From: a virus
Reading direction: 5' to 3' (one strand)
Virus record (IMG/VR): IMGVR_UViG_3300029319_000049
Coordinates: 1 to 41,177 of that record
DNA length: 41,177 nucleotides
In this document: positions 1-41,177 of the stretch, piece by piece
Position numbering within the stretch: the first letter of the stretch is position 1
How the letters are laid out: the number at the start of each line of letters is the position of its first letter
Position numbers and translations under genes: made by a program
Notes under the pieces: model-generated
Database searches by the model: none
What the model saw: the letters and a program-made list of their open reading frames with translations, nothing else
Told to the model about the DNA's origin: nothing

Positions 1-814
1 TAACTTCAGCATTTTTATCTTGAACATACTTTTCAATAGCTTCTTCAGAAACGAATTGTTTCGGTGTATTGTAAATAGGTTTACCTTTATCATCACAGGC
101 TAAATAGTTACCTTGCCGCCCATTCTTTACATAATCCATAGCAGAAAAACTGTGAGCCTTTTCTTTGGTATCATCAATCATACAATTTCTTTCTCCATTT
201 CTTTTGAGAAAATTATCTGACATCTTTGTAAATTCTTCTGGTTCATAGTCCAACACATCTCTCAATACAATACCAAGATCTTCTGGCTGTTCTACACCTG
301 GTATATTAGTCCAATACAATCTGTTTCTATTCTGTGCTGAAACAAGTGCAGAGTTAATGAGAATAGGTTCGATACTAAATAACCCACCACTTGTATACTC
401 AGGATAAACAGATGATATCTGTTCTGAGATAACATCCTGAAACTCTTTCTTCATTCTTACATTCTCAAGTAAAAAGTATTTAGGTTTTACTTCTCTTAAT
501 ATTCTAACAAACTCAAAGAACAATGCTGATCTTGGATCATCAAATGCTAATTGTTTTCCTGCAAAAGAAAATCCCTGACAAGGACTACCTGCTACAACTA
601 AATCAATCTCAGGTAAGTCTTTACCTTTGATATCTTTAACATCACCAAGCTGTATTGTATCTGGGAAATTCTTTTGAGTAATCTTGATAGCATACTTATC
701 TATCTCACTTGCATAGTATTTATCTACTGCTATGCCTGAGTTATATAAAGCCATCTGTGTGCCACTCATTCCATCGAAGAGACTAAGCACATTAACTTTC
801 CTTTTGAACCTCAT
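1..814 (-). CDS. DNA (cytosine-5) methyltransferase, C-terminus cut by window edge
   Basis: Transfers a methyl group from S-adenosylmethionine to C5 of cytosine in DNA; in a phage this usually protects its DNA from host restriction. Visible motifs: motif I VLSLFDGMSG (residues 9-18), motif IV SPCQGFSFAG (77-86) with catalytic Cys79, motif VI ENV (117-119), motif VIII QNRNR (161-165). The spacing resembles the DNMT3-like phage/bacterial branch. The frame is open to base 2, giving 271 codons; the target-recognition and last motifs lie outside the window. Start is the ATG at 814, preceded by GGAGGAAAAAC. It is the most downstream gene seen of the minus-strand operon. No cognate restriction nuclease is visible, so it looks like an orphan enzyme. 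The target sequence cannot be read from the protein. Confidence 0.95.
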   Translation of the reverse strand, partial: MRFKRKVNVLSLFDGMSGTQMALYNSGIAVDKYYASEIDKYAIKITQKNFPDTIQLGDVKDIKGKDLPEIDLVVAGSPCQGFSFAGKQLAFDDPRSALFFEFVRILREVKPKYFLLENVRMKKEFQDVISEQISSVYPEYTSGGLFSIEPILINSALVSAQNRNRLYWTNIPGVEQPEDLGIVLRDVLDYEPEEFTKMSDNFLKRNGERNCMIDDTKEKAHSFSAMDYVKNGRQGNYLACDDKGKPIYNTPKQFVSEEAIEKYVQDKNAEV

Positions 815-839
815 GTTTTTCCTCCATAAAATAGGTTAA

Positions 840-1097
840 CTAAATTTCTGTTTCAACTCCATTGTTATCAGTATAGTAAAAGTCTGCTGAAGTTTCAAAT
901 AATATTTTTTTCTTCATATCTTCTGCAGGAATCTTATTCAATAAAGTTTCGGCTGCGCTACGAACAGATTCTAGTTTATTATTAAAATCAATATCGTCTT
1001 TATCAAATGTAAAAGTAACATCGAACCGAACTCTAACACTCTCTTCATGTCGTGGCTTAATTACTTTTATACCTGTTATGTTATCTATAACACCCAT
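840..1097 (-). CDS. hypothetical small protein, 85 aa
   Basis: I do not recognise this protein. It is acidic and mixed, with a beta-like first half (an alternating RVRFDVTFTF segment around residues 22-31) followed by a helical segment rich in Glu, Lys and Ala. There is no signal peptide, membrane segment or Cys motif. The start ATG at 1097 is preceded by a near-perfect Shine-Dalgarno, AAAGGAGGTGATGAC, which makes the call as a real gene secure despite its size. It lies 25 bases upstream of the methyltransferase start and 15 bases downstream of the next gene, in the same operon. Confidence 0.8.
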   Translation of the reverse strand: MGVIDNITGIKVIKPRHEESVRVRFDVTFTFDKDDIDFNNKLESVRSAAETLLNKIPAEDMKKKILFETSADFYYTDNNGVETEI

Positions 1098-1112
1098 GTC
1101 ATCACCTCCTTT

Positions 1113-1472
1113 CTAATTAATATCTTTATCTTCTGGTTTAGTTATCTCCAGGATATCTAACTTGTTAGTCCTATCTCGTGCTTCTTTGATAGCTTTACTA
1201 TCATCCATGACTGTTTCCCAGAAGTCAGGAAACTCATTGAAAGTTAACTCACCTTTCAGCACATTGATAAGAGCAAAGAATCCCTCATCTTTTGTATGTG
1301 TTTTCCATACTGTTAGACATAGGAATATAACATATGATGCAAAATCTATTGGATGAACATTCGTCAGTTTGTCTTCTTTCATTGTCACACTTAGCAACAT
1401 GAGAGTAAACAACTGTCTTATGTTTTCTTTCTCTTCATCTGTTAGTTCATTTACTTGTGATATAATCATCAT
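1113..1472 (-). CDS. hypothetical helical protein, 119 aa
   Basis: Unrecognised. The protein looks all-helical: a charged N-terminus (NELTDEEKENIRQL) is followed by a hydrophobic stretch around residues 45-58 (DFASYVIFLCLTVW) that is more likely a core helix than a membrane span, and a charged C-terminus. The start at 1472 has AAAGGAGGACTAG in front; the next codon is also ATG, so the true start may be one codon later. It is separated from the upstream 56-aa gene by no gap (that gene ends at 1473), which suggests coupled translation. Confidence 0.8.
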   Translation of the reverse strand: MMIISQVNELTDEEKENIRQLFTLMLLSVTMKEDKLTNVHPIDFASYVIFLCLTVWKTHTKDEGFFALINVLKGELTFNEFPDFWETVMDDSKAIKEARDRTNKLDILEITKPEDKDIN

Positions 1473-1643
1473 CTAGTCCTCCTTTAATTCTATCTCTATG
1501 TTCTTTACATTACGCATGGTCTTCTTAACTTCTATGTAAAGATCATACTCTTCCTGAGTAGATACCTCTATAATTATTGGCATCGTTCCTTTGGTAAGAT
1601 CTCTTGTGTATTCTAAATCTTTCTTGGCCTCAGTCCTGTTCAT
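1473..1643 (-). CDS. hypothetical small protein, 56 aa
   Basis: Unrecognised, charged (Lys/Glu-rich) small protein with a short beta-like core MPIIIEVS around residues 21-28. The start ATG at 1643 overlaps the stop of the upstream gene as TAATG, and its stop lies directly against the start of the next gene, so it sits in a fully coupled string. An AGGATGGGA sequence upstream can serve as ribosome site. The tight fit between neighbours on both sides is the main evidence that it is real. Confidence 0.7.
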   Translation of the reverse strand: MNRTEAKKDLEYTRDLTKGTMPIIIEVSTQEEYDLYIEVKKTMRNVKNIEIELKED

Positions 1644-1888
1644 TATTCCCATCCTATTAATTCTTTAAAATCAACTAATAATTTTTCTATTACTTCTGAC
1701 TCTCCACTATCCAAATGAACAGTTATTAATAACTTATTGTCGGTGTAGTCAGACTTCTCAACTCTAATAGCAATTTCATCATCATAATCAAACCACCTAA
1801 CTTGTTCAGCTTGTTGTTTTAAATATTTTTCAAAATCACCTCTAGTGTATGTTTCTGATTTATGTTCTTCTATTTTTTTATTTCTCAT
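1643..1888 (-). CDS. hypothetical protein, 81 aa
   Basis: Unrecognised. Start chosen at 1888 rather than an upstream ATG at 1915, because 1888 has GGAGGAGAACAA directly in front and gives an ATGA overlap with the preceding gene's stop. The protein is charged, with a predicted helical first half (KYLKQQAEQVRWF) and a beta-like second half (LLITVHLDSGESEVI). No membrane segment or Cys motif. Ends in a TAATG overlap with the following 56-aa gene. Confidence 0.75.
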   Translation of the reverse strand: MRNKKIEEHKSETYTRGDFEKYLKQQAEQVRWFDYDDEIAIRVEKSDYTDNKLLITVHLDSGESEVIEKLLVDFKELIGWE

Positions 1889-2052
1889 TTGTTCTCCTCC
1901 AAAAATTGCACACACTCTTGTATCTTCTCGTTCTTCTCTCGCTCTGCCTTAACATCTCCTATAATAATTATAAATGCTATGACAACGAGAGCAACAAAGT
2001 ATATACAGAGTTTCTCATACCATGTAAATAGTGGTTCTTTCTTTTCACTCAT
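1885..2052 (-). CDS. small single-pass membrane protein, 55 aa
   Basis: One clear hydrophobic segment at about residues 15-33 (CIYFVALVVIAFIIIIGDV), flanked by a short charged N-terminus and a longer Lys/Glu-rich C-terminal tail that would form a helix. This suggests an inner-membrane protein with a soluble charged tail. Function unknown; membrane proteins of this size in early phage operons are often host-modifying, but nothing here proves that. Start at 2052 is chosen because AGGAGGACACTA precedes it; upstream in-frame ATGs have no comparable site. It overlaps both neighbours by 4-8 bases. Confidence 0.75.
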   Translation of the reverse strand: MSEKKEPLFTWYEKLCIYFVALVVIAFIIIIGDVKAEREKNEKIQECVQFLEENK

Positions 2053-2185
2053 TAGTGTCCTCCTTTTTCTTATACCATTTGCGATCACCCTCATGCCAAT
2101 AAGCATTCGTAGATCGTTGTGGTCTGTGTGATTTGATCTTGCCTTTATCTTTAATTGTTTTACCTGGTAGTAATCTTTTACCCAT
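2045..2185 (-). CDS. hypothetical basic small protein, 46 aa
   Basis: Very basic peptide (many Lys and Arg) with a motif HRPQRSTNAYWHEGDRKWYKK near the middle and end, suggestive of nucleic-acid or surface binding but not diagnostic. Start at 2185 has AAAGGAGAAAACTA in front. The stop overlaps the next gene's start in an ATGAGTGA arrangement, and the first bases overlap the end of the upstream gene, so it is translationally coupled on both sides. No family recognised. Confidence 0.7.
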   Translation of the reverse strand: MGKRLLPGKTIKDKGKIKSHRPQRSTNAYWHEGDRKWYKKKEDTNE

Positions 2186-2387
2186 TAGTTTTCTCCTTTA
2201 TTTTAATTACTTCTTTCTCTTTAATTTTAGCTAACTTATAACTATCAAAATCTTGTTCTCTTCTAAGAATACTGAATAGTTTTTCGTGAGCATCTTGTAA
2301 ACTTGTTGCTCTAACTTCTTCTGAAAAGGTTACAGAATAAATTTTCTTTCTACCTTTTCCATGATGTGTAAATAAACTTAAAGACAT
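2178..2387 (-). CDS. hypothetical protein, 69 aa
   Basis: Unrecognised. The sequence reads as a beta strand (KIYSVTFSEEV) followed by a helix with the pattern ATSLQDAHEKLFSILRRE, then a Lys-rich tail. This 'strand - xAxSxxxAxxK helix' pattern is commonly seen in small phage proteins with a ferredoxin-like or LPD-like fold, which is only a shape analogy. Start at 2387 has AAAGGAGGAAAGTA in front and overlaps the previous stop as TAATG. Confidence 0.75.
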   Translation of the reverse strand: MSLSLFTHHGKGRKKIYSVTFSEEVRATSLQDAHEKLFSILRREQDFDSYKLAKIKEKEVIKIKEKTNG

Positions 2388-2584
2388 TACTTTCCTCCTT
2401 TATTATATGGTGTCTTGTGATCTCCATATATACTCATAGTATACTTGAATCTCTTCTGTTTCAATTTGACTATAAGATTTCTATCTTCTGTTGGGTATAG
2501 CATATAGTCATCGTGATCATGCTTATCTAGGATAGCTTGTATCTTAGTGTCAAGTTCATCTAAACTTTCTCTAATTCTAATCAT
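2387..2584 (-). CDS. hypothetical protein, 65 aa
   Basis: Unrecognised. Start set at 2584, where GGGAGACTGTG precedes the ATG; a longer in-frame version from 2656 would run 80 bases into the upstream gene without a better ribosome site. N-terminal helix (IRESLDELDTKIQAILDKH) followed by a short beta-like and basic region (LIVKLKQKRFKYTM). It overlaps the upstream gene's TAG stop by 8 bases and ends in TAATG with the downstream gene. Confidence 0.72.
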   Translation of the reverse strand: MIRIRESLDELDTKIQAILDKHDHDDYMLYPTEDRNLIVKLKQKRFKYTMSIYGDHKTPYNKGGK

Positions 2585-2849
2585 CACAGTCTCCCTCAAT
2601 TGAATGCATAAACTCAGGGTTGTCTTCCCACAATTCTTGAATACGATCATAATCAATACTAGCTTTCTTTAGTGTGATAGCTTGACCATATCCATCTATA
2701 ATTGTGTCACCTGGTTCATCTATGGTTTTAATAACCCCACTTTTAAGATAGGTATCAACAAAGTATCTGCCATATGATCCCTCTAATTGAAGAAATAATC
2801 CACTCTCATAATCTTTTAATGCTTGTTCATATACATTTTGTTCAGTCAT
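2577..2849 (-). CDS. hypothetical acidic protein, 90 aa
   Basis: Unrecognised. Acidic protein with an N-terminal helix, a short turn-rich central part (EPGDTIIDGYG) and an acidic C-terminus ending in Asp residues. Its start at 2849 abuts the TAA stop of the upstream gene (TAAATG), with GGAGGA 4 bases before the ATG inside the upstream coding end. No Cys motif, signal peptide or membrane span. Confidence 0.75.
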   Translation of the reverse strand: MTEQNVYEQALKDYESGLFLQLEGSYGRYFVDTYLKSGVIKTIDEPGDTIIDGYGQAITLKKASIDYDRIQELWEDNPEFMHSIEGDCDD

Positions 2850-3320
2850 TTAATCCTCCAACTCATGTTCAAGATATCCTGTAAAACCCATACCATCTTC
2901 TCGGTAGTGCCATTGGATATATAAATCTTCGTCTTTCTTGAAATGAAATTTTCTATCTAATGCTTGAAGAATACCTAGAGGTGGCGACCATGCAGTATCA
3001 AAAGAATACTCTACATAATCTCCCTCATCTACCATTCCAATACCATTAGGATCTAATTCCCACTTCGTACCCCAATGCATATTCTTCCAATCATACCAAT
3101 TGTCTGCACCAAACCGCACTTTCCATTTCCTAGAGTTAGCTTTCTGCTCATCAGATTTTAAATCTTCAGAGCCACTTACAGTTCCCTCTAGTTCTTTAGG
3201 CATAGGATATATTTTATTAAAATCAAATTTACTTTGTTTGGATGAAACAAATTTGATAAACTCTTTTACTTTCTTTTCGTCACCACTTATTGTGACATTA
3301 TTTTCACACCAATTAGGCAT
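2850..3320 (-). CDS. Api92-like protein with ferredoxin-like fold
   Basis: The N-terminus MPNWCENNVTISGDEKKVKEF is the hallmark of a phage/plasmid family typified by Api92 and plasmid YubB, described as having a ferredoxin-like fold; the conserved opening Met-Pro-Asn-Trp-Cys-x-Asn is present in full. The later part (SFDTAWSPPLGILQALDRKF, about residues 106-125, and the YREDGMGFTG segment near the end) also fits the family. Length of 156 aa is normal for a short member. Its biochemical function is not known; it is common in mobile elements and early phage regions. Strong ribosome site AAAGGAGGAAAGATA. Family assignment is from recognition of the motif, not a search. Confidence 0.85.
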   Translation of the reverse strand: MPNWCENNVTISGDEKKVKEFIKFVSSKQSKFDFNKIYPMPKELEGTVSGSEDLKSDEQKANSRKWKVRFGADNWYDWKNMHWGTKWELDPNGIGMVDEGDYVEYSFDTAWSPPLGILQALDRKFHFKKDEDLYIQWHYREDGMGFTGYLEHELED

Positions 3321-3338
3321 TATCTTTCCTCCTTTTAG

Positions 3339-3650
3339 TTAAGATATATTTTGTAGTGAAGTTAGTCTTAGTCTATGGTGGAATACAGGTTTCACTACTT
3401 TACCTCTACCACTAATTGAGATAATTCTTTCTGGAATTAATTGTCTTACTTTCTTTAATCCATTCTGATCATACACTCTGATCACAATGTTATCAATTCC
3501 TGTTGAGTCATCTCTGTTTTTCAGGTCTTTCTCTTTACCCTCAAGCTTACAATTATAGTCTTTGATCTCATCATTACTCTGAGTTCTATACTTGATTGTA
3601 ATAAACTGACCTTGAAACTCCTCATGTAATTGTGTTCTTAGTCCTCTCAT
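3339..3650 (-). CDS. hypothetical protein, 103 aa
   Basis: Unrecognised. Beta-rich, basic, with strands FITIKYRTQ, NIVIRVYDQ and RIISISGRGKVVKPVF; such a pattern may be an SH3/OB-like small barrel, which is a guess. A GTG at 3659 would add three residues but overlaps its own Shine-Dalgarno, so the ATG at 3650 is preferred: AAAGGAGGTGAATAAA lies at ideal spacing. That ribosome site is encoded in the last codons (Lys-Gly-Gly-Glu-stop) of the upstream gene. Confidence 0.75.
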   Translation of the reverse strand: MRGLRTQLHEEFQGQFITIKYRTQSNDEIKDYNCKLEGKEKDLKNRDDSTGIDNIVIRVYDQNGLKKVRQLIPERIISISGRGKVVKPVFHHRLRLTSLQNIS

Positions 3651-3651
3651 T

Positions 3652-3882
3652 TTATTCACCTCCTTTCTTTATATCTAATAAGTTTATTTCATCAGACTTA
3701 ATCCAATCTATATTGGTGTCCTGATTTGTCCATTCTAATTCACCCATTTGACTATGTGTTATTTCATAATCATATTCTTTAATTTTTTCTTCTGCCTGTT
3801 CTACTGTATCAGCATCAAGTTCAATCCACCTTTCATCCCAGATGTGTTCTAATACATAAATCTTCGCTGTAAATTTAGCCAT
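3652..3882 (-). CDS. hypothetical protein, 76 aa
   Basis: Unrecognised. Strand-helix pattern: KFTAKIYVLEHIW, WIELDADTVEQAEEKIKEY, then an acidic stretch ending in a Lys-Gly-Gly-Glu tail. The 'ADTVEQAEEKI' segment resembles the small strand-helix phage proteins seen elsewhere in this operon (for example at 2178-2387), so these may be related to one another. Ribosome site AAAGGAGAGAGTA. The 3' end carries the Shine-Dalgarno of the next gene. Confidence 0.75.
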   Translation of the reverse strand: MAKFTAKIYVLEHIWDERWIELDADTVEQAEEKIKEYDYEITHSQMGELEWTNQDTNIDWIKSDEINLLDIKKGGE

Positions 3883-4042
3883 TACTCTCTCCTTTCTTTT
3901 CTATAGTAAATTTAAAAAATTTTTCTCTTAATTCCTCAACAAAAACAATAGACTGCATAAGCATACCCTCGTCTAATTCTTTATCATCATAAGCTATCAT
4001 TAAAGTCGAATGAATATATTCCATTTTTTGTCTATCAGTCAT
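3875..4042 (-). CDS. hypothetical small protein, 55 aa
   Basis: Unrecognised mainly helical peptide, with Met-rich first half (EYIHSTLMIAYDD, GMLMQSIVF) and Lys/Glu-rich C-terminus. Start ATG at 4042 follows ACAGGAGAAAAA. Its start overlaps the upstream stop (ATGA), and its 3' end overlaps the downstream gene by 8 bases and supplies that gene's Shine-Dalgarno. Coupling and ribosome site support it being expressed. Confidence 0.7.
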   Translation of the reverse strand: MTDRQKMEYIHSTLMIAYDDKELDEGMLMQSIVFVEELREKFFKFTIEKKGESNG

Positions 4043-4167
4043 TTTTTCTCCTGTAATTTCTTCCTGATATTATTGATACCCTCGTAGAATTTATCCAATT
4101 CCTGTTTAGTCTTAGGCTCAGGGCCGAGATGTTTTCTTATCATATCTCTTAAATAAAATCGTTTCAT
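4039..4167 (-). CDS. hypothetical small basic protein, 42 aa
   Basis: Unrecognised basic helical peptide starting MKRFYLRDMIRKHLGPEPK. The ATG at 4167 follows GGAGGACTAA at good spacing, and the stop forms an ATGA overlap with the next gene. Too small for any family call. Confidence 0.65.
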   Translation of the reverse strand: MKRFYLRDMIRKHLGPEPKTKQELDKFYEGINNIRKKLQEKK

Positions 4168-4309
4168 TTAGTCCTCCTCTGGTGGCTCTTGAATATTTAA
4201 TAACTCACAAATTGTGTCATAAGTTTCTTGACCACTTGATGACATTCGATCATATTCAAAATCTAAATCAGCAATTAACTGTATTATTCTTTTAGTTTTT
4301 TCATTCATT
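4168..4309 (-). pseudogene. small gene broken by one-base frame change (46 aa if repaired)
   Basis: From the ATG at 4309 the frame reads 17 residues (MNEKTKRIIQLIADLDF) and stops at a TGA at 4258-4256, which follows a TTT codon inside a five-T run (plus-strand A5 at 4258-4262). Skipping one T continues as EYDRMSSSGQETYDTICELL and ends at TAA 4170-4168, flush against the next gene's start. The repaired product would be 46 aa and its end carries the GGAGG site of that next gene. The start overlaps the upstream stop. Either a homopolymer sequencing error, a true mutation, or a +1 frameshift at UUU-UGA. Function unknown. Confidence 0.6.
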
Positions 4310-4483
4310 TGTATACCTCACACAACTAGCCATTTCATCTACCTCAAATGTATCCCACCCATTAGACTCAGTCGCTCCTAATAGGAATGCGTCTACCTCC
4401 TCTTGAGTGTTAAATTTGTGAGTAGTTCTATGGTCTTTATGTGTTCCCCAATCTACTGTTAATATAATTTTTGGTGTAGTCAT
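4301..4483 (-). CDS. hypothetical protein, 60 aa
   Basis: Unrecognised small protein with a beta-strand start (KIILTVDWG) followed by a helix (NTQEEVDAFLLGATESNGW) and a second strand (FEVDEMASCVRY). This is again the strand-helix-strand design common in this operon. ATG at 4483 follows ATGGAGGACTAA. Ends 8 bases inside the start of the frame-broken gene. Confidence 0.75.
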   Translation of the reverse strand: MTTPKIILTVDWGTHKDHRTTHKFNTQEEVDAFLLGATESNGWDTFEVDEMASCVRYTNE

Positions 4484-4501
4484 TTAGTCCTCCATTAGTT
4501 A

Positions 4502-5377
4502 TTAAGTTAGTTCAACATTTCTAGGCAAGTCATCAATATCAACTACAAAATTATTGATATCCTCCTGGCTCGCTCTAGTTTCTTTATACTTTAATAGCAC
4601 TATACTATTATTCGTATCAAGAAATCTTAGGTCATCATCATCACCATTAATTAGGTTATATTCTCGACCATATAATTTTATCTTGTGTTCATTCTCCATT
4701 AATCTTGTCACTTGGTTTTCATTCTTAATCACCATAGCAATATTAAACTTAGTCTTAGTAGCTTGTTCGATATACTCTTGAGCAGTATTAACTTTTGAAT
4801 AGCTAAAGGTTAGATGATAATTTGATATCTGATTATCCAACTTTTGCAAATTGAGTAGATACTTAACTATCTTTGTATAATCATAAAATTCTACCTCATC
4901 TTCATATTCTTTTAAGATATCTAAGTATAATCTCACAATATCAATATCACTCGTTCCATTTATCCTTATAGCTACTTTTGTATTATCTCGTTTAGCTTTT
5001 CTTATTCCTGTTTCAATATCTTTGATAAGCATTTCTTTAAACAGTTCTGGGTGGTCTTTAAACAAGGCAAGTTTTCTAAATCTTGCAACTTGATTAACTG
5101 AGAATTTACCTCGACCACTTTCATTTAAACAAGGCCCATGACATTTGAATTTATCTGCCATAGCACACACATTACCATATGGATATGTTTTGTATGGTGA
5201 CATATAATTAACGCCTGTTGTATATCCTTGTTTCTTACCTTTCTCAACTTTTGTATTGGTATCATATCCTAACAATTTGCTAGGTAATTTCTCCATTAAA
5301 TGTTGATACTTGCTAGGTATAATTTGAAACTTTTCAAACTCACTTAGCTTGTGATATGTTGGGTATAGATCAACCAT
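4502..5377 (-). CDS. GP88-like Cys-containing phage protein, 291 aa
   Basis: The largest complete gene of the minus operon. The region at residues 57-88 has YMSPYKTYPYGNVCAMA, then KCHGPC and LNESGRGK; later come a Lys/Arg-rich helix, IRINGTSDID (about residue 138) and EFYDYTK (about 162). The layout (two to three Cys, a GRG turn, then an Asn-Gly-Thr-Ser-Asp and FYDYTK segment) resembles the 'gene product 88'-type proteins of phages and plasmids, whose biochemical role is not established; this assignment is from memory. A metal site at the Cys residues is possible. Ribosome site AAAGGAGGTGATTATAAATT. The last ~80 residues are variable and acidic. Confidence 0.6.
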   Translation of the reverse strand: MVDLYPTYHKLSEFEKFQIIPSKYQHLMEKLPSKLLGYDTNTKVEKGKKQGYTTGVNYMSPYKTYPYGNVCAMADKFKCHGPCLNESGRGKFSVNQVARFRKLALFKDHPELFKEMLIKDIETGIRKAKRDNTKVAIRINGTSDIDIVRLYLDILKEYEDEVEFYDYTKIVKYLLNLQKLDNQISNYHLTFSYSKVNTAQEYIEQATKTKFNIAMVIKNENQVTRLMENEHKIKLYGREYNLINGDDDDLRFLDTNNSIVLLKYKETRASQEDINNFVVDIDDLPRNVELT

Positions 5378-5477
5378 AATTTATAATCACCTCCTTTAGA
5401 AATAGTAACCAAGAAAGAGTAAATATAATCATAATTATACATAACCTTTTCTGAAATTTTGTAGCGTCTCTTTTCAT
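5370..5477 (-). CDS. tiny membrane peptide, 35 aa
   Basis: A 35-residue peptide with a basic N-terminus (MKRDATKFQKR) and one hydrophobic span (LCIIMIIFTLSWLLFL, residues 12-27). Start at 5477 follows GGAGGATTAA and touches the upstream stop (TAAATG); the stop overlaps the next gene by 8 bases, and its end encodes that gene's AAAGGAGGTG site. Looks like an inner-membrane peptide; function unknown. Confidence 0.65.
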   Translation of the reverse strand: MKRDATKFQKRLCIIMIIFTLSWLLFLKEVIINYG

Positions 5478-5618
5478 TTAATCCTCCAATTTTAAAAATT
5501 TATCAATACTAATTTTTATTTGTTTATTAAATTGTTCTCTAGTGATCTCACCTTCGTCCCATTTTGACCATAAATCGTTTATAGTATGAGCAAAATCTTC
5601 TGCATTATTCATAATCAT
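5478..5618 (-). CDS. hypothetical small protein, 46 aa
   Basis: Unrecognised helical, charged peptide containing LWSKWDEGEITREQFNKQ, a SHOCT-like 'xGxITxEQFxxxK' pattern; SHOCT motifs are short helical oligomerisation elements, so this is a loose analogy. Start at 5618 is chosen because AAAGG sits 7-8 bases ahead; in-frame ATGs at 5633 and further upstream lie next to the terminator T-run and have no ribosome site. The stop abuts the next gene's ATG. Confidence 0.6.
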   Translation of the reverse strand: MIMNNAEDFAHTINDLWSKWDEGEITREQFNKQIKISIDKFLKLED

Positions 5619-5645
5619 TATTTTACCTTTCATAATTTTAAGCAT

Positions 5646-5678
5646 AAAAAAAGACATAATAAAATTAATTATTATGTC
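5646..5678 (-). terminator. rho-independent-type terminator or attenuator
   Basis: Reading the minus strand, GACATAATAA pairs perfectly with TTATTATGTC (10 bp, 6-base loop) and is followed at once by seven T. The stem is AT-rich, so it may be leaky and act as an attenuator in front of the downstream operon rather than a full stop. It lies between the 79-aa gene and the 46-aa gene. Confidence 0.6.
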
Positions 5679-5684
5679 ACCATA

Positions 5685-5722
5685 TTAAAAGAATATACAT
5701 ATATACAGATATACTCTTTTAA
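5685..5722. repeat. 13-bp inverted repeat (hairpin)
   Basis: TTAAAAGAATATA at 5685-5697 faces TATACTCTTTTAA at 5710-5722; on the minus-strand RNA this is a 13-bp stem with one G-U pair and a 12-base loop. It stands just upstream (in the direction of transcription) of the terminator hairpin. Together with a small AAGAA-x2-TTCTT repeat near 5755 it makes the 5646-5770 gap a stack of inverted repeats with no visible gene. Confidence 0.6.
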
Positions 5723-5770
5723 ATTCTTTTAGATGTTACAGCGTCACTCTATTAAGAATGTTCTTATAAC

Positions 5771-6010
5771 TCAGATGTTATTCAGTATTCCAAATCTTGC
5801 GAATGGATACTGTTCAAATTGTAAATTTCTATTACTCTTATTATCCCATTTTTTATCTTTTGTAGGATCGTATTTTTTAAATGTTCCCGCCTCATAAAAA
5901 TGAAAACCTAAATTTTTGCATTCTTCTAATTGTTTACCTAATGGCACAATATTTTTATAAGCATTATCAAAATTCATTCTATCAATCTCTTTCACCTTTG
6001 AAAACTTCAT
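5771..6010 (-). CDS. hypothetical protein, 79 aa
   Basis: Unrecognised, Lys/Asn-rich, no membrane segment. The C-terminal part FEQYPFARFGILNNI may be a short ordered motif. The ribosome site is weak (TTTAAAGA before the ATG at 6010), unlike the strong GGAGG sites of the genes further along this operon. It overlaps the upstream gene by 29 bases in another frame. It is followed by the hairpins at 5646-5722. Confidence 0.6.
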   Translation of the reverse strand: MKFSKVKEIDRMNFDNAYKNIVPLGKQLEECKNLGFHFYEAGTFKKYDPTKDKKWDNKSNRNLQFEQYPFARFGILNNI

Positions 6011-6134
6011 TCTTTAAATCAATACCATATATATATGATACTTCTTTATTGAATGAATTGGCATAATTAATAGCTTTGGTTTCTTCTCTTAATGCTATCT
6101 TATTTCTTCTTCTATTTTTTGTATTCTTAGTCAT
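5982..6134 (-). CDS. hypothetical basic protein, 50 aa, first gene of the minus operon
   Basis: Unrecognised, Lys/Arg/Asn-rich start (MTKNTKNRRRNK) and mixed C-terminus. No Shine-Dalgarno is visible before the ATG at 6134 nor before the alternative in-frame ATG at 6152, so it could be leaderless, or not translated at all. It is the first minus-strand frame beyond the divergent region, so a promoter for this operon should lie just upstream, within 6150-6350, but no convincing -35/-10 pair is visible. Confidence 0.45.
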   Translation of the reverse strand: MTKNTKNRRRNKIALREETKAINYANSFNKEVSYIYGIDLKNEVFKGERD

Positions 6135-6283
6135 AGGTCTGATAATAAGCATTTAAAAAGGTATTACCAGGAATTTTTTTTTGATACCTTAAAAACTGCA
6201 GAAAATAGCCATTTAATTTTTTACTATAAAACGAATCAATTACTAAAAATTTACATCATGGCTCAAAACCCTTATCCACCTTA

Positions 6284-6303
6284 GGTTTTAAAAACCATTT
6301 TTT
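6284..6303 (+). terminator. possible short terminator hairpin
   Basis: GGTTT (6284-6288) pairs with AAACC (6292-6296) across a 3-base loop, and a run of six T follows at 6298-6303. The stem is short and no gene ends just before it on the plus strand, so this may be chance in AT-rich DNA. Confidence 0.25.
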
Positions 6304-6426
6304 AATTAGTGCTTATTTGGTGGCTAGTATTTACCAGGTCAATAATTGATGGTGGTAGTATGTAGCAAATTAATAATAGGGATAGCATATATTATATATG
6401 TATTGTTATACTTAGTGCTGTATAAT

Positions 6427-6569
6427 TGCAACAATTTATGGGTGCATATTTACAACAGTTTATCACAGCTCAAATAGTTGTGTTATATATGCAACATAAC
6501 CTGGCCCAGGTGTGTAAGGTGTGTAAACTGTGTAACTAGGTGCTTACCAAGTGTGTAATAAGTGCAACA
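6427..6569 (+). repeat. three TGCAACA direct repeats
   Basis: Identical 7-mers at 6427-6433, 6490-6496 and 6563-6569, spaced 63 and 73 bases. Also CAACAATTTAT near 6429 and CAACAGTTTAT near 6453 form an 11-mer direct repeat with one mismatch. They interleave with the TGTGTAA repeats, suggesting a protein-binding region. Confidence 0.5.
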
Positions 6570-6602
6570 CGCTGTATATACACAATATCAGTAAGTTACA
6601 CA
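6511..6602. repeat. iteron-like TGTGTAA repeats
   Basis: TGTGTAA occurs at 6511-6517, 6520-6526 and 6529-6535, i.e. three tandem copies with an exact 9-base period, again at 6552-6558, and in reverse orientation (TTACACA) at 6596-6602. Such short phased repeats are typical binding sites for an initiator or repressor. The 9-bp period is not a helical turn, so neighbouring sites would face different sides. Confidence 0.65.
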
Positions 6603-6736
6603 CTATGTGGGGTATCGCCCACCACCCCTATATGCGTTATACGTTAATGGTGTGTGCAGAAAATTAGCAATTATGGATGTTAATCAGATTAGGTATATGT
6701 AATTTGCAGGTTTTTAGGAAATACCCTGTTAACTTG

Positions 6737-6766
6737 TTGACAGGTTAAAGCAAATCACTTTAAGAT
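6737..6766 (+). promoter_or_regulatory. sigma-70-like promoter for the rightward genes
   Basis: Perfect -35 TTGACA at 6737-6742 and a -10-like TAAGAT at 6761-6766 with an 18-base spacer. Transcription would start about 6-8 bases downstream, at or next to the ATG at 6774, so the first message would have little or no leader. No other -35/-10 pair of this quality is seen on the plus strand in this region. Confidence 0.6.
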
Positions 6767-6773
6767 ATGCTAT

Positions 6774-6956
6774 ATGAAAACATTAATGTTACACTTAATA
6801 CCCATCTTATTACTATCATGTGCTACACCAAGTGATCCTGGATGTTCATATTATTATATAGGAAGTGCATTGGATGAAGAAGGGGAATATGATATAATAG
6901 AAATACCTGAAATGGGATGTGAAGATGAACTAGGGAAGGGATGGCCTATTGAATAA
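6774..6956 (+). CDS. small lipoprotein, 60 aa
   Basis: Type II signal peptide: a short basic start (MK), hydrophobic stretch LMLHLIPILLLS and lipobox LLSC with Cys16 as the lipidation site, followed by CATPSDPG. The mature part of about 45 residues is acidic with two further Cys, Cys24 and Cys49, which could form a disulfide. It would be anchored in the inner or outer membrane of the host; small phage lipoproteins often act in superinfection exclusion or lysis, which is unproven here. No Shine-Dalgarno precedes the ATG and the promoter lies immediately upstream, so leaderless translation is likely. Overlaps the next gene by 8 bases. Confidence 0.7.
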   Translation: MKTLMLHLIPILLLSCATPSDPGCSYYYIGSALDEEGEYDIIEIPEMGCEDELGKGWPIE

Positions 6957-7488
6957 ACACGCTGAATACATGAAACAGTATCATAAGGAGAAACATGCTG
7001 CAGATCCTATTGCATATAAGTTAGATATAATGCTTAGAGCTGCAAGAACGAGGGCTATAAAGAAGAAAGTTAGGTTTAATTTAGATATAGACTATTTGAA
7101 GAGTATAGCTACAGAGTACTGTCCCTACTTCCCACATATAAAACTAGCTTATGCACCACGTAAAAGAAAAGGTATACGACTAGCTTCACCATCTTTAGAT
7201 AGGATAATACCTAAGAAAGGGTATATTAGAGGGAATGTAGAGATTATATCTATGAAAGCTAATATGATTAAATCCAATGGAACATCAAAGGATCTCTATA
7301 CAATAGCAGATAGGGTATATGAATTTGAGAGAGGATATAATGGAGTTCTGTCCATTTCACCTAATGAACCATTAGATGTATATCGGAAGAGGATCAGATA
7401 TTATACCGCCTCCAACTTAGTTGGATACAGTTATACTCAGGTTTTCAACTTTGTCAACAACAAAATAAAGGGATGGAAGAAGTCATGA
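6949..7488 (+). CDS. HNH-like endonuclease, 179 aa
   Basis: The core reads YCPYFPHIKL (about residues 57-66), then ASPSLDRIIPKKGYIRGNV and EIISMKANMIKSNGT (about 79-112). The 'PSLDRI..KGY..GNV..IS..AN..K' signature is that of small phage HNH-type endonucleases, where it carries the second part of the metal-binding beta-beta-alpha fold; a single Cys remains in the first part, so the usual zinc site is reduced. Such nucleases sit near terminase genes in many phages and can help packaging or act as homing enzymes. A TTG at 6949 is taken as start because AAGGG lies 8 bases ahead; the first ATG (6970) has no ribosome site. Activity is inferred. Confidence 0.65.
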   Translation: MNKHAEYMKQYHKEKHAADPIAYKLDIMLRAARTRAIKKKVRFNLDIDYLKSIATEYCPYFPHIKLAYAPRKRKGIRLASPSLDRIIPKKGYIRGNVEIISMKANMIKSNGTSKDLYTIADRVYEFERGYNGVLSISPNEPLDVYRKRIRYYTASNLVGYSYTQVFNFVNNKIKGWKKS

Positions 7489-7607
7489 AAAACGAAAAAT
7501 GCGAATTATGTGAAAAGCTGCAGACAAACTCATGTGCTAGGTGTAATAAAGAAACACATATATCCTGGCAGATAGCAGTAAATATGGGAGAGAAAGATGA
7601 ACGATAG
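7485..7607 (+). CDS. tiny zinc-ribbon-like protein, 40 aa
   Basis: Contains two Cys knuckles, CELC (residues 6-9) and CARC (17-20), plus His25, the layout of a small zinc ribbon of the kind found in anti-sigma, RNA-polymerase-binding or nucleic-acid-binding phage peptides. Start ATG at 7485 follows GGAAGAAGTC, and overlaps the preceding stop as ATGA; the end overlaps the next gene by 11 bases. Function unknown. Confidence 0.7.
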   Translation: MKNEKCELCEKLQTNSCARCNKETHISWQIAVNMGEKDER

Positions 7608-7896
7608 ATATGAGATAAACCTGATAGGGGATCGCTACAGAAATAAACTTGACAAATCAAGAAAAAAAGATATATATGTTAACTTACTAGAGAAGTTTTA
7701 TAGACATCTTATCAAAGGTGGTAGAGGTACTGGAATACATCTTCCTCATTCCAGAGTATATTACGTTAGAGCAGCAATGCGAGAAGACAAAGAGTTTATT
7801 AAAAGGTTAGGTTATGTGCCTACCTTAGAGGAAGTAGAAAGAGCCCTCGATGCAGAAAGCAGAGCAGGGCGAGGAGTGTATGAGAGCAGTGACTAG
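7597..7896 (+). CDS. hypothetical basic protein, 99 aa
   Basis: Unrecognised. Basic N-terminal half (RYRNKLDKSRKK; KFYRHLIKGGRGTGIHLPHSR) and a helical acidic C-terminal half (TLEEVERALDAESRAGRG). ATG at 7597 follows GGGAGAGAAAG. Last gene before a 176-base gap that holds inverted repeats, so it may close the first rightward gene group. Confidence 0.75.
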   Translation: MNDRYEINLIGDRYRNKLDKSRKKDIYVNLLEKFYRHLIKGGRGTGIHLPHSRVYYVRAAMREDKEFIKRLGYVPTLEEVERALDAESRAGRGVYESSD

Positions 7897-7906
7897 GTTT
7901 TCCTTT

Positions 7907-8016
7907 ACTCACACATTGAATAGTCCCTCTATGAGTTGGCCTTACGTCTGTGGAGTTCGAGTCAGCATCCGAGATCTAGCAATTCCATTCGGAAGATAGC
8001 TAAATCGGTTGTGAGT
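7907..8016 (+). ncRNA. candidate structured RNA in gap
   Basis: ACTCACA at 7907-7913 is perfectly complementary to TGTGAGT at 8010-8016, closing a ~96-base region. Inside, CCGA-g-AT (7969-7975) pairs with ATTCGG (7987-7992). The region is richer in GC than its surroundings and has no gene. It shares a CCTTACG core (7941-7947) with the leader of the coat gene (CCTTACG at 19175-19181). Whether it is an RNA element is inference. Confidence 0.35.
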
Positions 8017-8023
8017 ATTGGAT

Positions 8024-8050
8024 TGAGGGGTGTGTTTGTCATACCCCTCA
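8024..8050 (+). repeat. strong GC-rich hairpin
   Basis: TGAGGGGTGTG (8024-8034) pairs with CATACCCCTCA (8040-8050) across a 5-base loop: 11 bp including one G-U. No T-run follows, so it is not a classical terminator; it may be an RNA-processing or stability hairpin, protecting the 5' end of the downstream message. Confidence 0.65.
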
Positions 8051-8072
8051 TAAACTAGATTAAGGAAATAAA

Positions 8073-8243
8073 GTGACAGAAGTGTTGAAGATGACAGCAT
8101 GTATCGTGGGGGTATTCTTTTCGTATAGCTCCTTACACTTCTTATTACAGGGAGATCTTGTAATGTTTGTCGCTGTATTACCACTAACAGCAGCATTTGT
8201 GTGGTGGTATAGTCGATACATGAATATACGTAAGGGGATATAA
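8073..8243 (+). CDS. small two-span membrane protein, 56 aa (holin candidate)
   Basis: Starts at GTG 8073 with TAAGGAAATAAA in front. Two hydrophobic segments, about residues 7-25 (MTACIVGVFFSYSSLHFLL) and 29-46 (LVMFVAVLPLTAAFVWWY), joined by a very short turn QGD, followed by a basic tail (SRYMNIRKG). Size and topology fit a small holin with two membrane spans and a positive C-terminus, but its place ahead of virion genes rather than with an endolysin means the role is only a possibility. Confidence 0.6.
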   Translation: MTEVLKMTACIVGVFFSYSSLHFLLQGDLVMFVAVLPLTAAFVWWYSRYMNIRKGI

Positions 8244-8477
8244 ATGGCACATCCAAATAGAAGTAAAAGAGTACCAAGTACAAGTGTAAAAAGAACAGGT
8301 GGACTTACAGGGACAGATGCAAAAAATTTTTTAAGTGTTCTCACTGGAGGTAAATCAAGACTAATTGAAAAAGCTTTTAGTGGAGGCTTTTCAGGATCAG
8401 GCAGATCAGGCGGTGGAGGCGGAGGCGGATCAACGCTTACCACAGGAAGTAAGATTAAAAAACCTAAGAAAAAGTAG
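8244..8477 (+). CDS. small basic Gly-rich protein, 77 aa
   Basis: Lys/Arg-rich and Ser/Gly-rich, with a run of seven glycines near residues 56-62 and a Lys-rich C-terminus (KIKKPKKK). Mostly disordered. Follows directly on the stop of the membrane protein (TAA then ATG), with AAGGGGATATAA as ribosome site. First of a set of five basic proteins between 8244 and 9442. No family recognised; a nucleic-acid-binding or virion-internal role is plausible from charge only. Confidence 0.75.
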   Translation: MAHPNRSKRVPSTSVKRTGGLTGTDAKNFLSVLTGGKSRLIEKAFSGGFSGSGRSGGGGGGGSTLTTGSKIKKPKKK

Positions 8478-8777
8478 ATGGCTAGGAAAAAAACAAAACC
8501 TATTAGACGCACTACCAAAGGTAAAGGAGCTAACTACCGACCTACAAAACAAGGTGCAGGTATGACAGCTAAAGGAGTAAGAGCCTATCGCAAGAAGAAT
8601 CCTGGCTCTAAATTGAAAACTGCTGTAACAGGCAAAGTCAAGAAAGGCAGTAAAGCTGCAAAAAGAAGAAAGTCTTATTGTGCAAGGTCACTAGGACAAC
8701 TGAAGAGAAGTTCGGCAAAAACAAGAAATAATCCGAACTCTCGTATTAGACAAGCAAGAAGAAGGTGGAAATGCTAA
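8478..8777 (+). CDS. conserved highly basic phage protein, 99 aa
   Basis: Extremely Lys/Arg-rich. Middle and end carry GMTAKGVRAYRKKNPGSKL, then KKGSKAAKRRKSYCAR and a C-terminus SRIRQARRRWKC. The pattern 'MTAKGVxAYRxxNPGSKLxTAVT..KxGSKAAKRRKS(F/Y)CAR...RxWxC' is one I recognise from many marine and T4-like or podovirus genomes as a conserved uncharacterised protein; two Cys (in CAR and at the very end) are part of it. Probable DNA binding or packaging-related function is inferred from charge and position upstream of the terminase. Starts immediately after the previous stop. Confidence 0.8.
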   Translation: MARKKTKPIRRTTKGKGANYRPTKQGAGMTAKGVRAYRKKNPGSKLKTAVTGKVKKGSKAAKRRKSYCARSLGQLKRSSAKTRNNPNSRIRQARRRWKC

Positions 8778-8962
8778 TGGAAAAAATATATAGAACAAAT
8801 CAAAAAGTAATTACATACCCTATTATTGATATTGAAAAAGGTCTTGATAAAAAATATAGAGGTATTCCTTATACCCCTAAGAAAAGTGTTACAGGTATAT
8901 CTTATAGAGCAGGTATGTATCGAGGTACAGAAAACCAAGTAACTATACGACACAGAAGTTAA
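8777..8962 (+). CDS. hypothetical small protein, 61 aa
   Basis: Start ATG at 8777 overlaps the previous stop (TAATG), with AAGGTGG 8 bases ahead; a GTG at 8765 and an ATG at 8771 are possible alternatives. Basic, with Tyr-Arg-Gly motifs: KKYRGIPYTPKK and ISYRAGMYRG, two copies of a loosely repeated 'YRxxxY' unit. A weak resemblance to YRG-containing small domains of cyanobacteria and phages is noted but not relied on. Confidence 0.7.
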   Translation: MEKIYRTNQKVITYPIIDIEKGLDKKYRGIPYTPKKSVTGISYRAGMYRGTENQVTIRHRS

Positions 8963-8963
8963 T

Positions 8964-9140
8964 ATGGCTGCGAAAAAGAAAAAGAAAACTAAGAAGAAAA
9001 AAGGAGCTACTCCTACAAACCCTGCACTATATGCAAGAGTAAAGGCAGCAGCTAAAAAGAAGTTTAAAGTTTATCCTTCAGCTTACGCTAATGGATGGTT
9101 AGTTAGAGAATATAAAAAGCGTGGTGGTGGTTATAGATAA
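8964..9140 (+). CDS. conserved basic phage protein, 58 aa
   Basis: Lys-rich start (MAAKKKKKTKKKKG), then NPALYARVKAAAKKKFKVYP and SAYANGWLVREYKKRGGGYR. The 'xYPSAYANGWLVxxYKxRGGxY' ending is a widespread short phage domain that I recognise in structural-module regions of marine phages, often fused to other virion proteins; no function is established. No good ribosome site is visible; it lies one base after the previous stop and ends in TAATG with the next gene, so coupled translation is likely. Confidence 0.75.
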   Translation: MAAKKKKKTKKKKGATPTNPALYARVKAAAKKKFKVYPSAYANGWLVREYKKRGGGYR

Positions 9141-9442
9141 TGGCCAAACCAACAGGAGGATTAGCAGCGTGGTTTGGTAAAGGTCCTAAAGGGGACTGGG
9201 TAGACATAGGAGCACCTAAGAAAAAAGGGAAGTTTCAACCTTGTGGCAGAAAGTCTGCTAAGAAGAGTAAAAGAAAATACCCTAAATGTGTTCCTAGATC
9301 AAAAGCTAAAAGTATGACAGCAGCACAAAGGAAGAGTGCTGTTAAAAGGAAGAGGTCAAAAGCACAAGGCGTTGGAGGAAAACCTACCAATGTTAGAACT
9401 TTCGCAAAGAAACGAAAGAGAACAACAAAAAGGAAAAAGTAA
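9140..9442 (+). CDS. conserved basic phage protein, 100 aa
   Basis: Starts MAKPTGGLAAWFGKG, then GDWVDIGAPKKKGKFQPCGR, RKYPKCVPRSKA and SKAQGVGGKPTNVRTFAKK near the C-terminus. The 'WVDIGxPKKxGKxxPCGR...YPKCxPxxKAxxM' pattern is a recurrent uncharacterised phage protein (I believe of the DUF5872 type, from memory). The two conserved Cys (in PCGR and PKC) may bind a metal. Highly basic, so DNA binding is plausible. Start overlaps the previous stop (TAATG). Confidence 0.75.
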   Translation: MAKPTGGLAAWFGKGPKGDWVDIGAPKKKGKFQPCGRKSAKKSKRKYPKCVPRSKAKSMTAAQRKSAVKRKRSKAQGVGGKPTNVRTFAKKRKRTTKRKK

Positions 9443-9456
9443 TATAGGAGATAATT

Positions 9457-9597
9457 ATGAAAAGATTACTAACAATTGCTATTATAGGTCTTACTCTTAC
9501 AGGGTGTGCAGCATCACAAATATCTTTGACTGCATCAGCACCTAAAGGTAAAGACTTAGATATCACTATTAAGACTAAAGAACAAAAAGCTGAATAA
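9457..9597 (+). CDS. small lipoprotein, 46 aa
   Basis: Type II signal peptide MKRLLTIAIIGLTLTGC with lipobox LTGC and lipidated Cys17; the mature part is only about 30 residues (CAASQISLTASAPKGKDL...). Ribosome site ATAGGAGATAATT is excellent. Size resembles an Rz1-type outer-membrane spanin subunit, but no partner inner-membrane spanin overlaps or adjoins it, and the mature peptide is not Pro-rich, so this is only one possible reading. Second lipoprotein in the window. Confidence 0.75.
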   Translation: MKRLLTIAIIGLTLTGCAASQISLTASAPKGKDLDITIKTKEQKAE

Positions 9598-9598
9598 C

Positions 9599-9799
9599 AT
9601 GGAAAGAGCCAGAAATGAACATGGTCATTATATTGCAGATGATCCAGAAACTAAAAATGTTAATGAAGCATATAAACCGATTAAGTATTATCTAATAGAA
9701 GAAAAGATACTTAATCTTATTCTACAAAATGTGGCACAATTACCACATGTCTTAATAGATCCAAAGACTAAGAAAGTTATACAAGAAGTAGAGGAGTAA
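9599..9799 (+). CDS. hypothetical protein, 66 aa
   Basis: Unrecognised, mixed charge, with a hydrophobic-amphipathic helix (YYLIEEKILNLILQNVAQLPHVL). No clear ribosome site; it begins one base after the lipoprotein stop and could be translated by reinitiation. Followed after five bases by the next gene, whose GAGGAG site lies in its last codons. Confidence 0.65.
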   Translation: MERARNEHGHYIADDPETKNVNEAYKPIKYYLIEEKILNLILQNVAQLPHVLIDPKTKKVIQEVEE

Positions 9800-9804
9800 T
9801 ATCC

Positions 9805-9978
9805 ATGCCAATGGTTGGAGATAAAAAGTTTTCTTATACTGATCAAGGTAAAAGAAAAGCAAAACAATATGCCACTGAAACAAGTAAGTTAATGCATGTT
9901 GGCTACCGAAAAGGAGGAGGAGCTTTGAAAGTTGATTCTCCAAAAGGTAAGAAATGTTTATTTGGTATTAAGAAGTAA
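9805..9978 (+). CDS. conserved small phage protein (MPMVG type), 57 aa
   Basis: Begins MPMVGDKKFSYTDQGKRKAK and continues with YATETSK and a basic Gly-rich stretch. The N-terminal 'MPMVGxKKFxYTxxGxxxAKxYAxxT' motif is one I recognise as a recurrent short phage segment in marine genomes, either free-standing or at the N-terminus of virion proteins; function unknown. Ribosome site GAGGAG, start ATG at 9805, end overlapping the next start (TAATG). Confidence 0.75.
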   Translation: MPMVGDKKFSYTDQGKRKAKQYATETSKLMHVGYRKGGGALKVDSPKGKKCLFGIKK

Positions 9979-10319
9979 TGGCTATACCTACGTTTAAATC
10001 GTCAGCAGTAGCCTTATCATCAACCAATAGGACAACGATATATACAACTCCAAGCCTATCAAGAGCAGTAGTAACTTCTGTGATGATAGCAAATGTTGAT
10101 GCATCGAGTGCAGCCACAATAAAACTAGAGTGGTACGATGCGTCAGCAACAACATACTTCGCACTAACTGGAGCATATAGTGTTGCAGCAAATGGTTATT
10201 TGATTATATCAGATACACCAATGTATTTTGATACAGGGGATTTGCTAACAGCTACAGCAGGTGCAGCAGATGACTTAACAGTTACAGCTTTCGTAGAAGA
10301 ATACTCAACAGGATTTTAA
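9978..10319 (+). CDS. putative virion structural protein, 113 aa
   Basis: Ala/Thr/Ser-rich, nearly free of Lys after the first residues, with alternating beta pattern (NRTTIYTTP, AVVTSVMIANVD, TIKLEWYDAS) ending in AFVEEYSTGF. This composition is typical of small beta-sandwich virion proteins such as decoration or tail-associated proteins, and contrasts with the basic genes before it. No family named. It overlaps the previous stop and is directly followed by the small terminase gene. Confidence 0.65.
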   Translation: MAIPTFKSSAVALSSTNRTTIYTTPSLSRAVVTSVMIANVDASSAATIKLEWYDASATTYFALTGAYSVAANGYLIISDTPMYFDTGDLLTATAGAADDLTVTAFVEEYSTGF

Positions 10320-10700
10320 ATGGCAAAAGAATTAACAGAAAAACAAAATGCTTTCTTAAATGCTTTATTCGGTGACGCATTAGGTGATTATCGAATGGCA
10401 ATGGACATTGCAGGATATGCTCCTTCAACTACAGTAAGAGATGTTACATCAGGACTACAGGAAGAGATCCTGCAAGGTTCAAGAGAGTATCTAGCAGCGA
10501 ATGCTCCAAAGGCAGCGATTGCTATTACAGGCGTTATAGATGATCCAACAGAATTAGGAAATAGAGATAAACTAACAGCAGCAAAGGATGTGTTAGATAG
10601 AGTAGGTGTAGTTAAACAAGAAAGACTAGAAGTGAATACTCCTTCTGGTTTATTTATTTTACCTGCTAAAAAGGAAGATGATGATGGAGATTCAGTATAA
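10320..10700 (+). CDS. terS: terminase small subunit
   Basis: DNA-recognition component of the packaging motor. N-terminal part KELTEKQNAFLNALFGDALG followed by YRMAMDIAGYAP matches the helix-turn-helix opening of small terminases ('xLTxKQxxFlxxLf...AxxxAGYs'); the middle AAIAITGVIDDPTELGNRDKLTAAKDVLDRVGVVKQE (about residues 65-100) is the oligomerisation-type segment seen in the family, and an acidic C-terminus follows. Length of 126 aa is normal. Ribosome site AGGATTTTAA. It lies just upstream of the large terminase, as expected, with one small gene in between. Confidence 0.85.
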   Translation: MAKELTEKQNAFLNALFGDALGDYRMAMDIAGYAPSTTVRDVTSGLQEEILQGSREYLAANAPKAAIAITGVIDDPTELGNRDKLTAAKDVLDRVGVVKQERLEVNTPSGLFILPAKKEDDDGDSV

Positions 10701-11052
10701 AAGAAAACTAGGTTCAACAGTTCCATTTGGATGGGAACTTGTTGGAGAGTCAAAAGATTTATTAAGAAGTGTTCCAGAGCAACAGGAATTATTAGAACAA
10801 GCAAAAGAACACACCAAGAGATCAAGTCTACGAGAAGTAGCGAAATGGTTATCAGCAAAGAGTGGGAGATCGATATCTCATGTAGCTCTTTACAAAATGT
10901 TGAAAAAAGATGAAAGCGAAAGAAATAGAAAAGCAGCTAACATCAGATGGCAGCGACTTAAAACCCAGGCAAGGGAAGAGACGCAGGAAGACCTCCAAGC
11001 GGAAGCGGAACTATACGAAAATAGTCAGGCCAAAGCTCAAGTCTCAAGCTAA
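10684..11052 (+). CDS. helix-turn-helix protein between the terminase genes
   Basis: Residues about 13-73 read VPFGWELVGESKDLLRSVPEQQELLEQAKEHTKRSSLREVAKWLSAKSGRSISHVALYKMLKK in outline: a 'PFGW...V..EQ.....A.......S.R..A..L......IS...L..ML' pattern that resembles the recombinase/resolvase-type DNA-binding region, with the recognition helix at ISHVALYKMLKK. No catalytic domain is present, so it is more likely a DNA-binding adaptor than a recombinase. ATG at 10684 is preferred because AAGGA lies 8 bases ahead; two ATGs occur just before it. It overlaps TerS by 17 bases and TerL by 143 bases in a different frame. C-terminus is Glu/Gln-rich and helical. Confidence 0.65.
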   Translation: MEIQYKRKLGSTVPFGWELVGESKDLLRSVPEQQELLEQAKEHTKRSSLREVAKWLSAKSGRSISHVALYKMLKKDESERNRKAANIRWQRLKTQAREETQEDLQAEAELYENSQAKAQVSS

Positions 11053-12508
11053 TATAATAGAAGCTGACGCATCTGAGAAAGATATTACGATACCTGAAGA
11101 GCATGAACAGAACGTGGTCTTCAAGCCTAATGATGGTCCACAGACAGACTTCTTAGCATCAAATGAAAAAGAAGTTCTATATGGTGGTGCAGCAGGTGGT
11201 GGTAAGTCATATGCTCTATTAGCAGATGTGTTGCGTTTTTGCAACCATCCACATCATAGTGGTTTAATACTGAGAAGAACCAATGATGAGCTAAGAGAGT
11301 TGGTATTGAAGAGTCAGGAATTATACCCACAAGTATTTCCTGGTGCTAAGTGGAGTGAACGAAAAGCATTATGGACATTTCCCTCTGGTGCACGTATTTG
11401 GATGACATATCTTGAACAAGACAAAGATGTGTTGAGATATCAAGGACAGTCGTTTACTTGGATAGGTGTAGATGAGTTGACACAATATGCTTCACCTTAT
11501 GCTTGGAACTATCTACGTTCTCGTCTTCGTACAGTAGATGCTGATCTACCAACGTATATGAGGGGAACAACAAACCCAGGTGGACCTGGACACTTATGGG
11601 TTAAGAAAATGTTTATTGATCCTGCGCCTTTTAACACATCGTTTTGGGCAACGGATATAGAAAATAATGAGGTACTACGATATCCAAAAGGTCATGACCT
11701 AGAAGATAAACCTCTATTTAAAAGGAGATTTATACCTGCGAAACTTACTGATAATCCTTATCTTGCTCGAACAGGTGAATATGAGGCAAACCTTTTATCT
11801 CTTCCAGAAGTTCAGCGTAAACAACTTTTGGAAGGATCTTGGGATATCGCAGAGGGTGCAGCATTTAGTGAGTTTAATAGGGATATCCACGTTGTTGAAC
11901 CTTATGAGATACCCAGTTCTTGGAGAAAGTTTAGGACTTGTGATTATGGGTATTCTAGTTGGTCAGCGTGTTTATGGATAGCAGTAAGGCCGGATAATAA
12001 ATTAATTGTGTATAGAGAGTTATATACGAAGAAGAAAACAGCAGATGAATTGGCTGATATGATATTACAAATAGAACATGAAGCTGATGAAAAGATATGG
12101 TATGGAATATTAGATTCATCATGTTGGCATAACAGAGGACAAGTTGGTCCATCGATTGCTGAAACAATGATATTAAGAGGGTGTAGATGGAGACCTTCAG
12201 ATAGATCTAAAGGAAGTAGAGTAGCAGGGAAAAATGAATTGCATAGATTATTAAGAGTAGATGAAGAAACTAAAGAATCAGGTATTGACTTTTTTAAGAA
12301 TTGTATTAAACTTATATCTGAAATTCCACAGATACCTTTAAGTAAATCTAACCCTGAAGATGTAGACACTAAAGTAGATTACGACCATGGATATGATGCA
12401 CTAAGATATGGCATCATGTCTAGACCAACTCCTAGAGGGTTGTACGATTTTTCCGAAACAAGTTGGAAAAAACCTTGGAAACCTGCTGACCAAGTATTTG
12501 GATATTAA
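10910..12508 (+). CDS. terL: terminase large subunit
   Basis: Packaging ATPase and nuclease that drives DNA into the prohead through the portal. Visible: Walker A GGAAGGGKS (92-100), Walker B TWIGVDEL (183-190), coupling motif GTTNPGG (219-225), and the nuclease acidic residues in CDYGY (Asp345), LDSS (Asp402) and DHGYDALRY (Asp492). 532 aa is a normal length. The N-terminal ~65 residues (Lys/Arg-rich) lie in the 143-base overlap with the preceding gene, and the ATG at 10910 has only a poor AAAAAAG site; the conserved part begins at about residue 70 (VFKPNDGPQTDFLAS). A non-ATG start inside or after the overlap cannot be excluded. Next gene starts 2 bases downstream. Confidence 0.95.
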   Translation: MKAKEIEKQLTSDGSDLKPRQGKRRRKTSKRKRNYTKIVRPKLKSQANIIEADASEKDITIPEEHEQNVVFKPNDGPQTDFLASNEKEVLYGGAAGGGKSYALLADVLRFCNHPHHSGLILRRTNDELRELVLKSQELYPQVFPGAKWSERKALWTFPSGARIWMTYLEQDKDVLRYQGQSFTWIGVDELTQYASPYAWNYLRSRLRTVDADLPTYMRGTTNPGGPGHLWVKKMFIDPAPFNTSFWATDIENNEVLRYPKGHDLEDKPLFKRRFIPAKLTDNPYLARTGEYEANLLSLPEVQRKQLLEGSWDIAEGAAFSEFNRDIHVVEPYEIPSSWRKFRTCDYGYSSWSACLWIAVRPDNKLIVYRELYTKKKTADELADMILQIEHEADEKIWYGILDSSCWHNRGQVGPSIAETMILRGCRWRPSDRSKGSRVAGKNELHRLLRVDEETKESGIDFFKNCIKLISEIPQIPLSKSNPEDVDTKVDYDHGYDALRYGIMSRPTPRGLYDFSETSWKKPWKPADQVFGY

Positions 12509-12510
12509 AC

Positions 12511-14580
12511 ATGGATGAAGAACAAAAATTAGAAACCGAAATAGGTTTAGACATAGACGATACAGAACAAAATACATTATCAAGTTTTGTTTTAAGTAAA
12601 TTTAATTCTGCTAGTGACTCTCGTTACTCACAAGAAGAAAGATGGATGACAGCGTATAGAAACTATAGAGGAGTCTATGGATCTGAAACACAATTTACTG
12701 AGCAAGAAAAAAGCCAAGTCTTTTTAAAGATTACTAAAACAAAAGTTACTGCAGCATATGGACAGATTATTGATGTACTATTTGCAGGACAAAGATTTCC
12801 ATTAGGTGTAGAGTCTACTCGTATACCTGAAGGTGTTGAGGAAGCTGTCAACTTTGATCCTAAGTTTCCTGAAGAACCTGAAGAAGAGGATACACCAAGT
12901 TTATTTCCACCTGGTTCAAAACAAGAAGAACTTGAGCTTGGTGCATTAGAAGAATTAAAAAAAGATTTAGAATTAAAAAGTGGACCAGGTCTTACACCTA
13001 CATCTATAACTTATTTCCCTGCAGACGAAGCAGCTAAGAGAATGGAAAAGAAAATACTAGATCAGTTAGAAGAGTCTTCTGCATCTAGGCATTTACGTTC
13101 TGCTGCATTTGAAATGTCTTTATTTGGCACAGGCATATTAAAAGGACCTTTTGCTTATGATAAAGAATATCCTGCTTGGGAACAAGATGAAGAGGGTAAT
13201 CCTAATTATACACCAACAATGAGAACAGTTCCAAAAATAGAGTTTGTTTCTTGTTGGGATTTCTATCCTGATCCTGCTGCAAATGGTATGGATGAGGTAG
13301 AGTATGTGATTCAACGTCACAAGTTGAACCATGCTGATATGAGGGAATTAAAAAATCGCCCTCTGTTTGATGAAGAGGCCATTGATGAATGCGTATTGAT
13401 GGGCACTAACTATACCAGAAAATGGTGGGAGGATGATTTAGATGATTATGATTCGACAAATATTAACGTGGATCGCTACGAAGTGTACGAGTTTTGGGGA
13501 AATGTTGACAAGTCTTATGCCGAAGATGCAGGACTTGATATCCCTAACGAGTACGAAGATTCTGACATGGTACAAGTCAATGCTTGGGTTTGTAACAACA
13601 AGATCTTACGATTGGCGATTAATCCTTTTAATCCTATTAGGATTCCTTATTTTGCTGCTCCTTATGAGTTAAACCCTTACTCTTTCTTTGGAGTAGGACT
13701 AGCAGAAAATATGGTAGATACCCAACAATTAATGAATGGGTTTATGAGAATGGCAGTTGACAATGCTGTTCTGTCAGGTAATCTTATCTTTGAAATAGAT
13801 GAGACTAACTTAGTACCAGGTCAAGATTTAGAAGTGTACCCTGGAAAGATATTTAGAAGACAAGGTGGAGCACCAGGTCAAGCATTATTTGCGACACAAT
13901 ATCCGAATGTGTCATCACAAAATCTAATGATGTTTGATAAAGCTAGAGTCTTGTCAGATGAGTCTACAGGTATACCTTCTTATTCCCACGGACAGACAGG
14001 AGTACAAGGAACTGGCAGAACGGCTGCAGGGATATCCATGTTAATGGGTGCTGCACAACTAGCTATAAAGTCTGTGGTGAAAAATATAGATGATTATTTA
14101 TTACAACCTCTAGGGGAGTCTTTCTATAACTTCAATCAACAATTTGATTTTGATCCTGAAGTTCAAGGTGATATAGAAGTGAAAGCAAGGGGAACAGAAA
14201 GTTTGATGCGTAATGAAGTAAGAAGTCAAAGACTATTACAACTTATGCAAATTGGTTCTAATCCTGCACTAGCACCTTTTGTAAAGTTCCCAGTGATACT
14301 AAGAGAGATTGCACACTCATTTGATCTTGATGCTGAGAAATTTGTGAATGATGAGAGAGAAGCATTGCGACAGGCTAAGATATTACAAGAGTCTGGTATG
14401 ATGCAAGCACCTCCTCCTCAAGCACCTGCAGGTGGTCCAACACCACCAGAAGGAGCAGGCACAGTTCCACCTACTAGTCCTGCAGGGACAGGCAATAGTC
14501 AGATAGGTCCAGGGGGAGCACCAGAACCAGGTATGCCAGGATTTGCAGGCAGACCACCAGGTGAAGGAGAGATTCAGTGA
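12511..14580 (+). CDS. portal protein
   Basis: Dodecameric head-to-tail connector through which DNA is packaged and ejected. 689 aa, the size of podovirus/P22-N4-like portals. Recognisable segments: an early ERWMTAYRNYRGVYG, then TKTKVTAAYGQIIDVLFAG (helical clip region), CWDFYPDPAA (near residue 250), EFWGNVD, PYELNPYSFFGVGLAENM (about 385-402), QQLMNGFMRMAVDNA and GTGRTAAGISMLMGAAQLAIK (about 504-524), the last being characteristic of this portal type. The C-terminus (about 630-689) is Pro/Gly-rich and disordered. Two acidic inserts at residues ~110-160. Ribosome site weak (TTGGATATTAAAC). Confidence 0.9.
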   Translation: MDEEQKLETEIGLDIDDTEQNTLSSFVLSKFNSASDSRYSQEERWMTAYRNYRGVYGSETQFTEQEKSQVFLKITKTKVTAAYGQIIDVLFAGQRFPLGVESTRIPEGVEEAVNFDPKFPEEPEEEDTPSLFPPGSKQEELELGALEELKKDLELKSGPGLTPTSITYFPADEAAKRMEKKILDQLEESSASRHLRSAAFEMSLFGTGILKGPFAYDKEYPAWEQDEEGNPNYTPTMRTVPKIEFVSCWDFYPDPAANGMDEVEYVIQRHKLNHADMRELKNRPLFDEEAIDECVLMGTNYTRKWWEDDLDDYDSTNINVDRYEVYEFWGNVDKSYAEDAGLDIPNEYEDSDMVQVNAWVCNNKILRLAINPFNPIRIPYFAAPYELNPYSFFGVGLAENMVDTQQLMNGFMRMAVDNAVLSGNLIFEIDETNLVPGQDLEVYPGKIFRRQGGAPGQALFATQYPNVSSQNLMMFDKARVLSDESTGIPSYSHGQTGVQGTGRTAAGISMLMGAAQLAIKSVVKNIDDYLLQPLGESFYNFNQQFDFDPEVQGDIEVKARGTESLMRNEVRSQRLLQLMQIGSNPALAPFVKFPVILREIAHSFDLDAEKFVNDEREALRQAKILQESGMMQAPPPQAPAGGPTPPEGAGTVPPTSPAGTGNSQIGPGGAPEPGMPGFAGRPPGEGEIQ

Positions 14581-14828
14581 GTCCAGAAATAGCTAGGAAG
14601 TTACTAGCAGTTGTAAATAATAAAAGTAGTATTGATGCTTTATTTGAATATGCAGAGGAAAGAATAAAGCAACATGTTAAAAATCTTATTCGTGAAACAG
14701 ATCACGCTAAGATGTTAGCCATTCAAGGAAGCATACAAGAGTTACAGAGATTTGCTACTTTGAGGGATGAAGTAAATCAGAAAGCGAAAGAGGCAAAAGA
14801 TGCAAAATCCAACAGCAACAATCAATGA
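14577..14828 (+). CDS. small coiled-coil protein downstream of portal, 83 aa
   Basis: GTG start at 14577 overlapping the portal stop (GTGA), with AAGGAGAGATTCA as ribosome site. Entirely helical and charged with heptad-like Leu/Ile spacing, and a Lys/Asn-rich tail. Small proteins in this position are commonly head- or scaffold-associated, but I recognise no family. Overlaps the next gene by 29 bases. Confidence 0.7.
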   Translation: MSPEIARKLLAVVNNKSSIDALFEYAEERIKQHVKNLIRETDHAKMLAIQGSIQELQRFATLRDEVNQKAKEAKDAKSNSNNQ

Positions 14829-17800
14829 GCAACAAGCTAATGTAATGGGCAATAATCCCAACGATGCTTTACGAAACGCTAGTGTAAACCAAGAACAAAA
14901 GAAAAAAGAAATAAAAAAGAAAGCTATACAAGGTGCTACAAAAGGTAAAAAAGATACTAATGTAGATGTTGCTAAATTAAACAACCCAGAAGATTTGTTA
15001 GAAAAATATAAAGATACGCAAAGACTCTTTGCTCAAGAAGGTGTAGTACCTGTATCTGAAAAAGTTGATACCTTATTTGATGAAATGAAAGATGTTAAAA
15101 AACCAAAATTAACTGAAGAACAAAAAGAACGTATAAGAGAATTAGATGCTGAAGTAACAGGCAGAGAAGGAAAACTTCTTTCTGAAAAAAATGCTCTTGA
15201 AAAGTTAGAATTTATATTAGGAACAGATTTAAAAGAATATCCTACAGGGGTAATTACTGCTTTAAGAGATATAGTTCCAAACACTAAAAAAGGAATACTA
15301 AGTTTACTTTCTCCAGATAGACCAAAACCTAGTGACTACTTTAAAAATGATATGATGGGACAATGGTTATACGCTGAAGGTGAAGGCGATAAAGATGGCC
15401 AAAAAACTAATCAAGCATATAAAGGAATACATGTAGGAACTTACCCACAATTTCAAAATGAAATAGAACAAGGTATATTAACAGACGATCAAGTAACTAC
15501 TATTATGCACAGACAATACACTGGAAGAAATACAGCAGATGGTAGTTATGATAAGTTTAGAGATTTAAGTCAATTAGAAGATGTAAGCCCTGAAGCTGCA
15601 AAATTATTATTTATGGATGCAGGATATACAGGACAGAATGCAGAAGCTATTAGGGATTTACAAAGATATTTAGGTGTTAAAGATGATGGTTTATTAGGAA
15701 ATGATACATTAGGAGCTATGAAAGATTTTAATGCTGAAGCATATAGAGATCATTTAGGAACATTAGATAGATATAAAGATAGCCCAGTGTATAATAGATT
15801 TTTTACTGAAGAGGAAAGAATAGAAAGAGGATTATATAATAGGAATACAACAAAAACTACAGAAGAAAAAGTTTCTGATCTTGATGAAGAAATGTCTAGA
15901 AGGTTAGCTACAGATGATCCTTTTAAAGATATGTCAGGAACACCTAGTGGTTATGGCTTAAACTACGCAGAAGGCGGACTAACTGAAAACGATGATGACA
16001 CACTTGGTGCTACAGAAAAAGAAGTAGCTGATGATATACCTGCTCAGATATCTGAAGGTGAGTTAGTTGTACCTGCTAATGTAGTTCGCTATCATGGATT
16101 GTCTACTTATGAATCTTTACGTCAAACTGCTTTACTTGGATTAAAGGGATTAGAAGATGACGGCCAACTAAAGAAAGTTGATGAGAATGGTATTCCTGTA
16201 GAAGAGGACAAAGAAGAAGATAAAGACGATAATGATGTAAAAGTACAAACTGTTAAAATGCTAACAGCTAAAGATGGTGCGTTTCCAGATGTAAGTGGCG
16301 ATGGTAAGATAACACGTAAAGATGTTTTACTTGCTAGAGGAGTAGACTTAAAAGATGGTGGTATGGCTACTGTTGGTAATCCTGAATCTAAATTTAAAGA
16401 TATTGTAATAGATCCCCCAGACATACGTAGACCACCAAGAGATGACCTTAAACCTATTCCTCTCCCTGAAGATAGAATAGTAAGAGGTGGTCCTAGAGTT
16501 ACATATGATAAAGATGATCCAACAAGAGGAACACTAACAACACCTGAAGGTAAAGATTACAGAGTAACTAATCCTAATTTAAAAATAACAGCACAAGGTC
16601 CTAGAACACAAAATATTGTAGGTGGTGATTATACAGGGGGTGCTAATTTACCTGGTTTTGGTGTGGATAAAGAAACAGGTGGAGGAGACACAAAAGATTT
16701 AGGCGATAAAATAATAGATGAGTTAACTCCCTATGCAAAAGCAGGTTTAACTATAGCAGGTTTAGATTTACTATTTAATCAAGGAAAAATAACATCACAA
16801 GCATTTAATTGGGCAAGAGAAAATATATTTACTGGTGAAGTATTTAATCCTGATAATTGGCAATTGTTTAAAGATGGTAAATTATCTGTAAGATATTTAG
16901 GTCCTAGTGGTGGAGCAAGTGCAGGAGCAAGTGCAGGAGCAAGTGCAGGAACAGGAGCAGGAGCAGATTCTATTACATCTCAAATAACAAATGTAAATGG
17001 AAAATTCGTGTTTAATGGAGAAACATACAATTCATTTGGTGAAGCATATGCCGCAGCAGAAGCACAAGGAAGTTCTGCAGCTAGTGTAACAACAGGATCA
17101 CAAGGTGTATGGAATTGGAAGACAGGTTTAGCTGCAGTAGGTGCAGGATTATCATTATATGATATTATAGAGAATGGACCTAGTGTTGCAAACGTTGCAG
17201 GGTTAGGATACTCAACAGGAGTGTTAGCACAAGGTGGAGTATTTGGATCAGCAGCAGCAGCTACAGCTACAGGAACAACAATGTCAGCAGCAATAACTGC
17301 TCTAGGTTGGGTAGCATTAGCTGCAGGTTTAGTGCAAATGTTTAGTGGCCCTCCTTCTAATAAAGTAGGGGAAGCTGCATATAACTTTGATAATCCAGAA
17401 TATAACCCAGACGATATTCTATCAGGTGGTTTTTGGACTAAAAAAAGAAGCGATGAAAATATTAATGGTGCTAGAGACATAGTTGCTACTGTAGGATCAT
17501 ATGTTAATTCTCTAGAAGAATCTTTAGAGATTGATATAGGTGGAGAATTATTTATCGATGTAGGTAATAGAGAAGGTCTTCGTTATGGTTATGTTGAAGG
17601 TTATGATGAATTGGGTATGTACAAGTACCATAAAAAAGATCTTGATTATCAGTTACTACATGGTCCAGGACAAGTAGGAAAAGGTTTTACAGGAGAAGAT
17701 TCAGTCACACAATTAATGGATCAAATTAATGATGATGTAAATGTTCTTACTATGTTCGCATTAGCCGATAAAGCTGCAGGTGGAAAAGGTTATGCAACAT

Positions 17801-18045
17801 TTGATAAGATAGGTGAATATCGTGATAAGATACATGTATTAAGTACATATAAACCTGCAATGGCAGGATCAAATAGTCAAGCAGTATTAACTGAACAAGA
17901 AAGAAATATACTACAAGGATTTCAACAGAAAGAGTTTGCAAAAGTTACAGGTGAGGAATTAGCAGTTGTTCTTACATTATATGATAAGATAAAACCTGTA
18001 CATAATCAAAATCAATATCAAGGATTTAGTGGTTATGGTGGATAA
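14800..18045 (+). CDS. large virion protein with lysozyme-like domain, 1081 aa
   Basis: Order of parts: Lys-rich helical N-terminus (1-170); residues ~180-310 resemble a GH108/peptidoglycan-hydrolase fold, with acidic YAEGEG at 191-196, AYKGIHVGTYPQF, and a peptidoglycan-binding-like DLQRYLGVKDDGLLGNDTLGAM (286-307); ~405-450 holds DDIPAQISEGELVVPANVVRYHGL, a motif I recognise from many podovirus virion proteins; ~497-508 DVSGDGKITRKD is an EF-hand/dockerin-like calcium loop; a 12-bp DNA repeat encodes Gly-Ala-Ser units (~704-722); ~770-850 is Ala/Gly-rich and hydrophobic, possibly membrane-inserting; the last 230 residues are mixed. Likely a head-proximal ejection or tail protein that opens the cell wall. 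Start ATG at 14800 with GAGGCAAAAG. Catalytic activity is inferred. Confidence 0.65.
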   Translation: MQNPTATINEQQANVMGNNPNDALRNASVNQEQKKKEIKKKAIQGATKGKKDTNVDVAKLNNPEDLLEKYKDTQRLFAQEGVVPVSEKVDTLFDEMKDVKKPKLTEEQKERIRELDAEVTGREGKLLSEKNALEKLEFILGTDLKEYPTGVITALRDIVPNTKKGILSLLSPDRPKPSDYFKNDMMGQWLYAEGEGDKDGQKTNQAYKGIHVGTYPQFQNEIEQGILTDDQVTTIMHRQYTGRNTADGSYDKFRDLSQLEDVSPEAAKLLFMDAGYTGQNAEAIRDLQRYLGVKDDGLLGNDTLGAMKDFNAEAYRDHLGTLDRYKDSPVYNRFFTEEERIERGLYNRNTTKTTEEKVSDLDEEMSRRLATDDPFKDMSGTPSGYGLNYAEGGLTENDDDTLGATEKEVADDIPAQISEGELVVPANVVRYHGLSTYESLRQTALLGLKGLEDDGQLKKVDENGIPVEEDKEEDKDDNDVKVQTVKMLTAKDGAFPDVSGDGKITRKDVLLARGVDLKDGGMATVGNPESKFKDIVIDPPDIRRPPRDDLKPIPLPEDRIVRGGPRVTYDKDDPTRGTLTTPEGKDYRVTNPNLKITAQGPRTQNIVGGDYTGGANLPGFGVDKETGGGDTKDLGDKIIDELTPYAKAGLTIAGLDLLFNQGKITSQAFNWARENIFTGEVFNPDNWQLFKDGKLSVRYLGPSGGASAGASAGASAGTGAGADSITSQITNVNGKFVFNGETYNSFGEAYAAAEAQGSSAASVTTGSQGVWNWKTGLAAVGAGLSLYDIIENGPSVANVAGLGYSTGVLAQGGVFGSAAAATATGTTMSAAITALGWVALAAGLVQMFSGPPSNKVGEAAYNFDNPEYNPDDILSGGFWTKKRSDENINGARDIVATVGSYVNSLEESLEIDIGGELFIDVGNREGLRYGYVEGYDELGMYKYHKKDLDYQLLHGPGQVGKGFTGEDSVTQLMDQINDDVNVLTMFALADKAAGGKGYATFDKIGEYRDKIHVLSTYKPAMAGSNSQAVLTEQERNILQGFQQKEFAKVTGEELAVVLTLYDKIKPVHNQNQYQGFSGYGG
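16912..16964 (+). repeat. GGAGCAAGTGCA 12-bp tandem repeat
   Basis: Three perfect tandem copies of GGAGCAAGTGCA (16912-16947), followed by degenerate GGAACAGGAGCAGGAGCAG. In frame within the 1081-aa protein, encoding Gly-Ala-Ser-Ala units as a flexible linker between domains. A site prone to copy-number change. Confidence 0.85.
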
Positions 18046-18057
18046 CTTTTGCGTATT

Positions 18058-18095
18058 GGCCACCGATCACCCTGTGTAAACAGCTACTGGTTGCC
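18058..18095 (+). repeat. hairpin in leader of scaffold gene
   Basis: GGCCACC (18058-18064) pairs with GGTTGCC (18089-18095) with one mismatch; inside it CTGT (18072-18075) pairs with ACAG (18080-18083) around GTAA, a GNRA-type tetraloop. It lies in the 69-base gap between two genes, followed by the scaffold gene's AAGGAGACTAAA ribosome site. May be an RNA-stability or processing element. Confidence 0.4.
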
Positions 18096-18114
18096 CTGAT
18101 ACAAGGAGACTAAA

Positions 18115-18993
18115 ATGTCAGAAACTAACGAAGAAGTCAAAGTTACCAAAGACGAAAAAACAGGTGACACAATAATGAAAAAACCTACAAGGTATAAAAG
18201 ACTAGAGCCAACAGCTCAAGAACTTGCTGCCGAAGAGGAATTAAAAGCTAGAGAAGAAGCTAACGGTCTTGCTACTGAAGAAGTAGAAGAAGTAGCTGCT
18301 ACTCCAGAAGAGGAGTCTTTTAAGAAAAGATATGGAGATCTTAGAAGACATGCTCAAAAACAAGCAGATGATAAAGATAAAGAAATTGCTGCATTAAAGC
18401 AACAGTTATCACAAGCTACAGAAAAACAGATTAAGCTACCTAAGACTGATGAAGAATTAGATGCATGGTCTGCTGAGTATCCTGATGTTGCTAGGATTAT
18501 TGAAACAATTGCTATTAAGAAATCAAAAGAGATGAATAAAAATATTGAAGATAGATTAGAAAATCTAACTCAAAAAGAATTAAAATCATCTAGAGATTTA
18601 GCTGAAAGAGAATTATTATCAATACATCCTGATTTTGAAGAAATTAGAAACGATCCAACATTTCATGATTGGGCAGAAGAACAACCTGATTATATTCAAA
18701 CAGCATTATATGATAACGAAACAGATGCAAAAGCTGCAGCACGTGCTATAGATTTGTATAAAGCAGATAAAGGAATTAAGAAGAAAAGAAAATCTTCTAA
18801 GTCAGCTGCTCAAAATGTTTCTGTTAAAGGTGGATCACAGCCTTCTGATAATGCTTCAATAGGTGAATCTATTAAAGAATCAGATGTAGCTAAGATGACA
18901 GCACAAGAATATGAAGCTAATGAAGAAAGTATAGCTAATGCAATTCGTTCTGGTAGTTTTGTTTATGATATAAGCGGAGCTGCTAGACAGTAG
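18115..18993 (+). CDS. capsid scaffolding protein
   Basis: Very acidic N-terminus (residues 1-65), then FKKRYGDLRRHAQKQADDKDKEIAALKQQL (about 69-98), a coiled coil with the 'xFKKRYGDLRRxxxxxxxExxxLKxQL' motif I recognise from scaffolds of podovirus-like and marine phages; the C-terminus is Lys-rich (KKKRKSSK around 224-231) then mixed, suited to bind the coat. 292 aa and the position just before the major coat gene support the call. It assembles the prohead and then leaves. Ribosome site AAGGAGACTAAA. A terminator follows within 3 bases of the stop. Confidence 0.85.
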   Translation: MSETNEEVKVTKDEKTGDTIMKKPTRYKRLEPTAQELAAEEELKAREEANGLATEEVEEVAATPEEESFKKRYGDLRRHAQKQADDKDKEIAALKQQLSQATEKQIKLPKTDEELDAWSAEYPDVARIIETIAIKKSKEMNKNIEDRLENLTQKELKSSRDLAERELLSIHPDFEEIRNDPTFHDWAEEQPDYIQTALYDNETDAKAAARAIDLYKADKGIKKKRKSSKSAAQNVSVKGGSQPSDNASIGESIKESDVAKMTAQEYEANEESIANAIRSGSFVYDISGAARQ

Positions 18994-18995
18994 AT

Positions 18996-19019
18996 ATAGG
19001 TTGACAAAACCTATTTTTT
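18996..19019 (+). terminator. rho-independent terminator after scaffold gene
   Basis: ATAGGTT (18996-19002) pairs with AACCTAT (19008-19014), loop GACAA, followed by a T-run to 19019. The stem starts 3 bases after the scaffold stop codon. The 7-bp AT-rich stem may allow partial read-through. Confidence 0.65.
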
Positions 19020-19028
19020 GTATATATA
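19001..19028 (+). promoter_or_regulatory. promoter overlapping the terminator, ahead of the coat gene
   Basis: The terminator loop contains TTGACA (19001-19006), a perfect -35, and TATATA at 19023-19028 gives a 16-base spacer. A second TTTGACA at 19077-19083 with TATCAA at 19103-19108 is weaker. A promoter here would boost coat-protein transcription beyond the terminator, as expected for the most abundant virion protein. Not proven. Confidence 0.45.
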
Positions 19029-19054
19029 TGTTACATATATACTACACTCGTAGT
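19023..19054 (+). repeat. two adjacent hairpins in coat-gene leader
   Basis: TATATATG/CATATATA (19023-19030, 19034-19041; 8 bp, loop TTA) followed by ACTAC/GTAGT (19041-19045, 19050-19054; loop ACTC). They share base 19041. Part of a stack of inverted repeats filling the gap between scaffold and coat genes. Confidence 0.5.
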
Positions 19055-19066
19055 AGGCCGAAGGTT

Positions 19067-19083
19067 GTCAAATACGTTTGACA
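19067..19083. promoter_or_regulatory. palindrome GTCAAATACGTTTGACA, operator candidate
   Basis: Perfect inverted repeat TGTCAAA-TACG-TTTGACA (19066-19083). A 17-base copy with one difference (GTCAAATACATTTGACA) occurs at 39708-39724 before the exported-protein gene, so it is a recurring intergenic motif, perhaps a repressor/activator site or an RNA hairpin. Confidence 0.5.
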
Positions 19084-19104
19084 TTTTCCCACCCTACATT
19101 TTAT

Positions 19105-19199
19105 CAAACGAAATTCAACTCAGGCTACCTGATGTTATGGCCTCTAGGCATAGACACCCATAAAACTCATCAGCCCTTACGATGTCGAGTTATCGTTTG
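19105..19199 (+). ncRNA. long imperfect stem-loop, structured leader of the coat gene
   Basis: Nested complementary segments: CAAACGA (19105-19111) with TCGTTTG (19193-19199); AACTC (19117-19121) with GAGTT (19187-19191); CTGATG (19129-19134) with CATCAG (19168-19173); TTATGG (19135-19140) with CCATAA (19158-19163); and an apical GCC/GGC (near 19140-19149). The arms nest in order, as in one extended hairpin of ~95 bases. Ends 17 bases before AGGAGATACAAA and the coat start. Confidence 0.45.
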
Positions 19200-19231
19200 T
19201 TGGCCCTTAATTATATTATAGGAGATACAAA

Positions 19232-20305
19232 ATGGCCTTTAAAGTAGCGTCAGGTTATCAAAACCTACCTAATGGTAATTTCTCTCCAGTCATTTACAGT
19301 CAAAAGGTTCAGCAAGCATTTCGTAAGAGTTCTGTTTCTGAGTCAATTACTAATAATGACTACTTTGGAGAAATTGCAAACTTTGGTGACACAGTTCGTA
19401 TCATCAAAGAGCCTGAAATAACAGTTAAAGAATACGCTAGAGGTACTCAAATCGTTCCACAAGATTTAGACGATGAGGATTTCAGCTTAGTTGTTGACCA
19501 GGCAAATTACTTTGCTTTTAAAGTAGATGACATTGAGGAAGCTCATTCTCATATTAACTTTGAAAGCATGGCATCAGATCGTGCAGGCTATCGACTCCGT
19601 GATCAATATGACCAAGAAGTATTAGGATATTTATCTGGATATAAACAATCCTCTTTAAGCACAGCAGCAGGAGCAGTAAACGATGTCGTTTCTGGTACTA
19701 AAGCTGTTGGCACTGCAGGAACAGATGAACTTCTAACATCTATGAAGTTGAGAAAAGATTCTTTTGGAAACATCACAACTTCTTCAGCAGGGGATCATTC
19801 AATCCCACTAGCAATTAGGCTACCAGGTGCAACATCAGTTGCAACTGCTACAGCCACACCTTTACAGGTTGTTGCTAGAATGGCTAGACTTCTTGATCAA
19901 CAACAAGTTGATAAAGACGGAAGATGGCTCGTAGTAGATCCAGTGTTCATTGAATTACTTGCAGACGAAGACTCAAGATTACTTAACAATGATTACCGAA
20001 ATAAAGGTGATCTAGAAAGTGGTCTAGCAGTTGGACAACTACATGGATTCGATGTATATGTTTCAAGCAACCTACCTTCAGTTGGAACTGGTCCTGCAAC
20101 CTCTGGTTCAGCAAACCAAAATTCTAACTATGGTGCGATTGTTGGTGGACATAGTTCAGCAGTTGCTACTGCTTCTCAGATCAATAAAGTAGAATCTTAC
20201 AGAGATCCTGATTCATTCGCTGATATCGTCAGAGGAATGCAGATGTATGGAAGAAAGATACTTAGACCTGAAGGCATTGTGACAGCTAAATATAACGCAG
20301 CGTAA
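19232..20305 (+). CDS. major capsid (coat) protein
   Basis: 357 aa. The segment NGNFSPVIYSQKVQQAFRKS (about 14-33), NNDYFGEIANFGDTVRIIKE (41-60), VKEYARG, and QDLDDEDFSLVVDQANYFAFKVDDIEE (about 77-103) is the standard N-terminal signature of a coat-protein family common in marine podoviruses and related to the P22/N4-like HK97-fold capsids; the C-terminal 'SADAIVGG...INKVESYRDPDSFADIVRGMQMYGRKILRPEG' region also fits in outline. It forms the icosahedral shell. Strong ribosome site ATAGGAGATACAAA. Preceded by the terminator/promoter and structured leader, and it is likely the most expressed gene. Confidence 0.93.
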   Translation: MAFKVASGYQNLPNGNFSPVIYSQKVQQAFRKSSVSESITNNDYFGEIANFGDTVRIIKEPEITVKEYARGTQIVPQDLDDEDFSLVVDQANYFAFKVDDIEEAHSHINFESMASDRAGYRLRDQYDQEVLGYLSGYKQSSLSTAAGAVNDVVSGTKAVGTAGTDELLTSMKLRKDSFGNITTSSAGDHSIPLAIRLPGATSVATATATPLQVVARMARLLDQQQVDKDGRWLVVDPVFIELLADEDSRLLNNDYRNKGDLESGLAVGQLHGFDVYVSSNLPSVGTGPATSGSANQNSNYGAIVGGHSSAVATASQINKVESYRDPDSFADIVRGMQMYGRKILRPEGIVTAKYNAA

Positions 20306-20318
20306 AGGAGATTAACTT

Positions 20319-20855
20319 ATGGCAACTTATGACTTAACAGCTAAATCCACTACAGGCGTTAGTGCTGACTCAAACACCAATTTTCCTGCTAGTGTAAACC
20401 CAGGTGCTTACGTTCTAGAAAAAGAATTAGATATTGCTAAACTAGTTTCAGATGGAACTTTTTCCAATGTTACTAGTGGTGATGTCTTTCAATTACTAGA
20501 AATTCCTGCTAATACTATTGTAGTAACAGCAGGTGCTAACGTAACTACTGCTTTTACAGGTGGCTCTGCTGCTGCAGATATTGATTTTGCAGGAGGAGAT
20601 GACATCGTAGACGGTGGTGACTTAACATCAACTGGCTACCTCGCAGCAGGTTCTAACGGTCAAGCTAACATCATCAACACAGGAGCAGCAAACACATTTA
20701 CTGCTCTGCAAACAAGTGCAGACACTATTGATGTGACTATTTCTGCAACTGATACTAACTGTGTTAGTGGAGTACTTAGACTTTATGCAGTCTGTCTAGA
20801 TGTTTCTTCTCAACAAACAGGAAGAGATGAAGTAGATAGAGATTTATTAGCATAA
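20319..20855 (+). CDS. putative virion structural or decoration protein, 178 aa
   Basis: Thr/Ala/Asp/Gly-rich beta-type protein directly after the coat gene, with an AAGGAGATTAACTT ribosome site. Internal AANTFTALQTSADTIDVTISATDTNCVSGVLRLYAVCLDVS segment in outline (about residues 125-165) is an alternating beta pattern with two Cys. Position and composition suit a head-decoration or capsid-associated protein; no specific family named. A strong hairpin lies in the following gap. Confidence 0.65.
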   Translation: MATYDLTAKSTTGVSADSNTNFPASVNPGAYVLEKELDIAKLVSDGTFSNVTSGDVFQLLEIPANTIVVTAGANVTTAFTGGSAAADIDFAGGDDIVDGGDLTSTGYLAAGSNGQANIINTGAANTFTALQTSADTIDVTISATDTNCVSGVLRLYAVCLDVSSQQTGRDEVDRDLLA

Positions 20856-20865
20856 ATTACTACTT

Positions 20866-20911
20866 AGGAGTAGGGGAGATAGGTATGTACCGTTTCCCCT
20901 ACAAATAAAAT
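20866..20911 (+). promoter_or_regulatory. hairpin placing a distant Shine-Dalgarno near the adaptor start
   Basis: AGGA (20866-20869) is followed at once by a stem GTAGGGGA (20870-20877) / TCCCCTAC (20895-20902), with an inner GGTA/TACC (20882-20885, 20888-20891). The stem ends 9 bases before the ATG at 20912, and no Shine-Dalgarno exists between the stem and the ATG. Folding would therefore bring AGGA to normal spacing, as known for T4 gene 38. This is inferred from sequence. Confidence 0.5.
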
Positions 20912-21613
20912 ATGGCATATACTTATTTAGATATAACAAACGAAACATTAAAAAGAATTAATGAGGTTCAATTAACTAGTTCAACTTTTGCATCTGCTGT
21001 TGGAATACAAGGTTTAGCAAAAGATGCAGTTAATAGTTCTCAAAGAGACATATTCATGTCCGAACAAGAGTGGCCTTTTTCCTATGCTACAACAAGTCAA
21101 ACACTTACAGCAGGAACAAAAGAATATTCTTTAACCACAGGGTTTTTAAGTATAGATATAGATACAGTATTAATAGATAGAAATGACGATTTAAATGTAA
21201 AAGAAACACATTTGATTCCTCTTTCCTATCAAGAATATATAGATAGATACATGGAAAAAGATGAACAAAGAGACTCAGGAGATTATGACACTCCTAAATA
21301 TGTTTATCTAACACCAGATTATAAATTGGGTGTAAGCCCAACACCAGATAAAGCATATGTAATTAAATACACATACTTTAAAACAGCAACAGAATTATCA
21401 TTAGCTACAGATGTTCCAGAAGTTTCAGAACAATTTAAGAATACTTTAATTGATGGAGCTATATATCATTTGTACATGATGCGAGATAATGCAGAATTAG
21501 CTGCATTGTCAAAAAGAAACTTTGATGAGGGTATAGAAAAAATGCGAACTATCTTAATAAATCGTTATATACGAATGAGGGATACTAGAGTATCGCATGT
21601 GATCAATGACTGA
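20912..21613 (+). CDS. head-to-tail adaptor (gp11/gp4-like tail protein A)
   Basis: 233 aa. Opens MAYTYLDITNETLKRINEVQL, with FASAVGIQGLAKDAVNSSQRDI and EQEWPFSYATTSQTLTAGTKEYSLT (about 49-76). The 'YLDLTNxxLRRLNEVxLTSSxF...KDAVNxAxRDI...EWPF....TLTAGTxxYSL' signature is that of the adaptor/tail-tubular protein A used by T7-like and marine podoviruses, which forms a ring under the portal. The C-terminus is a helical bundle with Arg. No ribosome site directly before the ATG except the one brought near by the hairpin at 20866-20911. Ends 8 bases inside the next gene. Confidence 0.88.
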   Translation: MAYTYLDITNETLKRINEVQLTSSTFASAVGIQGLAKDAVNSSQRDIFMSEQEWPFSYATTSQTLTAGTKEYSLTTGFLSIDIDTVLIDRNDDLNVKETHLIPLSYQEYIDRYMEKDEQRDSGDYDTPKYVYLTPDYKLGVSPTPDKAYVIKYTYFKTATELSLATDVPEVSEQFKNTLIDGAIYHLYMMRDNAELAALSKRNFDEGIEKMRTILINRYIRMRDTRVSHVIND

Positions 21614-23171
21614 TAGATTAGCAGTAGCAAAGATACCTTGTAGAGGAGGCTTATACACTAACGAAGATTTTCTAACACTTAGTGATACAGCACCTGGTTC
21701 TGCTACAAGACTTGTTAATTTTGAAGTGTCACCTTATGGTGGCTATAGAAGAGTAAGTGGTTTTAAATATCTAGATGCATCATATGATAGACCTGCAGGA
21801 ACAGGAGCAGTATTAGGACTATTTATTTATAATGATGCAATATATGCTGCAAGAAAAGAAGCATCAGGAACAGACTATGATGTTCTTAAATATGTTTCAG
21901 GATCAGGGTGGGCAACAACAAGTTTAACATCTGGTCAATCTGCGACAAGTGTAACTAGAGTTAGAGGGTTAAACCACTCAATAACAGGTAACAAATCTTT
22001 AATATTAACGGATGGTATTAATTATCCAATGAGATTAGTTACTACAAGTTGGACAAAATTAAATGGTTCAGCAGATGTAGATAACGCTGCGTTTGCAGAA
22101 GTATATAAAAACAGAATATTTTTTGCAGGCATGAGTCAAAAACCACAATTGCTTGTATTCACCGCACCCAATAGTGATAGTGATTTTACAGCAGCAAGTG
22201 GTGCAGGAAGTATAAATGTAGGTTTTGACATAATGGGATTAAAGAGATTTAGAGATGCTCTTTATATCTTTGGAAAAACAAACATAAGAAAATTAACAGG
22301 AGATAGTATAAATTCTTTTGTTATAGAAGAAGTATCTAACAGTGTTGGATGTATAGCAAGTGATAGTATAGTAGAGATAGGTGGTGATGTATTATTTTTA
22401 GCACCAGATGGTATAAGAACTATCCAAGCAACAGAAAGAATAGGTGATATTGAACTAGCTACTATATCTAAAAACATACAACAAACACTAAATTTAATAG
22501 ATACAGACTTTAATTATAACCAATTATGTGCTACAGTAGTAAGAGAAAAATCACAGTTTAGATATTTATTTGGTAAAAGCAGTTTAACAGCAAAAAATAC
22601 AACTGGATTTTTAGGAGCTCTTAGAACATCAGATCAAAGATCAGGTTGGGAGTTTAGTGAGTTAAGAGGTTTTCAAGCTAGTTGTGCAGTTAGCGGTTAC
22701 ATAGGAGACGATGAATACGTACTACATGGAGATTATAGTGGGTATGTATATAGGCAAGAACAAGGGGGAACATTTCAAGACGATAATGTTTTTGCTGTAT
22801 TTCAATCTCCTTATTTAGATTTTGGTAATACAGAACAAAGAAAAATATTTTCACAAATAACTGTATTTACAAGACCTGAAGGAGATAATAATTTCTTAGT
22901 AACAGCAGATTATGATTGGTTAGATTCTGATTATTCTAGTCCTGATGATTATGCTATAAGTTCATCAGGTGGTTACGCAGAATATAGAGATACGCAAACA
23001 ACTTATAATACAGCAGGTTTTGTGTATGGTGGTGCTACTAAACCAGTAATACGACAAGCCATACAAGGTTCAGGACACGCTATACAATTTAAGTTTGTTA
23101 CAACAGCATCTGCAAATCCGTATACCATTTTTGGGTTTGCAGTACAATATGGAGAGGCAGGAGTAAGATAA
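21606..23171 (+). CDS. tail nozzle/tubular protein B-like, 521 aa
   Basis: Follows the adaptor, as gp12 follows gp11 in T7. Begins MTDRLAVAKIPCRGGLYTNEDFLTLS, with 'PGSATRLVNFEVSPYGGYRRVSGFKYLD' (about 29-56), then beta-propeller-like repeats ('GLKRFRDALYIFGKTNIRKLTG', 'DSIVEIGGDVLFLAPDGIRTI') and a beta-rich C-terminal part. Fits the tail-nozzle or P22 gp10-type family of podoviruses: a ring-like protein that extends the tail tube and carries the fibres. The start (ATG 21606) overlaps the adaptor end; ribosome site weak. Ends in TAATG with the fibre gene. Confidence 0.8.
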   Translation: MTDRLAVAKIPCRGGLYTNEDFLTLSDTAPGSATRLVNFEVSPYGGYRRVSGFKYLDASYDRPAGTGAVLGLFIYNDAIYAARKEASGTDYDVLKYVSGSGWATTSLTSGQSATSVTRVRGLNHSITGNKSLILTDGINYPMRLVTTSWTKLNGSADVDNAAFAEVYKNRIFFAGMSQKPQLLVFTAPNSDSDFTAASGAGSINVGFDIMGLKRFRDALYIFGKTNIRKLTGDSINSFVIEEVSNSVGCIASDSIVEIGGDVLFLAPDGIRTIQATERIGDIELATISKNIQQTLNLIDTDFNYNQLCATVVREKSQFRYLFGKSSLTAKNTTGFLGALRTSDQRSGWEFSELRGFQASCAVSGYIGDDEYVLHGDYSGYVYRQEQGGTFQDDNVFAVFQSPYLDFGNTEQRKIFSQITVFTRPEGDNNFLVTADYDWLDSDYSSPDDYAISSSGGYAEYRDTQTTYNTAGFVYGGATKPVIRQAIQGSGHAIQFKFVTTASANPYTIFGFAVQYGEAGVR

Positions 23172-26100
23172 TGGCAGGATACGCAAGACAAAGTTCAAGT
23201 AGTATTGCAGATGGGGAAACAATCACAGCAGCCCCACTGAATAGTGAGTTTGACGCACTGTTAGCAGCATTCGCATTTAGTGGAGGCCATAATCACGATG
23301 GCACATCTACAGAAGGTGCTTATGTAGGATTAATAGCAGATGTAGATGCACTAAATAAAATAGTTGTTGACACATCTAATAATAGACATGGTTTCTTTGT
23401 AGAAGTATCTTCTTCTGCAGTAGAACAAATAAGAATACAAGATGGTGCAATCGTTCCTGTAACAGATAGTGATATTGATTTAGGAACTAGCTCACTAGAA
23501 TTTAAAGATCTTTATATAGACGGAACTGCTTACATTGATACTCTTGAAGTACATGTAGGTGCTACATTAAGTGCAGGCGTATTAACATTACCAGATGGAT
23601 CAGCTTCTGCTCCTGTTATTACAAATGCTAGTGATACAAATCAAGGTCTATACTTTTCAGGTACAGACGAAATGTCATTTACTGCAGGAGGCACTGCTCA
23701 AGTTACTTTTGCTGATGGGGCTATTAAACCAGTTACAGATAATGATATTGACTTAGGTACATCCTCTTTAGAATTTAAAAATTTATATATTGATGGTACA
23801 GCTAATATAGATACTCTTGCTGCTACTACTATGAGTGGTAATTTAGCTATGGGTAGTAATTCTATTACAGGTCTTGCTGCACCTAGTGCTGATGGTGATG
23901 CTGCAAGAAAATCATATGTAGATGATTCTATTTCTTCTGCTGAAGGTCTTACACAATTAGCAGGTATCATAAATGTAAATGGTTATCACTTCACTGGTAG
24001 TTCTGGAGAAAATATTACATTTAAACCTGTAGGCAGTGCATCAACAGTATCTACACAAGACACTGATGGAGAGTTTGTAGCTCTTGTTCTTAGAAATGAA
24101 AGTGACGCTGCAGATACAACAGGTATAGCTTCTCTTAGATTTGATTTAGAAGATACAGGTGGTAACACAGTAGATGCTGCTAAAATAGCAGTTAAGAAAG
24201 AACAATCATTTACTGCAACTGCATCAACACAAGATGCTAAAATAGTTTTCTCTACTTCTTTAAATGGTACTCTAACAGAGTATTTAGAATTAAATAGTGC
24301 AGGTGCATTAGTTCCTGTAACGGATAATACAGTAGATATTGGTACATCTTCTAAGGAAATAAAAGACATATATGTAGATGGTACAGCATATATTGATGCA
24401 ATAGGTTTTGGTTCTACTTCTGTAACACTACCAACATCAGATGGTTCAGCTAACCAAATATTAAAAACAGATGGTTCTGGAACTATATCATGGGCTAGTG
24501 ATACAGGCACTACTATAAACAATGCTACAGAAAATGAACTAGTAACTGTAGCCTCAACAACTACACAATTAGACGGTGAAGCAAATCTTACATTTGATGG
24601 TACTACACTTACTTTAAATGGTAAATTAGCTATGGCTTCTAATACTGCAGGTAAACTTCTTATTGCAGATGGTACAGACTTTGAGCCTACTGCTGTTGGT
24701 GATTTAGCTGAAATAACTAGTATTGCTAGTGATGATGTATTGCTTGCTGTAGATACTTCTGGCGGAGGATTAAAAAGAGTAGCTAGATCTACTTTAGTAT
24801 CAGGTCTTGCTACATCAAGTGCTATATCTAATGTTGTAGAAGATACAACTCCACAACTAGGTGGTGATTTAGATGTAGATGGTAATGCTTTAGTTTCTAC
24901 ATCGAATGGTAACATAGCCCTTACACCAAATGGAACAGGTGTTGTAAGAATAGATGGTAATGTAGATATACAAACAGGTGAAATTGTTCTTAAAAATGGT
25001 GGTTCTGTTTCTAATATTAAATTTTATTGTGAGTCAAGTAATGCTCACTACACACAATTACAATCTGCAGCACACTCAGATTACTCAGGTAATGTTACTT
25101 TAACTTTACCTGCAGCTACAGACACATTAGTTGGTAAAGCAACAACAGATACCTTAACAAACAAAACATTAACAACTCCTGTAATAGCAGAAATAGATTC
25201 TGGTGGTGATTTAACTTTAGATGCTACAACAGATATTATATTAGACGCAGATGGTGGAGACATATTCTTTAAAGATGGGGGCACAACATTTGGTAGTGCA
25301 ACTAATACTTCAGGTAATTTAATTATTAAATCAGGCACTACAACTGCTTTAACATTTGATGGTGCTAATGTTGCAGTATCAGGCGATTTAACTGTTAATG
25401 GTACTACAACAACTGTAAACTCTACGACAGTAACTATAGATGATCCCATCTTTACATTAGGTGGAGATACTGCTCCTGGTTCTGATGATAACAAAGATAG
25501 AGGTATTGAGTTTAGATATCACACAGGTTCTGCTGCTAAAGTAGGTTTCTTTGGTTATGATGATTCTGCAGGTGTATTTACATTTATACCAGATGCTACA
25601 AATTCTTCAGAAGTATTTAGTGGCACAGCAGGTAATGTAGCTTTTGGTAACATTGCAGGCACATTAACAACTGCTGCTCAAACAAATATTACTTCAGTAG
25701 GTGCTTTAGATGGGGGTTCTATAACTTCAGGGTTTGGTGCTATTGATAATGGTACTTCTGGTATTAGAACAAATACATTTACAGCAGAAACTTCTATTTT
25801 ACCTGATGCTGTAGGAGGTGCGGATTTAGGTAGTACTTCTGCAGAATGGGGTGATGTATATATTGCTGATGATAAGAAAATATATTTTGGTAATGATCAA
25901 GATATATCTATGGAATATGATGAAGACGGTATAGATACTCTTTTAATATCAGGTGATATAACTCTTGCAGACGATAAAAAATTATATTTTGGTTCTGCTA
26001 AAGATGTAAGTTTAGAATATGACGAAGACGGAAACGATACATTAAGTGTTAATGGAGATCTTCTTGTAGAAGATGATAAAAAATTATATTTAGGATCAGG

Positions 26101-29100
26101 TAAAGATTTTAGTATAGAATATGATGAAAACGGAAACGATACTACAGCAGTCGTGGCTGCAGGTGGTGTTAGTTTTGCTCCTCATGGAACTAGTTCAGGA
26201 AATGGTACAGAATTAAGATTTCAAGAGTTAGCAGCTAATGGTGCAAACTATGTAGGCTTTAAAGCTCCAGATTCTATATCATCTAATGAAGTATGGGTAT
26301 TACCTAATGCTGACGGCAATGCAAATCAAGTGCTTAAAACAGATGGCTCTAATGCTTTATCTTGGGTAGATCAAGCAGGTGGTGGAACAGTCAGTCTTGT
26401 AGCTGATGGAGCAATTACTGCAGGTAAACCAGTGGTATTAACTGCTGCAGGTAAAGCAGCACAAGTTGTTAAAACATCGACAGATGCGTCTAGCCCAACT
26501 AAAGTATCTCCTGAAGTAGCTACAATGGACAATAGTGATACCACGGATAAAGGCGTAAGTTGTGTGTTTGATTCTAGTACAAATCATTTTGTTATGGCAT
26601 ATAAAGATACTTCAAATAACAGTGGGTATGGAACAGTTGTAGCAGGAAAAACAACAAAAATTGAAAAATCAACTGCAGGAGTAACATGGGGAACACCTAC
26701 AGTTTTTATCTCTTCAGTGTTACATGAAATGCCACAGCTTTCAGCAGGAGGAAATAAAGTTCATGTAAGTTATAGAGACTCTTCAGGTGGGGGAACAATA
26801 AAAAGTATTACTGTAACAGAATCTAGTTCAGCAACTGCAGTCGGTACAGCCTCTTACGCATTTTCTAGTGCCTTTGCGGCAATGGCAGCAGGACCACAAA
26901 GAATAGACGATGGATCTATAAACGCAACAATTGGATCATCTTGTTATGATACCAATGTAGATAGATTTTTAACAGTATACAAACATGTTAATAACAGTGA
27001 GTATGGGACAGCAGTAGTGCATTATATTAGTAATACAGGTACAGGTGCTGTAACTTGGGGTACTCCTAGTGTATTCCATTCTAATAAAACTAGATTTAAT
27101 AGTCATCTTCCTCATTGTCAATTTGATGATAGCACCAATAGAGTAGGAATTATGTATCTTGACGAAGACAGTAGTTATCAAACTAAAAGTCTCGTAGCTA
27201 CAATTACAGGAGGAACAACTAATAGTGTGGCTTTTGGTACACATGCAACAATTAATAGTGGTACTGGTCAAAATTGGAGTATGCTTTATGATGCAGGTCT
27301 TGATAGGTTTATAGCATCTGGAGAAAATGGAACTGATGATAGGATACATGCTCGTGTTGGTTATATAACTGGAGGTACTACAAATACATTTACATGGGGT
27401 ACTTCAGCTCAAATTAGCACACAAAACAGTAATCAGGCAATATCTTGTGTTGATACTAACAACGATGGTAAAGTTCTTCTTGTTTATAATAATCACCATT
27501 CAGGTAATAAAACTGTTGCTCGTATAATGACAGCATTAGGAGGCACAGACAATAGTATATCTGCATCAAGTGAAACAACCATCAACTCTGGAGAATACAT
27601 CTCAGGAGGAGCTGGCATAGCATTTGATCCTGCCAATGATAAATTTTTAATGAGCTTTACAGATAATGGCACTAGCAACTACGGATTTCATAGAATAATT
27701 ACTTACTCAGGAACTACAATTAGTTATGGTTCTCGTGTTCAAGATGGTTTTGAGGATACATCAACTAGGTATGATAATAAGGTACTATATGCAGGAGGAA
27801 CATCAGGTCAATTTTATCACACATATAGAACAGGTACTGGTACAAATCAAACTAATATGAATATAGTTAGTGTAAGTGGAACAACTCCTTCATTTGCTAC
27901 AACAAATGATATTATGGGCACTGGTGAAAATAGTTGGCAAAGTATGGATATGCTTATTGATCCTGATACTGATTTATTATCTGTAGTGTACGGAGGTTAC
28001 GGTCCTACAGGCACTAGCAGTCAAGATCTTCACCATGTAGTAATTAGTGCTCCTGAAAGAGAAGATCCTTTAGGATATCATCATGCTTATGATACTGCTA
28101 ATAATTATATACATTTAGTTTATTCTAGTGGTACAACAACATATGTTCATCCTGTATATTATAATACTAGCACAGATGCTTATACAGGGGGAACACCTTC
28201 TACTCTTATGAGTGGTGCTACAGCTACTAGAGATTCCGATATAATATTTGATCCTGATACAAACCGATCAGTAGTTGCATATAGAGATACTTCTAACTCT
28301 GATATTGGAACTGCAAATGTTATTCAATCTACAGGAACAGCAGGTTCTCCCACAGTAACTATAGGCTCAGATGTAACATTTGATGGCACAGATGATTGTG
28401 CAGATGTATCGTTAACTTATGATACTGCAAACGATAGAGTATTTATTTGTTATGTTAATACAACAGATACTAAAATAAGAGGAACTTTAGGTACAGTTAC
28501 AGCAGGCACTAATTCTATTTCTTTTGCAGGAACTGCTGATGTATATGATTATAGTTCTGTCCCATTAGGTATGGATGTAATATATAATAGTGATAAAGGA
28601 GTCGTTGATTTATTTGCTAGAAACGCAGATTCATCTAACTATTTAGGAAATATACAAGTTACTACAGGAGCATCTTCTTTTAGTGTTTCAGGTGGTTTTG
28701 ATCATTATAACCAAGCTAACACTGTAAATACAGGAGCAGGAGCATATGGACCTGGTTATGGTACAGTGATAGGTGTTATGGGAGATGGTAATAGTAATAA
28801 AGTATCTTATCATCATAGATTTTATCTACGCACATCAACAACAAATTTAAATCATGGTAATTTTTTAGGTCTAGCAGCAGAAAGTATATCTGATGAAGCT
28901 ACAGGTAAAATTACTATATTTGGTGGGGTTAATGAAAATCAATCAGGGCTTACTATAGGAAATCACTATTTCTCTGATGGTGGAGGCACTGTAGGTCTAG
29001 ATGGAGATGAATATGTAGAAATATATTTAGGACAAGCTATAGCTGCTGATAAAATAAAAATGAGAAAAAATGAAGGGTATTTGTATGGTACAGCTAATAA

Positions 29101-29422
29101 TGCAATAACTGCAGGAGATTTAATGCTCATAGAAACTACTGGTAAATTTACTGCTTTTGATGGTACAACTACAACAGTAAGTGCAGACAACTTTATAGGA
29201 ATAGCAACAAAAACGGTATCTGCAGGAGGACAAGCAGAAGTGGCTACTGCAGGAACTGTAGTAACTCTACCTTATACATCAACAAGCAGTGACTTAACTA
29301 TAGGAACTCACTATTTTGCAAACAGCAATGGCTCATTAGGAACTAGTGGTACAATAAATGTAGGCACAGCTTTAAGTACAACTCAAATAGTTGTAGCAGG
29401 TATGGGAACAGGCGCAGATTAA
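23171..29422 (+). CDS. long tail fibre with repeats and beta-propeller, 2083 aa
   Basis: Receptor-binding appendage. N-terminus (1-90) has GGHNHDGTSTEGAYVGLIAD, typical of fibre anchors of T7-like marine phages. Repeats of 'DIDLGTSSLEFKDLYIDGTAYIDTL' type at about residues 95-125, 186 and 381, and three ~33-residue 'DDKKLYFGSxxDxSxEYDEDG' units at about 900, 934 and 967. 'AARKSYVDDSI' (about 240) is the usual fibre collar motif. From ~1110 to ~1810 repeated blades of the form 'FDxxTNxxxxxYxDxSNxxxGTAxV' suggest a large beta-propeller. The C-terminus has ISDEATGKITIFGGVN-type units. Starts at ATG 23171 with GGAGTAAGATA. Length is at the high end. The adhesion partner is unknown. Confidence 0.88.
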   Translation: MAGYARQSSSSIADGETITAAPLNSEFDALLAAFAFSGGHNHDGTSTEGAYVGLIADVDALNKIVVDTSNNRHGFFVEVSSSAVEQIRIQDGAIVPVTDSDIDLGTSSLEFKDLYIDGTAYIDTLEVHVGATLSAGVLTLPDGSASAPVITNASDTNQGLYFSGTDEMSFTAGGTAQVTFADGAIKPVTDNDIDLGTSSLEFKNLYIDGTANIDTLAATTMSGNLAMGSNSITGLAAPSADGDAARKSYVDDSISSAEGLTQLAGIINVNGYHFTGSSGENITFKPVGSASTVSTQDTDGEFVALVLRNESDAADTTGIASLRFDLEDTGGNTVDAAKIAVKKEQSFTATASTQDAKIVFSTSLNGTLTEYLELNSAGALVPVTDNTVDIGTSSKEIKDIYVDGTAYIDAIGFGSTSVTLPTSDGSANQILKTDGSGTISWASDTGTTINNATENELVTVASTTTQLDGEANLTFDGTTLTLNGKLAMASNTAGKLLIADGTDFEPTAVGDLAEITSIASDDVLLAVDTSGGGLKRVARSTLVSGLATSSAISNVVEDTTPQLGGDLDVDGNALVSTSNGNIALTPNGTGVVRIDGNVDIQTGEIVLKNGGSVSNIKFYCESSNAHYTQLQSAAHSDYSGNVTLTLPAATDTLVGKATTDTLTNKTLTTPVIAEIDSGGDLTLDATTDIILDADGGDIFFKDGGTTFGSATNTSGNLIIKSGTTTALTFDGANVAVSGDLTVNGTTTTVNSTTVTIDDPIFTLGGDTAPGSDDNKDRGIEFRYHTGSAAKVGFFGYDDSAGVFTFIPDATNSSEVFSGTAGNVAFGNIAGTLTTAAQTNITSVGALDGGSITSGFGAIDNGTSGIRTNTFTAETSILPDAVGGADLGSTSAEWGDVYIADDKKIYFGNDQDISMEYDEDGIDTLLISGDITLADDKKLYFGSAKDVSLEYDEDGNDTLSVNGDLLVEDDKKLYLGSGKDFSIEYDENGNDTTAVVAAGGVSFAPHGTSSGNGTELRFQELAANGANYVGFKAPDSISSNEVWVLPNADGNANQVLKTDGSNALSWVDQAGGGTVSLVADGAITAGKPVVLTAAGKAAQVVKTSTDASSPTKVSPEVATMDNSDTTDKGVSCVFDSSTNHFVMAYKDTSNNSGYGTVVAGKTTKIEKSTAGVTWGTPTVFISSVLHEMPQLSAGGNKVHVSYRDSSGGGTIKSITVTESSSATAVGTASYAFSSAFAAMAAGPQRIDDGSINATIGSSCYDTNVDRFLTVYKHVNNSEYGTAVVHYISNTGTGAVTWGTPSVFHSNKTRFNSHLPHCQFDDSTNRVGIMYLDEDSSYQTKSLVATITGGTTNSVAFGTHATINSGTGQNWSMLYDAGLDRFIASGENGTDDRIHARVGYITGGTTNTFTWGTSAQISTQNSNQAISCVDTNNDGKVLLVYNNHHSGNKTVARIMTALGGTDNSISASSETTINSGEYISGGAGIAFDPANDKFLMSFTDNGTSNYGFHRIITYSGTTISYGSRVQDGFEDTSTRYDNKVLYAGGTSGQFYHTYRTGTGTNQTNMNIVSVSGTTPSFATTNDIMGTGENSWQSMDMLIDPDTDLLSVVYGGYGPTGTSSQDLHHVVISAPEREDPLGYHHAYDTANNYIHLVYSSGTTTYVHPVYYNTSTDAYTGGTPSTLMSGATATRDSDIIFDPDTNRSVVAYRDTSNSDIGTANVIQSTGTAGSPTVTIGSDVTFDGTDDCADVSLTYDTANDRVFICYVNTTDTKIRGTLGTVTAGTNSISFAGTADVYDYSSVPLGMDVIYNSDKGVVDLFARNADSSNYLGNIQVTTGASSFSVSGGFDHYNQANTVNTGAGAYGPGYGTVIGVMGDGNSNKVSYHHRFYLRTSTTNLNHGNFLGLAAESISDEATGKITIFGGVNENQSGLTIGNHYFSDGGGTVGLDGDEYVEIYLGQAIAADKIKMRKNEGYLYGTANNAITAGDLMLIETTGKFTAFDGTTTTVSADNFIGIATKTVSAGGQAEVATAGTVVTLPYTSTSSDLTIGTHYFANSNGSLGTSGTINVGTALSTTQIVVAGMGTGAD

Positions 29423-29436
29423 TTTAAGGAGATGAA

Positions 29437-29892
29437 ATGAAAACAATAGTAAGAAAAGGTACTAATGTAAGTTTATATTATTTAGAAGATAATGTAGATG
29501 TAGTTATAACAGCCACAGAAACAACTCTTTCTGAAAATGGTACACCTACTTTAATTATTGCGGATTGTAATTCAGAGAATGCAGCACTACACACTGATGT
29601 TGACGCAATAGCTAATTATTGGGGTTGGAAATACTTATATGATGGTTCGTCATGGTCTGTAAATGATTCTTTTAAAGGGAGTCATGATTTAAGAAATGAT
29701 ATTGATGCGTCTGCAACCACAATACCTGTAGTAAATATTAACCCTTTTGCCTCTTCTGGAACTGTTATAATAGACAAAGAAAAAATTACATATACAGGAA
29801 TAGATAGTGAAAATTTATTAGGATGTACTAGAGGAGCAGATGGAACTACTGCTACCTCACATGATTCTGGAGATTATGTAATCCAAATATAA
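29437..29892 (+). CDS. tail-associated protein with DASATTI-type domain, 151 aa
   Basis: Ribosome site AAGGAGATGAA. The first ~85 residues are a small beta domain; the second half carries LRNDIDASATTIPVVNINPF, then GTVIIDKEKITYTGIDSENLLGCTRGADGTTATSH in outline. That 'GxVxIDxExIxYTG....L.GCTRGxxGTTAxxH' signature is widespread in phage tail and baseplate-attached proteins. Its position after the fibre suggests a fibre-associated or distal tail protein; precise role unknown. Confidence 0.7.
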   Translation: MKTIVRKGTNVSLYYLEDNVDVVITATETTLSENGTPTLIIADCNSENAALHTDVDAIANYWGWKYLYDGSSWSVNDSFKGSHDLRNDIDASATTIPVVNINPFASSGTVIIDKEKITYTGIDSENLLGCTRGADGTTATSHDSGDYVIQI

Positions 29893-29905
29893 ATAAGGAG
29901 AGCAC

Positions 29906-30073
29906 ATGGCTAAACCAACAGTAGCCTCAGTAGATCAAAAAATTGAATCACATGTTGACGCATGTAGTGAAAGATATGATGCAATAGATAAAAGACTTTA
30001 TAGAATAGAGTTTATTTTAATTGGTGCATCAACAAGTGTAATAGGATTATTACTAAAATTAGTATTATTTTAA
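29906..30073 (+). CDS. XhlA-like small membrane protein (holin-associated), 55 aa
   Basis: Short coiled coil (ASVDQKIESHVDACSERYDAIDKRLYRIE) followed by a C-terminal membrane helix (FILIGASTSVIGLLLKLVLF). That order, with the 'RLxRIExxLxGxxxxVIxxLLK' ending, is that of XhlA/hemolysin-type small membrane proteins used in host lysis by phages. The N-terminus would be cytoplasmic. Ribosome site AAGGAGAGCAC. One of two lysis-candidate membrane proteins in the window, with no free endolysin beside it. Confidence 0.6.
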   Translation: MAKPTVASVDQKIESHVDACSERYDAIDKRLYRIEFILIGASTSVIGLLLKLVLF

Positions 30074-30085
30074 AAGGAATAGAGA

Positions 30086-32992
30086 ATGGAAAGAGTACCA
30101 TTGACAGATACAGAAAAAAAGAATAGAGCACGTGCTTTAACATATTCAAAGGCATTAAAATTATTTAATGGTGGTTTTGCATTTGATGCGTCTACACAAA
30201 AACTTATAGACGATGCTATAGCAAAGTATAATCCTACTCCAGTTAATCCGATTGAAGATGAATTTTTAACTACACAAAAAAGAACACCAGGCAACGTACA
30301 ATCTACACCTACACCTACACCTACATCCACTACTGGATTTGACAGATCAGTTCGTAACCCTACATTAGACCAAGAGGGTAATAGTTTTGCAAAAGAAGCT
30401 GAAACTGCAGGTTTTGGTACGAGTGAATTAGATGCTCTTGAGTATCAAATGATGGTAGAAAATGATGCTATATTTGATGCTATCGATGCTGCACAAGCAG
30501 AAGGTGTTACTTTAACAGAAGAAGATTTTCAAGATATAAGAGCCGACATTAGAGCAGATAAAGGAGATAATTACTTAGATGAAAGTGGTGATTATCAAGA
30601 AGATGATACAGGTCAAGCTACCTATGCACAGGTAAAAAACACACTTACCCCTAAAGATAAAAACCCTAGATGGACAGAAATAGGTAGAACTCAACCAAAT
30701 GCAGAGGGAATAATAATAGTTACAGAACAAGATATGAATCCTGACTCACCTACATATGGCCAAACGAGAACACGACAAGAAAGAGATGTATCTCAAGATA
30801 ATAATAATACAAATCAAGCACCTACTACTGAACCAATGAATGTAGTAGATTTTACAGCAGGTCAAGTATCAGATCCTACTATGCCACAACAAGCTATCTA
30901 TGATTACACACCACAACAAATAGATAAAGCTACAGAATTATTAAAAGAACAAGGATATGATCTTAATGCGTTACTTAGAAATGTACTAGATAAAGATTTA
31001 ACTAGAGCTCAAGCAGGAGATGCAGTAGCACCTACATCACCTGGTGCTGCACAAGGTACAGCAGAATTAGTAGGATCACCTGGAACAGTTGAAGGCCAAA
31101 CAGGAACTGTAAGTAGAGAAATAACTCCTCAAACAGGTGTACCTACAGAAGATGCTTTAGTTAAAGATGTAGAAGCAGATCCTACAGACAGGCCACAATT
31201 AATTACAGACGAAGAAATGCCTAGTAGAACAGTTACTGATCCTGAAAAACCTGAACAGGCAACAACAACGTTTGATTCTAAAACATATGTAGGAGATACA
31301 CCACAGTCTACATTTGTATCTGATGTTAATTCTGTAATGTCTAAAGGTACTGTAAGACTAGAGGAATTACCTGAGGCTGCAAAAGCTACAGATATACCAG
31401 ATGAAGTAGATGCTAAGACTGCATATACTTTAACAGGCGATGCAACATTTTTAGCAAAAACTTTAAATGTACCAGACACAGTAGTAGCACAATTCATAGA
31501 GGGAAATGTTCAAGCTAAAGATACTGTACAAGGTCAGTTGGGTTTATTAATGACTCAGTTTGATGATGGTACACCTGCATGGGCTGCAGGAGCAATACGA
31601 GCAGCTAATGATACAATGGCTGCAAGAGGTATGGGAGCTAGTTCTATTGCAGCGACAGCTATTGTTCAAGCAGCTATGGAATCTGCCCTACCTATTGCTC
31701 AAGCAGATGCTCAAGTCTATGCTAACATGAATTTAACTAACGTAAGCAACAGACAAAAGATAGCATTAGAAGTTGCTGCTGCTCAAAGAGGAACACAATT
31801 ACAAAATCTATCTAATGAGCAACAAGCTGAACTAGCTAAAAGCACAGGTGCACTAGCTTTAAACGAAGCAAGTTTATCTAATCAACAATCTACACAATTA
31901 GCTAATGCTCAGATGAGAGCTGCACTACAGAACCAAAACTTATCGAACACACAACAGTCTAATGTTATTCAAGCTGCACGATATACTGAAGAACAGAATA
32001 TAAATTTAAGTAATGAGATGCAAGCTAGATTACAAGATACATCAAATAACTTACAAGTTGATATGGCTAATTTGTCTGAAAGAAGTAGAGTTGTATTATC
32101 TCAATTACAAACACAATCTGCACTAGCAGGGCAAGAATTAAACAATCAACAACAAGTAAATGTTCTTAAATCAGACAGATTCTTTGAAGCTAATAATTTG
32201 ACATTTAATGCAGAACAGGCTAGAGTTCTATCTAATTCTAAGATGATGGAAACCATTGACTTAGAGAATTTAGATTTCGAGCAAGCACGAACAGTTCAAA
32301 ATGCTGCAACTTTTGCCCAGATGGAATTAGCAGGTCTTAATAACAGACAACAAGCTCAAGTAGAAGGTGCTAGAAACTTCTTACAAATGGATTTACAAAA
32401 CTTGTCAAACGATCAACAAGCTACAGTATTAAGTTATCAAACTAAGTTCCAACAAATGCTATCAGATCAAGCTGCTAAAAACACAATGGAACAATTTAAT
32501 GTAACTAGTGAAAACGATGTTGCTAAATTCTATGACAACTTAGCTGCAGACATATCTAAGTTTCAAGCTCAATTAGATACAACTATTAGTCAATTTAATG
32601 CAGGACAGTTTAACGCTATTGATCAATTTAATGCTACAATGGCTAACAACAGAGATCAGTTTAATATAACAAACCAGTTAGATATAGCTAAATCAAATGC
32701 TGAGTGGTATAGACAGATTAATACTTTAAATACAGCAGGTGAAAATGCAGAAGCACAAATTAATGCTGCTAACTATCTAAACTTATCAAATATGGCTTTA
32801 GCTAATATGTGGCAAGAATACAGAGACACAGCAGACCAAGCATTTGCTGCATCACAAAATGAAAGAGATAGAGGATTCCAACTTGCTATGGCTGCACTAC
32901 AGTCACAGCATGATAAAGAATACTTTGAAATGCAAGTTGATGCAGAGAATGGAAGATCTTTATCTTCGTTTATATGGGAAATGATTACATAA
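30086..32992 (+). CDS. large internal/ejection-type virion protein with LSN repeats, 968 aa
   Basis: N-terminal half (1-~480) acidic and Pro/Thr-rich, largely disordered. Residues ~490-545 hold GTPAWAAGAIRAANDTMAARGMGASS and AAMESALPIAQADAQ, a helical segment shared by many marine phage virion proteins. From ~550 to ~800 there are about ten copies of a 'xNLSNxQQAxL' unit spaced at roughly 20-30 residues, then a coiled-coil C-terminus rich in Gln/Asn. Such Gln/Asn/Ala-rich helical repeats fit internal virion (DNA-ejection) proteins. Ribosome site AAGGAATAGAGA. Family name not known to me; the ejection role is inferred from position and composition. Confidence 0.6.
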   Translation: MERVPLTDTEKKNRARALTYSKALKLFNGGFAFDASTQKLIDDAIAKYNPTPVNPIEDEFLTTQKRTPGNVQSTPTPTPTSTTGFDRSVRNPTLDQEGNSFAKEAETAGFGTSELDALEYQMMVENDAIFDAIDAAQAEGVTLTEEDFQDIRADIRADKGDNYLDESGDYQEDDTGQATYAQVKNTLTPKDKNPRWTEIGRTQPNAEGIIIVTEQDMNPDSPTYGQTRTRQERDVSQDNNNTNQAPTTEPMNVVDFTAGQVSDPTMPQQAIYDYTPQQIDKATELLKEQGYDLNALLRNVLDKDLTRAQAGDAVAPTSPGAAQGTAELVGSPGTVEGQTGTVSREITPQTGVPTEDALVKDVEADPTDRPQLITDEEMPSRTVTDPEKPEQATTTFDSKTYVGDTPQSTFVSDVNSVMSKGTVRLEELPEAAKATDIPDEVDAKTAYTLTGDATFLAKTLNVPDTVVAQFIEGNVQAKDTVQGQLGLLMTQFDDGTPAWAAGAIRAANDTMAARGMGASSIAATAIVQAAMESALPIAQADAQVYANMNLTNVSNRQKIALEVAAAQRGTQLQNLSNEQQAELAKSTGALALNEASLSNQQSTQLANAQMRAALQNQNLSNTQQSNVIQAARYTEEQNINLSNEMQARLQDTSNNLQVDMANLSERSRVVLSQLQTQSALAGQELNNQQQVNVLKSDRFFEANNLTFNAEQARVLSNSKMMETIDLENLDFEQARTVQNAATFAQMELAGLNNRQQAQVEGARNFLQMDLQNLSNDQQATVLSYQTKFQQMLSDQAAKNTMEQFNVTSENDVAKFYDNLAADISKFQAQLDTTISQFNAGQFNAIDQFNATMANNRDQFNITNQLDIAKSNAEWYRQINTLNTAGENAEAQINAANYLNLSNMALANMWQEYRDTADQAFAASQNERDRGFQLAMAALQSQHDKEYFEMQVDAENGRSLSSFIWEMIT

Positions 32993-33001
32993 GAGGAAAC
33001 T

Positions 33002-33274
33002 ATGGCAGATGAAGCAGACAAAAAAGAAGAAGTATTAACAACAATAGGAACATTTAAAGAATTAGTAGATACCCTTTCTGGGGATGATGAAAGTCCTGCA
33101 GATAAAAACCAAAGAGGGTATGGTAGAACAAATGTTACCAAAGGTAAAAAACAAGCATCTATACCTACAAGTGGACAGACACAAGTCGCTAGAGCAGTTG
33201 AAGGAAGTGATCAACAAAGTTTGTATAATACTATGTTTGGCCATATCTTTAGAAAATATAGAACGCTAGTATAG
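33002..33274 (+). CDS. hypothetical protein, 90 aa
   Basis: Acidic helical N-terminus (MADEADKKEEVLTTIG, FKELVDTLS) and a basic, Gly/Gln-rich C-terminus. Ribosome site AGAGGAAACT. Sits within a tight run of virion genes; probably a small structural or assembly protein, but I recognise no family. Confidence 0.65.
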   Translation: MADEADKKEEVLTTIGTFKELVDTLSGDDESPADKNQRGYGRTNVTKGKKQASIPTSGQTQVARAVEGSDQQSLYNTMFGHIFRKYRTLV

Positions 33275-33283
33275 GAGATAATA

Positions 33284-33847
33284 ATGCAAGAACAGAAAAT
33301 GACACCTGGTGGGCAACCCCATGATCCATATAGTCATATAGCTATACCTGGTCAATCTCTTACAAAACCAAAAGGAGAGTATGCTTGGGAACAACCACCC
33401 TCCCACACAACGCCTGATAGTGCTATAGCTGAATTGTTAGATCAATTATCTGTTCCTGAAAACATGGCTAGATTATTTACTTTACTTGAAAATGATATAA
33501 CAGTTGTAGCAATTGTAGACGCTATTGTCTTATCTGGTTTTGCTATTGGTAAATATAATCCAAATATAGCAGAATTAATTAAACCTGATTTAAGAGAGTT
33601 TATTATGATGTTAGCAGAAAAAGCAGATATAGAATTTAAAGAAGGTGTTGTAAAACAAAGAACAGATTTTGATGATGCTTTAGATGCATTAGAAAAAGGG
33701 AAGAAAGAAAGAGATCAACGAATGAATCCTAGAGAGCCTGCTGATATAGCAGATGAAGAGGGTGTTGTTGAAGAGCCTGTTGAAGAGAGAAAAGGTCTAA
33801 TGCAAAATGAAAGACCTGCTGGTATAATGGCTAGAGGAGATATGTGA
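33284..33847 (+). CDS. conserved marine phage virion-region protein, 187 aa
   Basis: Residues ~16-60 read PYSHIAIPGQSLTKPKGEYAWEQPP and DSAIAELLDQLSVPENM in outline; then LLENDITVVAIVDAIVLSGFAIGKYN (about 67-92) and LREFIMMLAEKADIEFKEG (about 102-120). The 'xIPGQSLTxxPxxxxWExPP...(A/T)...ALxDxxxxxxLLxxLExGxxVxxxxxAILxxGFxxGxxxxdvxxLIxPxlxxFIxxLAExAxIxFxEG' layout matches a family I recall also from T4-like cyanophages and other marine phages, of unknown function. The C-terminal 60 residues are acidic/basic and disordered. Ribosome site ATAGGAGATAATA. Overlaps the next start (TGATG). Confidence 0.7.
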   Translation: MQEQKMTPGGQPHDPYSHIAIPGQSLTKPKGEYAWEQPPSHTTPDSAIAELLDQLSVPENMARLFTLLENDITVVAIVDAIVLSGFAIGKYNPNIAELIKPDLREFIMMLAEKADIEFKEGVVKQRTDFDDALDALEKGKKERDQRMNPREPADIADEEGVVEEPVEERKGLMQNERPAGIMARGDM

Positions 33848-35676
33848 TGGCATCATTATTTGTAAAAGGAATGATAGGTGGAGCTTTAGATGAAGCTACC
33901 GAAAGAAATAGAAGAAGAGATGATGCTGTAGACAAGATGACAAATCTTGCTATCGATAATATTAATCAAGCTAGAAAGATACAAGCGGAAAGAGAATCTC
34001 TTAATGAAGCAAGAAATAGAAAAGCTAAAAGTCTTTCCTTTATAAAAGATCCTGATATGGCTAAAGCATTTTTAAATGATTTTGATCCTAATAATTCTAA
34101 AAATGTTTTGGAACTACAAAAAATTTATAGAGAATTAACTATACAAAAAGGAGAAAAATTATCTACGTCTATTACTCCGACTGTTCCTTTATCTGGTGCT
34201 ACATTACCTACAGCAACTACTGGTGGAACATTTGGTGATATGTTTAAAATGCCTACAACTATGGATGCATTTACAAGAGCAGAACAACAACTAGGTTTAA
34301 AACCTGGTGAAGGAGCACAATATTATGAGACTGCTTCACAGTCTTACAGACCTAATGTTTTAGAACAAGAGTTTTCTTATAGTTATGGTATGAGACCAGA
34401 AACAGGTGTGGGTACTATACGTACAGAAGAACTAACAGATGAAGCATTTGTAAATGCACATGGTGGAAGTATAAATGCTCAAGGAGTTCCTGTATTTGGA
34501 ACAGTTGTAAGTTTTGCAAACCCAAACGATGCTGACGACAAAATAGATATCGCTAATGATATATACTTTGGAAATTATAAAAATGCTGCAGATAAATCTG
34601 GAAGATTTAGATCTGATAAATATGAATTTTCTGAAGAGGCTATGGAATCACAAGACAACCAAAATATTAGATTAGCTATTGGTCAATTTGTAGGTTCTGT
34701 AACCACAGCAAATGCATACATTGAAAGCCCTGATAGTGGTTACTTTTTTGATACCAATAATGATATAAATTTACAAAAATTTAATTTTTTAACTAAAGGA
34801 GATCAGACAGGTAAGACACGTAATTTCCTTGAGTTAGCACAAGATGGTATAGTTGGTTATGAAGAAATAATTGATGTTCTAGTTCAAAATAATGATCCAG
34901 ACGCTATGGCAATACCAACAGGACAAGTACTCAATGCTGTAACAACAAGACCTGCATATTCTTTACCTCAACTAGAAGCTATCGCATTAAATGAAAACCT
35001 TACAGAAGAAGATTTTACATTTGATTATCAATATCACATAATTAATGATAAAGGAGAGATAGAAGTAGAAACAGATGAGGGAATAACTCTTAAAGAAGCT
35101 CAAGAAAAATGGGATACTGCAGAGGATGCGAGAAAACAAATACTATTAGATTTAATTGGTCCAGAAGCTACTGAACAACTAATGGCAGGTGTCTATGGAA
35201 CAGGAGATTATAGAAGCACTCCATCTTTATTTTCTAATATAGACGATGGTTTATCAGGAACTAATTATGATTATGTAAATATGGGAGGAAGCCTAGATAT
35301 TGCTAGACCTAGATTAAAAAATGTTTTACTCCAAACTTTTGCACAAACAGAAAATAATTACAAGCCTGAACAAATAGAGAGAATAATACAAAGTGTTGAT
35401 AGGACTACAAATAACTTTATTTCTGAAATAGAAGATTTAACAGAAGATAAATTAATTGCAGGTTACTCTGGAAATAACCCAACTAAAAGAGCTTTAATAC
35501 CTATGGAGTATAATGTTAAACAAGGAGATCCTGATGCACTTGCTTCTACTGAGGCTTTTGGTATTAAACCAGGACAAACAGGAGAAGAGTATAGAACTAG
35601 AACAATAAGACATTATAGGTGGCTAGACATAGAAACAGGAAAAATGTACGACTCTGAGTATAATGAAATTTATTAA
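33847..35676 (+). CDS. large virion protein, probable ejection protein, 609 aa
   Basis: ATG at 33847 is preferred over the GTG at 33844 because GAGGAGA is well spaced to it. Helical N-terminus (ASLFVKGMIGGALDEATERN, about 1-30, a possible amphipathic start), then a mixed acidic domain of ~500 residues without recognised motif. Lies between a small structural protein and the 1209-aa protein, a place where podoviruses keep internal core proteins. Function inferred. Confidence 0.55.
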   Translation: MASLFVKGMIGGALDEATERNRRRDDAVDKMTNLAIDNINQARKIQAERESLNEARNRKAKSLSFIKDPDMAKAFLNDFDPNNSKNVLELQKIYRELTIQKGEKLSTSITPTVPLSGATLPTATTGGTFGDMFKMPTTMDAFTRAEQQLGLKPGEGAQYYETASQSYRPNVLEQEFSYSYGMRPETGVGTIRTEELTDEAFVNAHGGSINAQGVPVFGTVVSFANPNDADDKIDIANDIYFGNYKNAADKSGRFRSDKYEFSEEAMESQDNQNIRLAIGQFVGSVTTANAYIESPDSGYFFDTNNDINLQKFNFLTKGDQTGKTRNFLELAQDGIVGYEEIIDVLVQNNDPDAMAIPTGQVLNAVTTRPAYSLPQLEAIALNENLTEEDFTFDYQYHIINDKGEIEVETDEGITLKEAQEKWDTAEDARKQILLDLIGPEATEQLMAGVYGTGDYRSTPSLFSNIDDGLSGTNYDYVNMGGSLDIARPRLKNVLLQTFAQTENNYKPEQIERIIQSVDRTTNNFISEIEDLTEDKLIAGYSGNNPTKRALIPMEYNVKQGDPDALASTEAFGIKPGQTGEEYRTRTIRHYRWLDIETGKMYDSEYNEIY

Positions 35677-35684
35677 GGTAACAT

Positions 35685-38600
35685 ATGGCTAGAATCAGAA
35701 AAATAAACCCTATTAAAGAGGGCCATGAAAACCAAGAATTTGTTGATCCTGATTTTAGAGGAAGAGGTTTTTTAACAAAAGAAAAAACTGAAGAAGAGAA
35801 AGAAAGGTTTCCTTTACAAAACCCTTATGAAAGAGAGGGTGCAGACATGGACAGCTTATTTTATAATAATGAAGAAGTTATTAATGGTATAAGAAAATAT
35901 TATATAGACAGAAAAGGAAAACCTAATTCTAAAAATACAAAAGACTTAGTAAACGAGTTTGTTAGAGATATGAGATGGATGGAATCTAATGAAGTATCTG
36001 CTGCAACAACTCTTTTCTATTTAAAAAATGCTGAAGACGATGAGGTTAATAACTTTAGAAATATATATGATGCATTTAAAGCAATGCCTAATTTTTATCA
36101 ACAAGGAACAAAAGATGAAACAACTTGGCAAAGAACATATAGAGCAGGAGAAGGTGTTTTTGATTATCTAGCAGCTACTATAGCATCACCATCAGGAGTG
36201 TTATCTTTATTTACAGGGGGTGCAGGAACTGCTGCAAAGATGGCAGCAAGTAGAGCTTTTATAACTAGCCAATTACAAAAAGCAGGAAGAAAAGAAATGT
36301 TTGGGCAAGTGGTAAAAAGAGGTATGACAGAAGGTGCAGCTAAAGCGGCATTAGTAGATATGACAGGTGGAGTAGCCTTAAACACAGCAACACAAAAAAT
36401 AAGACAAGAAATAGGTGCTCAAGAAGATTTTAGTTTTGGTCAATTAGGAGCAGTTAGTGCATTGTCTGCTGTACCTGGAGGTTTAATGGGTGCATACACA
36501 GGTAGAAAATCTGTTAAAACTGCTAGGAAGGGAGCAGATATTATTCAGGAAGGAGCAGAGGCACGAGGTCTAGGCATGGCTGCTTTAAGGTCGTACTCAG
36601 GATCAGCAGGTAAAGTATTAAGCCAGAAAGAAACAGATGAATTAGCAAAGAAAATTACAAAAGAATTTGACGAATTTCAAGATGAGTTAGGAAACCCATT
36701 AAAAGGTAAAAAATATAAAGATAAAGACTTAGATCCTCTTGATGAAAAGACAGTAGAAAAAGGTAGAAAAATATTAGATAAGACAGCTAAAAAATTAGGT
36801 ATGTCTCCAACAGAATTAGGAAAATTTAGTTTATCTCCAGAAGTTATGAAACGAGTAGCAGGAGCTGCACGAGTACTTTTAAAAGAAGGTGGTGTAAAAT
36901 ATAACCCAAAAGAAAGAGCTACAAAACAAGTATATGATATGTTAGCACAAGATAAGCTACCCTTTGAAGTATATCGAGATGTTATAGAAGAGTTTGGTAT
37001 ATCTGTAAATGACTTTGCTAAAATATATTTAGCACAAGGTTCAGAGTATGGTAGAGGACTAGGTGCATTAAGGCTAATAAAAGAAAATTATCTTTCTGAT
37101 ATAACTATGTATGCCGAAACAATACAGAAAGCACATAAAAGAACTGAGTATGAATTAGCGTTAGACGCTGTAAGAAATATCAGTAAAAAAACAGGTCGTA
37201 TTGAACAAGGCACATGGTCTAGATTAAACAACATGAGAAAAGGTTTATTAGTTTCTCAACCTGCTACAGCTATAAGAAATGCTGCATCTGTTAGTGCTTT
37301 TCAAGTAGCACCAGATTTACTTGTAACAGGATTTGAAAGAATGTATGCAAGTTTATCTGGTCAAGGATTTAAAGGTAATCCACTTAAAGACATGACAACG
37401 TTAGGTTCATATGTAACAGACATAGCGACAGGAAGTAAAAAAGGAAATCTATATATTGCACAACTACTAAATGATTTGCCTAAAGAAGAGAAAAGACTTT
37501 TTGGCCACTTGTTTGGTGATATAGCAACAGACACTGTTGGTGGTGGAAAAACAATGAGAACTCTTGAGGATGGTGTAAAGATTCTTAATTTTCTTAACAG
37601 AGGACAAGAATACTTATTTAGATCAGCAGCTTTTCTTACACATATAGACAGACAATTACTTAGAAAATATGACACTAACTTAGATGAGTTAGCAAGAAAA
37701 GGTGGTTTATTTGTTACTAAAGATAAAAATATAATTACACAAGAAATGATAACAGATGCTACAGATTATGCCCTAGAATTAACTTTTGCTAATTTACCTA
37801 GAACAGACACTTTGCTTGGAAGATTTGCAAATGAATTTATTAATGTTGTAAATAATTCTCCTGCTAGTTTAGCAATACCTTTTCCTAGGTTTATGCTTTC
37901 AGCACTACGCTATCAGTATCAATTTTCTCCTGCAGGATTAATTGGATCGACTAGGCGTGCTAGAAAACAAGTTAAAGCACAAAGAGAAAACCTTAAAAAC
38001 ATACAAGCCGCAGGTAAAAAACCTACTAAAGAGGAGTTAGTGCAAGGAGCAAAAGTAGTAGATGAAAGAACTATTAGAGATATAGGAAAAGGTTTAACAG
38101 GGACTATGCTGTTCACTATGGGTATAGCTATGAAAGCACAAGACGAACATAAAGATTTAGAATGGTATGAATTAGGTGTGGGAGATAACGAGAAAGTAAT
38201 AGACACACGAGCTTTATTTCCTATACCACAATATCTTTGGGCAGGAGATACTATAAATAGAATGCTAACAAGCAGAATGAAAGATATACCTATGGTCATA
38301 CAAGATGCTAAACAAGCATTAACAGGAACTAATTTTAGACCTGGACAAATAGGTGGTAGATTAGTTGAAGATTTTTTCTTGTTATTTGAAGATAGTGCAG
38401 ATAAAACTATTGAGAATGGTCTAGGATATTTTGCTGATATATTGGGTAGTGTGGGTGCTCAATATCTACAACCATTTAATGCTATTAATGATGTGTTAAT
38501 GCAGTATGATGTAATGAGTCCTGTAAGTAAAGACTTTTTAGGTACAGGACAAAAAGGGGATGCTTTTTCTGCATCAAAACTATCATCTCCTACCGCAGCT

Positions 38601-39314
38601 AGAATATTAGGCAGATTACCTGCAGGCATTGGTGATGTTTTATATGAACATTTATATGAGGAAGAAAGAAAATACTCTATTGATCCTACTCTTCCTGTTA
38701 ATGAAAGAGTAATGAAATATGATCCTATGTTAAAACAGTTATTTGGTTTAACTTTAGGAAAAACTAGCATGGTTGATAGGGCTTTTAATTATTATGGTTT
38801 AAATTTTAGAGATTACAAATTTGTAGGTGGTGACGCTGAAGCACAAAGACAGTTAAATTATTATTTAAAAGAAATAACAAACGTGTTCATGCCTGCACAG
38901 TTAAGTCATCCAGATAGTTATTTAAATAAAGAACTAACAAAACAACCTTACACACGTAGAGAAAGAAATATTATAGCTAAAGATATTTTGAGAAAAGAGT
39001 TACAGGGATATAGAGAAGAAGCAAGAAAAAGATTAAAAGCAGAAAACCCAAATCTATACAACTTATATAAATCCCCAAGAGATTTAAGTAGATTAGAAAG
39101 AAAACGATATAATATAGAACGAGGTGCACAAGGTCTTTTAGGGTTTAGTGAAATGCAAAAAGAAATGGCTAAAGCTGCTGACAGAAGTGTTGGTCCAGAT
39201 GTAGGAGGAGAAAAAATTAAATTACTAGAACCTGAACCATCTTTAAGAAGTCAAGGAAATTTTGATTTTGGTCGGAGTATTTATAAAAGCAAAAGAAAAC
39301 GAAGAGGTCAATAA
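35685..39314 (+). CDS. giant virion protein, probable DNA-ejection protein, 1209 aa
   Basis: Among the longest genes here, at the end of the virion block, matching the place of T7 gp16-like ejection proteins. Features: basic N-terminus; hydrophobic Ala/Gly segments at about residues 158-185 (DYLAATIASPSGVLSLFTGGAGTAAKMA in outline) and 244-263 (QLGAVSALSAVPGGLMGAYT), candidates for membrane insertion; a helical central region with Lys/Glu; 'FANEFINVVNNSPASLAIPFPRFM' (about 704-727); another hydrophobic segment near 807-820 (GTMLFTMGIAMKA); basic C-terminus ending SKRKRRGQ. No lytic transglycosylase motif is visible. Ribosome site AAGGTAACAT. Confidence 0.6.
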   Translation: MARIRKINPIKEGHENQEFVDPDFRGRGFLTKEKTEEEKERFPLQNPYEREGADMDSLFYNNEEVINGIRKYYIDRKGKPNSKNTKDLVNEFVRDMRWMESNEVSAATTLFYLKNAEDDEVNNFRNIYDAFKAMPNFYQQGTKDETTWQRTYRAGEGVFDYLAATIASPSGVLSLFTGGAGTAAKMAASRAFITSQLQKAGRKEMFGQVVKRGMTEGAAKAALVDMTGGVALNTATQKIRQEIGAQEDFSFGQLGAVSALSAVPGGLMGAYTGRKSVKTARKGADIIQEGAEARGLGMAALRSYSGSAGKVLSQKETDELAKKITKEFDEFQDELGNPLKGKKYKDKDLDPLDEKTVEKGRKILDKTAKKLGMSPTELGKFSLSPEVMKRVAGAARVLLKEGGVKYNPKERATKQVYDMLAQDKLPFEVYRDVIEEFGISVNDFAKIYLAQGSEYGRGLGALRLIKENYLSDITMYAETIQKAHKRTEYELALDAVRNISKKTGRIEQGTWSRLNNMRKGLLVSQPATAIRNAASVSAFQVAPDLLVTGFERMYASLSGQGFKGNPLKDMTTLGSYVTDIATGSKKGNLYIAQLLNDLPKEEKRLFGHLFGDIATDTVGGGKTMRTLEDGVKILNFLNRGQEYLFRSAAFLTHIDRQLLRKYDTNLDELARKGGLFVTKDKNIITQEMITDATDYALELTFANLPRTDTLLGRFANEFINVVNNSPASLAIPFPRFMLSALRYQYQFSPAGLIGSTRRARKQVKAQRENLKNIQAAGKKPTKEELVQGAKVVDERTIRDIGKGLTGTMLFTMGIAMKAQDEHKDLEWYELGVGDNEKVIDTRALFPIPQYLWAGDTINRMLTSRMKDIPMVIQDAKQALTGTNFRPGQIGGRLVEDFFLLFEDSADKTIENGLGYFADILGSVGAQYLQPFNAINDVLMQYDVMSPVSKDFLGTGQKGDAFSASKLSSPTAARILGRLPAGIGDVLYEHLYEEERKYSIDPTLPVNERVMKYDPMLKQLFGLTLGKTSMVDRAFNYYGLNFRDYKFVGGDAEAQRQLNYYLKEITNVFMPAQLSHPDSYLNKELTKQPYTRRERNIIAKDILRKELQGYREEARKRLKAENPNLYNLYKSPRDLSRLERKRYNIERGAQGLLGFSEMQKEMAKAADRSVGPDVGGEKIKLLEPEPSLRSQGNFDFGRSIYKSKRKRRGQ

Positions 39315-39354
39315 CAGAATAAGAAGAGGCGTGTTTCAACTATAGGAGAAAACA

Positions 39355-39525
39355 ATGGCAGAAACAACAACTAAGAAGACAGCTAAAAAAGCTGCAAAAC
39401 CAAAAGCTAAAACAGTTTCAACAACTAGTGAATCTGTAATAGCAAACCCTATTACTAAAAAGGGTGCTATACTTGGTGGTGCGTTAGTACTTATTGTACT
39501 ACTAAGTATGCTAGTAGGGAGTTAA
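39355..39525 (+). CDS. small tail-anchored membrane protein, 56 aa
   Basis: Lys/Ala/Thr-rich first ~35 residues (AETTTKKTAKKAAKPKAK) and a single C-terminal hydrophobic segment (GAILGGALVLIVLLSMLVG, 37-55) ending one residue before the stop. A single-span protein with a cytoplasmic basic domain; pinholin-like or host-membrane anchor are possible. Ribosome site ATAGGAGAAAACA. Next gene starts 4 bases after its stop. Confidence 0.7.
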   Translation: MAETTTKKTAKKAAKPKAKTVSTTSESVIANPITKKGAILGGALVLIVLLSMLVGS

Positions 39526-39529
39526 GATC

Positions 39530-39703
39530 ATGGCAGGGCACGAAAGAAAATTTTCATCTAAGATGTTAGCAGATTCATTTTATTCTCAAATGAAATATGA
39601 TTTGGGATTTGAGTGTGAACAACCACTCAATGAGGATAGTTATTGGATTGTAAAATGGACAGCGTGCCCTACATGCACGTGTAATGAATCAGAGAGGGAG
39701 TAG
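39530..39703 (+). CDS. small Cys-motif protein, 57 aa
   Basis: Charged helical N-terminal two-thirds; C-terminus has WTACPTCTCNESERE with a CxxCxC motif (Cys46, Cys49, Cys51) plus Cys29, suggesting a metal or redox site. GGGAG lies 8 bases before the ATG. Unrecognised. Followed by the palindrome at 39708. Confidence 0.65.
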   Translation: MAGHERKFSSKMLADSFYSQMKYDLGFECEQPLNEDSYWIVKWTACPTCTCNESERE

Positions 39704-39707
39704 TCAC

Positions 39708-39724
39708 GTCAAATACATTTGACA
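39708..39724. promoter_or_regulatory. palindrome GTCAAATACATTTGACA, second copy
   Basis: Same 17-base motif as at 19067-19083 (16 of 17 bases identical), located 16 bases before the TTG start of the exported Asn/Thr-rich protein and overlapping its leader. Because the gene's ribosome site follows directly, this TTGACA cannot be a -35 for that gene's own leader; an operator or RNA-hairpin role is more likely. Confidence 0.5.
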
Positions 39725-39739
39725 AATAGGGAGGAAACA

Positions 39740-40693
39740 TTGTCAACATTTAAACAGATAAGAGATTTAAGTATCATAGCAGTAACTGTAGTTGCTGTTA
39801 CCACTTTAGCATTTGCAGAGGATAGTAACATAACAAATACGACTACGACTACATCTACTGTAACGAGTACAAATACCAATACAAATAATAATACCAATGT
39901 AAATCAAACAACTAGCAACAACACCAATACCAATCTTAATACCAATAATACAACCATAAACAGTACTGCAACAAATACCAATAACAATACTAATGTCAGC
40001 ACCTCAACTAGCAATGTGACATCGAATATAACTCAAACACAAAATGTTACAAATACTAGTGACAGCACTGTCAACTCAACATCAAATAATACTAATGTGT
40101 CAACAAATAGTAACACCAATGTAAACACATCTACATCTAGTAGCACAGTTAATACACAAAATGTGAACACCAACAACAATAATAATGTAAATAGTTCACA
40201 GAATGTGAATACCAATACATCAACTAGTACATCATCTGCTACACAAAAGGTGACACAAAGAATTAAGACCGCCCCTCCGTCAGCGGTAGCCCCTTCCATC
40301 ATGTCCTATTCCCAGGACCTATGCACTACAGGGGCTTCAGCAGCAGTCCAGACACAAATATTCGGTGTATCAGCAGGTAAATCTGTACGAGATGAAAACT
40401 GCGAAAGACTGAAACTCAGTAAAGGCCTCTATGACATGGGGATGAAGGTCGCAGCAGTAAGTTTATTATGTGCTGATCATCGTGTTTTTCAAGCGATGGA
40501 ACAGGCCGGCAGCCCTTGTCCATATAAAGGTAAGATAGGTGCTGAAGCTCAAAAAGCATGGGATGAAAATCCAGAAGACAGACCTGATTGGCATTTAATA
40601 AAAGCTGAAATGAAAGGTCAAGAGTTTAGAGCATACAAAAAGAAAGACTTCTGTAAAAAATATCCTACACAAAAACTATGTACAGACTCCTAA
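39740..40693 (+). CDS. Sec-exported Asn/Thr-rich protein with conserved C-terminal domain, 317 aa
   Basis: TTG start at 39740 with AGGGAGGAAACA. Signal peptide: basic start, hydrophobic LSIIAVTVVAVTTLAFA, likely cleavage after AFA (residue 26). Residues ~28-175 are almost only Asn, Thr, Ser and Val, a low-complexity repeat of 'NTNxNNxTNV' units that is probably extended or beta-forming. The C-terminal ~130 residues are a different, conserved domain: CTTGASAAVQTQIFGVSAGK, DENCERLKLSKGLYDMGM, AAVSLLCADHRVFQAMEQAG, SPCPYKGKIG, with about six Cys; this recurs in marine phage genomes. DNA of that part (40265-40400) is richer in GC. Exported by the host; surface or periplasmic role unknown. Confidence 0.75.
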   Translation: MSTFKQIRDLSIIAVTVVAVTTLAFAEDSNITNTTTTTSTVTSTNTNTNNNTNVNQTTSNNTNTNLNTNNTTINSTATNTNNNTNVSTSTSNVTSNITQTQNVTNTSDSTVNSTSNNTNVSTNSNTNVNTSTSSSTVNTQNVNTNNNNNVNSSQNVNTNTSTSTSSATQKVTQRIKTAPPSAVAPSIMSYSQDLCTTGASAAVQTQIFGVSAGKSVRDENCERLKLSKGLYDMGMKVAAVSLLCADHRVFQAMEQAGSPCPYKGKIGAEAQKAWDENPEDRPDWHLIKAEMKGQEFRAYKKKDFCKKYPTQKLCTDS

Positions 40694-41177
40694 CATTATT
40701 ATTCTTTAGCTTTTCTGCTATGGCTAATCCGCCTACATTTACTGTGGGCACTGATCCTATTATTGATATAACTGGAACTGGTCAAGGATTAAGCCTTGGC
40801 GATGACCAAATGTCTGGGATGAAAAATATCGGTTTTGATTTCACCTTCTATAATCAGACCTTCTCTCAAGTAAATATATCTATGAACGGATTCTTTACCT
40901 TCCAGTCAAACTTTAATGTGCCAAGAAGTAGAAATTATTTATCGGAAGTAATACCTGCAAATTCATTCAATTACTCTGTATTTCCTGCTTGGTCAGATTA
41001 TATTAGAAGATCTAGTGGCAACCAATCTCCCTATATACAAACATTTGGACAAACATCTGATACAGATCAGTACTTTGTTATTATGTGGGACAATGTATCT
41101 GAGTATAGTAATGGGTTAAAGAGTACCTTCCAAGCTATATTATATGAAACGACTAATGAAATAGCTTTTCGCTATGA
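40678..41177 (+). CDS. exported NIDO-like beta-sandwich protein, C-terminus beyond window
   Basis: Starts at ATG 40678, overlapping the previous gene by 16 bases, no clear ribosome site. Signal peptide MYRLLTLLFFSFSAMA, cleavage likely after Ala16. The mature part has GFDFTFYNQTFSQVNISMNGFFTF (residues ~52-75), VFPAWSDYI and FVIMWDNVSEY (about 134-145), then FQAILYETTNEIAFRYD at the end: the pattern of nidogen (NIDO)-type extracellular beta domains, where strands frame 'FYGxxYxxVxISxNGFxTF' and 'FxVxLYExxxxIxFxY'. Open to the window end (166 codons). It pairs with the preceding exported protein; both may sit at the cell surface. Confidence 0.7.
   Translation, partial: MYRLLTLLFFSFSAMANPPTFTVGTDPIIDITGTGQGLSLGDDQMSGMKNIGFDFTFYNQTFSQVNISMNGFFTFQSNFNVPRSRNYLSEVIPANSFNYSVFPAWSDYIRRSSGNQSPYIQTFGQTSDTDQYFVIMWDNVSEYSNGLKSTFQAILYETTNEIAFRY

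Follow-up and report, generated by a model that had tools for sequence, protein, structure and literature searches.

The gap between the coat gene of an HMO-2011-type phage and the gene upstream of it was found to carry a sigma-70-type promoter sequence followed by a structured RNA in the 5΄ leader of the coat mRNA, and a leader of the same design was found directly before the upstream gene. We regard it as nearly certain that a conserved structured leader is common to the two genes. In the reading that we prefer, to which we assign a probability of about 0.5, the promoter and the leader would work together with a trans-acting factor that coordinates both mRNAs. A cis-acting structured mRNA leader is a known kind of element; what is new is a modular, multi-copy loop common to the scaffold and coat leaders, together with palindromic arms in the leaders of many relatives. 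The RNA element is almost universal among the sampled relatives, yet no Rfam family covers it, and it provides a defined RNA site at which the balance between scaffold and coat in tailed phages can be studied.

Phage type and gene neighborhood

We analyzed a stretch of 41,177 nt (hereafter the window) from a virus record of 58,414 bases. The coat protein encoded in the window is 71% identical to that of Roseobacter phage CRP-1 and 69% identical to that of Puniceispirillum phage HMO-2011, and we accordingly assigned the window to the HMO-2011-type phages. This is a dominant marine virus group with a broad distribution, according to the available part of its description (PMC9038755). The features discussed below are collected in Table 1. 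The gene upstream of the coat gene is called the scaffold gene by its position. No open reading frame of at least 60 aa was found inside the gap, and a coding role for the gap was rejected on this ground.

In phages that bear the element, the scaffold-position proteins mostly have the C-terminal sequence YD(I/V/L/M)SG(A/S/G)AR (window positions 18950–18993), which is absent from the corresponding proteins of HTVC115P and HTVC033P, two phages without the RNA element. This sequence and a basic patch of the scaffold were considered as the RNA-binding part and set aside; they are common in element-bearing phages and missing from HTVC115P and HTVC033P, and the correlation is weak.

Table 1. Features of the two leaders and their genes in the window (strand given where assigned)
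Feature	Position	Strand	Sequence, evidence or remark
Upstream-gene leader element	18053–18105	+	strict scan, R2 match, relatives
Upstream-gene leader, loop A	18060–18063/18094–18095		CCAC/CC
Upstream-gene leader, stem	18064–18069/18088–18093		
Upstream-gene leader, loop B	18070–18071/18084–18087		CC/CUAC
Upstream-gene leader, small hairpin	18072–18083		
Upstream-gene Shine-Dalgarno	18103–18108	+	AAGGAG; sequence; ATG 18115
Upstream gene	18115–18993	+	scaffold by position; PHROG family of no known function
Gap between upstream gene and coat gene	18994–19231		238 nt
Terminator-like hairpin	18996–19019	+	AUAGGUU-GACAA-AACCUAU + T6; overlaps -35 box
-35 box	19001–19006	+	TTGACA; kept in relatives
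-10 box	19023–19028	+	TATATA, spacer 16; TATAAC in most relatives
AT-rich repeat	19023–19041		overlaps likely -10 box and start point
Small hairpin	19042–19053	+	CUAC-ACUC-GUAG; near predicted RNA 5΄ end; G19053 common to hairpin 1
Hairpin 1	19053–19097	+	stem GUAGG/CCUAC, 19053–19057/19093–19097
Hairpin 1, 2×4 loop	19058–19059/19089–19092		CC/CCAC
Hairpin 1, inner stems	19060–19088		hold the palindrome predicted originally
Nested domain	19105–19199	+	closed by stem O, CAAACGA/UCGUUUG, 19105–19111/19193–19199
Nested domain, second closing stem	19117–19121/19187–19191		AACUC/GAGUU
Core	19125–19175	+	R1 match, covariation
Core, loop A	19125–19128/19174–19175		CUAC/CC
Core, stem P	19129–19134/19168–19173		CUGAUG/CAUCAG
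Core, stem Q	19135–19140/19158–19163		UUAUGG/CCAUAA
Core, loop B	19141–19142/19154–19157		CC/ACAC
Core, apical arm	19143–19154		UCUA-GGCA-UAGA
Coat Shine-Dalgarno	19220–19224	+	AGGAG; sequence; ATG 19232
Coat gene	19232–20305	+	PHROG 267 major head protein, Pfam capsid

Sample of relatives

Coat-gene neighborhoods were collected from IMG/VR by protein and by sequence pattern, and named phages were added. The coat start was located in 286 of the 300 records compared, the others giving a failed comparison (3 records) or no coat match. After gaps shorter than 100 nt and truncated gaps had been dropped, 272 gaps were retained, which formed 131 non-redundant groups including the window. The 100-nt cutoff removed HTVC115P and HTVC033P as well as two records in which the element is present (L237 and L272). 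Nearly all of the 261 records with a usable upstream reading frame had a gap of approximately 190–350 nt. Gaps below 170 nt were seen in L237 and L272 (34 nt each, with a chance reading frame covering the leader), L083 (116 nt, with an inserted HNH gene), L209 (156 nt, with a chance reading frame) and L297 (155 nt). The gaps of HTVC115P (58 nt) and HTVC033P (31 nt) are genuinely short, and neither the coat leader element nor the upstream-gene leader element was found in these two phages.

Promoter and terminator-like hairpin

The original prediction held that the gap may contain a promoter, and comparison with the relatives bore this out. The usual form among them is TTGACA-N16-TATAAC(TA), to which TTGACA-N16-TATATA corresponds in the window, and boxes that agree with the consensus at 11 or more of 12 bases were present in 93 of the 131 gaps but in only 1 of 655 shuffled sequences. 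The gap thus holds the sequence signature of a sigma-70 promoter, namely TTGACA and TATAAT-like boxes, 16–18 nt apart, that are kept in relatives. Promoter boxes with one mismatch were no more common in a scan of the window (6) than in shuffled sequences (5.3), and the promoter call therefore rests on the relatives. Transcription would be expected to start near position 19035.

A terminator hairpin had also been predicted at the beginning of the gap. A plus-strand hairpin followed by T6 does exist there, but it does not qualify as an intrinsic terminator and was rejected as such: it contains just two G-C pairs, it does not appear in the terminator scan, and among the 19 distinct sequences that make up the window's subfamily, 9 do not keep it, while the -35 box, spanning the 5΄ arm and loop of the hairpin, stays (these 19 sequences were collected by requiring TTGACA). 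Outside the near subclade the hairpin is not conserved.

A repeated loop unit and the core of the coat leader

Side-by-side reading of the gaps revealed a unit that the original prediction did not include, either here or before the upstream gene. It is a 2×4 internal loop with G-CC on one strand and NWAC-C on the opposite strand; the closing pair is G-C or A-U. We know of no earlier description of such a small recurring loop. In the core of the coat leader the unit occurs twice, in opposite orientation, within one nested helix, NWAC-[P-[Q-CC-arm-NWAC-Q΄]-P΄]-CC. A third copy is often present in a hairpin upstream of the core, as it is in the window.

We scored this arrangement as a grammar. 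In its strict form it was found in 68 of the 131 gaps and in 3 of 655 shuffled sequences, and the window shared the top score; in its relaxed form it was found in 99 gaps and in 18 of 524 shuffled sequences. A covariance model described below (R1) added 24 gaps, so that the core was called by either method in 123 of the 131 gaps, a few of which may be false given the rate of relaxed matches in shuffled sequences. The eight gaps without a core by relaxed grammar or R1 were L025, L034, L037, L044, L046, L054, L059 and L294.

To assess covariation, we aligned 30 long-arm cores, taken from the 68 grammar matches with the window's subfamily excluded, by sequence only (alignment A1). The invariant columns were all loop letters. 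In this alignment 92.0% of the cells were paired, compared with at most 39.9% (range 30–40%) when the partner was slid, and two-sided changes occurred in 19 of the 19 modeled pairs. For helices 1 and 2 this count is biased, since the sequences had been chosen by the grammar; in helices 3 and 4, which lie outside the grammar, two-sided changes were seen in 3/3 and 8/8 pairs, respectively.

Model R1 was built from A1, and the window was not part of its training. A cmsearch run over the 41-kb window returned a single match, at this gap (19115–19186, E = 6.8e-6), and no match was found in the remaining 17 kb of the record. Across 100 sources (511 kb), R1 gave 69 matches at E values up to 0.1 with at most one match per source, and its misses include subfamilies that the grammar does detect. 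When the R1 matches were aligned (A2, an alignment fitted to the model), 90.9% of cells were paired and 18 of 19 pairs had two-sided changes. In an alignment restricted to the subfamily of the window (A3; 19 distinct sequences, with the structure taken from the window), 94.3% of the cells in 47 pairs were paired, compared with no more than 43.3% after sliding, and two-sided changes occurred in five pairs, a number that was reached by 275 of 500 shuffles. G-U cells outnumbered A-C cells (39:9, 66:25 and 39:6), which identifies the plus strand as the RNA. The expectation that pairing would be conserved in relatives with compensatory changes was thereby confirmed.

These results leave almost no room for the explanation that the gap contains only chance inverted repeats and a transcription terminator. 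Each small hairpin taken singly could have arisen by chance, and outer stem O is weak by itself, but covariation, the matches of position-specific models, and the excess of grammar and folding over shuffled sequences are not what chance would leave.

In one relative, L083 (MW202701.1), an HNH endonuclease gene (2315–3001) lies between scaffold and coat, within the coat leader. Promoter-like boxes are located upstream of the HNH gene, whose reading frame overlaps at its end with the 5΄ side of the core; R1 still matches the core (2860–2952) despite the insertion.

Comparison with known RNA families

A search with Rfam 15, scored against the gathering cut-off of each family, returned no match in the window or in 20 relatives, the best E value in the gap being 4. 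A self-cleaving ribozyme and a known riboswitch were rejected as candidates because of this result. That the leader is a riboswitch that senses a small molecule or an ion seems very improbable: its place 5΄ of a gene and its conserved internal loops would fit such an element, but it gave no Rfam match, its loop occurs in several copies per leader and in both orientations, and the target genes encode shell proteins, not metabolic functions. Other structured leaders in marine phages (manA, wcaG and PhotoRC-II) were likewise found by comparison, as described in the available part of Weinberg 2010 (PMC2864571); those precede metabolic or photosynthesis genes, whereas the leaders described here precede shell genes and have no Rfam match. 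In the available portions of open-licence PMC papers, PMC9038755, PMC6918029 and PMC8040213 among them, we found no description of an RNA located upstream of the capsid genes in HMO-2011-type phages.

Hairpin 1, outer stem and folding of the gap

The inverted repeats listed in the original prediction are all present, and most of them belong to one conserved structured RNA. Those present include the two small hairpins at 19023–19054 (the AT-rich repeat and CUAC-ACUC-GUAG) and the nested stem of approximately 95 bases. The 17-bp palindrome also exists, as UGUCAAA-UACG-UUUGACA inside the longer hairpin 1, but its size was overstated, since the arms are only 6–7 bp. A 2×4 loop upstream of the core, with at least 5 outer pairs and a score of 12, was found in 75 of 128 gaps and in 16 of 640 shuffled sequences.

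Stem O was weak in a free search (median score 15, compared with 13 in shuffled sequences). It recurs in similar places with letters that differ by group (GCAAAC/GUUUGC, CUAAAC/GUUUAG and CAAACGA/UCGUUUG). In the window, ACGUUUGA (19074–19081) could pair with UCAAACG (19104–19110) in competition with stem O, a match that is not kept in near relatives. Within A3, L126 and L120 combine types of hairpin 1 and core differently from L003 and the window, as if a promoter/hairpin-1 module and a core module recombine.

The prediction that the gap is structured was also consistent with its folding energy, which exceeded that of shuffled sequence. The 238 nt fold at -55.7 kcal/mol, compared with -42.5 ± 4.4 for shuffled sequences (z = -2.98; 1 of 200 equally stable), and z was -3.9 when the calculation was repeated with 40 shuffles. 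For the 3΄ 142 nt of the gap alone, z was -1.6 (12 of 200 shuffles). Across the 131 non-redundant gaps the mean z was -2.36, with 78 gaps below -2 and one above 0. Folding energy by itself does not settle the structure; the comparison with relatives does.

A related leader before the upstream gene

When the window was scanned for further copies of the loop unit, positions 18057–18098 (approximately) stood out, directly before the Shine-Dalgarno sequence of the upstream gene. This leader is the loop pair of the coat leader in miniature. The strict rule was satisfied by 81 of the 111 upstream-gene leaders of relatives, a count made without a shuffle control. A second model, R2, was built from 18 upstream-gene leaders including that of the window; it matched the window's leader at E = 3.3e-10 (a training sequence) and gave matches at E values up to 0.1 in 89 of 100 sources. 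In HMO-2011 and CRP-1, both outside the training set, approximately 50 kb were searched and R2 gave one strong match each, at the upstream gene. R2 does not match the coat leader, and the two leaders therefore share an architecture, not an alignable sequence.

In the aligned R2 matches, an alignment fitted to the model, 9 of 12 pairs had two-sided changes and 92.1% of cells were paired. We also aligned 45 upstream-gene leaders with MAFFT and found 94.3% pairing in the seven pairs counted. Two-sided changes affected 3 of these 7 pairs, a number reached by 414 of 500 shuffles; the 35 cells with two-sided change and the covariation score were reached by none of the 500. Among the 80 matches listed of the 120 that a leader pattern gave in IMG/VR, a scaffold or coat gene lay downstream in 79, and the contig ended in the 80th. 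In some relatives the upstream-gene leader has loop A alone over a plain hairpin. The upstream-gene leaders of L059 and L294 have a loop variant with AC for CC (for example, UUGG-ACAC-CCAG...CUGG-AC-CC).

Because the core design recurs before the scaffold-position gene, these results suggest that production of the shell proteins is coordinated by the virus at the level of RNA.

Proposed function of the leaders

An RNA that regulates coat expression, as originally proposed for this gap, is plausible. In our preferred reading, the promoter upstream of the coat gene would drive a transcript with a folded 5΄ leader, and a trans-acting, probably dimeric RNA-binding factor would recognize the loop units in both leaders and adjust the translation or stability of the scaffold and coat mRNAs together. 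We infer a trans-acting factor, by preference a protein, because the only invariant letters are those of the loops, set in stems that differ widely, and because both leaders contain this loop; a dimeric binder is suggested because the loops of a pair are inverted (a pseudo-dyad), as two-fold symmetry needs. A coordinating factor for scaffold and coat expression, judged from sequence comparison, has in our estimate slightly less than an even chance of being real. The prime suspect would be a capsid-assembly protein of the phage, the scaffold first. The coat Shine-Dalgarno sequence is not clearly sequestered in the predicted fold, and thus no on/off switch is visible.

The leaders might instead be passive stabilizers with a compact 5΄ fold, which would slow attack by RNase E/J and keep the ribosome site free, with the loops as elements of a tertiary fold, and would give long-lived mRNAs for the shell proteins that are most needed. 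The strong folding of the gaps, the position of the elements directly upstream of the Shine-Dalgarno sites and the strong promoter of the coat gene itself are in keeping with this explanation. However, the exact loop letters persist in several copies, in either orientation and within unrelated stems, which stability would not require; we consider passive stabilization unlikely, though worth keeping in mind.

The put RNA of phage HK022 is a cis-acting antitermination RNA, and in a similar way the coat leader could bind RNA polymerase as part of the transcript and allow read-through of the late operon. Its location directly after a promoter and at the head of the coat and tail genes would suit such a role, but the second copy within the operon, before the upstream gene, would not, which makes antitermination improbable.

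Coordination of both mRNAs by a trans-acting factor has parallels among autogenous leaders. In ribosomal-protein-type autogenous regulation, structured 5΄ leaders precede assembly genes and the assembly protein exerts feedback. As in such systems, conserved structure was found in the 5΄ leaders of the proposed target genes, and a single motif occurs in several mRNAs; feedback is here a proposal. Unlike those leaders, to which Rfam indicates no relation in sequence or structure, the present ones contain multi-copy 2×4 loops. The scaffolding protein of phage P22 is autoregulated, and its level is thought to be set post-transcriptionally. The coat families are related (the HMO-2011 record labels its own coat PF11651, P22 coat protein).

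Palindromic apical loops

Of 99 apical arms, 22 short ones, including the window's type, were set aside, and the other 77 gave 76 distinct sequences. A self-complementary 4-mer was present in 69 of these 76 long arms, compared with 23.9 ± 3.6 when loop letters were shuffled, although the arms are related sequences and not independent events. The 4-mers were of six kinds: GGCC (52), GATC (6), GCGC (5), GTAC (3), TGCA (2) and AGCT (1). Selection for self-pairing would be expected to leave just such a replacement of one palindrome by another, and the loops of the long-arm relatives suggest putative kissing dimers, in which two leaders would pair. The short apical arm of the window has GGCA, which is not palindromic. 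As a test for loop-loop pairing within one molecule, we counted second copies of the loop 4-mer and found them in 55 of 75 arms (24 expected); on visual examination, most of the additional GGCC copies proved to be loop B's own G-G-C-C, and the GCGC, GATC and GTAC loops have no second copy.

The kissing loops of HIV-1 DIS and oskar have a central palindrome that is often A-flanked, according to the part available of PMC7357161, and so do the apical loops of many relatives with a long arm. In contrast, the core palindrome is here mostly 4 nt instead of 6, the RNA is the mRNA leader of a DNA phage, dimerization is putative, and the window's own arm contains no palindrome. In phi29 pRNA, the same partial source describes two different complementary loops; pRNA resembles the present RNA as a phage RNA with possible loop-loop assembly and a link to the head, whereas single self-complementary loops in mRNA leaders are found here. 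No Rfam match of any kind, and thus none to a prohead RNA model, was obtained in the window. The six kinds of self-complementary loop would suit a trans-acting structural RNA that assembles by kissing loops in the style of prohead RNA. Such a role is nonetheless highly improbable: the scan shows no terminator between the RNA and the coat gene, the element is present in two leaders, the arm of the window lacks a palindrome, and the terminase large subunit of this phage is of the ordinary kind.

A further elaboration of factor-mediated coordination, which we regard as speculative, is a virus-encoded RNA regulon for shell stoichiometry. The scaffold and coat mRNAs would read the level of free capsid-assembly protein through the modular loop, and like leaders would pair by their palindromic loops, so that copies of the mRNA would be co-translated or co-repressed where heads assemble. 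The self-complementary apical loops also form a natural series in which RNA dimers in bacteria could be studied.

Phage range

The leader family was found in HMO-2011-type phages and in some Rhizobium phages. Sinorhizobium phage phiM6 and Rhizobium phage N3_13 have both leaders, and both phages were in the R2 training set. Four contigs of the HMO-2011 phage type (L301–L304) were binned into metagenome-assembled genomes labeled Euryarchaeota, Gammaproteobacteria, Bacteroidetes and Blastopirellula; these bins appear to be contaminated with viral sequence.

Follow-up and report, generated by a model that had tools for sequence, protein, structure and literature searches.

The window analysed here (the whole stretch of 41,177 nt, positions 1 to 41,177 of IMG/VR record IMGVR_UViG_3300029319_000049) carries the same 17-bp palindrome, GTCAAATAC(G/A)TTTGACA, upstream of two widely separated genes, one specifying a coat protein and the other an exported protein. 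The question raised by this locus is whether the two copies form a shared operator that joins capsid synthesis with surface-protein synthesis, as was proposed in the first-pass annotation, or belong to an element of a different kind, acting as DNA or as RNA. Both 17-mers were confirmed at the positions given in Table 1 (sites 1 and 2), and the window holds no further copy, even when up to three mismatches are allowed (at this setting the chance mean in the window is 0.31, and four matches were seen in 0/100 shuffles).

The palindrome and its surroundings

The perfect dyad is GTCAAA-N4-TTTGAC (16 bp), and is longer at both sites, extending to TGTCAAA/TTTGACA at site 1 and to GTCAAAT/ATTTGAC at site 2. 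The record behind the window is a virus contig of 58,414 bp (58.4 kb; G000), and a scan of the whole record revealed a third copy with exact arms, GTCAAATGTATTTGAC, at nt 55557–55572 (site 3), outside the window and within a minus-strand ORF for a DNA primase-like protein (by comparison with the HMO-2011 primase). The three dyads (19067, 39708 and 55557) split G000 into roughly even thirds of 20.6, 15.8 and, if the record is circular, 21.9 kb.

The genome is that of an HMO-2011-type phage, a group that is among the dominant ocean phages (PMC9038755). Its coat region shares about 66% DNA identity with those of HMO-2011 and CRP-1, and the window coat protein resembles the 'putative coat protein' of HMO-2011. 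A GP88 family protein encoded at 4502–5377 of the window (PF17338, E 6.5e-36) also has a relative in HMO-2011, and a match to C-5 cytosine DNA methylases (PF00145, E 8.5e-14) is found outside the window at nt 57420–58385 of G000. The upstream gene stops at 18993 and the coat ATG is at 19232, and site 1 falls in the 238 nt that separate them; the equivalent gap in HMO-2011 and CRP-1 is 240–263 nt. At the start of the gap, a promoter of the form TTGACA-N16-TATAAC, or a close variant of it, is present in most of 40 non-redundant leaders, and a stricter, generic promoter scanner did not list the coat promoter in the window. Site 1 lies about 30–45 nt 3' of the expected start of coat transcription, and the palindrome would therefore be transcribed, about 137–140 nt upstream of the coat ribosome-binding site. 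No intrinsic terminator (a GC-rich stem followed by a T run) was found at the dyad on the plus strand, and a role of the dyad as a promoter -35 box was rejected on reading the sequence, there being no -10 element at the right distance.

Site 2 occupies the space between a stop codon (39701–39703) and the GGGAGG ribosome site (39729–39734) of the exported-protein gene, ending 5 nt before the latter. The earlier description of both copies as lying just ahead of late genes does not fit site 1, which stands 149 nt upstream of the coat ATG. Site 2 was found in only very close relatives (G019, G020). It is kept in L215 and, with the centre ATAT, in L216, and it is absent from G047/G048, which retain the primase copy. 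The C-terminal domain of the exported protein recurs very widely among marine viral contigs, with at least 597 relatives; some of these contigs are 60–90 kb in length and may represent other phage types.

Table 1. Features of the coat gene locus and of the site 2 locus (window coordinates).
Feature	Position (nt)	Strand	Basis
Upstream hypothetical protein gene, scaffold-like position	18115..18993	+	Gene-order comparison
Putative coat gene promoter, TTGACA-16 nt-TATATA	19001..19028	+	Same place in most of 40 leaders
Predicted hairpin P1, GTAGG.CC.gaaggt..attttc.CCAC.CCTAC, with the palindrome as apical stem	19053..19097	+	RNA fold; module after promoter
Site 1, reported palindrome, dyad TGTCAAA-TACG-TTTGACA	19067..19083	+	Arms kept in 24 close leaders
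Predicted P3/P4 domain, CTAC.CTGATG...CATCAG.CC enclosing ATGG.CC.TCTA[GGCA]TAGA.CAC.CCAT	19118..19180	+	Covariance model, 25.3 bits; covariation
Coat ribosome-binding site, AGGAG	19220..19224	+	Sequence reading
Coat (major head) protein gene	19232..20305	+	PHROG phrog_267 major head protein, E 3e-67
Small ORF (57 aa), ends 4 nt before site 2	39530..39703	+	Sequence; relatives found
Site 2, same dyad, in the order stop codon, site 2, GGGAGG ribosome site	39708..39724	+	Sequence; L215/L216 conservation
N/T-rich exported protein, TTG start, signal-peptide-like N-terminus	39740..40693	+	Sequence

The leader RNA of the coat gene

Coat leaders were compared across 80 related viral contigs and isolated phages. 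They have in common an internal-loop module, 5'-G-CC-(stem)...(stem)-(N)NAC-C-3', abbreviated GCC/(N)NACC, the flanking stems of which differ in sequence from phage to phage while their pairing is kept. The module occurs at three places: P1, which is the first hairpin; P3, a long-range helix that has it in inverted form; and P4, a hairpin lying inside P3. It was detected in 27 of 42 non-redundant leaders (shuffled mean 0.33, maximum 3), and a P1 module following the promoter in 20 of 40 leaders at a threshold of 9 (shuffled maximum 2). The GCC/NNACC internal loop may resemble the C-loop RNA module, for which the papers searched offered no consensus suitable for comparison.

When the group was aligned by sequence anchors alone, the pairing of P1, P3 and P4 exceeded that of all re-dealt 3' strands (0/2000). 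A MAFFT alignment of 16 P3/P4 domains had 91.3% of its cells paired and 12 of 23 pairs changed on both sides; cells with a double change numbered 51, and sliding the partner never gave more than 11 (a further control gave 0/500). The covariance model built from these 16 domains, which were taken from other phages, returned 13 matches in 523 kb of other sequence, all at coat-leader positions and including HMO-2011 (E 6e-7), CRP-1 (E 0.0019) and several other groups. With filters off, the window domain reached the score given in Table 1; it was not reported under default filters or in a whole-genome search, probably because the window P4 has no long apical hairpin. When 22 whole leaders were simply aligned with MAFFT, RNAalifold predicted hardly any structure (-5 kcal/mol), because hairpin interiors do not align, and anchoring on the conserved loop letters solved the alignment. 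Searches of Rfam 15 with the window and the loci of 14 relatives returned no match at the gathering threshold, and a permissive search of the leader gave chance-level matches only, among them a weak match to freshwater-2 that was dismissed as covering just the ribosome site. The comparison of leader sequences makes it a well-supported conclusion that the coat leader of HMO-2011-type phages is a conserved structured RNA; it seems not to have been described before, there being no matching family in Rfam and no account of a leader RNA for these phages in the papers searched.

In the apical loops of P4 (6–7 nt) there is often a self-complementary tetramer, the sequence of which (GGCC, GCGC, AGCT) changes from phage to phage. 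It was noted in L027, L035, L038, L045, L047, L058, L061, L077, L084 and HMO-2011, and a rough extraction, which also caught window-type P1 tips, found it in 13 of 18 distinct loops. Loops of this kind, absent from the window P4, would fit kissing-loop pairing of two leader RNAs.

The window P1 reads GTAGG.CC.gaaggt-TGTCAAATACGTTTGACA-ttttc.CCAC.CCTAC, with the last t of gaaggt being the first base of the dyad, and folds at -14.3 kcal/mol (0/200 shuffles were as stable). A DNA scan found 43 near-relative coat leaders, comprising 24 in which the tip of P1 is the palindrome (P1a), 18 in which it is GTAGACCAGAATTTTATATTCTCTACTCTAC or a close form (P1b), and one that is truncated before P1. The P1a arms, TGTCAAA/TTTGACA, are invariant, the centre is TACG, CGTA, TACA, TGTA or TATA, and the flanks are variable. 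Since the sequence of the P1 tip differs in other phages, the palindrome is a feature of one clade. The full P1b hairpin was searched for elsewhere in the genome of G021, where the leader copy was the only one. Two mosaic leaders, L122 and L129 (compared with L009 and L010), carry a P1a tip on the P3/P4 half of the other type, which suggests recombination inside the leader.

Recurrence of the dyad and a candidate binding protein

In a blind test for 6-nt arms shared at any spacing, three-copy dyad families appeared in 154 of 640 shuffles (24%), and so the bare coincidence of three copies is not impressive. The outcome of the loosest tests was governed mainly by AT runs or by arms shared without regard to spacing, and a stricter blind test was used instead (same spacing, at least two G/C in the arm), and this gave 3 of 1478 shuffles. 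In an independent test, which took the two window copies as the hypothesis and scanned the remaining 17 kb, a copy was found in 2 of 3000 shuffles. Dyads with one mismatch were absent from G000, G024, G026, G048 and G019, which showed exact copies and a few with two mismatches.

Among genomes with P1a leaders, the dyad is present three times in G000 and twice in each of G019, G024 and G026. It is absent from the P1b genomes G021 (53 kb) and G022 (39 kb), and from HMO-2011, CRP-1 and HTVC033P. The scan of the genome and its relatives that had been proposed as a check on the operator thus has a mixed outcome: copies are few and close relatives have the palindrome, while the wider phage group is without it. 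Within IMG/VR, 87 stretches contain TGTCAAAYRYRTTTGACA; coat leaders of this kind make up about 27 of them, and primase genes of this kind about 20. The primase genes of the window phage and of the G024/L317 lineage share 68.7% DNA identity and only 0.8% of their 16-mers are identical, the dyad included. Its codons read TCA AAT AC(A/G) TTT GAC in three lineages, in which the neighbouring residues vary; a single base of one arm is changed in lineage L223/L224, and the more distant primase of G021 has no dyad. A scan of cellular genomes gave scattered matches, with no marine alphaproteobacterial regulon among the matches listed, so that a host regulator is not supported. It is moderately supported by these sequence comparisons that GTCAAA-N4-TTTGAC recurs beyond chance, as if one protein recognised three sites.

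At sites 2 and 3 the RNA of the dyad folds no better than shuffled sequence (z about -0.2) and the GCC/NNACC module is absent; the three sites therefore share the dyad and not the P1 hairpin. Several traits of operators were seen, namely symmetric conserved arms, a variable centre (of the pattern YRYR) and repeated copies beyond chance; the leader comparison placed a promoter upstream of the dyad at site 1, and reading of the sequence revealed none at sites 2 and 3. Invariant arms, combined with a centre that occurs in both orientations, would be more in keeping with a DNA complex of two-fold symmetry than with an RNA loop bound by protein, and the dyad looks like a candidate protein-binding DNA site. 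The original idea of a shared operator survives in so far as the dyad is shared and conserved and resembles a protein-binding DNA site more than a chance recurrence, and needs amending at site 1, which is also the tip of an RNA hairpin. The proposed link between capsid and surface protein is weak, with site 2 present in the closest relatives only and site 3 lying in a replication gene. Because site 2 is poorly conserved and G047/G048 keep the primase copy, conservation does not point to joint control of the two.

The gene-content comparison drew attention to a DUF3102-like protein of about 260 aa, encoded on the complementary strand at nt 52792–53583 of G000, between a helicase and the DNA polymerase. 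One search found its gene in 12 records of the dyad clade and a second search added more, and G034, the L223 contig with the changed primase arm, retains it. It is absent from 19 dyad-free relatives, near-complete ones included, even when a profile was used; HMO-2011, CRP-1 and HTVC033P lack it. Contigs that have the coat dyad and lack this gene also lack the helicase region, and so are not counterexamples; only three genomes with a coat-leader dyad cover the replication genes. The matches to DUF3102 (PF11300; 22.1, 21.8 and 14.8 bits) are below the Pfam gathering score of 24.4 and denote a resemblance only. A segment of 15 residues, LPFSRQMAHNYRKIA, is invariant between forms of the protein that are about 42% identical. 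The structure prediction for this presumably helical protein is of low confidence (pLDDT 52.6), and a Foldseek search with the poor model returned no PDB match. As the dyad-bearing phages are one clade, shared descent may account for the joint presence of the dyad, the primase type and the DUF3102-like gene. An association seen in a single clade is weak evidence, and makes the DUF3102-like protein a lead, the best candidate for a protein that binds the dyad.

The reading we prefer (probability about 0.55) is that site 1 is the apical stem of P1 in a promoter-driven coat leader RNA and that the dyad of this clade is a DNA site for a phage protein. Being free to vary between phages, the tip of P1 can carry an extra element, and in this clade it would carry the dyad that is also present at 39708 and within the primase gene. 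The protein would be dimeric and phage-encoded, with the DUF3102-like protein as the best candidate. Sitting some 30 bp past the coat promoter, it would prevent or postpone transcription of the coat gene until replication has started; through the dyad in the primase gene it might exert feedback on the replication genes. The leader RNA would act separately, on how stable the coat mRNA is or how well it is translated, perhaps through its binding of coat protein or of a host factor. A stronger version, in which a DNA operator is nested in the free P1 tip and the same 17 bases act both as a duplex bound by an HTH-like phage protein whose gene lies among the replication genes and as the tip of an mRNA hairpin, is tentative and we regard it as rather doubtful.

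Alternative explanations and relationship to known systems

It could instead be that the element is RNA only, site 1 being a leader stem and the other copies a result of coincidence or descent, without shared function. This would sit well with the strong covariation of the leader, the quite different P1 tips of other phages, the 24% of shuffles in the looser blind test and the lack of site 2 in G047/G048, but we consider it unlikely given the few shuffles that produced copies in the stricter and independent tests, the exactness of the dyad in a primase segment with variable flanking residues, and the lack of near-miss copies. An operator acting at the RNA level, with a GUCAAA/UUUGAC hairpin in three mRNAs bound by one RNA-binding protein, appears improbable. 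Such a hairpin would cover the ribosome site at site 2, as in MS2-type translational repression, and it is in keeping with this that the palindrome reads identically in each transcript, is displayed at the apex of P1 in the coat leader, and at site 2 is so close to the ribosome site. However, the loops are swapped (UACG, CGUA, UACA, UGUA, UAUA) while the arms are fixed, the reverse of most protein-bound hairpins; the hairpins of sites 2 and 3 are no more stable than shuffled sequence, and some 140 nt separate site 1 from the coat ribosome site.

Even with one copy inside a coding gene of the replication module and with the roughly even spacing of the three sites, it is very improbable that the dyad is a genome maintenance site (of the partition, condensation or replication type, for example) rather than an operator, as there are only three sites, two were seen in G024 and in G026, and circularity of the record is not established.

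The searched papers contain no description of how the structural genes of HMO-2011-type phages are controlled. The covarying coat leader RNA, missing from Rfam, is a concrete, testable regulator, and the three-site dyad together with its candidate binding protein offers a first handle on transcription control in these phages. If it exists, the nested operator would couple replication to capsid synthesis in a dominant group of ocean phages, and it would be unusual for the same bases to serve both as an operator-like dyad and as the freely varying end of a conserved hairpin in an mRNA.

In comparison with the operators of dimeric repressors (lambda- or P22-type), the dyad is likewise two-fold symmetric, of 16–18 bp and present in few copies per genome, with fixed arms, a variable alternating centre and one dyad downstream of a promoter; unlike in those systems, two of the three dyads have no evident promoter, one lies within a gene, and the regulator is a candidate only. 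The translational operator of the MS2 coat system is similar in being a hairpin in a coat-associated mRNA, and site 2 abuts a ribosome site, but the window phage is a dsDNA phage of the HMO-2011 type, and at site 1 an operator of this kind was rejected, since about 137 nt lie between the palindrome and the coat ribosome site downstream of it, and the loop of the hairpin is variable. The gene order of the window phage is that of other HMO-2011-type phages (PMC9038755), and the leader RNA is present in HMO-2011 and CRP-1; unlike the isolates HMO-2011, CRP-1 and HTVC033P, it has the palindrome, the P1a tip and the DUF3102-like gene. Structured 5' leaders of late or structural genes in other phages show the same arrangement of promoter, long structured leader, ribosome site and highly expressed coat gene, and the present leader differs from these in general by belonging to no Rfam 15 family and by being defined by three GCC/(N)NACC modules.
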